Assembly (NCBI GenBank): GCA_030388825.1 | Contig: CP128835.1 | Span: forward strand, 3,032,001 to 3,096,000 | Length of the DNA: 64,000 bases | From: Rossellomorea sp. AcN35-11 | GTDB taxonomy: Bacteria; Bacillota; Bacilli; Bacillales; Bacillaceae_B | Direction: 5' to 3' | Shown: one piece after another, positions 1 through 64,000 of the stretch | Layout: each line of letters starts with the position of its first letter | Numbering within the stretch: position 1 is the stretch's first letter | The notes under the pieces: generated by a model | Database searches by the model: none | What the model was told of the DNA's origin: nothing | The model's input: only the letters and a program-made list of their open reading frames with translations | Made by a program: the position numbers and the translations under genes

Positions 1-147
1 GCAATCACTTCTGGAGGATTATTGATCAGTCTCCCAGAAGATCAAGGGAAAAAATACATTGAAGCGTTGCACTTTCATTCAATCTCAGCACAGATCATAG
101 GCAGAGTAACAGCAAAACAGGACCGTAGTATTCTCGTTGAAAAATAA
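1..147 (+). CDS. selD: Selenide, water dikinase (SelD), C-terminal end only
   Basis: Only the last 48 codons lie in the window, ending in TAA at 145-147. The residues TSGGLLISLP (3-12) followed later by IIGRV match the C-terminal AIR-synthase-like domain of SelD, which makes selenophosphate from selenide and ATP. PurM and HypE share the fold, but the TSGGLL block fits SelD best. In Bacillaceae without a selenocysteine system, SelD usually feeds the tRNA 2-selenouridine enzyme; no partner gene is visible here. The gene converges with the helicase gene and they share a terminator. Fairly sure of the family; the start is outside the window. Confidence 0.7.
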   Translation, partial: AITSGGLLISLPEDQGKKYIEALHFHSISAQIIGRVTAKQDRSILVEK

Positions 148-149
148 AA

Positions 150-210
150 AAGCGTTGTTCCTTTTGACAGAAGTAAATGGATACTTCTGGCTTCTAAAGG
201 AACAACGCTT
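150..210. terminator. Bidirectional terminator between selD and the helicase gene
   Basis: Arms AAGCGTTGTTCCTTT (150-164) and AAAGGAACAACGCTT (196-210) pair perfectly, and an inner AGAAGTA/TACTTCT stem extends the hairpin. A-rich and T-rich flanks suit both directions. The stop codon of the minus-strand gene overlaps its right edge. Confidence 0.85.
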
Positions 211-2434
211 ATTTTTCTTGGATCATATGGAGAAACTGGCCGGTCATTTTTTTTGATAATATCCTTACTTGATATGGAAATCTTTTTTTACTTACCGGAA
301 AGGAGTTGAACCAGATCACTTTATCGTCGATTGAAATGAAAGGAATACTCGTGAATGCTCTTTCCATTTTGATGGAGGCCCCACGGTGAGGAACGATAGC
401 ATCCTTGCTTCGAATCATGACATCTTTATCCCCTGATACTGCTTCTAATAAGGCAAGTAATGCTTGAGGAATGTCTTTTACATGTTCCACGTTAACGACA
501 ATTTTTTGTTTGGCTGCCTTGAAATCTTTCATCAGTCTGTTCGTATCATTTATCTCCACCCATTTCATTCTCTTCATTGAGAAAGGGATGATGGACGAAC
601 CTGTATCTGAATGACCTTCATGTTGAAGGTGACGGATGAATTGATGAATGGGCTGGGTGGATGGTGTCTTCTCCTTGATGAATTGATCATCTCCGATTAA
701 AACAAATTTCCCTCTGGCGCGGGTAATGGCTACATTCAGGAGCCTATCGCTTCCCTTTCGAGTAAGTAGTGCTCCAGGCTTTCCATGGGATACACCATCA
801 ACGAGGTCAAAAAGGATCATGTCATTTTCCGAACCTTGAAACCCATGAACGGTAGCGGCAAATATATTTGCCTGAGGATATTCCTTCCTTATCAGTTCAT
901 CCAGTATAAGATTATACCATTTTGCTTGTATACGGTAGGGAGTGACGATGCCGATAGAATGAATGCCGTCTCTGATGGCTTCTAAACTAAGCTGGATTGT
1001 CAGCAGGCTGGAAATGATATTCCATCGGGACCCTTTATGGGTTTCTGCCCATTCAGTTCCTTCCTGCAGTGAACATAACACGGCGCCATGTGAAGGAAAA
1101 GGTTTTTTATTCGTGATCACCGCACGCTGTACCCCTACCGACTGGTGGTCACCTACCTTTGAATGGTAGATGTAGCGATTAGTAAAAGCCGAGATACTCG
1201 GATGCATCCGTCTTTGTTCCGGAAGCAATAACAGCTGTGGATGTTTCCTCCCTTTGTTAACAGCATGTGCGACATTTGAAGAGTGAAAGATGTCTTCCTT
1301 GAGCCACTTGCTTACCATGGGGTGAAAAGATGTTGAAATGGGTGGAAGTTGTTTGAAATCCCCACAGATAATGGTTTTCGTCCCAAGTGAGGCTGCAAAT
1401 GCCACTTGCGGGATATAGGCCATGCTCGCCTCATCAACTATAACCAGATCAAATTCTTCATCATAGATCATCCCGTCAATGGCCGCTTTAGAAAGAGTCG
1501 TACCGATCACTTTGGCATCTGTGACAAGTTCTCCTTCTCTTCGTTTAAACGTTTCTTTTATTTTTTGATAATGAACTTCGAGTTGGGATAACCGATTGGA
1601 ATCATAATCCGTATAGTTTTTCGCCAGTTTATTCTTCATCCTTCTCCTGTATGTTTCGACCTTACCTTTTTCCTCTGCAAGGCTTGGGTCCCGTTGTTCC
1701 AACAATTGAAGGACACTTAAATCTGTAATGTTTTCACTAAACGGTTTACGACTGGTTCCATACCTGATCACTTCCCCTGCTTTCCATCTGTGGTGATCAG
1801 TGAGGAAATGATACATTTCTTCTATTAATACATCAACTGCAGAATTGCTGTGGGAAAGAAGAAGAACTTTTTTTCCTTCTGAATAATGATAAGCTGCCAC
1901 CCTGGCAAGAGTATAGGTTTTTCCTGTGCCGGGAGGACCCCACAGGAACGTGACAGGGTTATATTTACTTCGAACGTATGCTTCATGTAAAGGGTTTTTA
2001 AAAGTGGTCTTTGGATGCCTGGTTTCATTAAGCGGCTCCATTAACTGCTGGATACGCTGGGTTTTTCCGTGACGTTCCTTTGCTTCATCCAATCTATCTA
2101 TGAGCTTCTCTAATATTTCCCATGGTTCATGTAGAATTTGTCCATAAGTGATGGTGTCACCCAGGTATTGATCGAGCTCAATCGTACAGTCCCTGCCCTC
2201 TGAACTTATCACCAAACCTGGGAAGGATGATTGCTTCCTCTTTAAGACGACACTCCCCCCTTCAGGTAAAGAAGCAGGAAAGCTAAGGGTGAACCAATAG
2301 ATATAAGCATGTTCTTCTTTGCGTATGCATTTTCCTTCTTCAATCAATACCCCGGATGTTTCACGTTTTTTAAGTTGTAGAACTTCCATATCCAGGGCGG
2401 TTTGCCACTCTGTAATCATTTCTGTTACTTTCAA
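209..2434 (-). CDS. Superfamily 1 DNA/RNA helicase (UPF1/Dna2-like, AAA_11-AAA_12)
   Basis: A 741-residue ATP-dependent helicase. Motifs in order are Walker A GPPGTGKT near 166, Walker B VDEAS near 333, GDFKQLPP near 358, EQRRMHPS near 406, VHGFQGSE near 529 and NVAITRAR near 567, so both RecA-like halves are complete. The N-terminal 150 residues and last 130 residues match nothing I recognise and may handle substrate. The start is TTG (2432-2434), preceded by AAGGTGA seven bases upstream; the next in-frame ATG, codon 6, lacks that spacing. It is monocistronic and convergent with selD. The helicase assignment is secure, but the substrate (DNA or RNA) cannot be read from the sequence. Confidence 0.85.
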   Translation of the reverse strand: MKVTEMITEWQTALDMEVLQLKKRETSGVLIEEGKCIRKEEHAYIYWFTLSFPASLPEGGSVVLKRKQSSFPGLVISSEGRDCTIELDQYLGDTITYGQILHEPWEILEKLIDRLDEAKERHGKTQRIQQLMEPLNETRHPKTTFKNPLHEAYVRSKYNPVTFLWGPPGTGKTYTLARVAAYHYSEGKKVLLLSHSNSAVDVLIEEMYHFLTDHHRWKAGEVIRYGTSRKPFSENITDLSVLQLLEQRDPSLAEEKGKVETYRRRMKNKLAKNYTDYDSNRLSQLEVHYQKIKETFKRREGELVTDAKVIGTTLSKAAIDGMIYDEEFDLVIVDEASMAYIPQVAFAASLGTKTIICGDFKQLPPISTSFHPMVSKWLKEDIFHSSNVAHAVNKGRKHPQLLLLPEQRRMHPSISAFTNRYIYHSKVGDHQSVGVQRAVITNKKPFPSHGAVLCSLQEGTEWAETHKGSRWNIISSLLTIQLSLEAIRDGIHSIGIVTPYRIQAKWYNLILDELIRKEYPQANIFAATVHGFQGSENDMILFDLVDGVSHGKPGALLTRKGSDRLLNVAITRARGKFVLIGDDQFIKEKTPSTQPIHQFIRHLQHEGHSDTGSSIIPFSMKRMKWVEINDTNRLMKDFKAAKQKIVVNVEHVKDIPQALLALLEAVSGDKDVMIRSKDAIVPHRGASIKMERAFTSIPFISIDDKVIWFNSFPVSKKRFPYQVRILSKKMTGQFLHMIQEK

Positions 2435-2623
2435 TTGATATCACCTTAACCATCCGTTAGAAATCAAGAACACTATCATATCAATTTTTGAACAGAGTGT
2501 ATATGGTGAATGATTGTCAAACATTTATTAAACTATAAAGGGGACTGGGCTGCTTTCGGTGTGTTTCCATATAAATGCAATTACTTTTAGTGGTCTTGAG
2601 GTTCATTTATGTAAGAAAAGGCT

Positions 2624-2782
2624 GGGACAAAACTAAAAAAACCTCACATAACTTACACTTTTACAGGGGTCTATGTCTTTGACTCCAATCAACCGCTGGG
2701 TAGAATTGAAATCTTAGTTTTTCAGAAAAGGTATAAAACCCGAACTATATAACCTTTTGCAGGTAATCAAGTTCGGGTTTTA
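2624..2782 (-). repeat. MITE-like repeat, short copy, inverted
   Basis: This copy is an internally deleted version of the element at 6265-6687 in opposite orientation. Its outer end at 2624-2651 (GGGACAAAAC, an A7 run, then CCTCACATAA) is the reverse complement of the right end of the longer copy. A block at 2682-2716 matches 6357-6391 with about one mismatch, and the AAAACCCGAACT hairpin (2735-2782) corresponds to the hairpin at 6290-6338. It fills most of the 398-base gap between the helicase and transglycosylase genes. The hairpin could also end transcription of the transglycosylase gene. No coding potential was seen. Confidence 0.75.
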
Positions 2783-2832
2783 TTTAAACTACCATTCTTT
2801 TATTTCTCAGTCTCACCTCTGCAAGTCATCAT

Positions 2833-3474
2833 TCACATAGCCTCGTCAGCTTCTTCTTTTTCTTTCTTCACAAAACGGTCTGCATAGTACAATACATCTT
2901 CTACATATTCGTCACTATGGTTGTATGCAAATACGGCTTGTTCAATTTTACCGTCTGCCGCTCCGTTCCGTGCCAGATAATTTGCGGCACTGAACACTGC
3001 ATCTTCGATTTGAAAAGGATCAGCTATACCATCTCCGTTGGCATCTACCCCGTATCCGCCATATTTTTCAATCGTGGCAGGATCGGTTTTTTGATGTTCA
3101 GGGATATTCCCCTTGCCTAAACCTGTGCAACTGGGATGAGACCAGCCCACAAATGTACAAGGCATGAATTGCATATGTCCCTCTGCTCCAACGGGAGAAA
3201 CGAGGGTCTTCATAGTAGAGAATTTCGTTTCGACACGGTGATGAGCGGCGAGTAAATACCACGGTACTCCGTATTCCTCCTGAGCAGCCTTGTAAATAGG
3301 AATATATTTTGATGGCACTTCTTCTTTGCCAAAGGAAGACAGATTATACATGTCACCCTCAGTATTCACGGCATAATAGATGGACAGGATGATGATGGGG
3401 ATCAGGACGACCGTAAATGGTGAGGATCGTTTTTTAGGGGACGGGCTTTTTTTTCTGCGAACATTTTTTGTCAT
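2833..3474 (-). CDS. Membrane-anchored lytic transglycosylase (SLT/MltB-like)
   Basis: 213 residues. A basic N-terminus is followed by one membrane segment (about 21-37), so the catalytic part faces the wall. The domain carries YGVPWYLLAAHHRVETKF with the likely catalytic Glu near 82, GHMQFMP near 99-104 and a calcium-loop-like DANGDGIADPF near 144, the layout of lytic transglycosylases that cut peptidoglycan between MurNAc and GlcNAc. ATG start at 3472-3474; the upstream region has no strong Shine-Dalgarno. Neighbours are unrelated, so it is probably monocistronic. Role in growth versus sporulation or germination is not visible. Confidence 0.75.
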   Translation of the reverse strand: MTKNVRRKKSPSPKKRSSPFTVVLIPIIILSIYYAVNTEGDMYNLSSFGKEEVPSKYIPIYKAAQEEYGVPWYLLAAHHRVETKFSTMKTLVSPVGAEGHMQFMPCTFVGWSHPSCTGLGKGNIPEHQKTDPATIEKYGGYGVDANGDGIADPFQIEDAVFSAANYLARNGAADGKIEQAVFAYNHSDEYVEDVLYYADRFVKKEKEEADEAM

Positions 3475-3556
3475 TGGGTTTCGATCCTTTACGGGAAAAT
3501 TGGTATCTCTAGTATTTTAATATGGGAAACCTCCTATGACAATCAATTATGTATAA

Positions 3557-3629
3557 AAAAATGACCCCTGAATGCCGGCTCTATCTTCACAAAGGTGAGA
3601 AAGAAAAGTCACCGGCCTTTTAGGGGTTT
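3557..3629 (-). terminator. Terminator after the YjcZ-type gene
   Basis: On the minus strand, AACCCCT and GGCCGG pair with CCGGC and AGGGGT across a long loop, followed by a run of seven T residues. The hairpin is imperfect. Confidence 0.55.
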
Positions 3630-3635
3630 AAACGA

Positions 3636-3779
3636 TTATTTATTTATTGTTAACAAACAAACAGCTGCTCCAACGATAATTAATAGAATGAATAATACTA
3701 CGATTAACGCAAAGCCACCTGCGTAGCCCCCACCGCAGTGGCCATATCCATATCCATATCCAGGGTATCCATACATCAT
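3636..3779 (-). CDS. YjcZ-family small sporulation protein
   Basis: A 47-residue protein that starts [20 protein letters not shown], a Gly/Tyr-rich head typical of the YjcZ/YhcF spore group, followed by one hydrophobic segment ([21 protein letters not shown]) and the tail TINK. GGAGG at 3786-3790 sits six bases before ATG 3779; a second ATG at 3776 is nine bases away and equally possible. Such proteins are made in the sporangium and found in spores; their function is unknown. It is monocistronic with its own terminator. Its presence supports a spore-forming host. Confidence 0.8.
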
Positions 3780-3951
3780 CAGTCACCTCCAGTTATCTTA
3801 CTACGATATTAATGTATGTAGTGGACAAATTGTAGGTTAATTAAAATCAACACCCATTTTCCAAATAGGCATGGGTACAAGCGTCAAATACTTATGAATA
3901 AAGGACTTATTCTAAAAAGATGATCAGAAAATGGGTAAAATGTCCAGACGT

Positions 3952-3990
3952 GGGAAAAAGAAAGCGCCTGGAATGGTATATTCCAGGCGC
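3952..3990 (-). terminator. Terminator after the BCCT transporter
   Basis: GCGCCTGGAAT (3964-3974) and ATTCCAGGCGC (3980-3990) form an 11-base-pair stem with a short loop. On the minus strand it is followed by CTTTCTTTTT. Confidence 0.85.
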
Positions 3991-4000
3991 AGGCTTTTCC

Positions 4001-5530
4001 TTACATATGCTCTTTTGGTTCTTTTGTTTTTCTTGGCTTAGGTTTAATATACAAGCCGAGCTCTTTCTTTTCTTTCGTGAGCGATTTGTATAAGGACAGC
4101 ATCATCAAGAACATGATGACCGAGAATGGAAGTGCTGCCACAATCAGTGCGTTCTGCAATGCCTGCAGTCCCCCACTGTATAGCAGGATCAATGCAACCG
4201 TTGACTGGGCGATTCCCCATGTTAACTTCACGTAGTTTGGTGGAGTCAACGATCCATAGGTTGTTTGCATTCCCAGTACAAATGTAGCAGAATCCGCCGA
4301 TGTGATGAAGAAGGTTCCGATCAGTGTTATCGCAATGACCGAAAGGATTGTTGACCATTCGAAACCATTGAATACAGCAAACAATACTTCTTCTGTGTTA
4401 AGTCCTGAAAGATCAGTACCTGCCTGCTGAACTTCGATGGCAGATGTACCGAAGGTTGCAAACCAGAGGAAACTTACAAGAGCAGGAAGCAGCAGCACGC
4501 CGATTAAAAACTCTCGAATCGTTCTTCCTCTGGATACACGGGCAATGAAGATCCCCACGAATGGTGACCATGAAATCCACCAAGCCCAATAGAAAATCGT
4601 CCAGCCGTTGATCCAGCCGCGATGCTCTTCATTTAATGGAGCAATGCGGAAACTCATTGCAGCGATATTTTGAATATAGGCACCGATCGTATCCGTGAAC
4701 ATATTCAGGATTAATAAAGTAGGCCCTATAAAGAACATCAACACGAACAGCCCGATTGCGAGAACCATGTTCGTATTCGATAGATACTTAATCCCCTTGC
4801 TTAATCCAGACCATGCTGAAATCATGAATAACACGGTTACAACCGCAATGATGATAAATTGAACAGTGAAGTTATTTGGGACTCCAAGAAGGTATGAAAG
4901 CCCTCCATTGATTTGAGCCGCCCCGAACCCAAGAGTGGTTGCAACCCCCACTACAGTGGCGAACACGGCTAATACATCAATTAATGTCCCAAGCGGACCG
5001 TTTACTTTATCCCCAAAGATCGGCTTGAGTGTAGCTGAGATCAAGCCTGGCTCATCTTTACGGAATTTATAATAGGCAAGGGCTAAGGCGACAATTGCAT
5101 AGATTGCCCATGCATGTATCCCCCAATGAAAGAAAGTATAGCGCATGGATTCCTTGATAGCCTGGTTTGTCCCACCTTCAGCCAGTGGAGGCGTAATATA
5201 GTGTGACAGTGGCTCAGCTGCCCCCCAGAATACTAAACCGATTCCCATCCCTGCACTAAATAACATAGCGAACCATGTTCCTTTGTTGTACTCAGGTTTT
5301 TCATCCGGCTTTCCTAATCTGATTGTCCCCATTGGGCTAAAGATCAGAAAAACACAGAATATTACAATGACAGTTACTAAAATAAGATAATACCAACCGA
5401 ATGTTGAGGTAATAAACGCTTGCATATTAGCTGTCACAGATTCAAAGGATTTAGGTGCCATGACACCATATCCTACTGCAAGGGCAACTAATGCTACAGT
5501 AATCCAGAAAACATTTGATATCCTCTTCAT
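4001..5530 (-). CDS. BCCT-family glycine betaine/choline transporter (OpuD-like)
   Basis: 509 residues with about twelve membrane segments. [14 protein letters not shown] (94-107) and the tryptophan-rich [17 protein letters not shown] (near 315) are signatures of the betaine-choline-carnitine transporter family; the latter forms the quaternary-amine binding box. Members import compatible solutes with sodium for osmoprotection. The length and motif set match B. subtilis OpuD, which takes up glycine betaine, but choline or carnitine cannot be excluded. ATG 5528-5530 has GGAGAA ten bases upstream. Monocistronic, ended by a strong hairpin. Confidence 0.88.
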
Positions 5531-6031
5531 AAAATTCTCCTTTCCATTTTTGCTTCATTTTTTGCTCTTTGGGCATTCAGGTTATCACCGCCGGACGTAA
5601 GGTGTATCGTTTTGTATGTACACCGGCTGTCTTGATCCTTCATATTGAAAGAGTCTCAGTTAATGCAGATGGGAAAATGTGCATTCTGAGGATGGAGGAG
5701 GAATAAATACTTATTTCCTATTCCCTTCCCACACTCTCATAAAACCAACATTTGTTACCCTATCAGAAAAAAGTTTAACAATGCAAGCAAAAACGCTTAT
5801 ATTTTTTTATAGTGTTTGTCATTTTTGCGTTTTCATTCCTATTGTTTAAGGAAAGCAGATGAAACATAAAAATTTTTTTCGAGAGAAAAAGGGAATTGTG
5901 AATGCTCATCATTCTCGATACGTATCACGACCCTTGATAGGATGCTGAATGGTGAATGCCGATTATCTTAATGGGTAATAATGTTGAAATGTAGGTAAAA
6001 AATAGAAAAGAAACGAACAGGAGGTTACGTC
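5531..6031. other. 500-base intergenic region, no gene seen
   Basis: This gap must hold the promoter of the BCCT gene (minus) and that of the small plus-strand gene at 6032. It is A/T-rich, with T-runs near 5800-5880. I found no convincing Fur, sigma-B or riboswitch pattern and no ORF with a ribosome binding site. Confidence 0.5.
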
Positions 6032-6172
6032 ATGAAAAACAAGAAAAATCAGCAGCATGAAACTGCCAAAAAGATGGCTGAACAACAAATGGGTGAAGAA
6101 ATCGAAATGAAATCCGTCGCTCCATCAGCCAAAAATAACACAGGCACACGCGAGGGCGATAGGAATTTATAA
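6032..6172 (+). CDS. Small hydrophilic protein of unknown function
   Basis: 46 residues, highly charged and without Cys or a membrane segment: it starts MKNKKNQQHETAKKMAEQQM and ends TREGDRNL. AGGAGG at 6019-6024 precedes ATG 6032 by seven bases, which makes translation credible. The Lys/Gln/Glu-rich composition recalls minor small acid-soluble spore proteins, but I do not recognise a named family. No downstream partner gene; the MITE-like repeat follows after about 90 bases. Confidence 0.55.
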   Translation: MKNKKNQQHETAKKMAEQQMGEEIEMKSVAPSAKNNTGTREGDRNL

Positions 6173-6264
6173 AAGGTGATTTGTAAAGAACCTCACAATG
6201 GAGGATCATAAGAATATCACACCAGTTCATTTTTCCTGAAAATCAATAAAAATGGAAAGAGACT

Positions 6265-6687
6265 GGGACAAAAGGATGTATACCTGAACAAAACCCGGAC
6301 TATTATGCCTGTGAAAAAGCGAAATAGTCCGGGTTTTTCAATTATTGAAATACACCTAAGATTTCAATTCTATCCAGCGGTTGATTGGAGTTCAAGACGG
6401 AGACTCCTGCAGGAAGAGTAGCTAATGTGAGACCTGTCCAGCTGCAGGGCATAGAGGCACATGTCATAAGTCAAACCGTCCATGAAGGCAAAGAACGCCT
6501 CCAGGGCCGTTTCGCCTTATGCCACCAGCCTCTCGAGCAATGCCCTTCCGCTTATCTTCCCGGAGGCTTGCCGAGGAGGCTCACGGGCTACCCGCGGAAA
6601 GCGGAGTCTTGCACGGGAATCATTAGCGGTATAATGAAGCTTCCCTTAAATTGTTCATGTTTATGTGAGGTTTTTTTAGTTTTGTCC
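6265..6687 (+). repeat. MITE-like repeat, long copy with terminal inverted repeats
   Basis: The ends GGGACAAAA (6265-6273) and TTTTGTCC (6680-6687) are inverted repeats. After the left end come a hairpin (AAACCCGGACTA/TAGTCCGGGTTT, 6291-6336), the shared block 6357-6391 containing CCAGCGGTTGATTGGAG, a GGAGACTCCTGCAGGA palindrome near 6400 and a GC-rich core running to CGGAGTCTTGCACGGG near 6600-6618. This layout matches a non-coding repeat scattered through many Bacillus genomes. It occupies the gap before the 3D-domain gene. The middle (about 6440-6560) looks like extra sequence relative to the usual core. No transposase is present. Confidence 0.75.
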
Positions 6688-6705
6688 TAACCTCTTTGTA
6701 TGAAT

Positions 6706-7275
6706 TTATTCTTTTATGACTTTGACTTTAACATCCTGTACACCATAATTAAGGGCATCTTTTTCTTTTTCCATATAAATGTCGATTCGGTTTCCTTTAA
6801 TGGCTCCCCCGGTGTCTTCGGCACGGGCATAGCCGAACCCTTCTACGTACACTTTAGATCCCAAAGGAATGACGCTTGGGTCAACAGCAATGACTCTGGC
6901 ATCAGGATTTTCGATTAAGTCAACACCTGTCTTCGTTATGCCGATACAGCCTTCGCAATAGGCTGTGTATGCCGTAGCTGTCACATTCACTTCTTTGACG
7001 ACGTCGTCTTCACTTGTTTCTATCTCAGCTGATTGAACAGCTTGTCCGTCAGTTGAATCTTCGTTCACAGTATAGCCTTCTTTCAATAGTTGTTGACGGG
7101 TCCCAACTTCATCTATCGAAACATGATATCGATTTGCAATCTCCCAAAGAATATCGCCTTTTTCTAAATTATGATAATCATTTATGGCAGTATCGTTTGA
7201 TTCCGCAGAGGCGGAAGTAAGTCCGATGGTTAGAAAAACTGTGAAGGAAAAAATGGAAAATAATACTTTTTTCAT
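6706..7275 (-). CDS. LysM and 3D-domain cell-wall protein (YocH-like)
   Basis: 189 residues: signal peptide (1-24), one LysM wall-binding repeat (about 34-75) and a C-terminal 3D domain (about 98-189). The three Asp residues that name the domain lie in IAVDP, AEDTGG and NRIDIY. The fold is that of MltA-like muralytic enzymes, and B. subtilis YocH is a WalR-controlled wall hydrolase of this plan. AGGAGGAATT precedes ATG 7273-7275. A longer paralogue, with two LysM repeats, lies immediately upstream on the same strand but is separated by a terminator, so the two are probably regulated apart. Confidence 0.82.
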   Translation of the reverse strand: MKKVLFSIFSFTVFLTIGLTSASAESNDTAINDYHNLEKGDILWEIANRYHVSIDEVGTRQQLLKEGYTVNEDSTDGQAVQSAEIETSEDDVVKEVNVTATAYTAYCEGCIGITKTGVDLIENPDARVIAVDPSVIPLGSKVYVEGFGYARAEDTGGAIKGNRIDIYMEKEKDALNYGVQDVKVKVIKE

Positions 7276-7373
7276 CTTGTGTAATTCCTCCTTTTGTGTA
7301 TGGTCTGTAAAACCAACAGTTGAAATAGTAACATAGACTTACCTCAGAATCATAACAAACTGTTTATAAACGG

Positions 7374-7390
7374 TTAACAATTAGGTGACA
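7374..7390 (-). promoter_or_regulatory. Possible WalR box upstream of the 3D-domain gene
   Basis: TTAACA-N5-GTGACA, read on the minus strand as TGTCAC-N5-TGTTAA, differs by one base from the WalR consensus TGTWAH-N5-TGTWAH. It lies about 100 bases before the start of the YocH-like gene, a family that WalR controls in B. subtilis. One mismatch makes this only suggestive. The rest of the 312-base gap 7276-7588 shows only the terminator of the next gene. Confidence 0.3.
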
Positions 7391-7544
7391 AGCCTGTAAT
7401 ATTTTATGTTTTCTATCTTCTCTATTGGAATATCCTCCATATTTTTTCAGTATAGGGAAACGTTTAGCGATAAGTAGAAATGAGTGGATAAATCAGGAAG
7501 GACTTTCGCGGAGAAGAGTACATATAAAGATTCATTTCATTGCA

Positions 7545-7580
7545 CATAAAAAAACCGCTGAGAAATGAAACTCAGCGGTT
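7545..7580 (-). terminator. Terminator after the two-LysM 3D protein gene
   Basis: AACCGCTGAG (7553-7562) and CTCAGCGGTT (7571-7580) form a 10-base-pair stem, followed on the minus strand by TTTTTT. Confidence 0.85.
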
Positions 7581-7588
7581 GTTGGTTA

Positions 7589-8383
7589 TTATTTTGTTTC
7601 AAGTATCTTTACATTCAGCGTTTTTCTTCCAAAGTCAATGGCCTGGTCTTTTGAAGGGATGAATACATCGATTCGATTACCTTTGATTGCCCCACCAGTA
7701 TCTTCCGCAGTTGCATAGCCATAGCCTTCTACATATACTTTTGATCCAAGTGGTATTACATTCGGGTCTACGGCAATCACCTTGGCATCAGGGTTTTCTA
7801 ATAGGTTTACACCCGTCGCAGTCGTACCGGAGCATCCATCACAGCTTGCTGTGTAAGCGGTAGCTTCCACTGTGATTTCCTTCACTGCATTCTCCTCAGT
7901 TGCCGCCTCTTCAGCAGTCTCTTCTGCCGGCGCTTCAGCTTCTGGAGCTACTTCTGCAGTTTCCTCGGCAGGCGTTGCTGCTTCTTCAGAAGTATGTGCA
8001 GTAGCTGAAGGTGTATTTTTTTCTTCTAGATTAATGACTAATTCTTGTCCAGGGACGATCACATCTGTTTCAAGGGCGTTCCACCCGATTAAACTGTCGA
8101 CGGAAACTCCATAATGAGAAGAGATGCCCCAGAGAGTGTCGCCTTTTTTGACTGTATAAAACTCTTTGGACGAAACTTTAAGTTCCTGATCCGGATATAT
8201 GATGTGTGAACTCAAGCTGTTCCATTTCATAAGTTGATCAACGGAAGTTCCATATTCTTTGGCAATTCCCCATAATGTGTCACCTTTTTTTATTTCGATG
8301 TCTTGTGCTGAAGCGCTAGCTCCACCAGACACTGCAAGTGTAGTAAATGCAGCCACAGAAATAATCGATTTTTTTAGTTTCAT
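7589..8383 (-). CDS. Two-LysM 3D-domain cell-wall protein (YocH-like)
   Basis: 264 residues: signal peptide (1-27), LysM repeats at about 29-72 and 76-120, an Ala/Glu/Pro-rich linker (about 125-168) and a C-terminal 3D domain with Asp in IAVDP, AEDTGG and NRIDVF. It closely resembles B. subtilis YocH, a secreted muralytic protein. AAGGAGGAAT precedes ATG 8381-8383. The 3D domain is clearly paralogous to that of the downstream gene, so this is a local duplication with loss or gain of one LysM repeat and the linker. The linker is low-complexity and likely flexible in the wall. Confidence 0.85.
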   Translation of the reverse strand: MKLKKSIISVAAFTTLAVSGGASASAQDIEIKKGDTLWGIAKEYGTSVDQLMKWNSLSSHIIYPDQELKVSSKEFYTVKKGDTLWGISSHYGVSVDSLIGWNALETDVIVPGQELVINLEEKNTPSATAHTSEEAATPAEETAEVAPEAEAPAEETAEEAATEENAVKEITVEATAYTASCDGCSGTTATGVNLLENPDAKVIAVDPNVIPLGSKVYVEGYGYATAEDTGGAIKGNRIDVFIPSKDQAIDFGRKTLNVKILETK

Positions 8384-8699
8384 AGAAAATATTCCTCCTT
8401 ATGTAGCTAGCGGGTTATTTATTTTTGCTAACAGGGAAAATACTAACATAGTAAAATCTCATTTCAATAACAGGAACTTTAATATCGTGCGTCAAGAATA
8501 TTTCAAGGCTGTAATAGAAAGTGATCTTCTGTATAAACTATCATATAGAGGAATACTATGGTAAAACTCAGCCAGTATGCAGGGTTATAATGAACATCTG
8601 CTTTGATTGTTGAGGGTTTTACAGGCAAGTATGTCGTAAGTGAACATTCATTCGTTTCTACAATAGAAAATCCAATTTTGATTTAATTGAAGATAAATC

Positions 8700-8728
8700 T
8701 TAACAATATGAAAGATTCCTTCTATACT
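8700..8728 (+). promoter_or_regulatory. Sigma-A promoter of the zinc-ribbon miniprotein gene
   Basis: TTAACA (8700-8705), a 17-base spacer and TATACT (8723-8728) fit the sigma-A consensus with one mismatch in each box. Transcription would begin near 8735, downstream of the in-frame ATG at 8708 and so excluding it. It lies in the 378-base gap 8384-8761, which shows nothing else I can identify. Confidence 0.65.
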
Positions 8729-8761
8729 ATAAGTAGAAAAAATGAACTGGAGGATGGCAGG

Positions 8762-8917
8762 TTGGAAAATCAGGATGAAACGATCGTACTTTATAAAGAT
8801 GAGCCCGATGAACACAGCGGTCGCTGCGAATGCGGGAACAATATTTTTAAATCGCGTGTCTTGGATGGTAAGTTTTATCGGAAGTGCCAGGAGTGCGGTA
8901 AAACGAAAATCGTTTAA
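8762..8917 (+). CDS. Zinc-ribbon miniprotein of unknown function
   Basis: 51 residues with two CxxC-like knuckles, CECGNN and CQECGK, separated by 20 residues: a compact treble-clef or zinc-ribbon arrangement. The N-terminal half is acidic. The start chosen is TTG 8762 because GGAGG (8749-8753) stands eight bases upstream and the promoter at 8700-8728 places the mRNA start after the earlier candidates (TTG 8687, ATG 8708). A conventional longest-ORF call would add 25 residues. Ended by a hairpin shared with hemAT. Function unknown; nucleic-acid or zinc binding is only inference. Confidence 0.65.
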   Translation: MENQDETIVLYKDEPDEHSGRCECGNNIFKSRVLDGKFYRKCQECGKTKIV

Positions 8918-8918
8918 T

Positions 8919-8959
8919 AGAAAGAGGGAAACCGGCTTTAATCCGATTTCCCTCTTTCT
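8919..8959. terminator. Bidirectional terminator between the zinc-ribbon gene and hemAT
   Basis: AGAAAGAGGGAAA (8919-8931) plus CGG pairs with CCG plus ATTTCCCTCTTTCT (ending 8959), giving a stem of about 15 base pairs. Confidence 0.85.
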
Positions 8960-8961
8960 AT

Positions 8962-10249
8962 TTATTTGTTCATCTTATGAATGATGGTTGAAGCAAATCG
9001 AACCAATTCATCAGTCGTATGATTGATCTGCTTGATGGACTCTACAATATGATTTAGATCGGTTTGATTTCGTTTGAACATGTTCATATAATTTTCCATT
9101 TCCATTTGGACGGTCACGATGCCGCTTTGCACATTTCCTATTTCTTTACGGGAATTCTCCGTCAAATCCGTCATGTTTCTGACGCGATTTGAGACAACTC
9201 CGATTTGTTTGTTACTTTTATTGACTAGTTGATGGATGGAATTGCTCAGTTCTTTCGAATCCTCAGCAAGCTTTCTTACTTCGGAAGCAACTACTGCAAA
9301 ACCCCTCCCTTCATTCCCGGCTCGTGCTGCTTCAATAGAGGCATTCAGTGCCAGAAGATTGGTCTGGTCAGCTATTTTCTGTATTGAATTGGAAAGTGGC
9401 GTAATCTGTTCGGCTATGTGCTTCACTCCTTGAATTTCATTTAGAAGTGAGTGTATTTGTTCGGTAATGAACCCGAAACTTTCAATCATATGATCTGTTT
9501 GGTTTTTGTTCATTTTCGATAATTGTAAAAGATTTTTGCTTGCTTTTTTCGGTGTTTTCAGATTCTGCTCGAATGTGTTCCGCTTTTTTGGCAGTCTCAT
9601 TCAGGCTTAACTCGGTTTGTTTCAGTGAAGATCCGAGTTCTGTGTTCATGTTCAGCATTTCTACTTGAAGGGACTGATTCTCATGGTGAAGTTTTTGGAG
9701 CTCGTCCATTCTGCTTTGGATATAGTATTCAGATACAATGCTCGCATCCAGGTGTATTCCATGATCAATGGCAACTAAGACCGATGCAAGCTTGGATGGG
9801 TCTTTTTGATAAAGCTCTACGATTTTTGGAATCAATATATGCTGGATGGTTGTGTAAGTAGAAATGAACCAATCAATTGTAACACCATTTCTGTTATGGA
9901 TCTTCCCCATCCTCTCCCTCATGTTGAAATATTCTTGATCTAGTTGCCCGGAGAAGAGTGAACGGAAGTAGTCATGAAATACCGCCTTTAATCGTTCCCG
10001 GCTGGAGTGATTGACGGCAATCTCTACGAGGCTGGGATGTTTGTACAGATGATCTAACACTGTTTCAAGTAAGGAATCTGATAATTGTTCATACACGGGA
10101 AGAACTTCTCTCAATTCACGTAAGTGATGTTCCTGAAATTGCATATAGTGCAGTCTTTCACTCAATTTCTTGTCTTCAAGGACGATGACGTTTGAGGAAG
10201 GGACAATGACGGGTTCAGTCTTGGGTTTCCTTGAAAATAATACAGCCAT
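8962..10249 (-). pseudogene. hemAT: HemAT-type globin-coupled aerotaxis transducer, frameshifted
   Basis: The N-terminal part (10249 down to about 9535) is a protoglobin sensor with GKIHNRNGV near residue 110, where HemAT has its proximal haem His. A helical linker follows. The second frame gives a methyl-accepting signalling domain with [20 protein letters not shown] and [15 protein letters not shown], the hairpin that contacts CheA and CheW. The protein would be soluble and steer swimming by oxygen. An extra base in the T5 run 9533-9537 joins the frames; without it the product is 428 residues, close to the 432 of B. subtilis HemAT. ATG 10249 is preferred over 10273 because GGAGG lies eight bases before it. 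Confidence 0.82.
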
Positions 10250-10467
10250 TGGGGATACCTCCGAATTTTTCATTAGTATGTATAATATTTGTATAACAAT
10301 AATGCATATACTTTACTCCAACTTTCTACCTATTACAACTATTTTGTACCATCCTTAACATTATTTACATAAAGTTCATCTCAGCGTTTTGGTAATGGCT
10401 GTAACAGGATTAGCCCTGCTCCACTCGGTCATGCAACGTTTGCCCTTATACAAAATGTATACAAAAA

Positions 10468-10519
10468 GGGACGGAGCTGTCTTCCGGGAGTTAATCCCGG
10501 AATTGAAGGTCCGTCCCTC
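10468..10519. repeat. GGGACGGA/TCCGTCCC hairpin repeat
   Basis: AGGGACGGA (10467-10475) pairs with TCCGTCCCT (10510-10518), with an inner CCGGGA/TCCCGG stem. It is one of several copies of the GGGACGGACCT motif in this window. It follows the map-type gene on the minus strand and may act as its terminator. The rest of the gap 10250-10525 is A/T-rich upstream sequence of hemAT. Confidence 0.7.
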
Positions 10520-10525
10520 ACTGCT

Positions 10526-11290
<765 letters not shown>

Positions 11291-11407
11291 TTATTTCACC
11301 TTCCCCTACTATACCGAAACACCTACGGTTTTTAAAGGGAAAGCTTCTTTTGAAATACGTAAAGTAAAAACATTGAGTTTAAAGGAATTTCACCTGCCTG
11401 CTGAATT

Positions 11408-12670
11408 TTAAGGTCTCAGCATTTCGATTTTTTCATTAATATAGTATAGATCCCATTCTTGCATCTGGTCTTTATCCATTCCGTGTAGTACATATTTATG
11501 AAAATCGTACACAATATGCTTACGATCTGTATCGACTTCACGATACACCATAATAAGGGCATCCATGATGGCCAGTATGACAGATATATCTTCTTTACCG
11601 TAATGAACAAGTTGATAAAATGTTTTATACAGAATATGGTTAAATGAAAAGATCGTCACCGATACCCTTGGATAACGGTCTTTATCTTTTAATGTTACAA
11701 TTCCATCCTTAATGTCGTGGGTTTCGCTCAATAAAAGACCTAAATATTTGATCGAATCTCTTGCAGTGTTCGGATCATTGATTCCGGGGGAAACGGCCCT
11801 TAATGCAATTTCCACAATTTTTTGAAGGGAATAAGCAAGGTCATACTCTCCCATACGCTCTCTTCCAATATATATGTATGAACGATATTCTTCTTCACTT
11901 ATCTCGTTACCATAAATCGTAAAAAGGATGTCTCCTTCTTTAACGAACTCTCCAACTTTTGTTTGAATTTCTATCACTGAATCATTTTCTGAACAAAAAA
12001 GAACTAATCCTGACAAATCAATAAATTGAATAAATCCTGATTTATGTGAAGGGATGTTGGTTCCAGTACCATCATGTGCCGGAATCATTGTAAATGCTTT
12101 CACTTCCTGATTTTGCTGAAGTGAGGAATAATAATCGATCACTTTCAATGCTTCTTGTTCTAGTCGCTCAATTAAACGGCTGATCTGTATAGATGTAGCA
12201 ATATGGTGGATAAAATATGCAAAAAACGCTAAACAGACAATGGCATAAAGGACCCCGACAAATGCGGAAGAAACTAAATGTTCCTCTAGGCTTTGCCTCA
12301 TAAATAATAGTGAAATGATGGAGTAAATAAATCCTCCAAGAAAGATCCCAAGTCCCCTCATCGTGGTCTTATCCTTCACGAAATTTTGCAGGGTTCGGGG
12401 AGAAAATTGAGAAGAGTACGTCGTTAATACAACCATTACTGTCGAAAATGTAAAAGTTGTCATCGTAAGCAATGACGATGCAATGGCACTCAGTACCGTT
12501 TGGGCGAGATCGATACTGGTCAACATCATGACAGGGATAAAAGGCTCGATTTTATGAATCCAGTAGGTATCAAGGGAAACAGTAATGATGGCCAATACCA
12601 ATGATGACATACTGTAGAGGGCAGGAACGACCCATATCCCTTTTCGCATTTTCATTAGGAAGCGTTTCAT
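11408..12670 (-). CDS. DUF2254 membrane protein
   Basis: 420 residues. Four membrane segments occupy the N-terminal 160 residues (about 13-33, 46-75, 105-125, 137-160), with the stretch FTFSTVMVVLTTYSSQFSPRTLQNF typical of DUF2254. The remaining 260 residues are soluble and include GINDPNTARD, a conserved block of the family. The family has no established function. AAAGGAGAGA precedes ATG 12668-12670. It is downstream of lrgB on the same strand after about 60 bases and could be read from the same transcript. Confidence 0.75.
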   Translation of the reverse strand: MKRFLMKMRKGIWVVPALYSMSSLVLAIITVSLDTYWIHKIEPFIPVMMLTSIDLAQTVLSAIASSLLTMTTFTFSTVMVVLTTYSSQFSPRTLQNFVKDKTTMRGLGIFLGGFIYSIISLLFMRQSLEEHLVSSAFVGVLYAIVCLAFFAYFIHHIATSIQISRLIERLEQEALKVIDYYSSLQQNQEVKAFTMIPAHDGTGTNIPSHKSGFIQFIDLSGLVLFCSENDSVIEIQTKVGEFVKEGDILFTIYGNEISEEEYRSYIYIGRERMGEYDLAYSLQKIVEIALRAVSPGINDPNTARDSIKYLGLLLSETHDIKDGIVTLKDKDRYPRVSVTIFSFNHILYKTFYQLVHYGKEDISVILAIMDALIMVYREVDTDRKHIVYDFHKYVLHGMDKDQMQEWDLYYINEKIEMLRP

Positions 12671-12732
12671 AGGAATGTCTCTCCTTTATGAAAGAAAGGT
12701 TTCTCCTCTAGCTTCCCCCTTCCACAAGAGCA

Positions 12733-13424
12733 TCAAACCAAAAGAAATAAGAAAGGTATGACAAAGGACATGATCGTGGCGGTTAATGCCATGGCAGCCC
12801 CACTTACAGCACCTTCCCTTTCCCCTTCTTTAATGGCCTGGGACGTTCCGACCCCATGTGCGATCACACCGAATGGGAGTCCTTTGGCGATAGGATGGAT
12901 AACTCCCAGCCAATGATTAATGGACGGCACGATCATGGCGCCGAACATACCGGTTACGATGACAACGGTGGGGATCACTTCGATGTTTGCATGTATGACT
13001 TTGCCTATATCCACTGCTACAGGGGTTGTAATCGTTTTAATAAGTAAGGAGCGATTCCATTCAGCTGGTATCCCCAACCACAGACTGAAATAATACGAAA
13101 TGAGCATAGACATGCCGCTCCCCATAAAAAGACCGAAGAGGATGGGCTAAGCTGCACATTCTGAGCGAATAACTTCCTGTGCTGATAGAGAGGGTAGGCC
13201 AGTGATACAGTGGCAGGACCAAGTAAATAGGTAATGACCGATGTGAAATCAGCATAGCGATCATACGGAATATCCACGATCACCAATGTGATGATGACTG
13301 CTATCGTACTTACAAAGATAGGTATCGTGAATGGATTGGGCCATAATCGGTGAATTTTCACACCCAGGAGAAAATATAGTATCGTTACGCCTATTGCCAG
13401 AAAGGAACTAATGAGAGTGGCCAT
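12733..13424 (-). pseudogene. lrgB: LrgB/CidB-family antiholin-like membrane protein, frameshifted
   Basis: The first frame (13424 to about 13146) starts MATLISSFLAIGVTILYF and the second carries the LrgB core with VTGMFGAMIVP, HPIAKGLPFGVIAHGVGTSQA and the GAVSGAAMALTAT end. Together with LrgA it affects murein hydrolase activity, autolysis and, in some species, pyruvate or metabolite passage. The break is a missing base in the G3 run at 13144-13146; restoring it gives 230 residues, the family length. This is the only apparent deletion among the fourteen frameshifts in the window. It overlaps the end of lrgA by 17 bases, so the two are translationally coupled. Confidence 0.8.
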
Positions 13425-13788
13425 GTTTCCGTTTCTCCTTCCATTTTATTAATCGTTCAGCTGATAATGCAGTGGAAATGAAACCTATTACTCCACTCAC
13501 AATTAAGATGAATAGAAGCTTCCAGCCATATTCCATAAAGTAAGGCCCCAATATCATGGCACTTACGGCTAAGGGAAGGAAAAAGAATGAAAAGTGCCTG
13601 AGAAAGAACCCTGAACCGTCCAATAATAACCGTTCTTTCACCACACCCGTTAATAATAATAGAAATAAAAAAAGCATCCCGATAATACTCCCGGGAATGG
13701 GCAGCTGAAAGAAGCTGCTACACCACTTTCCAACTTCAAAGAAAATACATAAAATACCAATTTGAATCAATAGTCGAATGACCTGCAT
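13408..13788 (-). CDS. lrgA: LrgA/CidA-family holin-like protein (YwbH-like)
   Basis: 126 residues with four membrane segments. PIPGSIIGMLFLFLLL near residue 30 and the run VKERLLLDGSGFFLRHFSF fit the LrgA/CidA family, which assembles holin-like oligomers and works with LrgB. The C-terminus is short and basic, ending KRKHGHSH. ATG 13786-13788 has GAGGAGAAT upstream. First gene of the lrgA-lrgB pair, as in the B. subtilis ywbHG operon. No regulator such as LytSR or a LysR gene is adjacent. Confidence 0.85.
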   Translation of the reverse strand: MQVIRLLIQIGILCIFFEVGKWCSSFFQLPIPGSIIGMLFLFLLLLTGVVKERLLLDGSGFFLRHFSFFFLPLAVSAMILGPYFMEYGWKLLFILIVSGVIGFISTALSAERLIKWKEKRKHGHSH

Positions 13789-13862
13789 GAGATTCTCCTC
13801 TCGTTTTATTCTTTTTCCGATTTTATCACAAATGGTCGCAGAATAGAGGGTTTTGTAAAAGA

Positions 13863-13896
13863 GAAAAAGAGCATGGAGGAGTATCCCCCATGCTCT
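13863..13896 (-). terminator. Terminator after the DJ-1/PfpI gene
   Basis: AGAGCATGG (13868-13876) and CCATGCTCT (13888-13896) form the stem; on the minus strand TTTTTCTCTTTT follows. Confidence 0.8.
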
Positions 13897-13927
13897 AATA
13901 GATCATTCAGTATAAAATGAACTTTTT

Positions 13928-14584
13928 TTATAAAACTTTGACGAAGGCTTCAGCTGCCGACTGACTGGATTGTGGATTTTGACCGGTCACAAATTTTCCA
14001 TCTGTAATCACATGATCAGTCCAGGCTTCCGATTTTTCAAATTGTGCTCCCTGTTCTCTTAATCTCGTTTCCAGTAAGAAAGGCATTAATGAATCAAGAC
14101 CCGTTTGTTGTTCTTCTTCATTTGTAAATGCTGTCATGCTTTTTCCTTCAACCAGCCATTTTCCATTCGATAACTTGGTTCCGACAAATCCGGCAGGACC
14201 ATGGCATACGGATCCAATAGCTTTATTATTCTCGGCAAAGTGAGCCAGTGCTTTTTGAAGTTCAGGGTTTTCAGGGAGGTCAAACATCGTTCCGTGTCCT
14301 CCAGGCAAGAAAATCCCCGAATATTCGTTCACGTTCAATTGAGAGAGGACCATCGTTTGATCCAACTCCTTTGTGATTCCTTTCCATTTTTCCACCTGTT
14401 CATCATCATCAAGGCTATTTGGATCTAAAGGGATTCTCCCGCCTTTTATACTGGCTACATCTACTTGGTAACCCTGCTTTGTAAATTCTTCGTATGGTTC
14501 AGCGAACTCGGATAGCCAAAGGCCCGTTTCGTGTTCATCATCAATTTTGCTTTCATTAGTCAGTACCATTAAAATCTTTTTCAA
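13928..14584 (-). CDS. DJ-1/PfpI superfamily protein (type 1 glutamine amidotransferase-like)
   Basis: 218 residues. GSVCHGPAG near 123 supplies the nucleophile-elbow Cys and adjacent His, and IFLPGGHGTMFD near 92 carries the Gly-rich loop of the family. The layout matches the Hsp31/HchA-like group, members of which act as glyoxalase III or protein deglycases; no ammonia-accepting partner domain is present, so glutamine amidotransferase activity is unlikely. ATG 14582-14584 with GGAGGGTATA upstream. Monocistronic. Confidence 0.78.
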   Translation of the reverse strand: MKKILMVLTNESKIDDEHETGLWLSEFAEPYEEFTKQGYQVDVASIKGGRIPLDPNSLDDDEQVEKWKGITKELDQTMVLSQLNVNEYSGIFLPGGHGTMFDLPENPELQKALAHFAENNKAIGSVCHGPAGFVGTKLSNGKWLVEGKSMTAFTNEEEQQTGLDSLMPFLLETRLREQGAQFEKSEAWTDHVITDGKFVTGQNPQSSQSAAEAFVKVL

Positions 14585-14691
14585 TGTATATACCCTCCAT
14601 TTAATAAGCTGATTCTACTCATTGTTTATCCACTTTTCATAATATTAAACTTCTGCCATTGAATTATTCTCCTTCATTTTGTTTAGTATGG

Positions 14692-14717
14692 AAAAAACGA
14701 CTCCCTGGTGAGAGTCG
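14692..14717 (-). terminator. Terminator downstream of topB
   Basis: GACTC (14699-14703) and GAGTC (14712-14716), flanked by CG, form a short stem, followed on the minus strand by TTTTTT. Confidence 0.55.
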
Positions 14718-14826
14718 CATAGAAGGCAGCAGAAAGGTCAATTCTGACCTGAAGGGTATTGAGTACTTCTACCATGTTTTCCGGTGATTCATGGGAAGTA
14801 ATTTTGGTACCAGCCGTATTAGCGGC

Positions 14827-16989
14827 TTAGTTCATATCAAATTTAAACTGGATTTTCTTTTGGTCAGGGTCCCAGCTCAAGTATGCAGAGAACTCTTTTT
14901 CCCCTTTCACAAAGCCGTCGATTCGTTCTGACTTCCCATCAGCCAGCACTTTTTTAACGATTTTTTGGGTGATTCTTTTTGAAAGGATGACTTTTGAGAT
15001 TGTAAAACTGCACTTGGACTTTTGGTAATTCGAACATCCATAGAACTTTCCTTTATCTATGACTTTACCACCGCATTTCAAACATGTACCCAAACTGGAT
15101 TTATTTGTTCTTTTTCCTTTTTGGTTTTTTCTCTGAATGGAAGCAGTATCAAGGTCCCCAAACTCCCAGGACGCAGATTCTTGAAGGGCATTTTGAACAA
15201 GACGATCGCTTAATTTCTTCACTTGTTCCATGAACTCGGGAGCGGAAGCTTTGCCTTTGCCTATTTCCTGTAGCCGTTGCTCCCACTTAGCTGTCATTTC
15301 AGCTGAAGCTAACACATTTTCCCCAATGGCCCGGATTAGTACCTTCGCCTTGTCAGTCGGGTATACGATGTTCTTTTGGATATCAATGTATTGTCGGTCT
15401 TTAAGCATGGTGATGATTCCCGCACGGGTTGCTTCGGTTCCAAGACCTTCCGTTTGCTGCAACACTTTTTCTAATTCGTCATTCTCCATGTATTTCCCGG
15501 CTGATTTCATTAATGTGATCAGTTGCCCTTCTGTGAATCGTTTGGGCGGCTGGGTTTTGCCCTCCTTTATGTCCACTCTCTTTACCGATCCTTTGTCCTT
15601 TTCCTTTACAGGGGGGAGGATTGGTTCATCGTCTTTATCTTTTTCGTTCCCGAACAGAACATGTCTCCAGCCTTCCTGAATGACTTGTTTGCCTTTCGAA
15701 ACAAACTCAGCCCTTTCGTCCACCATCGTAGTGATGGTCGTATAGTCCATGATGGCTTTGTCATGATGTGCTGCGATAAATCGTTTCACGACCACGTCAT
15801 AGATCTTCTGTTCATCCCCGGAAAGAGTTCGGGGATCTGTTACCTGTTCAGTAGGAATGATTGCATAGTGGTCCGATACTTTGGCTTCATTCACAAACCT
15901 CTTACTGTTCAATAAACTATTTGGTACAGGGATCCAGTTATTGTAAGGAGGATATTCTTTTAGCTTGGACAAGATCTCAGGAAAGGTCTCCGCTTCGCCT
16001 TTCGTTACATATTGAGAGTCTGATCTTGGGTAAGATACGATCCCTTTCTGATACAGTTTCTGCAGAACATCAAGCGTTTTCTTAGGAGAAAACTTATACA
16101 TTTTGTTGATGGTCGCTTGTAGGGCAGACAAGTTGAACAGTAAAGGAGGGGCATATTCTTTTCTTTCTGTCTTCATTGTAACGACTGTAGCAGGTTTATT
16201 TTGACAAAAAGCAGCGATCTTTTCGGCTAGCTCCCTGGAAGGTATCCTTGATTCGCCTTCCTTTTGCCAAATCCCTTCATATACATGATGGTCCATATGA
16301 AAACTGGCCTTCACTTCCCAAAAAGGTTCGCTCTTAAATTTCTCGATCTCCTCCTCTCTTTTCACAATCAATGCGAGGGTCGGGGTTTGTACCCTTCCTG
16401 CTGAAAATACATCTGACATGCCTTGCTGTTTTAGAAGAATGCTATACACCCTTGATGCATTCATCCCAACAAGCCAGTCAGCACAAGCACGGGAATAGGC
16501 TTCATAATAGAGGCTTCTCATTTCCGTTTCCTCTCTTAAGGCATTAAACCCATTTATGATGGCCTTCTCAGTCAGGGATGATATCCACAATCTTTTCATC
16601 GGTTTTTGTACCCTGGACATGGAAATGATGTTTCGGATAATTAACTCACCTTCCCGCCCTGCATCCCCTGCATGGATGATCTCGGTTACTTCCCTTTTCT
16701 TAAGGAGCTCTTTGATGACAGTGAACTGCTTTGCTTTTGTCTTTTGCAGTTCATATTGAAAGCGGGTCGGAATGATGGGAAGGTCCTCTAGTGCCCACTT
16801 CTTCCATTTTCCCTCATATTTTTCGGGAGCTTGCAGTTGGAAGAGATGGCCGACTGCCCATGTGATAAACGCCCCTTTTGGAAATACATCATTGGAGTGT
16901 ATCTCAATATACCCTTGGCGTTTCCGGTGGGGAAACGGTTTAGCGAGGGTTGCACCTTGATCCGGTTTTTCCGCAATAATAACTTTCAT
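14827..16989 (-). CDS. topB: DNA topoisomerase III
   Basis: 720 residues, a type IA topoisomerase that decatenates and relaxes negatively supercoiled DNA. The TOPRIM domain starts with VIIAEKPDQG and holds HAGDAGREGELIIRN with the acidic metal-binding residues; SAGRVQTPTLALIVKREEE follows, and IVSYPRSDSQYVT contains the catalytic Tyr. A C-terminal zinc knuckle (CLKCGG then CSNYQKSKC, about 630-655) extends the core. Length matches B. subtilis TopB (727). ATG 16987-16989 has AGGAGAATG upstream. Monocistronic and intact. Confidence 0.95.
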   Translation of the reverse strand: MKVIIAEKPDQGATLAKPFPHRKRQGYIEIHSNDVFPKGAFITWAVGHLFQLQAPEKYEGKWKKWALEDLPIIPTRFQYELQKTKAKQFTVIKELLKKREVTEIIHAGDAGREGELIIRNIISMSRVQKPMKRLWISSLTEKAIINGFNALREETEMRSLYYEAYSRACADWLVGMNASRVYSILLKQQGMSDVFSAGRVQTPTLALIVKREEEIEKFKSEPFWEVKASFHMDHHVYEGIWQKEGESRIPSRELAEKIAAFCQNKPATVVTMKTERKEYAPPLLFNLSALQATINKMYKFSPKKTLDVLQKLYQKGIVSYPRSDSQYVTKGEAETFPEILSKLKEYPPYNNWIPVPNSLLNSKRFVNEAKVSDHYAIIPTEQVTDPRTLSGDEQKIYDVVVKRFIAAHHDKAIMDYTTITTMVDERAEFVSKGKQVIQEGWRHVLFGNEKDKDDEPILPPVKEKDKGSVKRVDIKEGKTQPPKRFTEGQLITLMKSAGKYMENDELEKVLQQTEGLGTEATRAGIITMLKDRQYIDIQKNIVYPTDKAKVLIRAIGENVLASAEMTAKWEQRLQEIGKGKASAPEFMEQVKKLSDRLVQNALQESASWEFGDLDTASIQRKNQKGKRTNKSSLGTCLKCGGKVIDKGKFYGCSNYQKSKCSFTISKVILSKRITQKIVKKVLADGKSERIDGFVKGEKEFSAYLSWDPDQKKIQFKFDMN

Positions 16990-17200
16990 AACATTCTCCT
17001 GTTCACGTAAATGATTCCTCCATTATATCACGTTTTTTAGAACTCTTGTTCTACATATGGAGAACAGTCATTATTGTTTACTATCCGTCATATGTTGGGC
17101 TGGTTAAATTTATAGAAAAGATTGGGAAGGATTTAGTTGTTGTGTTGATTTAACATTCTCTTGGAAAGGGGGACTGTGGGGTCATCTATTTAGGAATGAA

Positions 17201-17234
17201 GGAAGGACAGTATAATTTCTAAACTGTCCTCCCT
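17201..17234. terminator. Terminator after the 145-residue lipoprotein gene
   Basis: AGGACAGT (17204-17211) and ACTGTCCT (17223-17230) form the stem. T-tracts on either side are weak. Confidence 0.5.
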
Positions 17235-17238
17235 TGAC

Positions 17239-17676
17239 TTATTGTTTTAAACTCTCTAAGTTGCTTTTTAAATCTTGTAGTTGATTGAAAGTGTTCACGA
17301 TTTCAAGGTCTTTCAGTTCTGAAATCTGTCCTTCGCCTTTATCTATTTCGACCAAGGCACGATCAATACCTTCTAGTGCCCGCCCGTTATACTCCAAAAC
17401 TTGTTGGTGAAGGTTATCTGCCAATTGAGGAGGGGTCAAATCATTGACCTCTTGAATTTCTGTTTTCATTTCCTTTAATCTTGATTCCAAGGTGTCTATT
17501 GCGGAAGGATCTGCTGCTGCATCTTCAACTAGTCCTTGGAAGTCATTTGTAAATTGTTCTGCTTCATTAAGGTATTCCGTCATTTCCTCTACATAGGTTA
17601 AGCTGTTGTTAGCTTCTTCAAGTATCCCGCAGCCTGTCAGCATTAAAAAGCTGAATGCGATTATGATATTCTTCAC
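17239..17676 (-). CDS. Lipoprotein of the DUF6376 type
   Basis: 145 residues from GTG 17674-17676, chosen because the mature start then reads MKNIIIAFSFLMLTGC, a short signal peptide with lipobox LTGC, and GGAGG lies ten bases upstream; the longest ORF adds ten residues without a signal. After the Cys anchor the protein is an acidic, almost wholly helical chain with heptad-like Leu spacing (YLNEAEQFTNDF and FNQLQDLKSNLESLK), likely a coiled coil on the outer face of the membrane. Similar small lipoproteins are common in Bacillus, with unknown function. Monocistronic. Confidence 0.65.
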   Translation of the reverse strand: MKNIIIAFSFLMLTGCGILEEANNSLTYVEEMTEYLNEAEQFTNDFQGLVEDAAADPSAIDTLESRLKEMKTEIQEVNDLTPPQLADNLHQQVLEYNGRALEGIDRALVEIDKGEGQISELKDLEIVNTFNQLQDLKSNLESLKQ

Positions 17677-17751
17677 AGTTATCAATCCTCCTGTACCATA
17701 TTCCATTCCATCTATTACATACGAACGAAATCTAAATAAGTTTCATCTTAT

Positions 17752-17784
17752 AAAAAAGAAGGCTGACAATCTCAGTCAGCCTTC
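17752..17784 (-). terminator. Terminator after the Xaa-Pro peptidase gene
   Basis: GAAGGCTGAC (17758-17767) and GTCAGCCTTC (17775-17784) form a perfect 10-base-pair stem, followed on the minus strand by TTTTTTAT. Confidence 0.85.
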
Positions 17785-17794
17785 ACGGTGATTC

Positions 17795-18892
17795 TTATTC
17801 TATAATTTGCAGGTCTTTAGGGAATTTTGTCAGTGTCTCGTATCCATCTTCGGTGATAAGGACGTCGTCTTCAATTCTTACTCCACCTATTTCCGGGATG
17901 TATATCCCAGGCTCAATCGTATAGGTCATACCGGTTTTTATAATCCCATCATTCAAATGGCTCATGGACGGGAACTCATGGACGTTGATTCCTAGGCCAT
18001 GGCCAATGCGGTGAGGGAAATAGTCCCCATATCCTGCATCTGAAATGATATCCCTGGCGATTTGATCCAGATCACCAATGCGATTGCCGGGCTTACTTGC
18101 CTCTAGGGATGCGAGTTCTGCCTTTAGAACCGTATTGTAAATCTCTTTTTGCTTGTCTGAAACAGATTTATAGGCGAAAGTGCGGGTGATATCAGACGTA
18201 TAGCCTTCTAGGACAACACCAAGATCAAACAATACGAAGTCACCTGCCTTTAGCCTCCGATCTCCTGGATTGCCGTGTGGGTCTCCGGACTTTTCACCGA
18301 ATAAAACCATAGTAGAAAACGACATTTCACGAATTCCTTGCTTCTTTAACTCATACTCAATCTTGGCAAGGACTTCCATCTCTGTGATTCCTTCCTGAAG
18401 GGCACTGACCCCTACTTCCACTCCGAAATCTGCCATTTTTGCAGCGCGACGCATGATTTCGATTTCTTTCTCGTCCTTTACCACCCTCATCTCATTTAAC
18501 TTATCTTCAACATTGACGATGGCAGGAGAGTCAAACAGGTCTAAAAATGCCTGACTCCGGCCATAGGTTAGGACTTCGTTCTCAAAAGCAACCTTGCTCC
18601 CTTTCACGTTACGTTTGTGAATGGATTGTTTAATGAAATGCCATGGATCTTCATGATCTGAATACCCTATCACTTCGTTGCCCCAGCCAGCATCCTTTAC
18701 TTGGCGTGCTTCCATGCCTGGTACAACAATAAATGGTTCTTCTTCCTGAAAGACGAATAATCCCATTAACCGTTCATGTGGATCAGTGTGGAAGTTTGTT
18801 AAGTAAAAAACATTTTCCGTTGAGTTTATAAAAGCCGCGTCGATTTTCTCTTCTTTTAACCAGTTTTTTAACATTTCTATCCGCTGATTCAT
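17795..18892 (-). CDS. M24-family Xaa-Pro peptidase (YkvY-like)
   Basis: 365 residues. An N-terminal creatinase-like domain (1-130) precedes the pita-bread catalytic domain. Metal ligands are visible: Asp in LFDLGV and TSDITR, His in HRIGHGLGINVHE, Glu in YTIEPGIYIP and Glu in VRIEDDVL. Such enzymes free N-terminal residues before proline or split Xaa-Pro dipeptides in the cytoplasm. B. subtilis YkvY and YqhT are the closest forms by plan; which one cannot be settled by eye. ATG 18890-18892 with GGAGGACAA upstream. Monocistronic. Confidence 0.85.
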   Translation of the reverse strand: MNQRIEMLKNWLKEEKIDAAFINSTENVFYLTNFHTDPHERLMGLFVFQEEEPFIVVPGMEARQVKDAGWGNEVIGYSDHEDPWHFIKQSIHKRNVKGSKVAFENEVLTYGRSQAFLDLFDSPAIVNVEDKLNEMRVVKDEKEIEIMRRAAKMADFGVEVGVSALQEGITEMEVLAKIEYELKKQGIREMSFSTMVLFGEKSGDPHGNPGDRRLKAGDFVLFDLGVVLEGYTSDITRTFAYKSVSDKQKEIYNTVLKAELASLEASKPGNRIGDLDQIARDIISDAGYGDYFPHRIGHGLGINVHEFPSMSHLNDGIIKTGMTYTIEPGIYIPEIGGVRIEDDVLITEDGYETLTKFPKDLQIIE

Positions 18893-19085
18893 TTTTTATT
18901 GTCCTCCTTGATTACTATGATGGTATGTAAGTGTTTCGTATGGGCATATATATGCTAACACATTTAGCAGAGAGATTGAAATATTCGTATTTTAAGTGGG
19001 GTTATTGTGGATGGAAAAGGGGTGGCTGCGCGGGCAAGGTGATAGCTTATCCTACCTCTTGCCTATAAAGTAATGGATTAGTTTG

Positions 19086-19151
19086 TGCTATAATTTAAAC
19101 CATACAGTGAATGTAGGGTGGGAGTGGCCACTTCCTTATAGAAGGAGGTGG
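19086..19151 (+). promoter_or_regulatory. Extended -10 promoter and Shine-Dalgarno-masking hairpin of a holin-like toxin gene
   Basis: TGCTATAAT (19086-19094) is an extended -10 box. In the leader, CCACTTCCTT (19128-19137) pairs fully with AAGGAGGTGG (19142-19151) over a 4-base loop. The right arm is the toxin gene's Shine-Dalgarno sequence, so the full-length mRNA should be poorly translated until processed. Such self-masking is known for type I toxin mRNAs. Confidence 0.6.
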
Positions 19152-19159
19152 TGCTTATA

Positions 19160-19255
19160 GTGACAACGTATGAGGCATTGACGCTAATGATTACCTTTGG
19201 CTCTTTAATTGTCTCGATCATTGCCATAGTTATTTCGAATGATAAAAAGAAATAA
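19160..19255 (+). CDS. Putative holin-like toxin, type I toxin-antitoxin
   Basis: 31 residues from GTG 19160: a single hydrophobic helix (about 8-27) with a short polar head (MTTYEALTLM) and a basic tail (NDKKK). This is the plan of the small holin-like toxins (Hol_Tox family), which insert in the membrane and are silenced by an antisense RNA. AAGGAGGTGG stands upstream but is sealed in a hairpin. A rho-independent terminator follows about 90 bases after the stop, leaving a long 3' untranslated region, the usual site of antisense overlap. Toxicity is inferred from family resemblance only. Confidence 0.65.
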   Translation: MTTYEALTLMITFGSLIVSIIAIVISNDKKK

Positions 19256-19346
19256 CCCCACCCTCATGAAGCGCCTAAACTTTGAAGGGTAGAGTTATAT
19301 TCCTTTCTCTATTGGGCCACTGCTTTCCTTGCAGTTTGCTGTGTAG

Positions 19347-19384
19347 CAAGAGACATTGGTTGCCGCCAGTGTCTCTTGTTTTTT
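19347..19384 (+). terminator. Terminator of the toxin mRNA
   Basis: AAGAGACATTGG (19348-19359) and CCAGTGTCTCTT (19366-19377) pair with one G-T, followed by GTTTTTTAT. The stem also forms in an RNA from the other strand, as expected where a toxin mRNA and its antisense overlap. Confidence 0.8.
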
Positions 19385-19512
19385 ATGGTGTTCTACTATT
19401 AAGATAATATAATTTTGTTTTAAACGCAACTCGCTTACAATGAATTTTCTCCAGTCAGTACAAAATAATGTGATCATCTAACTCTATTTGTTGACAGAGT
19501 GGGATATGAATA

Positions 19513-19555
19513 AAAAAACAGCTTTCGAGAAAAATTTCTCTAAGCTGTTTTTTTA
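19513..19555. terminator. Terminator after the DUF4064 gene
   Basis: AAACAGCTT plus CGAGAAA (19517-19531) pairs with TTTCTC plus AAGCTGTTT (19535-19551), with T and A runs on both sides, so it can act in both directions. Confidence 0.8.
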
Positions 19556-19560
19556 TTGGT

Positions 19561-20004
19561 TTAATAAACAGGATCTGTTTTCTTTGGTTTGCGAACAAAC
19601 GCCATGATTCCTGCGATGAGGAACAGAAGTCCTGGAACAAAACCAAACCCGATGGTTCCAAGCCCTATAACAAGAGCTGCGATGATAAACATGACTCCGG
19701 CTAATACAGGCTTTTTATTTTTCACAATGAAAACCACAGCAATGATTCCAAGAATGGAAGCGATAATGCCCAAAATGACGAGATAAGAACCCATTGATTC
19801 CGCAACTGACATGACAGATGCCATATCTCCCGGGGTCATTCCTTCAGCTTGAAGGTTAGGATCACTTGCCATCCCTTCTTCCATCTGTGACATGATTTCA
19901 GGATTGCTCATTCCCATGTTCATTACGATACCGATGATTGAAAATAACGCGGATAAAATAATCCCAATAACTCCCATTACTACTTCTCCTGTACGTTTCA
20001 CCAT
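19561..20004 (-). CDS. DUF4064 membrane protein
   Basis: 147 residues with four membrane helices: about 9-30, 72-92, 97-117 and 119-137, and a Met/acid-rich loop (SNPEIMSQMEEGMASDPN) between the first two. This matches DUF4064, a family found near NUDIX or wall genes in Bacillaceae with no known role. AAAGGAGAGAG precedes ATG 20002-20004. It starts 14 bases after the stop of the NUDIX gene, so the two probably form an operon. Confidence 0.78.
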   Translation of the reverse strand: MVKRTGEVVMGVIGIILSALFSIIGIVMNMGMSNPEIMSQMEEGMASDPNLQAEGMTPGDMASVMSVAESMGSYLVILGIIASILGIIAVVFIVKNKKPVLAGVMFIIAALVIGLGTIGFGFVPGLLFLIAGIMAFVRKPKKTDPVY

Positions 20005-20018
20005 ACTACTCTCTCCTT

Positions 20019-20456
20019 TTATAATTTTCTAAACATGCTGTCATATGGGTTGATTGACTTTCTCTTCATATAGCTTTTTAGGATGGAATGATCTTCGGGG
20101 AATGCAAGGTGGAGGTTCTGAATATCATGGAGAGAAATCCAGTCTATCTTATGTATTAATTGGTCGGGGTCCTGCAGGGTCGCTTCTCCCCCGATAAGAT
20201 CCGCTTCATAATAATGAACGATTGTAGAAATTTCCCCTTCATTTCCCCATTTTGTATACACATGCTTTCCCACATTGATCAGGTAGCCTGTTTCTTCCCA
20301 CACTTCACGTTTACAACATTCCTGAAAGGACTCATCTTCTTCCAGTCCTCCAGAAGGAACAGACCATCGTTTCTCTTCTTGTGCATTCCCTTGTAAAACC
20401 ATTAATAAACGCCCTTCATGCATACAAAGGGCCGAAGCACCCTTCCAACTATACAT
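20019..20456 (-). CDS. NUDIX hydrolase
   Basis: 145 residues. The Nudix box GGLEEDESFQECCKREVWEE, followed by TG, fits GX5EX7REUXEEXGU and binds the metal that cleaves a nucleoside diphosphate linked to another group. The start chosen is ATG 20454-20456, preceded by GGGGGGATGAC; the longest ORF begins 63 bases earlier at a TTG without a ribosome site. Substrate unknown (candidates are oxidised nucleotides or ADP-ribose). First gene of a likely operon with DUF4064. Confidence 0.8.
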   Translation of the reverse strand: MYSWKGASALCMHEGRLLMVLQGNAQEEKRWSVPSGGLEEDESFQECCKREVWEETGYLINVGKHVYTKWGNEGEISTIVHYYEADLIGGEATLQDPDQLIHKIDWISLHDIQNLHLAFPEDHSILKSYMKRKSINPYDSMFRKL

Positions 20457-20561
20457 GTCATCCCCCCTATATGGCAACCTCTCTTGGATATTCGCTTTTT
20501 TGACAAAATTCTCCTTCAACAGAAAAGAATTCGTAAAATTCTAACTTTCATAATCGCTTTT

Positions 20562-21431
20562 TCAGGTCCGTCCCTCACCTTGATCAAAGTTAATCCCGAG
20601 CTTTTTGAGTATGAGCTTTTCAATCAACGTCCATGGGAGTACGGCTTTCATCAGCAAGGTAAGCCGTACTCCTTTTCCTACAGGTATTCTGAATGAATTC
20701 TTCCTATTAAGAGCTATTTCACGGACAACTGCAGCGATCTCCATGGGATCACCAAGGGATTCCGCACCAGCTTCGATTTCGTTGTTGATGGCCTTCATGT
20801 ACGCATAATAGGGAGAGTTTTTTTCCAGGGAACGGGGGGTGATTTTCTTTCCTGTATCCCAGATATTCGTTCGATAAGAGCCCGGTTCAATTAAATGAAC
20901 GGTAATGCCAAAGGGTTTAAGTTCCAATCGCAGACTTTCACTGTATCCTTCAAGGGCATGTTTAGAGGAGACATAAGGGCTCAGACCCGGAAACCCGAAT
21001 TTTCCGCTAATGCTGCTCATATTGATGATTTTGCCATTCCCTTGCTTTCTCATATAAGGGAGGGCACATTGAGTGATTCTCATTACACCAAATACATTCG
21101 TTTCAAATTGGTTTCTGTACTCATTGATGGTCACTTCCTCTGAGAATCCACCAGAAGCATATCCAGCATTGTTCAGGAGCAGGTCCACTCTGCCGATTTG
21201 TTTAAGGTAATTCGCAAATGCTTTGACGGATGCTTCAGAAGTTACATCCAGTGGGAGGATTTGAACTAAATCCTTCACCTTCCTTTTCTCAGCTTGTTGT
21301 ATCAATGCATTTCCTTTATCAGGATCTCTCATGGTGGCGATAACTGTATATCCTAATTGGGCAAGTTCCAGTGTAGAGAGAAAACCGAATCCGCTATTTG
21401 ATCCTGTCACTACGGCTATCTTGTGATTCAT
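20562..21431 (-). CDS. Short-chain dehydrogenase/reductase
   Basis: 289 residues, classical SDR. TGSNSGFG near 9-16 is the cofactor-binding loop, LLNNAGYASGG near 85 the NNAG motif, and SSIS with YVSSK near 160 the Ser-Tyr-Lys catalytic set. Oxidises or reduces a hydroxyl or carbonyl with NAD(P); substrate unknown. The last codons, GEGRT and the stop, come from a copy of the GGGACGGACCT motif (20563-20576), so the C-terminus was probably changed by that repeat. ATG 21429-21431 with GGGGGAGTTGG upstream. Monocistronic. Confidence 0.82.
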   Translation of the reverse strand: MNHKIAVVTGSNSGFGFLSTLELAQLGYTVIATMRDPDKGNALIQQAEKRKVKDLVQILPLDVTSEASVKAFANYLKQIGRVDLLLNNAGYASGGFSEEVTINEYRNQFETNVFGVMRITQCALPYMRKQGNGKIINMSSISGKFGFPGLSPYVSSKHALEGYSESLRLELKPFGITVHLIEPGSYRTNIWDTGKKITPRSLEKNSPYYAYMKAINNEIEAGAESLGDPMEIAAVVREIALNRKNSFRIPVGKGVRLTLLMKAVLPWTLIEKLILKKLGINFDQGEGRT

Positions 21432-21509
21432 TCCAACTCCCCCTGTATTTTTCTCTCACTTATTATAGCAAAAATGGGTATTGTCCAAAGAGCGTAAATC
21501 AAACTAAAC

Positions 21510-21546
21510 AAAAAAAGGTGGCTTCATCCCATTGAAGCCACCCTTT
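21510..21546 (-). terminator. Strong terminator upstream of the SDR gene
   Basis: AAGGTGGCTTCA (21515-21526) and TGAAGCCACC with CTT (21533-21545) form a stem of about 12 base pairs ending, on the minus strand, in TTTTTTTG. It lies 80 bases before the SDR start and downstream of a TATAAT (21687-21692 on the plus strand image), so it ends either a short RNA or a leader. The 360-base gap 21432-21791 otherwise holds only the glpD terminator. Confidence 0.75.
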
Positions 21547-21757
21547 TAACGAGGAAGTCGAGTCAATTTCTATGTCAAATCTACTGCATCTCACTTTTGG
21601 TATCAACTTCTCTTGGAAGTTGTGACAGTGTCTCTCCGGAAATGAAGAGTAAGCTATGGTCGATTTCAGCGTAAATTCATATATTTCTATAATTATAGGC
21701 ATAGTCTATCATTGAACAGGTATCGTTCATTCATATCTTTTTTGATACCAAAACCAA

Positions 21758-21786
21758 TGAAAAACGGCAGGAAACACCTGCCGTTT
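21758..21786 (-). terminator. Terminator after glpD
   Basis: AAACGGCAG (21762-21770) and CTGCCGTTT (21778-21786) form the stem; on the minus strand TTTTTCATT follows. Confidence 0.8.
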
Positions 21787-21791
21787 CTACC

Positions 21792-23456
21792 TTATGACTG
21801 CAAATCTACCGGCACTACAGCACTCTCCAGCTCATGATTTAAATCAGCTCGATACTGTTGTTCCTGCTCCTGAGTCCAGTTCAAAAGCTTTGACATGATC
21901 ATGATTACTGGCTCCTTCCATTTCTCTACCCACTCACGATCGAAGAATAATGCGCCTGTACGTCTAATGAAGAAATCAACGGGAGTCGCGGCCATTTCCT
22001 CCTGAATCGAGTATATGAGTTGAGCATATAAATAGGCTGGGACGGACCTTTCACCAGATGTACCGCTATAAGCATGAGCGAGTTTGAAAATCTGATCCAC
22101 ATTGGAACCGTACATGCCGGCAAGCCTTCTTCCTTCTGCTTCTGACAACCCATATTGAAGCGCTTCTGCTGCCTTTTGCTCCACATACGATTGGAATTTT
22201 CTTGAGCCTCCGACATGGCCTCCTGAGATCGGCATATGTTTCGTTGAAGAAGAGGGAAACTTCTTTTTATTTTCTTCTTTTAACCGTTTTGATACAAGGT
22301 CGACCACGGTCTCTGCCATTTTACGGTAACCTGTCAATTTACCACCGGCGATGGTGATGAGGCCGCTTTCCCCTTCCCAGATTTCATCCTTCCGGGAAAT
22401 TTCTGAAGGATCTTTGCCTTTTTCAAAAATCAATGGACGGACTCCTGCCCAGCTGGATTCCACGTCCTCTTTGTTAAGAGATACATCAGGGAACATATAA
22501 TGAATCGCGTTCAAAATATAGTCTCTGTCTTCAGAAGTCATATGGGGAGATGATTTTTCCTGGTCGAAAAAGGTATCTGTTGTGCCTACGTATGCTTTAC
22601 CATCCCTTGGGATTGCGAATACCATTCGTCCATCCGGTGTATCGAAATAAACCGCCTGTTGAAGGGGGAACTTGCTTTGATCAATGACAATATGAGCTCC
22701 TTTCGTTAAACGAAGCTGTTTGTCATTTGTACTATAATCTTTCCCCCTGACATCATCCACCCATGGACCAGCGGCGTTGACGATTTTAGATCCGCAGATT
22801 TCAATGGTCTCCCCCGTCATCAAGTCTTCTGCTTCTATCCCTGTAGCTTTCTTATTTTCATAGATAAATCTCTGGGATTTCATATAATTTATGATGGTGG
22901 CGCCATGAGCAACGGCTTCCTTCATGACTTCGATCGTTAATCGGGCATCATCTGTGCGGTATTCAACGTAGTAGCCTCCGCCTTTCAGACCGTCTTTTTT
23001 TATGAGAGGTTCCTTGTTTAGTGTTTCTGAAACAGAAAGCATGGATCTCCTTTCACTTCTCTTTACGCCGGCAAGGTAGTCGTATACCTTTAATCCGATG
23101 GAAGTGCTGAATTTACCGAATGTACCTCCTTTATGAAGAGGAAGCAGCATCCATTCCGGAGTGGTGACATGAGGTCCGTTTTCATAAACGATTTCACGTT
23201 CTTTTCCGACTTCAGCGACCATCTTCACTTCAAATTGCTTTAAATACCGTAAACCTCCATGAACGAGTTTCGTAGATCGGCTCGAAGTACCAGCTGCGAA
23301 ATCCTGCATTTCGACCAAGGCAACTTTCATCCCCCGTTTTGAGGCATCGAGGGCAATCCCTGCTCCTGTAATTCCCCCTCCAATAACAATCAGATCAAAG
23401 TCAGTAGAAGCTAATGTTTGTTTTACTTCTGTTCTTGAAGTACTCGAAAATGGCAT
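21792..23456 (-). CDS. glpD: Aerobic glycerol-3-phosphate dehydrogenase
   Basis: 554 residues. [22 protein letters not shown] (about 19-40) binds [16 protein letters not shown] near 78 and VGTTDTFFD near 265 are typical of GlpD. It oxidises glycerol-3-phosphate to dihydroxyacetone phosphate at the membrane and passes electrons to menaquinone, joining glycerol use to glycolysis. Length matches B. subtilis GlpD (555). ATG 23454-23456 with AGGAGGATAC upstream. The preceding leader carries a terminator that GlpP would open in the presence of glycerol-3-phosphate. Confidence 0.93.
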
Positions 23457-23516
23457 AATTGTATCCTCCTAAATCATGATAAGTAGTCTTTACACTCACT
23501 GCTTTTTGTTTAACCA

Positions 23517-23587
23517 TAAAAAAAGAGACCGAAACGAACATTATGGTCAATGGTTCCATAATGCAGGTCTGGTCTCTCGTGGTCTCT
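23517..23587 (-). promoter_or_regulatory. glpD leader terminator/antiterminator, GlpP target
   Basis: On the minus strand AGAGACC (23571-23577) pairs with GGTCTCT (23524-23530) over an inner CATTATGG/CCATAATG stem, then TTTTTTTA. A second AGAGACC copy (23581-23587) directly upstream can compete for the same partner, giving an alternative, antiterminator-like pairing. In B. subtilis, GlpP with glycerol-3-phosphate prevents termination at such glpD leader hairpins. Confidence 0.7.
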
Positions 23588-23630
23588 AACCGAATTTATT
23601 AACTTGTAAAAAGTATATCATACATTCATT

Positions 23631-25970
<2,340 letters not shown>

Positions 25971-25999
25971 ATTTGTTCCCTCTCTTCATTCGTTATGGA

Positions 26000-26057
26000 A
26001 AAAAATAAAAAGACTCACGGAATATGCCCAATTAATAAGGGCACTTCACGTGAGTCT
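26000..26057 (-). promoter_or_regulatory. glpF leader terminator, GlpP target
   Basis: AGACTCACG (26011-26019) pairs with CGTGAGTCT (26049-26057) and an inner TGCCC/GGGCA stem, followed on the minus strand by TTTTTATTTTTTT. Its position between glpP and glpF matches the antitermination site of the B. subtilis glpFK operon. Confidence 0.75.
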
Positions 26058-26138
26058 CTTAATCTCTTTCACAAAGTATTAACTTGTCTATAAGATTAGC
26101 TTGTTATGAAAACGTTGTCAAGATTTATCTATAAAAAA

Positions 26139-26700
26139 TTATTTACTATCAAAGTGTTTCCATAATGCCCGATCTGAGGTTGTGATGGCCGTTGCCCCTG
26201 CCTGCAGGGCAGCATCCACTTCCTCCACCGTATCAATGAGTCCACCTGCAAAAATGGGTTTACCGGTTTTTTCTCTTATTTCTTTAATGATTTTTGGAAC
26301 CACTCCCGGCAGCACTTCAATGAAATCGGGTTCAGTCTTATGTATAAGTTCAATACTTCTTTTCATTGCGCTGGAATCGATCACAAACATCCTTTGTGTG
26401 GCATATACCCCTTTTTGTCTGGCTTTTTTTTATCACATTTCCCTTTGTTGATATGATTCCGTAGGGCTTGATTTCCTGACAGATATATTCAGTGGCGTAT
26501 TCATCACTGGATAATCCATGAATTAAATCTAGATGTAAAAACATTTTCCGGTTCTGTTTCTTAGCATATTCGAAAACACTTTTCAGCATCCCCACGTGAA
26601 GATCGAGAAAAACCCCGTACTCAAAAGAGGTTTCAAGCATTTTATCAAAGTCCTTCATGGAGCGGATGGCAGGCAAAATCTTTTGACCCGCAAATGTCAT
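26139..26700 (-). pseudogene. glpP: Glycerol uptake operon antiterminator GlpP, frameshifted
   Basis: The first frame starts MTFAGQKILPAIRSMKDFDKML at ATG 26698-26700, after GAGGGGGTAA. The second carries [23 protein letters not shown] and [11 protein letters not shown], typical of the GlpP barrel. It binds glycerol-3-phosphate and the glpF and glpD leader RNAs. The break is one extra base in the T8 run 26424-26431; with seven, the product is 186 residues (B. subtilis 192). Adjacent terminator leaders before glpF and glpD are the expected targets, so a working protein is likely. Confidence 0.87.
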
Positions 26701-26854
26701 TTCGTTACCCCCTCTTAATTTTAGTATATTTTTTTTCACGAGGAAGAATTATACCATAGAAGCGTATATACTTTTTATAAATATGTCCTTCATGATTTTA
26801 CCACATTATTACATCTAGTGGGAGTAAGCACATTATACAGTCGTAAGATTCGAT

Positions 26855-26878
26855 TTTCACCTGGGTGAAAGATATAAT
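26855..26878 (+). promoter_or_regulatory. Palindromic operator overlapping the -10 region of the flavin oxidoreductase gene
   Basis: TTTCACC (26855-26861), a 2-base centre and GGTGAAA (26864-26870) form a perfect inverted repeat two bases before TATAAT (26873-26878). This placement suggests a repressor site. No regulator gene is adjacent that obviously fits. Confidence 0.45.
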
Positions 26879-26910
26879 CATCATTAAGTTTTTATAAAGG
26901 AGTGTTATGT

Positions 26911-28025
26911 ATGAGTTCACAATATACGAAATTATTCTCCAAAGGAAACCTGGGTGCAGGCCTGACAAAGAATCGGTATATCGTGGCACCCATGACCCGT
27001 GTGAGTGCAGAAGAGAACGGAATCCCCAATGAAATCATGGAAAACTATTATGAACGGTTCGCAAAAGGTGGATTTGGCGTCATCATCACAGAAGGTATCT
27101 ATACTGATAAACGATACAGCCAGGGATACTTTAACCAACCCGGCATTGTCGATCAGGAGCAAACAGACGCATGGAGGAAAATTGTTCAGACTGCTCACAA
27201 TCACGGTGCTTTGATGATTGCCCAACTGATGCATGCAGGAGGGCAAAGCCAGGGAAATCCATATCAAGATACCACCAAGGCTCCTTCGGCTATTGCGCCT
27301 AGAGGGGAACAACTTGGGTTTTACGGTGGGTCTGGGGACTTTCCTATTCCAGAAGCAATGACAGGTGAGGAAATAGAAGCGGTTAAAAAATCCTTCGTAG
27401 AAAGTGCAGTGAATGCCAAGGAAGCAGGTTTTGAAGGTGTCGAAATACACGGAGCAAACGGATATTTACTTGATCAGTTTCTGACTGATTATTTAAATGA
27501 ACGCGATGATGAATACGGTGGGGCGTTAGACAATAGGCTGCGCCTTATGATCGAAGTCATTCACGAGGTACGGAGTGCTGTTGGAGACGACTTTGTGATA
27601 GGAATACGCGTTTCCCAAGGTAAAGTCGCCGATCAAGGCTACAAATGGCCGGAAGGACAATGCGGCTGAGGTGATCTTCACTTCATTGGGGAAAACAGAA
27701 CTTGATTATATCCATACGACCGACGGCGATGGTGCCGTATCTTCATTCGGTGAAGGTGGAATGACACTTGCTGAAGCGGCGACGTTTTATAGCAGGCTTC
27801 CGGTTATTGCCAACGGGCAATTGGGTGACCCCCTCCAAAGCGGAGGGTCTCCTACAAAAACAACATGCGGAATTCATCAGCCTGGGAACCAGTGCACTAG
27901 CGAACCCCGACCTTCCAAATAAGGTTGATAAAGGAATCGACTTAAAAGAGTTTGATTTCGAGAAAATTTTACTGCCGCAGGCGTACGTAAAAGAATATGA
28001 GCTTCAGATGAACATCGAGGAATAA
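26911..28025 (+). pseudogene. NADH:flavin oxidoreductase, Old Yellow Enzyme family, two frameshifts
   Basis: Three frames together give one barrel enzyme: VAPMTR near 22, MHAGGQ near 105 and VEIHGANGYLLDQFL with NERDDEYGG near 170 bind FMN and substrate, and the last frame completes ISLGTSALANPDLPNK. Such enzymes reduce activated alkenes or nitro compounds with NAD(P)H. One extra base lies at about 27651-27656 and one in the C5 run 27829-27833; removing both gives 370 residues, a family-typical length. ATG 26911 with AAAGGAG eight bases upstream is preferred over GTG 26902. A strong terminator follows. Confidence 0.8.
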
Positions 28026-28036
28026 TTATGCTCTTA

Positions 28037-28070
28037 TAAGCCCCCCTTCCAGAAAAGGAAGGGGGGCTTA
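28037..28070 (+). terminator. Terminator after the flavin oxidoreductase gene
   Basis: TAAGCCCCCCTTCC (28037-28050) and GGAAGGGGGGCTTA (28057-28070) form a perfect 14-base-pair stem with a 6-base loop. Confidence 0.85.
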
Positions 28071-28101
28071 TTGTTCGCATACTGTTCAGAAAACCAGGGA
28101 T

Positions 28102-28584
28102 CTAAAGGTACAGTAATAATTTCACATCCACAGCATCCATCGTGCCAATATCCATTTTTTGATCCCATAAGATGATCTCATTGGTCTCCGGATTAGGGAT
28201 GAATGGCTGCAGTTCTTTTAGGGAGGCTGTATAGACAGGGTTATATTGAACAGCACCAGAAGCTTTTTTGACCTTCATTAAACCCTTGAAATGAAGATAT
28301 TGCAAATGCTGCCCCGTTTCTTCAGATAACTCCCTTAGAGCACATTCACGGGTAGTTTCGTTTCCTTCTCTTTTTCCGGCAGGAAGTTCCCATTGTTGAC
28401 GAAAAACGTTATAGCACATAAGTACCTTTTCTCCTACCATGATAACCGAAAAAGAGCCGGCAATCGGGTTGTGATCCCATATTTCCTCTTCAGGTATAGG
28501 AATGAAATCAAGAAATTTTCTTCCGCTTCCGTTTTTGCCAGTGGGCTTTCCATAAGAACCTTCCCTTCTTGGATCATACCTCAT
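28102..28584 (-). CDS. NUDIX hydrolase
   Basis: 160 residues. The Nudix box GKREGNETTRECALRELSEE plus TG near 75-96 is complete. Preceding residues WELPAG are the usual lead-in. Substrate unknown. ATG 28582-28584 lies inside the last codons of the VOC gene (11-base overlap), and no separate Shine-Dalgarno is visible, so translation is probably coupled to that gene. Confidence 0.78.
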   Translation of the reverse strand: MRYDPRREGSYGKPTGKNGSGRKFLDFIPIPEEEIWDHNPIAGSFSVIMVGEKVLMCYNVFRQQWELPAGKREGNETTRECALRELSEETGQHLQYLHFKGLMKVKKASGAVQYNPVYTASLKELQPFIPNPETNEIILWDQKMDIGTMDAVDVKLLLYL

Positions 28585-28966
28585 TTCTAAGCATATCGAT
28601 ACGTCTCATCATTTCAGATTTATCATGATATTGAAACAAGCCGATTCCATTTCCCCATGGATCCCGAAAAGTTCCCCATTTCACAGGGACCTCTTCTCTT
28701 GCATGGATCTCAAAGTGTTCCGTCCCTAATAGGGATGTCAGCCTTTCTCTTTCTTTACAGATATCTTCTACCCCTAAACGGATGGGACCTGAATGGACCG
28801 AAGGACTGCCTTCTGCTACCTGCAGCCAACATCCGGGAACAAGCTCCCATTCTGCAAACCCTTCATGAGGGATAAAATCAGGTGGTCGATGTAAAAGAGT
28901 TTCATACCATTCTTGTCCCTTTTTTATGTCAGGAACCCTTAGCTGAACAGTCATTTCATAGATCAT
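28574..28966 (-). CDS. VOC/glyoxalase-like protein
   Basis: 130 residues with two beta-alpha-beta-beta-beta units. It begins MIYEMTVQLRVPDIKKGQEW and ends with WGTFRDPWGNGIGLFQYHDK, whose DPWGNGIGLF is the usual second metal-side strand of the vicinal oxygen chelate fold. Members include glyoxalases, dioxygenases and antibiotic-binding proteins; the reaction here is not visible. AAAGGAGACGAC precedes ATG 28964-28966. Overlaps the NUDIX gene by 11 bases, so the pair is one operon. Confidence 0.75.
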   Translation of the reverse strand: MIYEMTVQLRVPDIKKGQEWYETLLHRPPDFIPHEGFAEWELVPGCWLQVAEGSPSVHSGPIRLGVEDICKERERLTSLLGTEHFEIHAREEVPVKWGTFRDPWGNGIGLFQYHDKSEMMRRIDMLRNEV

Positions 28967-29045
28967 CTGTCGTCTCCTTTCATTATTAAAGAAGTGTTAC
29001 ATTGGTGAGAACTCGTGGAATGAGTTGGATGCAGCCATTCTATCT

Positions 29046-30287
29046 TCAGAATGCCCAGTTTCCATTTCGGAAGATGGCGACTCTCTTGCCATCACGGCAC
29101 ACACCGTCGATATTCATCTGAGCTGATCCTATCATGAAATCTTCATGAACCACACTTTCATTCAGTCCCCTTTCCTCCCGCTCTTCATCAGACAGGATGT
29201 TGCCGTCTTTCATACAAGTTGGATAAGAGGAACCGATTGCTAAATGATTCGATGCGTTCTCATCAAATAGAGTGTTGAAGAATAATACGCCTGAATCAGA
29301 GATTGGTGATCGATGCGGAACAAGTGCCACCTCGCCAAGGTACGCTGCACCTTCATCAGTCAATATTAGTTTCTTCAGAATTTCTTCCCCTTCCCTTGCT
29401 GTCACCTTAATGATTTCCCCATCTACGAAGGTAAGGGTGAAATCGTCGATTACATTGCCGTTGTAGGCCAGTGGTTTGGTGCTTTTGACCGTACCATTCA
29501 CTCCAGACTTGATTGGTACGGTGTAAACCTCTTCTGTAGGCATATTGGCGATGAAGTGCGTCCCTTGTGGGGTGATGCTTGCCCCTGTCAGCCACAGGTG
29601 ATCTTCGTGGAGTTCTACAGTAAGGTCCGTCCCTTCTGACTCATAGTGGAGACTTTTGAGTTTTAAGCTATTGAGTTCGGATGCTTTGTTGGTTAAGGTT
29701 TCGATATGTGTTTTCCAAGCCATGACGGGATCCTCTTGGTCGAGACGGACGGATGTGAATATCCGGTTCCATAGGCTCGGGATTCTTTCTTTCTCTGGTA
29801 ATTCGGGAAATACCTTATCTGCCCATTTCTGGGAAGGGATGGCGACGATCGACCAGCTGATTTGATCCTTTTCGATCGCTTCATAGAAGCGATCCAGTGC
29901 ATCTCCACTTGCTTTTTCAAAGTTAAGAATTCGATCCGAATCGATGCCTTTCAAAAGGTCCGGGTCATTTGCTTCTATTTGCAGAAATGCTCCTTTATGG
30001 TCAACCACCCATTCATGAGCGGCAGCGAGCCAGCTTGGGTATTCATAAAAGGTTTCCTCCGGTGCCAATTCATAATGTGTTCGGAGGATTTCCTCGTCAT
30101 ACCACTGTACATGCACATTTTTTGCACCGGCAAGATAGGCTTCTTTCACAACGATACGCACAAATGTTTCTGTGCCCAATGGGGCTGAAATCCAAAGGGG
30201 CTGACCGGGTTGAACATTCACCCCCACCTTGATGGCGAGTTCTGCGTATCGCTTTAATCTTTCTTCAGGATTGCTATGTATGGTCAT
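29046..30287 (-). CDS. ampS: M29-family aminopeptidase
   Basis: 413 residues. The sequence begins with the M29 layout (YAELAIKVGVNVQPGQPLWI) and keeps the metal-binding C-terminal half: GEVALVPHRSPIS, FNTLFDENASNHLAIGSSY and the final HEDFMIGSAQMNIDGV, all hallmarks of AmpS/PepS/aminopeptidase T. It removes N-terminal residues from peptides in the cytoplasm. ATG 30285-30287; the HIT gene ends five bases upstream, so the two form an operon and the ribosome site AGGAGTAACC overlaps the HIT stop. A GGTCCGTCCCT repeat copy lies inside at 29624-29634. Confidence 0.88.
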   Translation of the reverse strand: MTIHSNPEERLKRYAELAIKVGVNVQPGQPLWISAPLGTETFVRIVVKEAYLAGAKNVHVQWYDEEILRTHYELAPEETFYEYPSWLAAAHEWVVDHKGAFLQIEANDPDLLKGIDSDRILNFEKASGDALDRFYEAIEKDQISWSIVAIPSQKWADKVFPELPEKERIPSLWNRIFTSVRLDQEDPVMAWKTHIETLTNKASELNSLKLKSLHYESEGTDLTVELHEDHLWLTGASITPQGTHFIANMPTEEVYTVPIKSGVNGTVKSTKPLAYNGNVIDDFTLTFVDGEIIKVTAREGEEILKKLILTDEGAAYLGEVALVPHRSPISDSGVLFFNTLFDENASNHLAIGSSYPTCMKDGNILSDEEREERGLNESVVHEDFMIGSAQMNIDGVCRDGKRVAIFRNGNWAF

Positions 30288-30292
30288 TTTGG

Positions 30293-30730
30293 TTACTCCT
30301 CTTCCAGTAATCTATTGATAGTTGTCTTCATCTTGATATGGGTTTCTTCAATTGATTCGTTGTGGGTTCCTATTTCCGCATTTCCATAGAATAAGTCTCC
30401 GAACCGATCCGGTTCTTCATTACGGGGGATCACATGCATATGATAATGAGTCAGCTCGTTATAAATGCCGCCATTTTGGCATATGGTTATACCGTTTGGA
30501 CCATATAATGCCTGAATGGTTCTTGCAACTAGCTTTGAAGCCTCCATGATGAAGAGACTCTCATCCTTATTTAACTCTGTCAGTTCTATTTTATGTTGCT
30601 TGGGCAGGATCAGGGTATGACCGGGATGATGGGGGACATGATCCAAAAAGCAGGCAACGTGATCATTTTCATATATCATAAATGTTCTTTCTTGTTTATT
30701 TGCCAGGCGGCAGCCGAGACAATTTTCCAT
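30293..30730 (-). CDS. HIT-family nucleotide-binding protein
   Basis: 145 residues. HYHMHVIPR near 98-106 is the histidine triad, and CLGCRLANKQE near 4-14 supplies two of the Cys of the common HIT zinc site. Members hydrolyse or transfer AMP from dinucleoside polyphosphates or nucleoside phosphoramidates. GGAGGAATAGG precedes ATG 30728-30730. First gene of an operon with ampS. Confidence 0.83.
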   Translation of the reverse strand: MENCLGCRLANKQERTFMIYENDHVACFLDHVPHHPGHTLILPKQHKIELTELNKDESLFIMEASKLVARTIQALYGPNGITICQNGGIYNELTHYHMHVIPRNEEPDRFGDLFYGNAEIGTHNESIEETHIKMKTTINRLLEEE

Positions 30731-30842
30731 TCCTATTCCTCCAATTTAAAGGGATTTGACTCTTGATGTCGAAAATGGTTTGAGTAGCTGAAATAAGGAC
30801 TCCTCTCATCATATCATGTATAGGAAAGAAGGTCAGAAAAAT

Positions 30843-31346
30843 ATGGAAATCCAACTACTCAATGAAAATCATGCCGAAGCGTATTGGGAGCTTCGCCTGG
30901 AAATGCTGAAGCAAAGTCCTTCAAGCTTCGGGAGCAGCTATGAAGAAGCTCTTGCGCGCCCGAATCCAATTGAAGTGACCGCAGGGAGACTGATCCAGAA
31001 GGACAGCCACACATTCGGCTGCTTTGTTGGGGAGAAACTGGTGGGTACAGCCACCCTCGTACGTGAAAGTGCCCTGAAAATGAGACATAAAGCGTCCATT
31101 TTTGCCATGTATGTTTCCCCAGTCTATAGAGGGAACGGATATGCCAGGAGGCTGATTGAAGCCTGCATTTCACATGCTAAAGCGGTGGAAGGAATCGAAC
31201 AAGTCATGCTGACCGTTGTCTCTACCAATGAAACAGCTAAAGGACTTTACCTCTCCTGCGGATTTAAACCATACGGTACTGAGAAACGGGCATTGAAATA
31301 TAAAAATGAATATTTCGATGAGGATTTAATGGTCTTATTTTTATAA
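30843..31346 (+). CDS. GNAT-family N-acetyltransferase
   Basis: 167 residues. ASIFAMYVSPVYRGNGYARRLIEAC contains the acetyl-CoA loop Q/RxxGxA (RGNGYA), followed by QVMLTVVSTNETAKGLYLSCGFKPYG, the typical beta5-alpha4 end. ATG 30843 is chosen over the earlier in-frame ATG 30816 since AAGAAGG lies closer and the extra residues are not family-like. Substrate unknown. Monocistronic, ended by a hairpin. Confidence 0.8.
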   Translation: MEIQLLNENHAEAYWELRLEMLKQSPSSFGSSYEEALARPNPIEVTAGRLIQKDSHTFGCFVGEKLVGTATLVRESALKMRHKASIFAMYVSPVYRGNGYARRLIEACISHAKAVEGIEQVMLTVVSTNETAKGLYLSCGFKPYGTEKRALKYKNEYFDEDLMVLFL

Positions 31347-31354
31347 CGAGATGT

Positions 31355-31402
31355 AAAAGTAAAAGGTACGTTTCCTAAAGAGATTTCCCTTTTACTTTTT
31401 TC
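31355..31402 (+). terminator. Terminator after the GNAT gene
   Basis: AAAAGTAAAAGG (31355-31366) and CCTTTTACTTTT (31388-31399) form a 12-base-pair stem, followed by TTTC. Confidence 0.7.
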
Positions 31403-31551
31403 ATTCCCTGAGACCTGTTAAAGAATAAAAATCATTTTCTACATGATCCTTCATTGAAATTCATTTCTCCCAGTCCCTGCCTCTTGAGATACGATTAAAC
31501 TATCAGCGGATTTTTCTAATCAAAACTCAGCTAAACAAATCACACACTTTG

Positions 31552-32557
31552 TTACTGAACTCCCTTAAATACTTCAGGTAATGCTCTCCCCCCGTAGTTG
31601 TAGCGCTTATTATACATTTTTGCCACCACAACTTTATATGCAGGTATCACAAGAATCGTAGGACCTGTAACACCTAAGATTTGATAAGATCCGGCTGGGA
31701 CTCTTTCCCCCAATTCACTTTTGTCCCTAGGGATATCTTGAATGTACCAGAACATTCCATTAGCAGGAAGGCTGGGATCCGTGTAGGGTGAATGTTGAAT
31801 GGAAGTGGCCAACTTAATCACCTCTGGAGGAACGATTTGTCTTTCCCCCATCTTCCCATGCTGAAGATGGAGCTGCCCCCAGCGGGCGAATTCTCTTGCA
31901 GAAACAAAAAGATTTTTTTTCACTCCCGTCCGAATTCTTTTCCAGACCGGAAAGAGGAGGTTCATCCTTACGATCAATAATGGGAACCAGGTGTTCGTTT
32001 GATTCTGTCCTCCAGCCTGTTTCACTGAAACCCATTGGAGTGAACACCCTTTCGTCCAAAAGTTGCGGGAACCCTTTCCCATACAGTCGATGAATTAAGG
32101 TTGTCAAGATGTCCACTCCCACGTTACGATAAGCCCAGTTGGTACCAGCCTTAAATTCCCTGAAGATGACTCCGTCCATATTGGAAGCGAGGCCATGGGA
32201 ATGGGTGACAAGATGTCGGATGGTGGTGCCTTCGTAAAGTGGTCGATCATACTCTGGGAAATATCGTAAGATCGGGTCATCCATCCCCGAGATACATTTG
32301 TCGTGCAATGCATAAGCGACAGCAAGCCCTAAATAGCTTTTGCGTGCCGAAGCTACATTGAATTGTGATCGTGCGGTGGTTGGCGGGGCATCTTTCTCGT
32401 GAGAGTGATTTCCGCTATAATGCTCCAGAACCACCTGGGAATCTTTTAGTATATACAGGCCTGCAGCCGAGCTTCCATTTTTTTGTTTGATGTCTTCAAC
32501 CCAAGAAATCAGGCCATCAAACCGGTCTGTCCATGCCTGATTCAAGATTTCTTCCAC
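31552..32557 (-). pseudogene. Serine hydrolase of the class C beta-lactamase fold, frameshifted
   Basis: First frame has ASARKSYLGLAVAYAL, with S-A-R-K at the place of the catalytic SxxK, and WAYRNVGVDILTTLIH, with YRN as the YxN motif. The second frame supplies AREFARWGQLHLQHGK and the C-terminal GVTGPTILVIP. Such proteins are esterases, peptidases or wall-modifying enzymes more often than true beta-lactamases. An extra base in the T8 run 31913-31920 breaks the frame; repaired length is 334. The GTG start (32555-32557) overlaps the end of the upstream acetyltransferase by 16 bases. No signal peptide is seen, so it is probably cytoplasmic. Confidence 0.75.
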
Positions 32558-33087
32558 TCGTCTCTGAGGATTCCGTAGACAATATGATCAACAAACTGAC
32601 CGTTGACCCATTCCCTTTGTCTGATCTTTCCTTCCATGGTGAAACCAAGCCTTTCAGGAATCGCCCTGCTCCGATAGTTGAATTCTGCAGCAGTTATTTC
32701 GACCTTATTCATTTTTAAATAGGAAAATGCGTAATCCGTCAGTCCCTTTGACACCTTGGTCATGATGCCCTTCCCTTGAAATCCTTCACCCAGCCAATAT
32801 CCCATGACAGCGAGTTTGTTTGACCAGTTCATTTCATTGAAACCGGCGACACCGGCCAGTTCATCGTTATAGACGATCCCTGCCGTCAAGCTTGTATTGT
32901 TTGCAAAGCCTGTTCGTGTCCCCTTGATGAAGGCGATTGTATCTTCAACGGTTGTTGAATGATCCACCCATGGCAGCCACTCCCGCAAATGGTTCCTGGA
33001 CTGGTCGATTAAATCATGAATTCGTTCTGCATCCTGTAATTCTAGTAATCTCAATTCCAGGTTTTCGTTCAACATATATGTAAACAT
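32542..33087 (-). CDS. RimL/RimJ-type GNAT acetyltransferase (YdaF-like)
   Basis: 181 residues. YWLGEGFQGKGIMTKVSKGL contains the acetyl-CoA-binding Q/GxGxG loop and the C-terminal NYRSRAIPERLGFTMEGKIRQ is the RimL signature; it ends DHIVYGILRDEWKK. B. subtilis YdaF has this plan. It may modify a ribosomal protein N-terminus, though small-molecule targets are also possible. ATG 33085-33087 follows GGGGAAATGAG. Overlaps the serine hydrolase gene, so the pair is coupled. Confidence 0.82.
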   Translation of the reverse strand: MFTYMLNENLELRLLELQDAERIHDLIDQSRNHLREWLPWVDHSTTVEDTIAFIKGTRTGFANNTSLTAGIVYNDELAGVAGFNEMNWSNKLAVMGYWLGEGFQGKGIMTKVSKGLTDYAFSYLKMNKVEITAAEFNYRSRAIPERLGFTMEGKIRQREWVNGQFVDHIVYGILRDEWKKS

Positions 33088-33416
33088 CTCATTTCCCCTT
33101 TATCTATTCTATTCATGAACTTTCTTTACAAGTTTTATGACAGGCATAATCGCCTTTTATCATTACGAAATCTGATACTGCTTTTTTAAAGTGATGGGAC
33201 CATGCCCGTCTATCTTCCGAACCCTATGTATCTATTTGTAAACCTGTTCTCTTATCATTTTGATACTTTCCTTCACTCTCAATTCTTTACTCCCTTCCAT
33301 AAATGATGGCATTACTAATCTTCTAGAAACTGAAGGGAATTTCCTTTTAAGAGTTGGAATTTGTTGGTCCCTGTCGAACATGATCTGATATAATACAAGT
33401 GATCGGGGGCTAGTAA
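33088..33416. other. 328-base intergenic region, no gene seen
   Basis: Divergent promoters for the RimL-type gene (minus) and the membrane protein gene (plus) should lie here. TTGTCC and TATAAT-like ATATAATAC (near 33390) hint at the plus-strand promoter. No ORF or strong hairpin was found. Confidence 0.4.
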
Positions 33417-33806
33417 ATGGATAAATTAAAGCAGAATAAGGTGATCTTTCTGATGTTCACCTTCACTTCAGTCATAAACTTCCTGGTGTTTTGGTTAGAC
33501 CCGGAATCATACATGTACCTGATAATCAGTCTTATCTTTTTTTTGAATGCCTGTGTGTTCTTCATCAATAGCAGAGATCCAAACGGACCATACCGAAAAT
33601 GGTGGATAGCGGTTCGCGTCAGAGAAAAATGGTTCTTTTCGGTTCTTTATGGAGGGTGTTTTGCAGGCTTCATTTTTACGATCATTTTATACGGAGTTTT
33701 GAAGGATCATCTCATTCTCATCATTGTTATCTGTGTCACAGGTGGATGGCTTTGGGGATTGATTATTTGGTTGTTAAATGAGAAACGATATGGAGATTCA
33801 GAGTGA
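33417..33806 (+). CDS. Four-helix membrane protein of unknown function
   Basis: 129 residues with membrane segments at about 10-28, 33-50, 73-94 and 98-121. A basic loop with WWIAVRVREKWFF links helices two and three. It is not a family I recognise. ATG 33417 has GGGGGC eight bases upstream. Monocistronic; ended by a two-stem bidirectional terminator. Confidence 0.6.
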   Translation: MDKLKQNKVIFLMFTFTSVINFLVFWLDPESYMYLIISLIFFLNACVFFINSRDPNGPYRKWWIAVRVREKWFFSVLYGGCFAGFIFTIILYGVLKDHLILIIVICVTGGWLWGLIIWLLNEKRYGDSE

Positions 33807-33810
33807 TTAG

Positions 33811-33898
33811 AAAAAAACGTCCCTTCAGGGTGCTTACCCCCAAAAGTTAGTTTTTCACTCTAACTTTCGGGGGTCGGTACTCAGAAGGACGTTTTTTT
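33811..33898. terminator. Bidirectional two-stem terminator
   Basis: Outer arms AAAAAAACGTCC-CTT (33811-33825) and AAGGACGTTTTTTT (33885-33898), and an inner stem of CCCCC and AAAGTTAG with CTAACTTT and CGGGGG (33836-33872). It serves the converging membrane-protein and LD-carboxypeptidase genes. Confidence 0.8.
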
Positions 33899-33903
33899 GA
33901 GTT

Positions 33904-34917
33904 TTAACTAAATGTTTGCGTGACTTTCCCTATTCCATTGGATACTACTACCTCTCCGAACGCTCCATTGATTAACGTAATTTGAGGAGGCTGATGGCCG
34001 CAGTCAATATCATACACGATAGGAATGCCAAGTTCCGTTGAAAGGTCCTCGTAAACATCTTCGACTGTATAATCACCGACTGGCGTGTTGGCATCACTTC
34101 TTCCGAAGAGGATTCCAGATGAATGTTCGAACCATCCGGCGAATTTCATTTGCACCAGTGTACGGCGCAGATCGGCTGTCGTTAGTTCACAGTTTTCAAA
34201 ATACCAGAGGATCTTTTCACCTTTAATATGCTTTTCTCTGAACTCTTTAATATTTCCAAAAGGAGTGCCAATTAGGTGTCGGATTACATCAATACACCCG
34301 CCCAGTATTCGTCCTTTCACTTTTACATCTCGATCCCCCATCGTTTTCCATACGGTTGGCTCGGTTAAATGAAAAACGTATGGTGAAGGCACCTCGTGAT
34401 TCCATTCCTTTTGGTAGTGTTCAGATGAGTGCTGGGTCACTGATGATCCCGCTCCTGATGAGAGAACGGTTTCCCATTGAACTGTCGTCGAGTCGGTGTA
34501 TTTCCCTCTTAAGTCTATGAGATTGGTACCATGGGCAGTTGCTATTCCCGTCTTTAAAGTGAGAGCCATCAGTAGTACACTTGTATCGGAATATCCAAGC
34601 AGCCATTTCGTCTTGACTTTTTCATAGTCAATGAGGTTCAGGATTTCAATCAGAAGCTGTCCTCCCCATGGAGGGATGATCAGTGAAATTTCTTCATCCT
34701 GAAGCATCTGATTCAGTTCTGCTGCTCGCTTTTCGGCTGTGGACGATTTGGCTTTGTGCTGGGTCCAGGCCGTGTTTCCGCTTTGAACGGCATAGCCTTT
34801 ATCTTCCATCTTTTTGATTGACTGGTTAAGGATATCATGAAGTTCATCGGGAACCCCTGATGATGGAGCAGTTACTCCTATGGTTGCGCCTTTCACAAGC
34901 TGTGGAAATGTAATCAT
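33904..34917 (-). CDS. S66-family LD-carboxypeptidase / MccF-like peptidase
   Basis: 337 residues. IIPPWGGQLLIEIL near 92 and LLGYSDTSVLLMAL near 110, with the nucleophile Ser in GYSD, then CIDVIRHLIG, ENCELTTADLRR (the catalytic Glu) and YDIDCGHQPPQI (His) make the S66 Ser-Glu-His triad complete. The family cleaves the L,D bond of wall tetrapeptides or, in MccF, inactivates microcin C-type drugs. The lack of a signal peptide fits a cytoplasmic recycling or immunity enzyme. ATG 34915-34917 with AGGAGGAGAAAG upstream. Monocistronic. Confidence 0.85.
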   Translation of the reverse strand: MITFPQLVKGATIGVTAPSSGVPDELHDILNQSIKKMEDKGYAVQSGNTAWTQHKAKSSTAEKRAAELNQMLQDEEISLIIPPWGGQLLIEILNLIDYEKVKTKWLLGYSDTSVLLMALTLKTGIATAHGTNLIDLRGKYTDSTTVQWETVLSSGAGSSVTQHSSEHYQKEWNHEVPSPYVFHLTEPTVWKTMGDRDVKVKGRILGGCIDVIRHLIGTPFGNIKEFREKHIKGEKILWYFENCELTTADLRRTLVQMKFAGWFEHSSGILFGRSDANTPVGDYTVEDVYEDLSTELGIPIVYDIDCGHQPPQITLINGAFGEVVVSNGIGKVTQTFS

Positions 34918-35010
34918 CGTCTTTCTCCTCCTAACGGTTTACGTGATTTTAACAGATTAAAAGATTCATTACAAGAATTATTTTCCAATTTGGTGATGGA
35001 GAGCGGAATA

Positions 35011-35076
35011 GGGACGGACCTTCAATGAGGATGAATAGGTCAGTTTTTCATTTTTCCAGCGATTAAAGGTCCGTCC
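35011..35076. repeat. GGGACGGACCT hairpin repeat
   Basis: GGGACGGACCTT (35011-35022) faces AAGGTCCGTCC (35066-35076) across 43 bases. It lies in the 303-base gap before dacA. No other element was seen there. Confidence 0.75.
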
Positions 35077-35220
35077 TTCTATTGAAGAGATCTATTTCCG
35101 CTAAACAATTATTTACAATGTTATGAACGATTTGAAAAGGTTATAGGGAAGTGGATGGTTTTAGTGCTTGTATGGTAGAATGATTTGTTGTGTGATATTG
35201 GTTTTCTGGAGGTCTTTAAT

Positions 35221-36538
35221 TTGAATGAGAGTGCGATAAAACAGAGCTTGTCGGTTTTGATGATTTCCTTTATGGTCATGGTTCCTTTTCAGCAGACGGC
35301 AGAAGGAAAAACAAACCTGGATATCAATGCAGATGCTGCGATTTTAGTGGAAGCAGATACAGGGAAGATTGTATATAAAGAGCATGAGGACGAGCTACTC
35401 GGCATTGCCAGTATGACGAAAATGATGACAGAATACCTTGTCCTTGAAGCCATACATGAAGGAAGAATAAAGTGGGATCAAACCTATAAAGTCAGTGAAA
35501 AAGTGTATCAATTGGCGAACGCCCCCCGGATTGAGTAATGTCCCGTTACAAGCAGGCAGGGAGTATTCGGTCAGAGAGTTGTATGATGCCATGGTCATTA
35601 AATCCGGAAATGGCGCTGCGATTGCATTATCCGAAGTGGTGGCGGGTTCAGAAGGTGAATTCGTTAAACAGATGAATGCAAAAGCGAAAGAATTGGGTTT
35701 TGAACATTATCAATTTGTCAATTCCTCGGGCTTGAGTAATTACGATATGCTCGGGATGTTTCCGGAAGGTACTGACGTGAATGATGAAAATATGGTATCG
35801 GCTGAAGATATGGCCACTCTGGCCTTTTACCTCATCCGTGATTATCCGGAGGTATTGGAAACATCGGGACTCCCATCCAAAGTTTTCAGGCCGGGTACAG
35901 ATGAAGAACTTTTAATGAAGAACACAAACGGTCTGTTAAAAGGAAAATCGTATGATTATGAAGGTGCGGATGGATTGAAGACAGGTACCACTCCCTTTGC
36001 AGGTTCCACTTTTACCGGGACGGCAGAACGTGATGGAGTCCGATATATTTCTGTCATTTTAGATGCCAAGGATGAGTATGGTCAGCCTAGCAGTGCCGAA
36101 CGGTTTATACAAACAACAGAACTTCTTGATTATGGATTTGACGAGTTTGAGACGGTTGAATATCAACTAGAAGAAATTCAAAAAGAAAAGGAACGGGTGT
36201 TAGACGTTCCAGACGGTGTGAAACAATCGGTAGGCATCAAAGTCCAAAAGCCCATCTCTATCCGAGTGGCAAAAGAAGAGAAAGATAAGGTAAAGGCTTC
36301 TGTCAAATTAGATGAAGCTAAGCTTAACGAGGATGGTACTCTTCAAGCTCCAATTGAAAAAGGTGAAAAAATTGGAGAAATGATCGTTGAAATGCCTGAA
36401 AAGAGTGAGTATATTTTTAATAACCTCCAACCTACTTATAAAGTGGATATCATCGCCGTTGAATCAGTGGAGAAGGCGAGTTGGCTGGTACGAAGTGCAC
36501 GTAGCATTCAAGGTTTTTTGGGAAATTTGTTTAATTAA
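35221..36538 (+). pseudogene. dacA: D-alanyl-D-alanine carboxypeptidase (PBP5/DacA type), frameshifted
   Basis: Signal peptide at the N-terminus ([12 protein letters not shown] cleavage region), then ASMTKMM (SxxK, near 67), KSGNGAAIA (SxN, near 130) and GLKTGTTP (KTG, near 235), and a C-terminal beta-rich and amphipathic end. It trims the last D-Ala from wall pentapeptides at the outer membrane face. TTG 35221 is chosen because GGAGG ends eight bases before it; the in-frame upstream extension lacks any site. One extra C in the C6 run 35522-35527 breaks the frame; repaired length is 438 residues, near B. subtilis DacA (443). Confidence 0.87.
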
Positions 36539-36625
36539 CTTTTACCAGGAGCGATTTAGTGTTGCTTTTCTATCCTGTTCGTGTCAAGCTTACTAAGTTA
36601 AAGGATTTAGAAAGAAGGTGGCATA

Positions 36626-37018
36626 ATGATCGAAGTGAAAATATCATCTCTGAGTGACGGTGATCTTAATCGCGGTGTTTTTGCAAAAAGAGATATAGCC
36701 AAAGGAGAGCTGGTTCATGAAGCGCCAGTCATCCCCTATCCCAATGAGGAACATGAACATATTGAAAAAACTTTCCTTGCGGATTATGTATTTGAATACG
36801 GGATCAATCATACAGCACTACTATTAGGGTATGGAATGTTGTTTAACCATTCGTACTCACCTAATACCATTTACGAAATTAATTTTGATAACCATACCTT
36901 CGACTTTTATGCCTATAAAGACATTCAAGCAGGAGAAGAATTGCTGATTAATTACAATGGCGAAGTGGATAACGATGAGCCGCTTTGGTTTAATAAAGAT
37001 AAGAACGAAGATGAATAA
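36626..37018 (+). CDS. SET-domain protein
   Basis: 130 residues, about the minimal SET fold. GVFAKRDIAKGELVHEAPV (17-35) is the N-terminal strand pair; LLGYGMLFNHSYSPN (near 71-85) holds the NHS-xx-N knot motif; GEELLINYNGEV (near 110) supplies the catalytic Tyr region. SET enzymes transfer methyl groups from S-adenosylmethionine to lysine. No target-recognition domain is attached. GAAGGTGGCATA precedes ATG 36626. It follows dacA after 87 bases and could share its transcript. Substrate unknown; histone-like or ribosomal proteins are guesses. Confidence 0.78.
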   Translation: MIEVKISSLSDGDLNRGVFAKRDIAKGELVHEAPVIPYPNEEHEHIEKTFLADYVFEYGINHTALLLGYGMLFNHSYSPNTIYEINFDNHTFDFYAYKDIQAGEELLINYNGEVDNDEPLWFNKDKNEDE

Positions 37019-37021
37019 TGT

Positions 37022-37053
37022 AAAGGGACTTCCTTTTGGAGGTCCCTTTTAAC
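37022..37053 (+). terminator. Terminator after the SET-domain gene
   Basis: AAAGGGACTTCC (37022-37033) and GGAGGTCCCTTTT (37038-37050) form the stem, with a following T-run. Confidence 0.75.
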
Positions 37054-37124
37054 TTTCTGACTACAGGATACTCGAATGCATTTCCACTATTACATGACTA
37101 ATCATGATAAATTAGAAGCGTATA

Positions 37125-38028
37125 TTAGCGTCTAAAGATAACGAGGATGGTATCTGATTTGCTCCAGGCTGTCAATACATCACCTATCTTCAAAATTTGC
37201 CACGGATTAAACATGGTTTGTCCGTGCTTATTAAAGACATAGCTATGCGTCAGTACATAGGAAGCATGTATGGGTTGATTGTTATGATTAAACCAAACAA
37301 GTACATCATCTGGTTTATATACAGAGGTATCCAATGGGGCATATTCCGCTTGTTGAAGAATCGAGGTAAACTCTTCCCCTATGATCCATTGGTCTAAATA
37401 AGATGGATCCTTTGTAATAGCCGTAGAGACGGCCCCTAGACAGTTGGGTCCATTCTTGGATGAAAATGTGTCGAAGCGTGATTCTAGGTGGGGAGTCTGT
37501 ATGTATACCTCTTGTTTCCTCTCTGCACACAACCCTTTCCATATGGACTGTTCATTTACCCATAAGGATCCATAGGTTAACAGAAAGGTATAGTGTGATT
37601 CTTCTGAAAGAGAATTCCATAGGATCCGGTGGAATAGAACGATCTCCTCTCCTGTATGTAGTGTGGTGACAGGAAGGTGTAGTTTAGGATTTTCAAGTAA
37701 CTCACTGAGATCTTCTTTGGTAAAAAAGGAGTCCTCTTCCAAGCTCCCATTGCCGTCTCACCATTTCATCTTGAGTTTCTTTTTCTAAAGAGACAAAACA
37801 CTCAGGAGTCATTTTTGCATAAAATCGAGCTTTTTTACTGATCCCCCAGGTAGCATAAGAGGTTCTAAGGTCAATAGGGACCTTGAAATAATCAAGTGAA
37901 TCAAGGGACTCCATCGGAAGCAAACCATCATCAGCAGCAAAATAAAACCACTCCACCTCAGGAATCAGCCTGCTCCCCCAACCTCTCAAAGTGTCTTCAT
38001 CCAGCATATACCCTTTTATATTCATCAT
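37125..38028 (-). pseudogene. Unknown protein with a possible papain-like C-terminal domain, apparently frameshifted
   Basis: Two overlapping frames: 108 residues from ATG 38028 (MMNIKGYMLDEDTLRGWG) and 205 residues ending at 37125. The upstream frame runs off at RRQWELG and the second would need a TTG start 37742 without a ribosome site. Deleting one G at 37740-37741 fuses them as QWEL-EEDSFF into 300 residues. The C-terminal part has NGPNCLGAVSTA and, 75 residues on, QPIHASYVL with VFNKHGQ, the Cys-then-His order of NlpC/P60 or papain-like folds. No family recognised. GGAGTTAATTAT precedes ATG 38028. It could be two real overlapping genes, but the pattern of errors here favours one. Confidence 0.55.
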
Positions 38029-38061
38029 ATAATTAACTCCAATGTTTTTTAGTCAAAGATC

Positions 38062-38158
38062 AGAGGGACGGACCTCTGCCCCTTTATCCCTGTTTAAAAA
38101 AGACCGTTACGTAGCCTTTTTTGACAATAGGTTTAGATTTCAGAGGTCCGTCCCTCTT
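38062..38158. repeat. GGGACGGACCT hairpin repeat at the end of the EcsC gene
   Basis: AGAGGGACGGACCTCTG (38062-38079) and CAGAGGTCCGTCCCTCT (38141-38157) are inverted copies 60 bases apart. The right copy lies inside the EcsC reading frame. Confidence 0.8.
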
Positions 38159-38959
38159 CCAGCTTCTCCCCAGGATTCTTCTTTTACGGTAGAGCATGCG
38201 ACCGGTTTCGCCTATGTCGGTGATCATGGATTTGTTGATGAAGGAGCCGAAGAGAATGCCTGCTATGGGGATCATCTGAAATAGTTTTTTCCAGCCGAAG
38301 TTGTCACGGAAGCTGACCATCACTTCTCTCCAGCCTTGAAGCTGGGAAAGGGTTTGTTCTCTCTTTTCCATGTCCTTTTTGTTGAAGTCTGATAGCTCTT
38401 GAAGGATAGCCTGCTTCCCGACGATGTCTGATGAAACGAACTGAAGACATTTTATGATGAAAATACGCTCCTGCTGATCATTTGGGTCGTATCCATAACT
38501 CAACGCGATTTCTTGTAAAGTCTTGAGTGATATACCAAGGATGAAAGGTATATCGATACTCAGAGTCAGAAAACCGCCGATGCCGGTAGTCGCTCCCTGG
38601 GTCATGGCAACCTTCTTCCTTATACTAACGATCCCTTCACTGACTTCATCCATATCAGAAAGAGGCAGTTTGCAGATATTTTCTACGGAGAAATCGGGGT
38701 TGCCTGTTACTTTACTAAATCGCTTTACGACTTCTTTCTCACTTGTAAGATAACCTCCGCCCTTTTGTATGTAGCTCCCTATTTCATCCAACGCCTGCCC
38801 AATCTTGTTGTGCACCATTTGAGGGGTGATTCGGTCCAGGATCATAAAGGGAATGCGTCCGATCTTCTCCCAAAACCATAACCCTTTTTGATCATCTGCC
38901 CATTTATCTACAACTTCCAGTTCCCTTAAGAGAGCTTCCTTTGTATCTGATTCGTGCAT
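38084..38959 (-). CDS. EcsC-family protein
   Basis: 291 residues from ATG 38957-38959, chosen because GGAGG stands ten bases upstream; the longest ORF adds eight residues. ATGASTGIGGFL-like QGATTGIGGFLTLSIDIPFI in the middle and the C-terminal IPIAGILFGSFINKSMITDIGETGRMLYRKR match the EcsC family (B. subtilis YpbE/EcsC-type peripheral membrane proteins). Its function is not settled. The last 24 residues (RDGPLKSKPIVKKG and on) are encoded by the GGGACGGACCT repeat and its inner sequence, so the natural end was probably replaced. Monocistronic. Confidence 0.75.
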   Translation of the reverse strand: MHESDTKEALLRELEVVDKWADDQKGLWFWEKIGRIPFMILDRITPQMVHNKIGQALDEIGSYIQKGGGYLTSEKEVVKRFSKVTGNPDFSVENICKLPLSDMDEVSEGIVSIRKKVAMTQGATTGIGGFLTLSIDIPFILGISLKTLQEIALSYGYDPNDQQERIFIIKCLQFVSSDIVGKQAILQELSDFNKKDMEKREQTLSQLQGWREVMVSFRDNFGWKKLFQMIPIAGILFGSFINKSMITDIGETGRMLYRKRRILGRSWKRDGPLKSKPIVKKGYVTVFFKQG

Positions 38960-38991
38960 ATAACAGCAGCCTCCTTCTTTCAATATTAAGC

Positions 38992-39024
38992 CAAAAAAAT
39001 AACAGGCATTGAAGAGCCTGTTAT
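38992..39024 (-). terminator. Terminator after the CNNM/CBS transporter gene
   Basis: AATAACAGGC (38998-39007) and GCCTGTTATT (39015-39024) form a perfect stem, followed on the minus strand by TTTTTTTGG. Confidence 0.85.
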
Positions 39025-39031
39025 TTTACAC

Positions 39032-40303
39032 TTATTGAACAATATCTTCCGTTTTTTTCTCAAGTATTTCAACTTTAATGGTACGTACCCGACGATTATC
39101 AACTTCTTCAACGCTTACTTTTAGGTTTTCATAATCGAAGCTATCCCCTTCGGATGGAAGGTCTTCAAAGCTCTCAACGACCCATCCACCCACCGTGTGA
39201 TAGGAACTTTCCGGCTCGGGCACATCAAGAAGCTCTGTAAATTCGTCCAGTTGATATTGAGAATCGAAGGTATATTCTTTTTCATTGATCTTTCTCATGG
39301 AATGTGTCTTTTCATCCTGCTCATCCCAAATTTCCCCTACAATCTCTTCCAGAATATCTTCAAGTGTGATGATTCCAGTAGTACCACCGAACTCATCCAC
39401 TACAATGGCCATATGAACATTGTTCTTTTGAAGTTTTGTAAGGAGAGAAGAGATCTTAGCAGATTCAAATATAAACATAGGTTCACGAATCAGTTCCCTA
39501 ACATTCACTTCTCCGAATTTAATCAGATGGGTGAAGAATTCTTTCTCTGAAAGAATCCCGATCACATTATCAATATGATCCTCATAAACCGGTATACGGG
39601 AGAATCGTTCTTCAAAGAACATTTCCTTTATCTCCTCAATCGGTTGGTTCACCTCAACAGCTTTCACATCGATACGCGGAGTCAGAACCTCAGTTACAAG
39701 GATATCATCAAAGTCCATGGAGCGATGAATCAATTCTCTTTCTTCTTTATCGATGACTCCTTCTTCTTCACTAATATCAAGCATCACCTTTAATTCTTCC
39801 TCTGTGACTGACGGCATCTCATGATTTTTCGAGAAGAACTTGGATACCAACTCTTTTAATTTAATAAAAAAGAAGTTGATCGGTGTAAGGATTTTGATTA
39901 AGAAATATAGCACGCCTGATATAGTAAGGGAATAGGTTTCAGCATTTTCTTTTGCCAATGATTTCGGCAGGATTTCCCCGAATATCAGAATTAATAATGT
40001 CATGACGAAAGTACTGATGACAAGACCCGTGTTTCCCCCGAAAATATCTGTTGCAAGCTTTGCTGAAATACTGGCTGCAGCAATGTTCACGATGTTATTT
40101 CCTACCAAGATCGTGGACAGTGCTTTATCAAAGTTCTCAGCGATATAATGTGCTTTCGTGCTCCCTCTTCTTCCTTCACTTACAAAGTTCATAAGTCTGA
40201 TTTTGTTAACGCTTGAGTAAGCCGTTTCCGCCGATGAGAAAAAGGCAGATAAAAGAATTAATGCTCCTAATAATACTAATGAATTCAGTGGTATATCGTC
40301 CAA
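39032..40303 (-). CDS. CNNM/CorC-family transporter with CBS pair (HlyC/CorC, YhdP/YqhB-like)
   Basis: 423 residues: a DUF21 membrane domain with four helices (LSAFFSSAETAYSSVN near 19-34), then two CBS domains (about 205-325; DILVTEVLTPRIDVKAVE and HMAIVVDEFGGTTGIITLEDILEEIVGEI), then a CorC_HlyC C-terminal domain. Such proteins export magnesium or sodium or guard against metal stress. The start is TTG 40301-40303; AGGAGAGTG lies upstream. A MerR gene precedes it by 42 bases on the same strand, as in the B. subtilis yhdQ-yhdP arrangement, so the regulator may control it. Confidence 0.85.
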   Translation of the reverse strand: MDDIPLNSLVLLGALILLSAFFSSAETAYSSVNKIRLMNFVSEGRRGSTKAHYIAENFDKALSTILVGNNIVNIAAASISAKLATDIFGGNTGLVISTFVMTLLILIFGEILPKSLAKENAETYSLTISGVLYFLIKILTPINFFFIKLKELVSKFFSKNHEMPSVTEEELKVMLDISEEEGVIDKEERELIHRSMDFDDILVTEVLTPRIDVKAVEVNQPIEEIKEMFFEERFSRIPVYEDHIDNVIGILSEKEFFTHLIKFGEVNVRELIREPMFIFESAKISSLLTKLQKNNVHMAIVVDEFGGTTGIITLEDILEEIVGEIWDEQDEKTHSMRKINEKEYTFDSQYQLDEFTELLDVPEPESSYHTVGGWVVESFEDLPSEGDSFDYENLKVSVEEVDNRRVRTIKVEILEKKTEDIVQ

Positions 40304-40345
40304 AAAAAAGTCACTCTCCTGTAGTTGTTTATCTATTATGCTGGA

Positions 40346-40756
40346 TTAACCAGAAAAAACCGTTAATGTTTGGAATAGTGCGGATGCCTGTGGCGATACC
40401 TGCTTTAGCACGCGTTTGCGCTCGTCATCCTCTAGATTTTCCATAGCCAGAAGGACCTCATGCAGCTCGTTTTGCAGATGATCCATTTCACTTCGAATAT
40501 GTTCGACCTGTTTCTTTAGAATCGCTGGATCTACTTCCACAGATTTCATTACCATCAATCGATCTTTAATTTCATTTAATGTCATGTTCATCTGCTGACA
40601 CTGTTCAATCAGCTTTAGGTCAGCTAATGCATCTTCATGGTAGTAACGGTAGTTATTGCGGGATCGATCACATTCCAATAATCCTATTTTGGTATAATAA
40701 TCAATCGTCCTTTTGGACACTTGACTGTGCTTCGATAGTTCTCCTATTCGATACAA
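40346..40756 (-). CDS. MerR-family regulator
   Basis: 136 residues. RIGELSKHSQVSKRTIDYYTKIGLLE is the winged helix-turn-helix, followed by NYRYYHEDALADLKLIEQC, the second wing. A long dimerisation helix (about 75-115) then ends with VSPQASALFQTLTVFSG. No Cys pair for metal binding is present in the C-terminal loop, unlike CueR or CadR, so the signal is unclear. The start is TTG 40754-40756. A 7-3-7 palindrome (40777-40793) lies just upstream and may be its operator. Confidence 0.78.
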   Translation of the reverse strand: MYRIGELSKHSQVSKRTIDYYTKIGLLECDRSRNNYRYYHEDALADLKLIEQCQQMNMTLNEIKDRLMVMKSVEVDPAILKKQVEHIRSEMDHLQNELHEVLLAMENLEDDERKRVLKQVSPQASALFQTLTVFSG

Positions 40757-40776
40757 CTTCCCAAGGACATCACCTC

Positions 40777-40793
40777 TAAAGTAGTATACTTTA
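40777..40793 (-). promoter_or_regulatory. Palindrome upstream of the MerR gene
   Basis: TAAAGTA-GTA-TACTTTA is a perfect 7-3-7 inverted repeat, 20 bases before the MerR start. MerR-family dimers bind dyads of this size within long-spacer promoters; autoregulation is inferred. Confidence 0.4.
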
Positions 40794-40988
40794 TTTAAGG
40801 TAAACCGTACAGTTAAACGTGATGGTTTTATGTAAAAACATTCAAAGAGTCAATGATGAAGGAATGTCTTCATTCCTTTATTCAATCGTGATAGATGGCT
40901 TCATCAAGCAATACCCATTTCTTGAGGGAATTCATATCGTCATTATCCCAGGTGACAAAGCTTTACAAGCAGTCCTAAAACTGAATAT

Positions 40989-41468
40989 TCAGGCCCGATT
41001 GGATTGCCCCTTTATAAGAGAGGGAGAGTAATGAAAAACAATGGAAAGCATGATCAGAAAAAGGCCGTTTGAGACAAATAGCCAAAAGAGAATGTCTCCC
41101 CCCGTTGTAGGAGAAGATGCGATAGTAGCGCTTATTAAAAGGTACATGATTCCAAACATGCAGAGATATAATGAAAAAACAGGATGTTTAAATAGTCTGT
41201 ACCCAAAGAGAACCAAAAGATAACTGGCACTCAACAGCATGATGCTGGGAAACAATGGTGAAAACTTTGCAGCGTATACGAAGAAATCAACTTCCACTAT
41301 TTTCTCTCCCATAGAAACAGTACCATGGATCATCTGACTGAATGGAGTTGAATACTTCCATTCCCATGGATCATCCAATAGCGCACTCCCTTCATACCAT
41401 GAAAACAACGAGCTAAACCCAAATACCAATAACCCCACACCCACCTGAGACCAATACTTCACAGACAT
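40989..41468 (-). CDS. DUF4306-like membrane protein (YjdJ-like)
   Basis: 159 residues with four membrane helices (about 8-26, 72-90, 100-118 and 125-145). A conserved-looking external loop WYEGSALLDDPWEWKYSTPFSQMI lies after helix one, which resembles B. subtilis YjdJ/DUF4306. Function unknown. ATG 41466-41468 with AGGAGAAAG upstream. A variant repeat AGAGGGACGCACCT (41486-41499) lies just before the gene. The 230-base gap 40757-40988 above it shows no supported gene. Confidence 0.6.
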   Translation of the reverse strand: MSVKYWSQVGVGLLVFGFSSLFSWYEGSALLDDPWEWKYSTPFSQMIHGTVSMGEKIVEVDFFVYAAKFSPLFPSIMLLSASYLLVLFGYRLFKHPVFSLYLCMFGIMYLLISATIASSPTTGGDILFWLFVSNGLFLIMLSIVFHYSPSLIKGQSNRA

Positions 41469-41671
41469 AGCTTTCTCCTTCCATAAGAGGGACGCACCTC
41501 AAATAGACACCTCATATAAAAGGAAATGTTTGTATCGTTGTATTCCGAACACTCCCTATATATTTGGTCCTTCCCTCCACTACATTAACTTATTTTACCA
41601 TATCCTTCGTTTTTTGATGAAGATTTTTCACCTTGGGAAACGGCATGGATCGCTGCTCTCCTGGAACCCAG

Positions 41672-41700
41672 AAAAAAACGCCAGGAAGTTTTTCCTGACA
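41672..41700 (-). terminator. Terminator after the small membrane protein gene
   Basis: CCAGGAA (41681-41687) and TTCCTGA (41692-41698) form a short stem; on the minus strand CGTTTTTTTC follows. Confidence 0.6.
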
Positions 41701-41705
41701 TTTCT

Positions 41706-41873
41706 TTATAAATGGCCTCCACCAAACCAGCTGCCAGCCTTTACACGTTCTTCCTCCTGCAATTGTTGTTCATTTTGATTTCCTGCTTTAAAAGAATGAT
41801 TGGAAAATCTGTTTCTGATCAGACCGCTCAGTATGCCGAAACCGACTGAGATACCTAAGATCCACCAAAGCAT
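41706..41873 (-). CDS. Small single-helix membrane protein
   Basis: 55 residues from ATG 41871-41873, seven bases after GGAGG; the ATG six bases earlier is too close to it. One N-terminal membrane helix (MLWWILGISVGFGILSGLI) and a hydrophilic tail rich in Gln/Glu ending GSWFGGGHL. No family recognised. It is the only gene between the DUF4306 gene and the siderophore operon, with its own terminator. Confidence 0.6.
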   Translation of the reverse strand: MLWWILGISVGFGILSGLIRNRFSNHSFKAGNQNEQQLQEEERVKAGSWFGGGHL

Positions 41874-41998
41874 AATCATCCCTCCTTAAAAGACCGGAAA
41901 ACTTCTTTAAATATATCTACGTTTAAAGGAAGGATAAGTTTCATTCTCTTTGAAATGAATTGGAATTAAATGAGGCAGGAATACTCTCAAACTTAAAC

Positions 41999-43195
41999 TT
42001 ATTCTAAATAGTGGAATTCAGGATGGGGGTGGGATAAGAAATCATGGTGAGAAATGGTCCATCCATATGCTCCTGCTAATGAAAAGACAATCAGGTCCCC
42101 AGCTCTCAATTTTTCCACGTAGTCCTTTCTGATAAGAACGTCATTGGGAGTACATAACTCTCCCGCCACTGTTACGTTTGTATTCTTTATTTCAGGACGT
42201 GGCAATGGATCATCGTACCAGTTGTCCACAGGATATATTGAATACGGATGGGTCATCTTCCATGCTGCCGGTAAACGCAGGTGATGGGTCCCCCCTCTTA
42301 CCAGTGCAAAGTATTCACCATGATTTTTCTTTACATCCATAACCTCTGCCACATAGTACCCACATCCCCCAACCATATAGCGCCCGAGCTCTAACACAAG
42401 TTGTATTCCGTTTGACGAAAAAGAAGACTCGAGTTTGTGGAGCCCTGCACTGAAAGCTTCCCAATCAAAAGGTTCATCGTCTTTCTGATAACTCACCCCG
42501 ATTCCTCCACCTGCGTTTAAAACCGTAGAGGTCAAAGAAAATTCAGACCTCCACTGGAGCATCTTCTCTTTACAGAACCGAATAAATCCGAGATGATCCT
42601 CTGCATCAAGGTTATTGCTCATTGCGTGAAAGTGAAACCCTTCAATTTCTACATAAGGGAACCGGGAAAGCTGGTTTAATAGAGATGGAATCCCTTCTTC
42701 TTCTATTCCGAACTGAGTCGGTACACCTGTCATTTTATGTGAACTCTTGCCCACACTATAAGAACTATTCACCCGCACTAAAACAGGAAGCTTTTTACCG
42801 GTACTACTTCCCAATCGATTGATGCGATAAAGGTCCCTTTCACTTTCTATGTTCATTGCCTTTACGTACCCTTTAGCGAGGTAGTCAATTTCACTGTCTT
42901 TCTTCGCAGGTGCCCCGAAAAAGACAGGCTTTGCAGAAAGTTTCCTTATCCTGACCAGTTCCCCTTCCGAGGCAGTGTCATAGCCATCGACCCAATCATC
43001 AATGGCCTGTATGAGTCTGTCATCCGGGTTTGCTTTCACGGCATAATATAAAGAGCAAAATGGAGGCAGGGAATTGCGTAAATATGTAACATGATTTTTC
43101 AAATTTTCTATGTCATATACATAGGCACATATCGGATCCCTCCCTCTCTTATTTATGACTGTTGGCATCCATGCTTTAACTGTACTTGATATCAT
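41999..43195 (-). CDS. PLP fold type III decarboxylase/racemase of siderophore synthesis (SbnH/SfaC-like)
   Basis: 398 residues. LYYAVKANPDD near 49-59 holds the PLP-binding Lys, FHFHAMSNN near 200 and NAGGGIGVSY near 236 the phosphate-binding loops, and AGELCTPNDVL near 355 the decarboxylase-type Cys-containing motif. The nearest families are diaminopimelate/ornithine decarboxylases and the siderophore enzymes SbnH (staphyloferrin B) and SfaC (staphyloferrin A, thought to supply D-ornithine). Starts four bases after the MFS gene ends, so it is the fourth gene of one operon. ATG 43193-43195 with GGAGTAGACT upstream. Decarboxylase versus racemase cannot be decided by eye. Confidence 0.8.
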   Translation of the reverse strand: MISSTVKAWMPTVINKRGRDPICAYVYDIENLKNHVTYLRNSLPPFCSLYYAVKANPDDRLIQAIDDWVDGYDTASEGELVRIRKLSAKPVFFGAPAKKDSEIDYLAKGYVKAMNIESERDLYRINRLGSSTGKKLPVLVRVNSSYSVGKSSHKMTGVPTQFGIEEEGIPSLLNQLSRFPYVEIEGFHFHAMSNNLDAEDHLGFIRFCKEKMLQWRSEFSLTSTVLNAGGGIGVSYQKDDEPFDWEAFSAGLHKLESSFSSNGIQLVLELGRYMVGGCGYYVAEVMDVKKNHGEYFALVRGGTHHLRLPAAWKMTHPYSIYPVDNWYDDPLPRPEIKNTNVTVAGELCTPNDVLIRKDYVEKLRAGDLIVFSLAGAYGWTISHHDFLSHPHPEFHYLE

Positions 43196-43198
43196 AGT

Positions 43199-44411
43199 CT
43201 ACTCCTTCCATAATTTTCGATTACTGCGGACAATGATGGTCGTAAACAGGATGGTACCGATTCCCATTGAAAGTCCCGCAGTATAAGCATTAAATGACGT
43301 GGCGATAAATCCGATCAGGATGGCCCCAAGAGGTATGTAGGCTCGGTCCATCAAGGCAATGCTGAGGACTCTTCCACGGAACTCTTCTGACACATTCACC
43401 TGAATAAGGATTCTGCTTAACGTTCTGTAATATTGACTGGTAAATCCGACTAAGAACATGAAGAGTAAAGCTAGATAATAATAACGACTAAACATTGTGA
43501 ATAACATCAAAGTTGTCCCAAAGGCAAGTGAAGACAATATCAGCCAGCGTCCCCCCATCATTCCCTGGTGAAAAGTAAGGAGCCCTGTCGCTGCGATCGC
43601 TCCTGCAGAAGATATGGATAGTAATAACCCGAACCCTTCCGGTCCGAGCCCCATCAATTCTTTTGAAAGAATGGGAAGCATGGTGGTATAGGGGAATCCA
43701 AAAATCATAGGGCCAATAGCCACTAATAAGATACCGAGTATCCCTGGTTTTCTTTTTATGTATTGAAAGGTTTCACGTACCGATTTCTTCCTTTGCTTTT
43801 TTCCCTTCTCTTTTTCACGTTGGGGAACGGAGATGGTGATTAAGGATAGTATGACAAGCAGTGTACCAATTGAAATCCAGAGCATCACATCTCCAGCAGG
43901 AAGATACCCAAGAAGTATTCCAGCCAATGCAGGACCGATCATTCTTGCAACGTTGATACAAGTTGTTTGAATGGTGATGGCACTTCCAAGCATTTCAACA
44001 GGAACGATATCTCCCAACAGGGCATTACGTATTGGCACTTCGTAGCTCATGAAAATAGACCTGATCGTAATGGCGAAAAGTAACAAGTAGAACGACGACT
44101 GTAGACCGATAATGATCGCGATTAATATCGTAGATAGAAAGATTCCGCTATATAGAATGAGAAGTGAGTTCCTTCTATTATATTTGTCCGCTGCCATCCC
44201 TGCCGAAAGAGAAAAAAAGAAAACCGGCAAGCAGCCTGCATGCATTCACAAACCCTAACGCCACTGCTGAATGGGTCCATTCGTAAACCACCCAATTCAG
44301 GATGGTAAGATCCATCCAATCTGATGATCTTACGAAAAAGCTCCCATATAAGAAGCGGCGGAAGGGACGTGATTTTAATGCAAGTTGTTGTTGTGCAGGA
44401 AATGTATTCAC
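43199..44411 (-). pseudogene. MFS siderophore exporter, frameshifted
   Basis: Twelve-helix MFS protein; the first frame ends NACRLLAGFLFF and the second resumes with LSAGMAADKYNRRN, the loop 2-3 GxxADxxxRR signature. The protein resembles the EntS/SbnD/SfaA type that exports carboxylate siderophores. An extra base in the A7 run 44212-44218 breaks the frame; with six the product is 403 residues. GTG 44409-44411 lies two bases after the stop of the upstream synthetase gene, so it is coupled. Given an otherwise intact operon a working exporter is expected. Confidence 0.82.
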
Positions 44412-44413
44412 GG

Positions 44414-46396
44414 TTATTTCTCTTTATATCCCAGTGGATTAGAGACCTGACTGTATAAATACTCTTGTGAAGGCCACATTCTCATCTTCGTCAACGCTTT
44501 ATGCTTTACTTCTTTCTGATATAAAAACGCTCTGTCTTCTTCTACATTGGCTGGAACAGTATATGTTAATGTGGTGAATGTATCTTCGCAAGAAACCTTC
44601 ACCAACGCCCAGAATTCACCTTCGAAAACACCTGAAGCCTCTACAAGAAGCCGGATGATTTCTCCAATATGACTTTGAAAGATCGTGTAATGGGCTTTCG
44701 AATACATTTCTTCTTTATTTCCTGTCATTGTCACACTTCCTGCCTGAAAGGCAGGGAGTTCAAGATGAGAATCTAATCTTTCTTTGAAGATCCTCGCTCC
44801 TCCCCAATCCCGGAAATAAAAGCGGACTGGCCTTCCATTTTTAAAGACAGGTACACTATTCTGAAGATGTCCCTCAAGGGCAACCCCATACTTTGTCAGT
44901 AGGGTGAGAAACCCTGGTATTGTAACAGATAAATAGTCCTTAAAAAATTCGAGGGCCCCCTTTTCTTTCGGTAGGTGTTGAGAATCGCAATATTCTTCCA
45001 GCAGTTCACCAAGTATCGTCCGCTCAGAAAATGGTGAGGAGGCATATAAACTGCTCCCGGTTATCATCACTTCCTGATCATCCAGATCATTTTCCCTGTT
45101 CTCTCTTATGACGACGGTAAGGTTTCTTCTTTGATCGTCTCTTTCTGATCTATACGTGTAACCGGCTATTTCATTAAGTGGAAGAAAACAGGATAGTTGT
45201 GATTCTTTATTTAATATCTCCGTCAACATATTGGTGAAGACGGTACTATTTAAAGCGGTCTGGCTTGAGATGGACCTTACAGTCGAAGTCATCTGGCTAT
45301 TGACAGCCAGTTTAATAAAGCGACTCGTGTTCTCGATTGGAAGAAGCGTTCGGAACGATGAAGTAGATTTACTCTCGACAGATAAGGATTCTAAAGGGAT
45401 GATGGTTCCCCTTTTGATTTCGTTTCGATAGATTGGTAGTAAAGCATGTTTATATTGCCATTCATGTATCGGTAAAAGTTGATATTTGGTGGGATCCAGC
45501 TTATTTACCTTCATGAATTCAAGGTAGGAAGGCATGATCTCTGAGAACGTCTCCTCTATAATATTGGGCACGAGTTCAGTCATATCGATCCCATCTTTCA
45601 AAACAGCCACAAAACAAATGTTACATGTTTGATGAAATTCAGGTGAATATGTGGCGACATCCTCAGGGGACATCCCTGTTTTCGTTTTAGAGCCAGGATG
45701 TAGGTGGTGTCCCTCTAAACTCAGCTGTTCAAAGAATGAAAGAGGGCTCCATTGTGGTTCTACCTGCTTCTTCATTCTGATGTATTCCAAGCTTGATTTG
45801 CAGGAAGTATCACCACATTCTTTCTTAAGTGTGTCAATCCATTCGGCATGGTAGGCATAGCCGAGTGATTGATTTACGGTCCCGTTGTCAAGCTCTTTTT
45901 GGAACTCTGCTGCTTCCCCTGAAAGATGTAAGAGAGAAATCAACTCGCTGGCTGTTCTTACTTTTCCATTTGAGTCCCTCGAAACCCAAAGAACATCTCC
46001 TTCTAGAATGACCCTTCGAAAAGCGAGTTCATCCTTAATTGGAAATAAAATCAAATACTCACCAAACGATTTCATTCTGTATGAGACATTTTCCTTGATA
46101 TTCAGGGTTTGAAGTTGATGTAAGAAAGGTTCCCATTCCTTATACACTTTCAATAGACTGGTGACATAGACTGAACCGATTCTCTTCAGCTGAACTGAAT
46201 CAGAATACAGTGAGTGTACATCTTCTCTTAATAATGATTCAGCAAGCTTGTTAAGGATGGACTTCCGCCCTTTATCCAAATGATTTATAAAGTGTTCAAC
46301 CAAATGAGGTTGATGGTCTTTCAAATAATGAAGGTATTGATTTTCTTCCTTTAACCATTGTCTTTTTGTCATTAGATCATGTTTATAGAGTGTCAC
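44414..46396 (-). CDS. IucA/IucC-family NIS siderophore synthetase (second)
   Basis: 660 residues. HPGSKTKTGMSPEDVATYSPEF near 230 is the ATP-binding block of NIS synthetases, LPIHEWQYKH near 310 the His-containing pocket, and ALEGHLQNSVPVFKNGRP with RDWGGARI near 515-540 the C-terminal FhuF-side signature. It joins a carboxylate such as citrate to an amine through an acyl adenylate. GTG 46394-46396, with GGAGAA upstream, overlaps the first synthetase gene by 14 bases. Together the two could perform the two condensations of a staphyloferrin A-like product. Confidence 0.88.
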   Translation of the reverse strand: MTLYKHDLMTKRQWLKEENQYLHYLKDHQPHLVEHFINHLDKGRKSILNKLAESLLREDVHSLYSDSVQLKRIGSVYVTSLLKVYKEWEPFLHQLQTLNIKENVSYRMKSFGEYLILFPIKDELAFRRVILEGDVLWVSRDSNGKVRTASELISLLHLSGEAAEFQKELDNGTVNQSLGYAYHAEWIDTLKKECGDTSCKSSLEYIRMKKQVEPQWSPLSFFEQLSLEGHHLHPGSKTKTGMSPEDVATYSPEFHQTCNICFVAVLKDGIDMTELVPNIIEETFSEIMPSYLEFMKVNKLDPTKYQLLPIHEWQYKHALLPIYRNEIKRGTIIPLESLSVESKSTSSFRTLLPIENTSRFIKLAVNSQMTSTVRSISSQTALNSTVFTNMLTEILNKESQLSCFLPLNEIAGYTYRSERDDQRRNLTVVIRENRENDLDDQEVMITGSSLYASSPFSERTILGELLEEYCDSQHLPKEKGALEFFKDYLSVTIPGFLTLLTKYGVALEGHLQNSVPVFKNGRPVRFYFRDWGGARIFKERLDSHLELPAFQAGSVTMTGNKEEMYSKAHYTIFQSHIGEIIRLLVEASGVFEGEFWALVKVSCEDTFTTLTYTVPANVEEDRAFLYQKEVKHKALTKMRMWPSQEYLYSQVSNPLGYKEK

Positions 46397-48272
46397 AGAT
46401 ATTCTCCTTTCCAGCTTGGATTAATGGATTGGGAGCCGAAACGTATACATTTTCTGTAAAGGAATCGGATATTCTCATTTTTATAAGTGATTTTAAATAC
46501 GTTGAAGGACTATATAATTCTTGTTCGAAAAGAGATGTATGTTTTTCAAGCTCTTTTTCATTCCTTAATTCTTCCATTGTGCGCTGAACGACTTCGGACA
46601 CGCTCTTCCATAAGAGAGCTTCTGACACATTAAGTTCCCTGACTATTCGGACGATGATCTCCCCCAGGTGATTGTGAAGGACGGCGTGTGAAAACATTTT
46701 ATAAAGATCCATGGATTGGGTAGTAAGTAAATTCGTTGAGTTGTTGATGATTCCTTTTGTTATGAACGACTCAGACCTTTCTTCCAGTATCCTTATTCCT
46801 CCGTTGTCACGAATGAATAACTTCTTAGGGGTGTTCTTTTCAAATATTACGATGGCGTTTTGAAGATGTGCTTCCAAACTGATTCCATATTTAACGATTA
46901 AATGAATCAAACCCGGAATGAGCGTGTCTGCATATTCTTGGATGAAAAGAGCAGCAGATCTATCTATTGAAACCCCTTTGCTTTTTGACCTTTCTTCAAT
47001 TAATTCTACTGCAAGGACCTTCCCGGTGACCGGAGAAGTGTTGATGAGAGATGCTCCGGGAACAGCAATTTCTTCTTTTCCCAGATGTTTTTCTGGATTC
47101 TCTCTTATGAGCGCCGATAAATTTTTTTCAAGATTTATAGATAATCCTTTATGCTCAGATTGGTAATGACCGCCGCTGAATTCAGATAGGAATTTTATTT
47201 TATTCCTTATCTCTTTATCGTGAATGGAAATATTATTCAATAATGTAGAGATGATCGGTCCGTTCTCAACGGACGCGGGCGAAACGATTCTTTTCGCACT
47301 AGTCATTTGAACATTCAGTGCTGTTTTAATATGGTGATGTGTTCGATTATTCGGCGATAAGGAGCGGAACGAGATAAGCGGCTTGTATGGAATCTTTGAA
47401 TCTAGCTCAATCAGTAATCCCAGATCCAATTCTTTTCTGTAGTGCTCTTTGATGGTGTGCTCGTATTGCCAGGGATGAACCGGTATGATTTCATATTCAT
47501 CTTCATCACGATGAACCTGTGTAATCGCTCTTCTCATTTCTTCTTTCAGGAAAGGGAAATCACTTATTAAGAGTTCCGTCATGTTACGGCCATCCTTCAT
47601 CTTAGTGAACTTACAGATGCTCTTGTGAATGGCTAGTGGAATGATATTTACACGGGTTCCCCATTCAGGGGCATACATCATTACTTCCTCATTTGACAAA
47701 CCAATCCGTGTCCTTGAACAGGGATGGAGAGTATGACCTTCAATGACCCATTGTTCTAAGTATGTTAATGGACTGAATGAAGAATCCTTTGTTTGTTCCT
47801 TTTGTAAAAAGATTAGAGTGTTGTCTCCGTCGGTGGATTTTCTTCTCAACGTCTCTGCTGTCAATGCCAGAGCATCGTTTGAAACACTGTTGTTCAGTTC
47901 TACACCAAGCTGCTCAAGCTTACCGCTTTCCGGCCCGTTTCCTTTCATCATTTCTTCCAAAAACTGAGCAGGGCTGTCAATCTCAACAACTTGGTTTCCT
48001 TTATGAAGTTGAATCGCCCCCCCTATTTCGATCTGCCCTAATAAATATGTATGTTTTACAGGAACGGTTATCATGCTTGTAAGGGTTGGTTGTATGTATA
48101 TTTTTTCAGCCCCGCCTTTTGTATCCCATGTGTAATTTACCACCCCTTCCCGAATGATGGCCTGGACAAGTTTATGTAAAATTCGCTTTTGAGACACAGG
48201 CAAGTTATCCTCTGCCATATGATAAACGTCACGATCCTTTAAGTATAATGAGTGTTCAGATAATGTGTTCAA
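46383..48272 (-). CDS. IucA/IucC-family NIS siderophore synthetase (first)
   Basis: 629 residues from TTG 48270-48272, preceded by GGAGGAG at seven bases; the longest ORF adds six residues that contain the ribosome site. HPCSRTRIGLSNEEVMMYAPEW near 185, IPVHPWQYEH near 265 and EAHLQNAIVIFEKN with RDNGGIRI near 485-505 are the family motifs. First gene of the operon, directly behind two Fur boxes. It activates a carboxylate and couples it to an amine in the cytoplasm; substrate type (A, B or C) cannot be fixed by eye. Confidence 0.88.
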   Translation of the reverse strand: MNTLSEHSLYLKDRDVYHMAEDNLPVSQKRILHKLVQAIIREGVVNYTWDTKGGAEKIYIQPTLTSMITVPVKHTYLLGQIEIGGAIQLHKGNQVVEIDSPAQFLEEMMKGNGPESGKLEQLGVELNNSVSNDALALTAETLRRKSTDGDNTLIFLQKEQTKDSSFSPLTYLEQWVIEGHTLHPCSRTRIGLSNEEVMMYAPEWGTRVNIIPLAIHKSICKFTKMKDGRNMTELLISDFPFLKEEMRRAITQVHRDEDEYEIIPVHPWQYEHTIKEHYRKELDLGLLIELDSKIPYKPLISFRSLSPNNRTHHHIKTALNVQMTSAKRIVSPASVENGPIISTLLNNISIHDKEIRNKIKFLSEFSGGHYQSEHKGLSINLEKNLSALIRENPEKHLGKEEIAVPGASLINTSPVTGKVLAVELIEERSKSKGVSIDRSAALFIQEYADTLIPGLIHLIVKYGISLEAHLQNAIVIFEKNTPKKLFIRDNGGIRILEERSESFITKGIINNSTNLLTTQSMDLYKMFSHAVLHNHLGEIIVRIVRELNVSEALLWKSVSEVVQRTMEELRNEKELEKHTSLFEQELYSPSTYLKSLIKMRISDSFTENVYVSAPNPLIQAGKENICDTL

Positions 48273-48293
48273 TTTTACTCCTCCTTCCAATAA

Positions 48294-48345
48294 TGAGAAT
48301 CGTTTTCAATTACAAAGTTTAAATGAAAATGATTCTCATTGTCAA
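48294..48345 (-). promoter_or_regulatory. Promoter with two Fur boxes for the siderophore operon
   Basis: TGAGAATCGTTTTCA (48294-48308) and TGAAAATGATTCTCA (48324-48338) match the 7-1-7 Fur box TGATAATNATTATCA with few differences. On the minus strand TTGACA (48345-48340) stands just upstream of the second box, which therefore fills the spacer of the promoter; a TTTAAA-like -10 follows. Iron-loaded Fur would block transcription. Confidence 0.8.
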
Positions 48346-48469
48346 TGAAAAATACGGAAATAAGGAAATAGTCCCTTTACCCATGGATGTATGAAGGGTG
48401 GTTAGCTTTATAATCGCCATTCAAATTATGCTTACTAAAGGCATATTAGAACGAGGAAGTTCATAACGA

Positions 48470-48507
48470 CAAAAAAACGCAACCCTTCTGTTTGAAGGAT
48501 TACGTTT
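48470..48507 (-). terminator. Terminator after the class B PBP gene
   Basis: AAACG with CCCTTC (48475-48488) pairs with GAAGG and CGTTT (48494-48507), with internal mismatches; on the minus strand TTTTTTTGTC follows. Confidence 0.65.
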
Positions 48508-48511
48508 ATAT

Positions 48512-50682
48512 TTATTCCTCTTCTGTTTCCTGATTTTCCGTTTCTTCAAGCTCTTCAGCATTTCGGACTTCTTCTTCGGTGGAAGAGTCAAAGTATCCGT
48601 CTTTTTCGTACTGTTTCTTCAGTTCGAAGTATTTGTCCATTGCCCGTTTGGCGATCGTTTTATTTACATAAGGATCTTTATTTTGATGAGAATATGGCAA
48701 CACGACAGAAAACGCCACTTCCGGGTTGTTGTATGGGGCATAGCCGACTAATGTGGTGTTGAACGTACTGTACTGTCTCTTTTCTTCGGGACTGTAATAA
48801 AAAGCCTCTGCCGTTCCTGATTTGGCTGCCGCGTCATAAGCCGCGTTTCTAAAGACTGTTGCTGTACCGTTCCCCCCATGTGTGACTTGATAAAAGCCAC
48901 GTTGAACTTGTTGAATTTCTCGTTCAGTCGCATCGATACGGTTCAAGACTTTTGGATCGTTCTCATATAAAAGCGGCCCCACTTTACCCCTTTCCCTGCT
49001 TGGTTCGCGAATTTCTTTCATGATATGAGGCTGCATACGATATCCGCCGTTGGCAATGGTGGAAGCGTATTGAACAAGTTGCATAGGTGTATATAAATCA
49101 TACTGACCAATGGCGAAGTCCATAAGTTTACCTGGTTTTTTTTCGTTTCCTTTTAGTCCCTCAACCTCACCCGGGAGATCTATTCCGGTTTTGACCCCTA
49201 AGCCAAACTGGCTGTAGTAATTTCTCATTGTATCAAATGCTTGGGGATTAATATTTAATGGTTGATTTGGACGATAAGTGGCATCTGCAATTTTAAAAGC
49301 TGTCTTAAACATGTACACGTTCGATGAAATTTCGAGAGCACCGATATCACTCAAGTATCTTGAACCACTGAACCAAGATTTCTTGACTTTAGTATCCTTT
49401 ATCTTAATCGGTTCATCATAAAGCACATCCCCGACGTTCAATGCCCCTGTCATATACCCCGTCAACACAGTCGCACCCTTAACCGCTGATCCTACTCCGT
49501 ATTCAGAGGTAAACGTTCCTAAAGCATAATCCTGCATCTCGGTCTTACCCTCGGCATTCTTGCCATATTTCTTTCCGACCATGGAAAGGATTTCACCAGT
49601 ATATGGATCCATCATCACAACAAATGCACGGTCGAGGAATGGGGATTCCCAGTATTGAGATGCTTGTTTACTTAATTCTTCCTCTACGATTTTCTCGATT
49701 TCTTTCTGCAGTTGAAGGTCGATGGTCAATACGACATCTTTTCCGCTGTGACCTTCGCTTATCAGCTTGGTATCTAGGACACTTCCTTTTTTTTGTTATG
49801 TACTCAATTTTTTCTTTTTGTCCTTTTAGCACATCTTCGTACTCCGATTCAAAATAGCTTGTTCCTACCCTGTCATTTAGAGCGTATCCGAGAGCCTTGT
49901 ATTCATTGACTAGTTCACTAGGAAGACCCTGCTGCGAGGTCGAGACTCTACCCAATATCGTTCTTAGGGTATGATCATGCACATATCTTCTTTCCCAGTC
50001 AGTGGTAACGTTTACACCTGGAAGTTCAGATAAACGCTCACTTACCCGTGCCATCTCTTCCATGGACACATCTTTATTTTTGATGATTTGTGGCGTAAGG
50101 GCATATCCCCGTATTGAATTCACGGAAGATAGCCAGTACTTCCTCTTCTTCCTTTGAGAATGATTCGATGTCTTTTTCGCTGATTCGTGCAAGCTGAAGC
50201 TCATATACCATTTTGTTGACGTCATCCTTTGACAAATCTTCATTGTCTTCCAGCTTTTTTAATTCTTCTTTGGAAACAAGCTTTTCGGCTTTTTCAGGAT
50301 GACTTAACAGCCAGAAATCTTTCCGGTCCCGATCTGTGATTTTATCTGTCTCCATATCGATATACACAGCTAAATCCCTTGCGACCTTCAGCATTTCCTC
50401 AGGCTTCGTCGTCTGTGTTCTCGTGTAAGTGATGGCATTTAAAGGAACGTTGTCCACAATCACATTTCGATACCGGTCATAGACCTTGCCCCTCGGAGGC
50501 GTTCCATTATGTGATTTAACGTTTTCGGTTCTTGCCACTTCTGCTTCATAATGGTTTCCCTGCACGATCTGTACAACCCCAAGACGAAGAATCAGAAGTG
50601 AAAATAGAAAAAAGACCGAAATAAACAATAGATTCATTCTCAATGGTACATGGGTTTTTTTCTTTTTCTTCTTTTCCTTCAC
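48512..50682 (-). pseudogene. Class B penicillin-binding protein (PbpA/PbpH type), two frameshifts
   Basis: Three frames together encode an N-terminal anchor (MNLLFISVFFLFSLLILRL, about 16-34), a dimerisation domain (VYDRYRNVIVDNVPLNAITY and GYALTPQIIKNKDVSMEEM) and the transpeptidase domain with GSAVKGATVLTGY (SAVK, SxxK type), SSNVYM (SSN) and AKSGTAEAF (KSGT). Extra bases lie in the C4 run 50107-50110 and the T8 run 49787-49794. Removing both gives 722 residues against 716 for B. subtilis PbpA, an elongasome PBP for rod shape. ATG 50680-50682. The C-terminal Glu-rich tail (EELEETENQETEEE) is typical of the family. Confidence 0.87.
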
Positions 50683-50994
50683 ATGAATGACCCCTTCTCA
50701 GGCTAGTATTTTACCAAAATATGATAAGTTTCTAGTCCTATTTTATAGAAAATCACCCTATATTTCTACCTCTTTATGGAATAAATTACATTAAATGAAC
50801 ATCGCTGGGAAATGCTGTGTCTTATGAATCTAAAAGAAGCTCCGTTCACTGAAAGTTATCGAAATATGTCGAAGAAGCAATATAGACAAATGGGCTGCTT
50901 TTCTTTTAGAATATACTCGTAGAAAAGGTGAAGAAAAATGAAACCAAAACTCTCCTTGATGCGTAGAATTGGTAACTAGAGAATGAGAGGTTGA
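50683..50994. other. 312-base region with a 13-residue upstream ORF
   Basis: The gap holds the PBP promoter (minus) and the lead into the Spo0M-like gene (plus). An ORF ATG 50938 to TAG 50979 encodes MKPKLSLMRRIGN, with AAAAGGTG eight bases upstream. The other Spo0M-like gene in this window also has a small basic gene directly before it, so this may be a decayed equivalent or a leader peptide. Nothing else was seen. Confidence 0.35.
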
Positions 50995-51390
50995 ATGACA
51001 GGTATGTTCAGTAAACTGATGTGCAGGTTCGGTATAGGTGCAACAAAGATTGATTTGGTATTAAATAAGACAGAGTTTCGCCCGGGAGATGTCATTAAAG
51101 GGGAATATGAATTGACTGGCGGGCGTGTTGAACAGAAGTTGAAACGAATTGAAACAGACCTTTTGCAGTACGATCAAAATACGGATGAATCATCGGTTCT
51201 TCATCACAATACCATATTAAGCTCGTCAACAATGAAGGCAAACGAACAACGCACCATTCACTTTTCATGCAGACTCTCCGATTCATTTCCCCCCAGCAGT
51301 GAAACGGTCTCTTATAAGTTCGTCACCCGTCTGGTGTTTGATGACGGAGTAAACAGTATCGATCATGATGAATTTCAGATTTTAGTATAA
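50995..51390 (+). CDS. Short Spo0M-like arrestin-fold protein
   Basis: 131 residues. GIGATKIDLVLNKTEFRPGDVIKGEYELTGGRVEQKLKRIETDL is the N-terminal half of Spo0M, and VSYKFVTRLVFDDGVNSIDHDEFQI closes the first arrestin-like beta-sandwich. Full Spo0M is about 258 residues, so only the N-terminal domain is present. Spo0M affects entry into sporulation and cell division; a role for this one-domain form is not known. ATG 50995 with GAGAGG upstream; a second ATG (51004) is possible. It is paralogous to the gene at 56779. Confidence 0.7.
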   Translation: MTGMFSKLMCRFGIGATKIDLVLNKTEFRPGDVIKGEYELTGGRVEQKLKRIETDLLQYDQNTDESSVLHHNTILSSSTMKANEQRTIHFSCRLSDSFPPSSETVSYKFVTRLVFDDGVNSIDHDEFQILV

Positions 51391-51391
51391 T

Positions 51392-51416
51392 AAAAAGCCC
51401 AATTTGGGCTTTTTTT
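51392..51416. terminator. Bidirectional terminator
   Basis: AAAGCCCAA and TTGGGCTTT form a tight 9-base-pair hairpin between converging genes, with A and T runs on both sides. Confidence 0.85.
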
Positions 51417-52137
51417 AGTTGGAAGACTCATTCTCACCGATTGAAAACCCGTCAAATAGTCGCCCTCCGAATGGCTTTAAAACGGAATCAACTAATCTGA
51501 TAATGGGCTGCTTTTCCCCATTACGGAAAAACTGATCGAAAGCAAGTACATATTCTTCAGCGAATGATTCATCATATTCCTTTAATGCCTTTACGACCCA
51601 TTTAGAAGACCCAATCCAATGATCATGAGTCCGGAGTACAAATTCATGAAGGGATTCTCCGATGGATCCCGCAATAAAAATGCTTTCTCCCCTATCTGTT
51701 GAACCAATAAAATCATCGAGGGCATCTGTGATGAAGTATCTCTTCATATCGATCATCTCACTGGACCATTTGGGTGGTCCGCCCTGCAAACGTTTTTCTG
51801 CTTCTCCTTTGAGAGTGTCAATGATCGGATGATAGATGATCGGGATTCCTTCGTGTACCATTCTTGGCAGGGAAGGCCTCGCTCTCTGGCAGTCTTTTTC
51901 GAAATAGTCTAGTATGGTTTCATGATTGTGAACGAAGACTTCAATTGGCCATCCATGTGAGATGAATGATTTCCTGTATTCTGAAGAAAGGTTTTCGTCA
52001 ATAATGACTATATCCAGATCAGATGTACTGGTCTCCTCTCCTCTTACGACGCTTCCACTAAGAAGTGCCCCTGTGCAGGTTGGAAAGGTTTCTAAAACAA
52101 ATTTTTTGGATGCTTCCATTGCAGGCAGCTTCTTCAT
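51415..52137 (-). CDS. Nucleotidyltransferase-fold protein
   Basis: 240 residues. LLSGSVVRGEETSTSDLDIVII (about 24-46) is the GS-x10-DxD core of the MNT/AadA-like superfamily with both catalytic Asp. The remainder is helical and includes KRYFITDALDDF, as in small-molecule nucleotidyltransferases and kanamycin nucleotidyltransferase relatives. It could adenylylate a small substrate or be inactive. ATG 52135-52137 overlaps the HAD gene's TGA by four bases, so translation is coupled. Confidence 0.7.
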   Translation of the reverse strand: MKKLPAMEASKKFVLETFPTCTGALLSGSVVRGEETSTSDLDIVIIDENLSSEYRKSFISHGWPIEVFVHNHETILDYFEKDCQRARPSLPRMVHEGIPIIYHPIIDTLKGEAEKRLQGGPPKWSSEMIDMKRYFITDALDDFIGSTDRGESIFIAGSIGESLHEFVLRTHDHWIGSSKWVVKALKEYDESFAEEYVLAFDQFFRNGEKQPIIRLVDSVLKPFGGRLFDGFSIGENESSN

Positions 52138-52868
52138 CTTTCTCCTTCTTTCGTTAGTAAATCTTTAAATTCTAAAACACTCTTAACCATAAAATCTGGT
52201 CTTTCTTCAGGACATTCATAACCCATTTTGTTTATCCATATTGTAGTCAAACCAAGGGTTTTACCCCCGTTTATGTCTGTGTAATAATTGTCTCCAATAA
52301 AAAGAGTACGTTCTGCACATGCCTCAAAAACATTTAGGGTGTGTTGAAAAATTTCTTCATCAGGCTTCGTGTAACCGACGTTCTCTGAAATGATGACCGA
52401 GCTTTCAGGAAAAATAGAGGTTAAACCAAGACGATGAACTTTTTCATAAGCATTAAATGCTGTACCGTTAGTAACAATTCCCATGTTCACAATTTTGCCT
52501 AGCTCGAATAATAAATCGTTTAATTCCTGAATAGGACGGATACGATTCAAATAAGATGATTGGAATTCTTTTACGAAGGCAAGTGACTCTTCCTCGTCAA
52601 TAAAGATATTGAATTCCTTTAAAGTATCTTCCAGTCTTCTCAAAGAAAATTCATGGAAATTTAAATCCTTGGATGAAAACCTTCCCCATAGTTTATGGTT
52701 ATGCTTGATAAAAGTTTTATGAAAATCATCTGGATTTACTTTTTGGAGAATAGAAAATTGTTGAAGTGTATCTTTTACACCTTTTTCAACTGCTTTTGAA
52801 TGATCAAACAAAGTGTCGTCCAGATCAAATAATAGTAAATCAAAGTCTTCAATCTTCAAATAATTCAT
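52134..52868 (-). CDS. HAD-family hydrolase (YjjG-type nucleotidase-like)
   Basis: 244 residues. LLFDLDDTLFDHS near 12-24 is HAD motif I, GIVTNGT near 115 motif II (Thr), and KPDEEIF with FIGDNYYTDINGGKTLGL near 165-200 motifs III and IV. The helical cap between motifs I and II is of the C1 type used by YjjG/YfnB pyrimidine nucleotidases. Acts on phosphorylated small molecules; exact substrate unknown. ATG 52866-52868. First of a two-gene operon with the nucleotidyltransferase. Confidence 0.82.
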   Translation of the reverse strand: MNYLKIEDFDLLLFDLDDTLFDHSKAVEKGVKDTLQQFSILQKVNPDDFHKTFIKHNHKLWGRFSSKDLNFHEFSLRRLEDTLKEFNIFIDEEESLAFVKEFQSSYLNRIRPIQELNDLLFELGKIVNMGIVTNGTAFNAYEKVHRLGLTSIFPESSVIISENVGYTKPDEEIFQHTLNVFEACAERTLFIGDNYYTDINGGKTLGLTTIWINKMGYECPEERPDFMVKSVLEFKDLLTKEGER

Positions 52869-53040
52869 TACAGCACACTGCCTCTTTTAAATTTTAATAG
52901 TGTTAGATTTAATACAATAAAACTTTTCTAGCTTAAGAAGGATACCCATTACAACAAGTAAAGATTATGAGCTATTCGTCTTGAAGATCTGTGATTTTTG
53001 CTTATATGAATAAGCATACTCTATCTGTCACAGTTGAAGT

Positions 53041-53700
53041 CTAGGAGGTTTCTTTAATACTTTTCACTTCATGTTTTTCTAACAATGATAGTATTCGATC
53101 CAAATGCACCTGATCTCTAACCACTACAAACTGCGGTTGAAACCATTTGTTATCTACCTTTACCGCTAATTTATAGCCGTGATTGATCTTATCATCAAGC
53201 CCGTATAGCTCATGCCATTTGATGATTTTTTCCAGTTCATATCCCTTTACCCTGTCCCATGCAAAATAATAGCCATTCAGTATGAGACCTCCAGCTACAA
53301 TATAAAAATTTCCTCGGTGTTTAATGGAACTGATCAGAAAGAAAAAGAGATAAACAATACTAAAAATAGATTGATGAAGCATATCGGTCCAAAATACTAC
53401 CATCATCAAAACAGCAAACAGGCATATGACACCTACCGTTCCCCACTTCACAAGTTTATAAGATCTTGTCCCCTTTGTTAATGGCTGCATCTCCATGAAC
53501 TCACTGGGAATCAGAATTTGGTTCATCTCTTCTTCGCTGGTGGGAAATAGGGCATTGGCTGCTTTTTCAGCCGAATATTTAAGGTTTAATCGATATCGAA
53601 TGAGATACAAGAGTCCCAGGATGAAGGTGACACTGAAAAAGATGTTGATCCACAAAATGTGTTCCCCCTTCGAAGTGAGTGAAGTGCGAAGATCTTTCAA
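53041..53700 (-). CDS. Membrane protein of unknown function
   Basis: 219 residues. Membrane segments at about 18-35, 91-110 and 114-130; the C-terminal 90 residues form a likely soluble beta-rich domain (GNFYIVAGGLILNGYYFAWD, then KLAVKVDNKWFQPQFVVV), recalling the PH-like DUF5673 type. The start is TTG 53698-53700 with AGGAAGA six bases upstream. Monocistronic. No role can be inferred. Confidence 0.6.
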   Translation of the reverse strand: MKDLRTSLTSKGEHILWINIFFSVTFILGLLYLIRYRLNLKYSAEKAANALFPTSEEEMNQILIPSEFMEMQPLTKGTRSYKLVKWGTVGVICLFAVLMMVVFWTDMLHQSIFSIVYLFFFLISSIKHRGNFYIVAGGLILNGYYFAWDRVKGYELEKIIKWHELYGLDDKINHGYKLAVKVDNKWFQPQFVVVRDQVHLDRILSLLEKHEVKSIKETS

Positions 53701-53914
53701 AAATCTTCCTATTAAATTTACGATCAGCTTGAGGGTTAGGTTTCATTTTTTTCCATTAATCTTTAAACCGGGCATTCAAGTAATGAATAAGTCCCCACTT
53801 ATAAACTTGAAAAAATCCTAGAAATAATTACTAGATGTTGATTTCAACAGGTTGATCGTATGGTGGTAACAACTACCTGTTTTAAAATTGACAGAATTAT
53901 ATTTCAATAGAACT

Positions 53915-54544
53915 ATGAAAACTTTAAAACTTCTTTCAACCTTATTGTTGTCTGTCACTTTTGTCGTTGGTTTTGGTCAAACTTCTAAAGTTTCTGCAGC
54001 TGGTACCTATACTGTGAGCTATGGAGACACGATGTGGAAGATTGCCGTAAAGCATCAGGTGGGTGTATCAGAGTTGATTTCTGCTAATCCCTCTATCAGC
54101 AATCCGAATATGATTTATCCTGGTCAAACTCTTACGATTCCGGGAGCCAATAACACCGCTCAAAGTTATACATATGAAGTGGTGAAGCTTGTGAATCAGG
54201 AACGCTCAAAAGTAGGTTTACCTCCTTTGAAGGAAAATTGGGAATTGTCCCGTGTGGCTCGATACAAATCGGAAGACATGATCGCAAAGAACTATTTCAG
54301 TCATACTTCCCCAACTTATGGATCTCCTTTCCAAATGATTAAGGATTTCGGAATCTCCTACCAAGCAGCAGGTGAAAACATTGCCGCAGGGCAAAGAACG
54401 CCTGCCGAAGTTGTTGAAGCATGGATGAACAGCGAAGGACACAGAAAAAATATCCTGTCACCTACGTATAAAGAAATCGGAGTGGGATATGTGAAGGGTG
54501 GATCGTACGGTCATTATTGGACGCAAATGTTCGTAAAGAAATAA
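53915..54544 (+). CDS. LysM and CAP-domain secreted protein (YkwD-like)
   Basis: 209 residues: signal peptide (1-29), one LysM (about 30-76, TYTVSYGDTMWKIAVKHQ), then a CAP/SCP domain with SHTSPTYGSPFQM, AAGENIAAGQ and GHRKNILSPTYKEIGVGY, the CAP1/CAP2 signatures. B. subtilis YkwD has the CAP part; the LysM would tie it to the wall. ATG 53915 is preferred over TTG 53888; neither has a good ribosome site. AACAGGT/ACCTGTT (near 53847-53882) could form a hairpin just upstream, and TTGACA stands at 53888. Strong terminator downstream. Confidence 0.82.
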   Translation: MKTLKLLSTLLLSVTFVVGFGQTSKVSAAGTYTVSYGDTMWKIAVKHQVGVSELISANPSISNPNMIYPGQTLTIPGANNTAQSYTYEVVKLVNQERSKVGLPPLKENWELSRVARYKSEDMIAKNYFSHTSPTYGSPFQMIKDFGISYQAAGENIAAGQRTPAEVVEAWMNSEGHRKNILSPTYKEIGVGYVKGGSYGHYWTQMFVKK

Positions 54545-54545
54545 A

Positions 54546-54595
54546 TAAAGTCTGAGATCCTCTATCAAGATGGAGGATCTCAGACTTTATTTTTA
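54546..54595 (+). terminator. Terminator after the CAP-domain gene
   Basis: AAAGTCTGAGATCCTC (54547-54562) and GAGGATCTCAGACTTT (54573-54588) form a perfect 16-base-pair stem, followed by ATTTTTATT. Confidence 0.9.
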
Positions 54596-54780
54596 TTAAA
54601 CGCTCTTTTCTAAAAGATGGTTGCATTAAAGTACTTGGTTCTGCCGGAAGATGTGGGGAGCTTCTCTTCATCAGCAAGCCCGAACTTCCCTAGGTGTCAA
54701 CGAAGTTTACTTCACCATCTTTAAGAGTTTGTAGTTAAAGGTATTTTTTTCCTTTTTGGCATTATTCCCTTATGACCTCT

Positions 54781-54893
54781 AACCCCTAAGCCCTGAAGCT
54801 GGACACGTGAGACCCCACATGGCTTAAGCTCTAGAAGGCTCACCGGCGTGCCCATGGGAAAGCGAGCATCCTGCATCGGAAATCAACTTATTC
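54781..54893. repeat. Degenerate copy of the Bacillus GC-rich repeat core
   Basis: GTGAGACCCCACATGGC, GAAGGCTCACCGGCGTGCCC, GGGAAAGCGAGCATCCTGC and GGAAATCAAC occur in the order of the core of the long element at 6265-6687 (GTGAGACC, GGAGGCTCAC, CGCGGAAAGCGGAGTCTTGC). It lacks the GGGACAAAA ends, so it is an old fragment. It lies in the 428-base gap 54545-54972, which holds no gene. Confidence 0.6.
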
Positions 54894-54972
54894 TATCTTG
54901 CTGATTAGCAACAATGTTTACGTAAAGAGCCTTAATAAAAGAAAGAGCCAACCGAAGTTGACTCCAGATGAA

Positions 54973-55608
54973 TTAAAATGATTGAGCTAAATCCTTCGCC
55001 CTTGCAATCGCATTAGCTTTGATCTCTTCTGCTTTATCAGGCATCACAGCGTGACCTTCAACGAATAAGCCTTCAAATGAAGGAACACCGTAGAATTGCA
55101 TCATCACTTCAAGATGGCGGTGACCCATTTCCATGGCAGCTGCCGGACCTTCAGAATAAATACCTCCCCTTGCTTGGATATGAAGGGCTTTTTTATCAGT
55201 TAAAAGCCCGACAGGTCCCTGCTCTGTATACTTAAAGGTCTTGCCTGCAACAGATACTGAGTCGATATATGCCTTCATTACTGGAGGGAATGAGAAGTTC
55301 CAGAATGGTGTTACAAAGATATACTTATCAGCTTCAACGAATTGATCCGATAATTCACCGAGGCGGCCTACTTTTGACTGTTCTTCTTGGGAAAGCTCTT
55401 CAAATCCTTGGCCGGATTGTAATTTTCCCCAACCACTGAATACATCAGCGTCGATTTGTGGGATGTTTTCTTTGTATAAGTCTACATTCACAACTTCGTG
55501 AGTCGGATTTACTTTTTTATACGAATCAATAAATGCTTTTCCTACTGCCATACTGTAGGAGTGTGTATCGTCATGTGGATGTGCTGTAATGTATAAAACT
55601 TTTGTCAT
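54973..55608 (-). CDS. azoR: FMN-dependent NADH azoreductase
   Basis: 211 residues from ATG 55606-55608 ([14 protein letters not shown]), after AAGGTACG; the longest ORF adds 41 residues through the promoter region and is not family-like. [21 protein letters not shown] near 94-114 (PxWNFSxP) and [15 protein letters not shown] near 143 are flavin-binding signatures. It reduces quinones and azo dyes by two electrons, protecting from quinone stress. A perfect palindrome lies 130 bases upstream and may be a MarR-type site. Confidence 0.88.
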
Positions 55609-55735
55609 GTAGAATCGTACCTTTCTGTGGATGATTTTTAATACCCAGTTCAAGAAAAAACAACCAATTAGCTTGAACTGAAATATTTTTAATTCGAGAT
55701 TAATAATATAGCATAAATACTTTGATTTCAAACTA

Positions 55736-55752
55736 TATGATTCCGAATCATA
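55736..55752 (-). promoter_or_regulatory. Perfect palindrome upstream of azoR
   Basis: TATGATTC-C-GAATCATA is a 17-base perfect dyad in the azoR upstream region. B. subtilis azoR1 is controlled by YodB, a MarR/DUF24-type repressor; a site of this size would suit such a dimer. A weaker dyad, TTAATTCGAGATTAA, lies nearer the gene (about 55688-55702). Confidence 0.45.
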
Positions 55753-55794
55753 AAAATAGGTAATTAGTCCTTTTATTCAGGCTAATTACCTTTC
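55753..55794 (-). terminator. Terminator after the DUF1801 gene
   Basis: AGGTAATTAG (55758-55767) and CTAATTACCT (55782-55791) form the stem; on the minus strand ATTTTTATG follows. Confidence 0.8.
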
Positions 55795-55804
55795 ACAAAC
55801 ATTC

Positions 55805-56227
55805 TTATGGATTAGGATACGTTTTTTGAAGAAAGCTTATGGATTCATTGATCAATTGTTTCAATACGTTCTCATCGATATCCGCGACTTTGTTTATGTA
55901 AACACATGCCTTTCCTGCTGTGTGTTTTCCGAATGACTCCAATAGTTTCTCTCTGTCAGGATCTCCTGTGGCGAAATATAGACTTATTTTTGCCTTTCTT
56001 GGTGAAAATCCAACCAATGGTGCATCTCCCTCATGTCCCGTTTGATACTTATAATGATATGAACCGAAACCAATTATACTTGGCCCCCACATTTTTGCTT
56101 CATATCCTGTCGTTTCAGTGAAAATATCCAGTAATTTGTATGCATCCTCCCTTTTCCTGGGACTTTCAACGGCTTCGATGAATTCAATCACACTACTGTC
56201 ATTTTCCTTGGTCTTTAATTCATACAT
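55805..56227 (-). CDS. DUF1801 protein (YdhG-like)
   Basis: 140 residues. The layout, with YKLLDIFTETTGYEAKMWGPSIIGFGSYHYKY (about 32-63) and a C-terminal KAKISLYFATGD, is that of DUF1801, a small single-domain fold related to the frataxin-like YdhG group. Function unknown. ATG 56225-56227, after AAAGGGGTCAT. Its terminator separates it from azoR. Confidence 0.75.
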   Translation of the reverse strand: MYELKTKENDSSVIEFIEAVESPRKREDAYKLLDIFTETTGYEAKMWGPSIIGFGSYHYKYQTGHEGDAPLVGFSPRKAKISLYFATGDPDREKLLESFGKHTAGKACVYINKVADIDENVLKQLINESISFLQKTYPNP

Positions 56228-56404
56228 AGGATGACCCCTTTCTGTTTCTCATTTACTATTCTACCCCGTATACTTCGTTATTCTTCAGATGATTTCCTGC
56301 TATGGGACTACAAATGATATATCTTATCAGATATCACTCTGGAGCAGAATGGTTAAAGCCTGTTCCTTTGAAATTCAAAATCCTATAATGGGCAGCTAGA
56401 TGTA

Positions 56405-56433
56405 TTGACAACTTTTTCTCCATCGATTATGAT
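56405..56433 (+). promoter_or_regulatory. Sigma-A promoter of the manganese riboswitch operon
   Basis: TTGACA (56405-56410), a 17-base spacer and TATGAT (56428-56433): full -35 consensus and one mismatch in the -10. Transcription would start near 56440, about 15 bases before the riboswitch aptamer. Confidence 0.75.
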
Positions 56434-56455
56434 ATGTACATAATCTAATATTCTC

Positions 56456-56611
56456 CTAAAGGGGAGTAGCTTTAACAATAAAGTCGTCATTACAGAGTAC
56501 TTTACTCTCGGCTTTATTGACAACTACGTTGTTAGCGAGACCTTTACCAGTTGGTGAAGGCTTAAATATGTCCTTAAAGACCTTTACCGACTCCGGTAAA
56601 GGTCTTTTTCT
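56456..56611 (+). promoter_or_regulatory. yybP-ykoY manganese riboswitch with terminator
   Basis: The 5' signature TAAAGGGGAGTAGC (56456-56470), the L1 block AAGTCGTCATTAC (56481-56493), GGCTTTATTGACAAC and TAGCGAGACCTTTACC (56533-56548) follow the yybP-ykoY consensus in order; the P1 helix pairs AAAGG with CCTTT. The terminator AGACCTTTACCG with CGGTAAAGGTCT then TTTTTC lies at 56579-56611, and its left arm repeats the 3' strand of P1 (AGACCTTTACC at 56539 and 56579), the usual basis of the switch. Mn2+ binding is expected to favour read-through. It fills the 417-base gap before the operon of two small genes. Confidence 0.9.
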
Positions 56612-56644
56612 ATATTCATTTCATGTTGAAAGGAAGTTAAATCG

Positions 56645-56782
56645 ATGAAAAAACTAAAAACCAGTCTCACTCAACTAATAGAACAGAACAAGAATGAAAT
56701 CTTAAATGATAAGAAAGTCATGGAAGGTATCGAAGAAAAGATAGATCAAAAATATTCTTCAGCCGAGGAGGATTTTAAATGA
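56645..56782 (+). CDS. FbpB-like small basic protein
   Basis: 45 residues: MKKLKTSLTQLIEQNKNEIL, then NDKKVMEGIEEKIDQKYSS. It matches the FbpB pattern (basic start, S-x-x-x-LI-x-x-N-K, ILNDK, IEEKI-x-x-K). In B. subtilis FbpB is Fur-controlled and works with the small RNA FsrA in iron sparing. Here no Fur box is seen; instead a manganese riboswitch lies upstream. AAGGAAG precedes ATG 56645. Its TGA overlaps the ATG of the Spo0M-like gene by four bases, so they are coupled. Family assignment is by eye. Confidence 0.65.
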   Translation: MKKLKTSLTQLIEQNKNEILNDKKVMEGIEEKIDQKYSSAEEDFK

Positions 56783-57168
56783 TTTTAAGGAAATATATGT
56801 CATTAATTGGTGTGGGTTCTGCAAAGATTGACCTTGTTTTACCAAAAAATTCGTTCAAACTAGGTGAACTCCTCCATGGCTATTTCTTTCTGGAAGGAGG
56901 GATTATTGAACAAAAGCTCAAGCGGGTAGAATGTGACCTGGTGATGCTCGATAACAATGGAAAGAAAGAAAAGATCATTGACTCTACTACTGTATTAAAG
57001 TCCGACAGCATCAAAGCTGAAGAACGAAACAAATTAGCCTTTACCTATAGAATACCTGAGACTCTTCCATATTCAAATGAAAACGGGGTACGATACCTTT
57101 TCAAAACCAAGCTCACGTTCGATCAAGGTGTGGAGAGTTACGACGAAGATTATATTTCTATTTGTTAA
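56779..57168 (+). CDS. Short Spo0M-like arrestin-fold protein
   Basis: 129 residues. GVGSAKIDLVLPKNSFKLGELLHGYFFLEGGIIEQKLKRVECDL matches the Spo0M N-terminal domain, and YLFKTKLTFDQGVESYDEDYISI closes the fold; the second Spo0M domain is missing, as in its paralogue at 50995. GGAGG ends seven bases before ATG 56779, inside the end of the FbpB-like gene. The pair is controlled by the upstream manganese riboswitch. Role unknown; a link to manganese or to sporulation is inference. Confidence 0.72.
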   Translation: MILRKYMSLIGVGSAKIDLVLPKNSFKLGELLHGYFFLEGGIIEQKLKRVECDLVMLDNNGKKEKIIDSTTVLKSDSIKAEERNKLAFTYRIPETLPYSNENGVRYLFKTKLTFDQGVESYDEDYISIC

Positions 57169-57175
57169 TGCAAGC

Positions 57176-57208
57176 TGAAGAAGGCTCCTGTCCTGTGAGC
57201 CTTCTTTA
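57176..57208 (+). terminator. Terminator of the riboswitch operon
   Basis: GAAGGCTC (57180-57187) and GAGCCTTC (57197-57204) form the stem. It also reaches the end of the converging small gene. Confidence 0.75.
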
Positions 57209-57216
57209 CGCAGGGG

Positions 57217-57348
57217 TTATTTATCTTTCATTTCCTCTAGAAGCTTGATAATCTTCTCATTCTGCTCGATCATGGTTTGATTTTGCTTCCTGAATTTCGT
57301 GAAATCAAAGGAGAAAATTAAAAGGAAGATCACTAGTACAAAGATCAT
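57217..57348 (-). CDS. 43-residue membrane miniprotein
   Basis: An N-terminal helix (MIFVLVIFLLIFSFDF) is followed by a charged, heptad-like tail (MIEQNEKIIKLLEEMKDK), so a single-pass membrane protein that may oligomerise. AGGAGGCCTTAAA precedes ATG 57346-57348, and the ATG overlaps the TGA of the upstream acetyltransferase gene. This overlap and the ribosome site make it a convincing gene. Function unknown. Confidence 0.65.
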   Translation of the reverse strand: MIFVLVIFLLIFSFDFTKFRKQNQTMIEQNEKIIKLLEEMKDK

Positions 57349-57788
57349 TTTAAGGCCTCCTTTTCGTGTTGCTTCTCCTTGAAATAGATAATTTCCGGGT
57401 CACCAGGGTCCAGGTTTTCAATTTTTCCACTTTCTGAATACCCGTTTATCAGAAATACTTTTTGCATTTCCACGTTTGATTGATTAGTAGATGAAAAGAT
57501 CTTTTCTGTCGGTGAAATGGTTTCAGCAAATTTCAAAAGTGAGGAAGCATAGCCCCTTCTTCTCTTCGTTGGTGAAACAATCAGGAGGGAAACAAATGTA
57601 CACTCAAAAAAGTGGGTGTTGAATAAAAGGAATCCGTTACAAGTGTCTTCTTCTCTTGCTATTAAGCATCTCTTTTCCTCTATTGCCAACTTGATTTCTT
57701 CATACCTGCTGTTGTTACCTATTACTTCCATATCGATTTTCAGAATGGCATCTACATCCAGCATTGTTGCATATGTAATGATTTCCAT
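57345..57788 (-). CDS. GNAT-family N-acetyltransferase
   Basis: 147 residues. FECTFVSLLIVSPTKRRRGYASSLLKF has the acetyl-CoA loop (RRRGYAS) after a family-typical beta4 strand; the end KVFLINGYSESGKI matches the C-terminal strands. Substrate unknown. AGGAGGAGAAAC precedes ATG 57786-57788. Coupled to the 43-residue gene downstream. Confidence 0.75.
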   Translation of the reverse strand: MEIITYATMLDVDAILKIDMEVIGNNSRYEEIKLAIEEKRCLIAREEDTCNGFLLFNTHFFECTFVSLLIVSPTKRRRGYASSLLKFAETISPTEKIFSSTNQSNVEMQKVFLINGYSESGKIENLDPGDPEIIYFKEKQHEKEALK

Positions 57789-57914
57789 GTTTCTCCTCCT
57801 TTCTTTGCTTTATGGTTAAGGTGATCAACATAGCTTTGCTGCCTACAAAAAAAATAGGAGTCTTAATAAAGATAACCTTCCTTGGATGAATTCATATGGT
57901 AGAACCTCTTTTCA

Positions 57915-57943
57915 TGGTAAAAGCACCCGATAATAGGGTGCCC
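57915..57943 (-). terminator. Terminator after the second acetyltransferase
   Basis: GCACCC (57923-57928) and GGGTGC (57936-57941) form the stem; on the minus strand TTTTACC follows. Confidence 0.6.
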
Positions 57944-57947
57944 TACG

Positions 57948-58418
57948 TCAAATGGAAAGCGATTTTGACATTAACACATTGGTCACTTCAAATCCGGAAT
58001 TCTCATATAAGGACAGAGCAATTTTGTTATGTCCGAATACATGGAGTGATATTTTGGTTATCCCTCGTTCTGCTGCAAATGTATCCAGCGCCTTCAATGC
58101 ACCTTTACCGTATCCCTGTCCTCTTTTATCTTCATGGATTTTAATATCATAAATAAATAGTTCTCGACTGTCTTCTTTCACGTTAATCCATAAAGTGCCC
58201 ACATTATCCCGATTTTTATCATCTAATAAAGTAAATAGAAAATGATCTTCCGTATGCAGGCCATCAGGGAGCAGCTGATTGAATTCGTTTTCAGCCTGGT
58301 CCATTGAAGTATCTTTCTGGAAGTTACCTGCTTTCGTCTTTTCCTCTGCATATTCTTTAATCGAACCTTGAATCCAATGCTCAAAATCACTGTCTTTCAT
58401 GGGTTGTAAAGTAATCAT
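57948..58418 (-). CDS. GNAT-family N-acetyltransferase
   Basis: 156 residues from ATG 58416-58418, chosen because GGAGGAG lies ten bases upstream; the longest ORF adds 11 residues read through that site. ELFIYDIKIHEDKRGQGYGKGALKAL has RGQGYGKG, the acetyl-CoA-binding loop, and ISLHVFGHNKIALSLYENSGFEVT is the standard C-terminal pair. Substrate unknown. Twenty bases downstream of the hydrolase gene, so probably in its operon. Confidence 0.8.
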   Translation of the reverse strand: MITLQPMKDSDFEHWIQGSIKEYAEEKTKAGNFQKDTSMDQAENEFNQLLPDGLHTEDHFLFTLLDDKNRDNVGTLWINVKEDSRELFIYDIKIHEDKRGQGYGKGALKALDTFAAERGITKISLHVFGHNKIALSLYENSGFEVTNVLMSKSLSI

Positions 58419-58438
58419 ACTTGACTCCTCCTCTATAT

Positions 58439-59272
58439 TCAACTTCCCCAACGTTTTCTGATCTCCTTAATGACTGCCTCAGGGCGATCCCAGTGCAAGA
58501 GATGGGTGGTACCGGGAACTGATAATACTTCTCCGTTTGTCTTTTCCCTAAAGATGGCGGCGGTTTTACTCCTCTGATCTTCCAATCTTTCCGGAAGGGT
58601 GGCTTTCATTAAAAGTATGTTGCCACTTATGTCCGGATAAATATCCTCGACTTCATCCTTATGCATAGCCTGGATGATGTATCCGGCTGTTTTTCCCCTG
58701 GCATGCCAGTAGTAACGGTTATCTTTATAGAGAGCGAGGTCTTTCGCAGCCTTCCATTTTGCAGAGGACCAATTCAGGGTCTCGCTTTTAACTAGTGAAA
58801 GAAACTCATCCCATGTATCGAATACCTGTTCAAAGTCCTCCTCATAAAATGCCACTTCCTCTTCCAAGGTTTGATTCGAATGCCGCTTTCCCTGATACCC
58901 TCCATCAATCAGAATGTTTCCCTTTATCTTAGAAGGATACTTTGCAGCATAAAAAAGGGCCACAAAACTTCCCCAAGAATGGGATAAAAAATAGAATGAA
59001 TGGATATCAAGCATTTCAATCAGTTCATTCAACCAATCTGCCATTCTTTCCATTTCATATTGTTCCCCATTCTGAAATGGAGGAGTAAGACCATGTCCGG
59101 GTGCATCAATGGAGAGGATGCGGTATTCTCCTTTAAGTTCCTCGGCTATTTCAATAAAACTGAGTCCTGTACTCCCCAGACCGTGAAGGCAGAATATTAC
59201 AGGGGCAGCCGGGTCTCCCCACTCTGTGATATGTATTTGTCTGTCTCGGTTATGTATATAATAACGCTTCAT
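58439..59272 (-). CDS. Alpha/beta hydrolase
   Basis: 277 residues. IFCLHGLGSTGLSF near 26 is the oxyanion loop; LSHSWGSFVALFYA near 97 holds the nucleophile elbow (SHSWG, Ser); DAPGHG precedes it. The His in GTTHLLHWDRPE near 258 completes the triad. Probably an esterase or C-C bond hydrolase; substrate unknown. ATG 59270-59272, after GGAGGTGATAC. Upstream of a GNAT gene on the same strand. Confidence 0.83.
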   Translation of the reverse strand: MKRYYIHNRDRQIHITEWGDPAAPVIFCLHGLGSTGLSFIEIAEELKGEYRILSIDAPGHGLTPPFQNGEQYEMERMADWLNELIEMLDIHSFYFLSHSWGSFVALFYAAKYPSKIKGNILIDGGYQGKRHSNQTLEEEVAFYEEDFEQVFDTWDEFLSLVKSETLNWSSAKWKAAKDLALYKDNRYYWHARGKTAGYIIQAMHKDEVEDIYPDISGNILLMKATLPERLEDQRSKTAAIFREKTNGEVLSVPGTTHLLHWDRPEAVIKEIRKRWGS

Positions 59273-59319
59273 AAGGTATCACCTCCTTTGAAACTATGTG
59301 AAAAACAGAAGGAAGTGTA

Positions 59320-59511
59320 TTACTCACCTCCTCCTCCACCACCATCACCTCCGTCAAATCCACTATCTGAGGTGTTCGAGAATTCACTGCCTCCTGTCCC
59401 GTAATAGCCTCCGTCGTTACTTTTATGGTCTCTTCTGGGTGAACCTGTGAGATTTAATACAATAATGAAAAACACAATTGGGGTTATAAGGATGAAAAGT
59501 ATACCTGACAT
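59320..59511 (-). CDS. Small membrane protein with glycine-rich tail
   Basis: 63 residues: one membrane helix (MSGILFILITPIVFFIIVLNL) and a hydrophilic Gly/Asp/Ser-rich tail ending SGFDGGDGGGGGGE. GAGGTGATGTT precedes ATG 59509-59511. The tail would be disordered. The Gly-rich run is compositionally striking, but no family is recognised. Stop 47 bases before the alpha/beta hydrolase gene. Confidence 0.6.
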   Translation of the reverse strand: MSGILFILITPIVFFIIVLNLTGSPRRDHKSNDGGYYGTGGSEFSNTSDSGFDGGDGGGGGGE

Positions 59512-59597
59512 AACATCACCTCTTACTTAATTAACTGTAACATGATTATCCATTTAGATTACAGTTATTTTCTACATTATTCTTCCATTCATTTTAA

Positions 59598-59636
59598 TAG
59601 TAATAGAGGGACTGCTAGTGCAGCCCCTCTATTATC
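59598..59636 (-). terminator. Terminator after the 185-residue lipoprotein
   Basis: TAATAGAGGGACTGC (59600-59614) and GCAGCCCCTCTATTA (59620-59634) form a long stem with one mismatch. Confidence 0.75.
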
Positions 59637-59715
59637 GAATGCTTCATTCCTTTCCTGTTCGCATTTCTAGTAAGGAATGATAGAAACCTCGAATATTCCC
59701 TTTTAAATTCCACTA

Positions 59716-60273
59716 TTAATCTACAATATCTGCTGAAAAACTAGGTTTGGTTAAGCCTGCTTCTTCATATAAAGCAGCCATTTTTTCCTCAAACGAAGCA
59801 AATTTTTCATCTGATTCTGCATATTCAGCATTTGCTTCATCTGAAAGGTTAGCAGCTCTTGTTTCATAAGAAGAAGCAAGATCTTCCAGGGCCCCTTGGA
59901 TTTCTTCTTCTTTAGCATCTAGTGCAGCAGGCACTTCAAGAGCCCGAACGTCCTCTGCCACGGTTTTTGTTGCAGCTTCCGCATCAGCCTTCATCTTGGC
60001 GATTTCTTCATCAGAGGGCTTGTCTTCTTCTTTAGCCTTTGCTGATTCAAAGGCGTAGATCGCTGAATCATTTGCATTCACTGTGTCAATGATCTCCATT
60101 TGATAGTCTAATAGAGCGCTCTTCATTTCTATTCCATCTGATTCAGACGTTTCCTTAGGTTCTTCAGCAGTTGTTTCCTGTTCTGTGTCAGTTGAGCTAT
60201 TGTCATCGCTGCTGCAAGCAGCAATAAATAAGCTCATTGAGAGTAATAGAAATGGTAATAATAGTCTTTTCAT
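59716..60273 (-). CDS. Acidic lipoprotein of unknown function
   Basis: 185 residues. Signal peptide with lipobox IAAC (Cys near 20), then a low-complexity Ser/Asp/Thr/Glu stretch (20-50) and a helical, Ala/Glu-rich domain. No catalytic motif is seen. Comparable to other Bacillus lipoproteins with coiled-coil bodies, such as the DUF6376-type one at 17239. ATG 60271-60273 with GGAGGATG upstream. Monocistronic. Confidence 0.65.
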   Translation of the reverse strand: MKRLLLPFLLLSMSLFIAACSSDDNSSTDTEQETTAEEPKETSESDGIEMKSALLDYQMEIIDTVNANDSAIYAFESAKAKEEDKPSDEEIAKMKADAEAATKTVAEDVRALEVPAALDAKEEEIQGALEDLASSYETRAANLSDEANAEYAESDEKFASFEEKMAALYEEAGLTKPSFSADIVD

Positions 60274-60596
60274 CTTACATCCTCCTCAAAATTCATTTCT
60301 TCCAGATACATATTACCTTATATTATATAAAATGTAAACAAATGGATATACCTATGTATGATTCGAAATAGTTCAGGTGAAATGAATAGCGATTTGTGTA
60401 TAGGAACTGGTTTCATTGGGGTAAGTATTTGGTTGGATTCAATGAAAATAATAGATATTATTGCGTTCTTGTTTGATTGAATTTAACTCATCCAGGAATC
60501 TTTCATCCTATAACGGAGCTGGTTAATTAATGTATGCATTTAGTCATTTTGGAAACGATGAATAAGGAAACAATCAGATATAGGAGGTGCCGGATC
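60274..60596. other. 323-base intergenic region, no further gene seen
   Basis: Holds the promoters of the lipoprotein gene (minus) and of the cysteine-rich miniprotein (plus). TATTGCGTTC and TTAATTAATGTATG occur, but no clear promoter pair or hairpin was found. Confidence 0.4.
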
Positions 60597-60681
60597 TTGG
60601 TGAAAAAGGAATGTACATGTGACCGCTGTACATGCAAAACGAAAAAAAGAATGTGACTGTCCGTGCTGCTGTGAAAAATAG
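60597..60681 (+). pseudogene. Cysteine-rich miniprotein, metallothionein-like, frameshifted
   Basis: From TTG 60597, with GGAGG nine bases upstream, the frame reads MVKKECTCDRCTCKTKK and then stops after one extra base in the A7 run 60642-60648. Removing it gives 27 residues with nine Cys in CTC-x2-CTC-x4-CDCPCCC order, ending EK. Such density suggests a small metal-binding or redox protein like a metallothionein; no His is present. It has its own terminator. Too short for database certainty, but the ribosome site, Cys pattern restored by one base and terminator agree. Confidence 0.5.
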
Positions 60682-60682
60682 A

Positions 60683-60723
60683 GAAACCCCCTGAACGCTC
60701 ATGATGCATTCAGGGGGGTTTTA
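60683..60723. terminator. Bidirectional terminator
   Basis: AAACCCCCTGAA (60684-60696) pairs with TTCAGGGGGGTTT (60709-60721). It serves the Cys-rich gene and the converging acyl-CoA dehydrogenase gene. Confidence 0.85.
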
Positions 60724-62407
60724 TTATGCCCGCACGTTTATGCCTACAATCTCATCAAAGTATTGGACGGATTTCATCTCGTTATCCACCCATTCAGTTT
60801 GATTCCATGTCTGCTCGATAAATACTTCAGCAATCATCCGCTTTCTGTCTCCCCTCATTTGATGGGCATCCTTCAAGGCAATGACACTTTCAAAGATTTT
60901 AGCCATTAATTCAGCAATTCTCTTTGCATGGTAGGTTTGACTATCTGCTTCTGCCCCCAATACTTTATTCAATACATGTTCGAGGGTAGTGATCCCTTCT
61001 CTTACCGGATCGCTAATTGCCAACAGATCTGATGGAAGATTCGATAGCTCTTCTTTCATTTTATTTATAAAATAAACGTGTGCCTGGCTCTTATTCATAA
61101 GTCTTACTACTTCCAGGCCTAAAATGTTCGCCGTGCCCTCCCATACCGTCAATACCTGAGCATCCCGAAGCAGTCTCGGAAGGACGAAATCCTCGATATA
61201 CCCATTTCCTCCGTGCATTTCTATTGCTTCATGAGAGAAGTGAATCGCCTGTTCCGCCGATTCTTTTTTTAGAATCGCGATAAGGAGTCTATTCAGAACC
61301 GACTCCTCTTCGGTTGTTGGAATATCGTCCGAAACGACCCGATCGAAAAGATTTACGAGGGAAAAGACTGAACTGGTTTCTACTTCCTGTTTTGCTGCCA
61401 AACGGGTCAAGGTTTCTTTAATCATCGGGAACTGATGCAATGGCTGACCGAATGCCTCACGGTAGAACGCATAATTCCTCGCTTCAACATAGGCCCTTCT
61501 CATGATTCCGATGGAGGCGACAGCATTGCAGACACGGGAAAGATTCAGCGCCTCCATCATATAATAGATACCGCGACTGGGCTCACCCACAAGATAAGCT
61601 TCAGTACCTTCGAATTCCACTTCTGCTGATGGGACCGCCCGGACACCCAGTTTATCTTTCAATCTTCTGATGCGAATCCCATTTAACGTGCCATCTTCTT
61701 TTCTCCATGGAACAGCGAAAAGGCTGAGTCCTTTTGACCCATTCCCTGATCCCTCAATACGTGCAAGAACCATGGCCACTCCGCACATTCCCGAATTGGA
61801 TGCAAAATACTTTTCACCGAAAAGCTGATACGTATCACCATTATTGACAGCTTTCGTTTCATTGGCACCAACATCTGAGCCTCCCTGACGTTCTGTTAAG
61901 AAAGTCGCCCCCTCATATAATTCAACTTCTCCAGTTGAAAGGACATGTGGCAGAAATTTCTCTCTCACCCTAACGGATGCATATTTTTCAAGAAGGAGCG
62001 CCGTTGCCATAGAGAGAGTGACAGGACAGTAGAAACCAGGTTCAGATTGGGATAACAGATAGCCCTGGGCATAGGAGTACACATAGTTTCCTTTGTGACC
62101 CAAGTCGGGAATGTCCTTATGGATATAGCCGACTATCCCTTTGTTATATGTTTGGTGTACAGTTTTCCGATACCCTTCATTCACCCATATGGAAGAAATT
62201 TCTTCACCCAATCGATCATATCTGATCAGCTTTGGCTGCCCGGCACGATCTGTGTGTCCCGCTCGTTCATCTATGTCACCAGCACATAGTTCACCGAAAG
62301 AATCCAGCTCCTGATCTGCCCATGTAAAAAAAATTCTCATTCAAATATTGCTTTAGCAACTCCTTGAAATGCGGATCTTCTCGATAAAAGTTTTTAATTT
62401 TCTTCAT
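60724..62407 (-). pseudogene. Acyl-CoA dehydrogenase, AidB-like, frameshifted at the N-terminus
   Basis: The main frame has ATFLTERQGGSDVGANET near 150 for FAD, KLGVRAVPSAEVEFEGTEAY and EMHGGNGYIEDFVLPRLLRDAQVLTVWEGTANILGLEVVRLM, the AidB-type end with Glu in WEGT. The true N-terminus begins at ATG 62407 (MKKIKNFYREDPHFKEL), after AGGAGGTGAA, in another frame; removing one base from the A8 run 62326-62333 joins them as NENFFTWADQELDSFGE, 560 residues. It oxidises an acyl-CoA, perhaps branched or medium chain. Followed upstream by a MerR-type regulator with a matching palindrome. Confidence 0.83.
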
Positions 62408-62516
62408 CATTTCACCTCCTGTATTTCCCCGCATAACACTTGTTTCACGTTCTTTTTATACGGTGTAATTTCCTTCAAAAGTACAGGTGTTTTATAAGTT
62501 GTCAAACTTGAGATAC

Positions 62517-62909
62517 TCAATTCATTTCCTCCTTTGACTCAATTAATCTATTGACAAATTCATCCCTCAGTTCGACCATTTCTTCTTTCATGACTTCAAG
62601 TTCTTCAATAAATGATGTCACCTCCTGAATTCTTCTGTTTCCATATTCAACAGTGCGTTCTAATTGCTTCCTTCCCGTTCGATCATGGTCAAATAGCAGG
62701 ACCATCTCTTTGATTTCATCCAAGGAAAATCCAAAACGCTTTCCCCTTAAAATCAACTTAAGTTTGGTAATATCACCATTGGAATAGATCCTCCTTCCGG
62801 AATCGCTCCTTTCAGGACGCAATAAATGTAGTTCCTCGTAATACCTTAAGGTACGTGTACTGACGTTAAATTCCTTAGACAATTGAGTAATCGTGTACAT
62901 CATCATCAT
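62517..62909 (-). CDS. MerR-family regulator, LiuR-like
   Basis: 130 residues. TITQLSKEFNVSTRTLRYYEELHLLRPERSDSGRRIY is the winged helix-turn-helix, then FGFSLDEIKEMVLLFD and a long coiled-coil helix. There is no metal-binding Cys pair. This plan matches LiuR-type regulators of acyl-CoA and branched-chain catabolism. It starts within four consecutive ATG codons (62898-62909); AAAGAG is a weak ribosome site. It lies 110 bases upstream of the acyl-CoA dehydrogenase gene on the same strand and a TTGACGTTAACGTAAA palindrome stands before it. Confidence 0.75.
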   Translation of the reverse strand: MMMMYTITQLSKEFNVSTRTLRYYEELHLLRPERSDSGRRIYSNGDITKLKLILRGKRFGFSLDEIKEMVLLFDHDRTGRKQLERTVEYGNRRIQEVTSFIEELEVMKEEMVELRDEFVNRLIESKEEMN

Positions 62910-62946
62910 CTCTTTGTTAGAATTTTTCGATACTTCAAGTTTACCA

Positions 62947-62962
62947 TTGACGTTAACGTAAA
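62947..62962 (-). promoter_or_regulatory. LiuR-like palindrome before the MerR gene
   Basis: TTGACGTTAACGTAAA has a perfect ACGTTAACGT centre (62950-62959) and near-complete outer arms. It resembles the reported TTTACGTNAACGTAAA-like sites of MerR-family LiuR regulators. Its position 38 bases before the regulator suggests autoregulation of the operon. Confidence 0.5.
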
Positions 62963-63076
62963 GTTCAAGCTTTTTTTGGGAAAGTATTTGGTTCTTTCGG
63001 AGGAGTTCATTTATACATAATCAGAATGCTTTTTTCCATATACTTGTATAAATACTCCGAAGAAGGTGATGGATTG

Positions 63077-64000
63077 GTGCAGAAAGTATTGTTATTTGCG
63101 GACATTGGGATTGATGATACCATTGCTTTGATTTATTCATATCTTAGTGAAGAAATTGAATTGGTCGGGGTTGTTGCGGATTATGGAAATGTTCCAAGAA
63201 AGCGGGCAGTGTCGAGTGTTCACTATCTTATGAAATTATTGAACTTTAAAGATCATATTCCAATTATTGGAGGTGCAGAGGTTCCGATGACTGCAGAGGA
63301 GCCTCAATTTTTCCCTGAAATACATGGGGAATATGGACTTGGGCCGATAAATCCAGGTATGTATGAAGGAGTTATTGAGAATTTCTTTGAAATCATCAGG
63401 CTGATTGAGTGCTATGGGGATAATCTAGTTATTGTAAATATTGGAAGGATGACCTCCCTTGCCAATATGTTCATTTTGTACCAGAGTCTAATGAACAAGG
63501 TGAAAAAGATTTACATCATGGGTGGAGCGTTCTGGGTGCCTGGAAATGTAACAGCTGTCTCTGAAGCTAATTTTCATTCTGATCCCATTGCAGCTAAGAT
63601 TGTATTGACTTATGCAAACAATCTTTCCATCATCCCTCTGAATGTTACAGACCATGCGATCGTAACACCTGATATGGTGGATTACATCGATTATAAAGGG
63701 AAGTCCGAGCTGGTTAAACCTTTATTAGACTACTACTATGGGTTTTATAAAAAGCGAAATCCGTTGATTAAAGGCAGCCCTGTCCACGATGCGATCACCC
63801 TGATGGCCCCAGTCTACGAAGACATGTTCATGTTTCACCAATTACCCGTTCATATCGTCACAGCAAGCACAGGCATCCACCGGGGACAAAGCATAGCAGA
63901 TATAAGACCTTATATTCAATTTGAAGAATCAGCAAAGAAGCATAGAATTGCTTTTTCTTTTGATTATGAGCTTTTTTTCCAACGATTTATGAGCGTGATG
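63077..64000 (+). CDS. Nucleoside hydrolase (IUNH family), incomplete at the window end
   Basis: 308 residues seen, no stop inside the window. GTG 63077 is chosen since AAGGTGAT stands eight bases upstream; TTG 63074 is possible. Family marks: LLFADIGIDDTIAL at the N-terminus, KKIYIMGGAFWVPGN, NVTDHAIVTPDM and KGSPVHDAITLMAP with the catalytic-region His-Asp. The usual start DxDPGIDD is reduced to ADIGIDD, so the first metal-binding Asp is missing while the later two remain. It would release ribose and base from nucleosides if active. The altered motif leaves the substrate and activity open. Confidence 0.78.
   Translation, partial: MQKVLLFADIGIDDTIALIYSYLSEEIELVGVVADYGNVPRKRAVSSVHYLMKLLNFKDHIPIIGGAEVPMTAEEPQFFPEIHGEYGLGPINPGMYEGVIENFFEIIRLIECYGDNLVIVNIGRMTSLANMFILYQSLMNKVKKIYIMGGAFWVPGNVTAVSEANFHSDPIAAKIVLTYANNLSIIPLNVTDHAIVTPDMVDYIDYKGKSELVKPLLDYYYGFYKKRNPLIKGSPVHDAITLMAPVYEDMFMFHQLPVHIVTASTGIHRGQSIADIRPYIQFEESAKKHRIAFSFDYELFFQRFMSVM

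Follow-up and report, generated by a model that had tools for sequence, protein, structure and literature searches.

Metallothioneins are very small proteins in which 15-35% of the residues are cysteines, with CxC and CC motifs and without aromatic residues. The bacterial SmtA/BmtA family, which we take to be Pfam PF02069, has members of about 56 residues, and the fungal type I Cu-metallothioneins, known for example from Neurospora crassa and Agaricus bisporus, form one domain of about 25 residues.

Before the work on Pseudomonas, SmtA and MymT were the only bacterial metallothioneins that had been studied functionally, both in connection with metal detoxification, as stated in the part of PMC7387436 used here. 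The same part describes a Zn3Cys9His cluster in a Pseudomonas member of the SmtA/BmtA family, and a divergent SmtB/ArsR repressor for cyanobacterial SmtA members, not for Pseudomonas (PMC7387436). MymT of Mycobacterium tuberculosis, a Cys-rich protein of 4.9 kDa needed for copper resistance, goes back to a small ORF that was originally non-annotated (excerpt of PMC7558416). The beta domain of human MT3 binds zinc with its nine cysteines in a Zn3Cys9 cluster, fungal metallothioneins with seven cysteines bind about six Cu(I), and every cysteine of a CCC run in a fungal metallothionein takes part in Cu(I) binding (excerpt of PMC13107397). A Cys-rich metal store of another kind is Csp3 of Bacillus (PF03860), which has been linked to copper supply in sporulation (excerpt of PMC9484137).

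The window, a stretch of 64,000 nucleotides from Rossellomorea sp. AcN35-11 (contig CP128835.1), contains a short gene for a conserved 27-residue protein with nine cysteines, which is probably a miniature metal-binding protein made during spore formation. Like the SmtA/BmtA proteins it is small and Cys-rich, but it has half their length, shows no sequence match to them, lacks a zinc-finger part and has histidine in only 3 of 27 intact relatives. It resembles MymT as a small, Cys-rich, easily overlooked ORF; this comparison is one of description, and no NCBIfam match was obtained. MymT differs in its size and in its requirement for copper resistance. The fungal type I proteins, likened here by description as well, agree in size and in having one domain and possess fewer cysteines. 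The animal beta domain has the same number of cysteines but is part of a larger protein, and there was no match in the PDB, searched both by single sequence and by profile. Csp3 differs in being a four-helix bundle under sigma-K; the mini-protein gave no DUF326 match (Pfam, E up to 10) and is, with its 27 residues, too short for such a bundle. Csp3 (PF03860)/DUF326 repeats were detected by family search in 34 of the 36 genus genomes, so the mini-protein does not replace Csp3; a test for a complementary distribution of the two found none.

The mini-gene and its parts

The sequence-only reading had proposed a 27-residue ORF with nine cysteines, hidden by a frame error in a run of A and accompanied by a ribosome site and a terminator. 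All of these parts were recovered. At 60597-60681 two frames overlap and are split within the A run, with nine cysteines between them. The first piece (60597-60656, + strand) begins with a TTG start codon at 60597, contains four cysteines (CTC, CTC), ends in this assembly with a stop at 60654-60656 and matches positions 1-17 of a profile of the protein (E 6.8e-5 in the search of the 36 genus genomes). The second piece (60637-60681, + strand) lies in the next frame, reads KRKKECDCPCCCEK followed by the stop at 60679-60681, contributes five cysteines (CDCPCCCEK) and matches profile positions 14-27 (E 5.1e-5 in the same search). A Shine-Dalgarno sequence, AGGAGGTG, which was read directly and is kept in relatives, lies at 60582-60589 (+ strand), 7 nt 5' of the start codon.

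Downstream, a terminator-like stem-loop at 60687-60717 is common to the mini-gene and a convergent acyl-CoA dehydrogenase gene. The terminator scan calls it on the - strand only; its stem also folds on the + strand, where the T tail was seen by reading. The window itself and 24 of 27 relatives show this + strand fold. No Rfam family reached its gathering score in the window, which speaks neither for nor against a regulatory RNA here. We regard it as virtually certain that 60597-60681 encodes a real protein-coding gene.

Conservation and selection within Rossellomorea

In a DNA search the site matched 24 of 34 other genomes of the genus, whereas one blastn search of 26 genomes outside the genus gave no match. 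In all 19 of the matching loci that were fetched the ORF is uninterrupted and shows the same Cys pattern. A protein profile built from 14 intact peptides finds the mini-protein in 28 of 36 genus genomes, in the own genome as two pieces and in 27 others as one open frame; among these 27 is another genome (G061) from the same species. Since the remaining 8 of 36 genus genomes gave no profile match, the mini-gene must be dispensable.

Relatives had been named in the sequence-only reading as the place to look for an intact frame, and a missing ORF or altered Cys spacing there as evidence against it. The outcome speaks for that reading: an intact frame is carried by 27 of the 35 other genus genomes, and all nine cysteines are kept with the spacing C-x-C-x2-C-x-C-x5-C-x-C-x-C-C-C in 27 of 27; F, W and Y are absent from every one of these relatives, and histidine occurs in three. 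The position of the start codon is shared by 24 of 27 relatives (19 TTG, 4 ATG, 1 GTG), and in the other three (G026, G027 and G034) the start is an ATG one codon further on. Nonsynonymous sites are far less variable than synonymous ones, with a mean pN of 0.098, a mean pS of 0.789 and a pN/pS of 0.12 (325 pairs from 26 intact rows; the motif of the script failed to pick up one of the 27 copies). This difference together with the invariant Cys spacing indicates a protein-coding gene, and strong selection acts on its protein.

Upstream element and sporulation

The sigma-F/G consensus comprises a GYWTA-like -35 element and the -10 element GGNNANNNT, separated by 14-15 nt. Besides the Shine-Dalgarno sequence, the most conserved block upstream of the mini-gene in the alignment of relatives is GTATG-N14-GGNNANNNT. 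In the window it corresponds to a putative promoter of the forespore sigma-F/G type at 60532-60559 (+ strand), with GTATG at 60532-60536, a 14-nt spacer and GGAAACGAT at 60551-60559. A long form of the element occurs in the own genome without mismatch once, at the mini-gene, and with at most two mismatches at 8 places, compared with 2 for a reversed control. A strict forespore pattern, G[CT][AT]T[AG]-N14/15-GGNNANNNT, which was settled after the sequences had been seen, is present in 20 of 28 mini-gene copies including that of the window, with a spacer of 14 nt in 19 of these 20; shuffling of two-base blocks gave a mean of 0.22 and a highest value of 3 among 28 copies. All these promoter counts stem from related rows and are therefore not independent.

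Four control genes of known sigma dependence were aligned in the same genus. The scored loci amounted to 25 of 30 fetched for sigG, 22 of 30 for gpr, 27 of 30 for spoIIR and 19 of 30 for rsbV, and the stretches were chosen after alignment. The upstream alignments display GCATA-N14-GGAAATACT for sigG, GAATG-N15-GGTAAACAT for gpr, GTTTA-N15-GNCCANACT for spoIIR (among the matches listed) and GTTTA-N14/15-GGGTAA for rsbV. The strict pattern was found in 25/25 sigG, 1/22 gpr, 0/27 spoIIR and 0/19 rsbV loci, so that not every known forespore promoter of the genus conforms to it. A loose pattern was found in 23/28 mini-gene copies, 25/25 sigG, 18/22 gpr, 26/27 spoIIR and 0/19 rsbV loci. A sigma-B pattern (GTTT-type -35 and GGG[AT]A -10) was present in all 19 rsbV loci and in none of the others (sigG 0/25, gpr 0/22, spoIIR 0/27). 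With 0 of 28 mini-gene copies against this 19/19, a sigma-B promoter was rejected.

According to the part of PMC5942855 used here, the two elements of the sigG promoter are 14 nt apart in 14 of 15 Bacilli, and most of the B. subtilis sigma-F promoters compared have a spacer of 15 nt. As the layout of the element resembles the sigG promoter of the genus and not the sigma-B promoter of rsbV, expression in the forespore is suggested. The element is moderate evidence for this time of expression, and we incline slightly towards a mini-gene expressed in the forespore.

Upstream of spoIIR itself a strikingly conserved block, TTTTACTAGTTTAAG, was noticed in the genus beside GTTTA-N15-GNCCANACT (L069-L098; among the matches listed). 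The whole is probably a sigma-F promoter combined with another site.

Neighbourhood and alternative locus

Tail to tail with the mini-gene lies a gene for an AidB-like acyl-CoA dehydrogenase (60724-62340, - strand; Pfam Acyl-CoA_dh and AidB_N), whose N-terminal part is in another frame, as seen against the same-species genome. This arrangement, with the stem-loop between the two genes, is found in 24 of 27 relatives. On the other side a divergent gene (59716-60273, - strand) encodes a protein that is lipoprotein-like by eye and belongs to no Pfam family; when loci of about 3 kb were compared, 16 of 27 relatives had a match to it upstream of the mini-gene. Twelve window proteins, namely 11 neighbours and an overlapping 40-residue frame, were scanned, and there was no transporter, peptide-modifying enzyme or ArsR protein among them. 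The only regulator among them belongs to the MerR family; it is encoded beyond the dehydrogenase gene (62517-62909) and contains no cysteine. A leader-peptide reading was rejected, because what follows the mini-gene at the main locus is a convergent gene behind the stem-loop. Of the eight genomes that lack the mini-gene, seven possess a close copy of the dehydrogenase gene without such a Cys-rich ORF within 700 bases behind it, and the eighth (G002) has only distant dehydrogenase relatives. A 63-residue ORF with a Gly/Asp-rich tail at 59320-59511 (- strand) gave a weak match to the YxzE-like putative bacteriocin family PF25184 (33.2 bits, cut-off 40).

In G026, G027 and G034 the mini-gene is situated at another locus (L059 1498-1581, - strand; L060 1498-1581, - strand; L061 1492-1575, + strand). 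Here it is divergent from a gene of the ArsR family in all three, and a GMP-reductase-like gene follows on its own strand, likewise in all three; both families were named from L059, where a gene for an MFS transporter comes after the regulator gene. Neither the stem-loop nor the strict promoter pattern is present at this locus, and the mini-protein has a variant N-terminus containing histidine. The ArsR-like protein has 205 residues and no cysteine. The layout is comparable to that of smtA and smtB and may be taken as the best hint of control by metal, found only in the clade of these three genomes.

Family searches and distribution

Four intact members were compared with Pfam and NCBIfam at E values up to 10, where the HMMER filters may drop weak matches, and no family was found. 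The search of PHROGs with two members gave no match, nor did those of phages and plasmids (tblastn) and of IMG/VR. Applied to a sample of 397 genomes of the order, the profile recovered 15 genus genomes, the own one included, and one further match (L064) that was rejected as false, since it lies on the strand opposite a long ORF, PTS-like by eye. In a sample of 398 genomes of the class only the own genome was recovered. In the named collection 155 stretches fit a peptide pattern, and 14 loci encode a relative, all from organisms labelled Rossellomorea, Bacillus sp. or [Bacillus] enclensis. The peptide strings searched were not found in the open-access papers covered, nor was there anything on the protein among the papers listed. 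Because none of these collections nor the PDB yielded a match, and no other genus was convincingly matched, the mini-protein is, judged by its sequence, a new family, seen in one genus and not filed in the SmtA/BmtA family. Neither this confinement to one genus nor the promoter element of the forespore type had figured in the sequence-only reading.

Metal binding and possible function

With 9 cysteines among 27 residues (33%), CxC and CCC motifs and no F, W or Y, the protein has the composition of a metallothionein, and the label metallothionein-like chosen in the sequence-only reading is apt. The short gene would give rise to a cytosolic protein without a signal peptide (by eye) and without any aromatic residue. 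Its transcription would most likely start in sporulation from the forespore promoter of the sigma-F/G type and end at the stem-loop common to the convergent gene. The nine thiolates (CxC, CxC, CxC, CCC) would most likely form one metal-thiolate cluster; a secreted disulfide peptide is the poorer fit, since the cysteines are odd in number and crowded. We infer from this that the protein likely binds metal through such a cluster, which might hold three Zn or other divalent ions, or else several Cu(I) ions. In the developing spore the protein may then buffer or store a thiophilic metal, or protect the spore.

Taken as a whole, a one-domain thiolate-cluster protein of the metallothionein type in this genus, probably expressed in the forespore and acting as a metal buffer, store or protectant in the spore, is the best reading and has about an even chance of being correct. 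A bolder version is conceivable, though rather unlikely: a dedicated forespore metallothionein, restricted to the genus and of independent origin, that would supply the spore core with stored Zn or Cu, bound to its thiolates, or shield it from metal damage, for dormancy or outgrowth. If true, the protein would in our judgement be among the smallest bacterial metallothioneins, thiolate metal buffering would be tied to dormancy, as the stationary-phase metallothionein of Pseudomonas hints, and metallothionein-like proteins could arise anew inside one genus.

The main rival is a vegetative metallothionein, responsive to metal or to general stress, that detoxifies Zn, Cd or Cu, the upstream block then being an operator or a promoter of another type. 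Such roles are known for SmtA with zinc and MymT with copper (excerpts of PMC7558416 and PMC7387436), and at L059, L060 and L061 the mini-gene is divergent from a gene of the ArsR family as smtA is from smtB. The ArsR-like protein there is devoid of cysteine, however, as is the MerR-family protein that the scanned neighbours of the main locus offer as their only regulator, and the promoter element follows the layout of sigG while the sigma-B pattern is absent throughout. We therefore hold a vegetative role to be unlikely, if still worth considering.

The abundance of cysteines and the small size would also suit a thiol redox buffer, a disulfide peptide or a modified (RiPP-like) peptide that stores no metal, and in one relative (L056) a gene for a DsbA-like thioredoxin lies upstream. 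Against this stand the lack of a signal peptide by eye, the odd number of cysteines with their CCC run, the failure to find maturation or export genes among the scanned window neighbours and the missing family match, all of which make it an improbable explanation. That the ORF has arisen by chance within a conserved regulatory RNA or a shared terminator region could be considered since promoter block and stem-loop, both outside the ORF, are conserved too. This is next to inconceivable: the variation at synonymous sites is eightfold that at nonsynonymous ones, and three relatives keep the ORF at a locus that has no stem-loop.

Frame break in this assembly

Annotation can easily overlook a gene of 27 codons that begins with TTG, and in this genome an error of the assembly has very probably hidden it further. 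Around the mini-gene, 22 indels over about 33 aligned kb separate this assembly from the same-species genome. A test of 33 ORFs of G061 with at least 80 residues marked five as broken in this assembly; in three of them (722, 569 and 1026 residues) the frame changes, and in the other two there is an in-frame stop. In the reverse test, with 36 ORFs taken from this assembly, coverage by G061 was incomplete for two, and two were marked as broken in G061, namely an ORF of 82 residues and a piece of the interrupted 722-residue gene. A larger comparison of four regions with G061, over 154,255 aligned bases, gave 27 frame-shifting indels (length no multiple of three) within G061 ORFs of at least 100 residues, among them a deletion of 13 bases and a pair whose members compensate each other; only 4 indels lie solely inside an ORF of this assembly. 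This asymmetry, together with the fact that 22 of the 27 are insertions in this assembly, mostly within single-base runs, points to an insertion-prone pattern of sequencing error. The dehydrogenase gene beside the mini-gene is frame-broken as well, and among the copies seen the break in the mini-gene is specific to this assembly.

An alternative would be a break that is real in the strain, leaving a pseudogene, or a programmed frameshift. The break is present in the assembly, the A run could slip, and a smaller comparison with the same-species genome, covering three loci of about 11 kb, gave no single-base indel but one 20-base gap. Yet the mini-gene is in one frame in 27 of 27 matching relatives, and other long genes of the assembly are broken likewise, as the 27 frame-shifting indels in 154 kb attest; a real break or frameshift is thus highly improbable. 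In accordance with the sequence-only reading, which had blamed a frame error for hiding the ORF, we attribute the break to an assembly error with great confidence.

Long genes interrupted relative to the same-species genome lie at 48515-50682, 62327-62434 and 65999-69077, the last in a numbering continued past the end of the window. Since such errors are numerous in the assembly, none of its gene breaks should be taken for biology. The contamination stated for it is 9.23%, and its 4.82 Mb are divided into two contigs of 4.19 Mb and about 628 kb, compared with a total of about 4.2 Mb in the same-species genome; the second contig is either a large plasmid or contamination. A Spo0M-like ORF at 56779-57168 (+ strand) spans only positions 1-134 of a 213-position profile and is cut short, perhaps by a further frame error.
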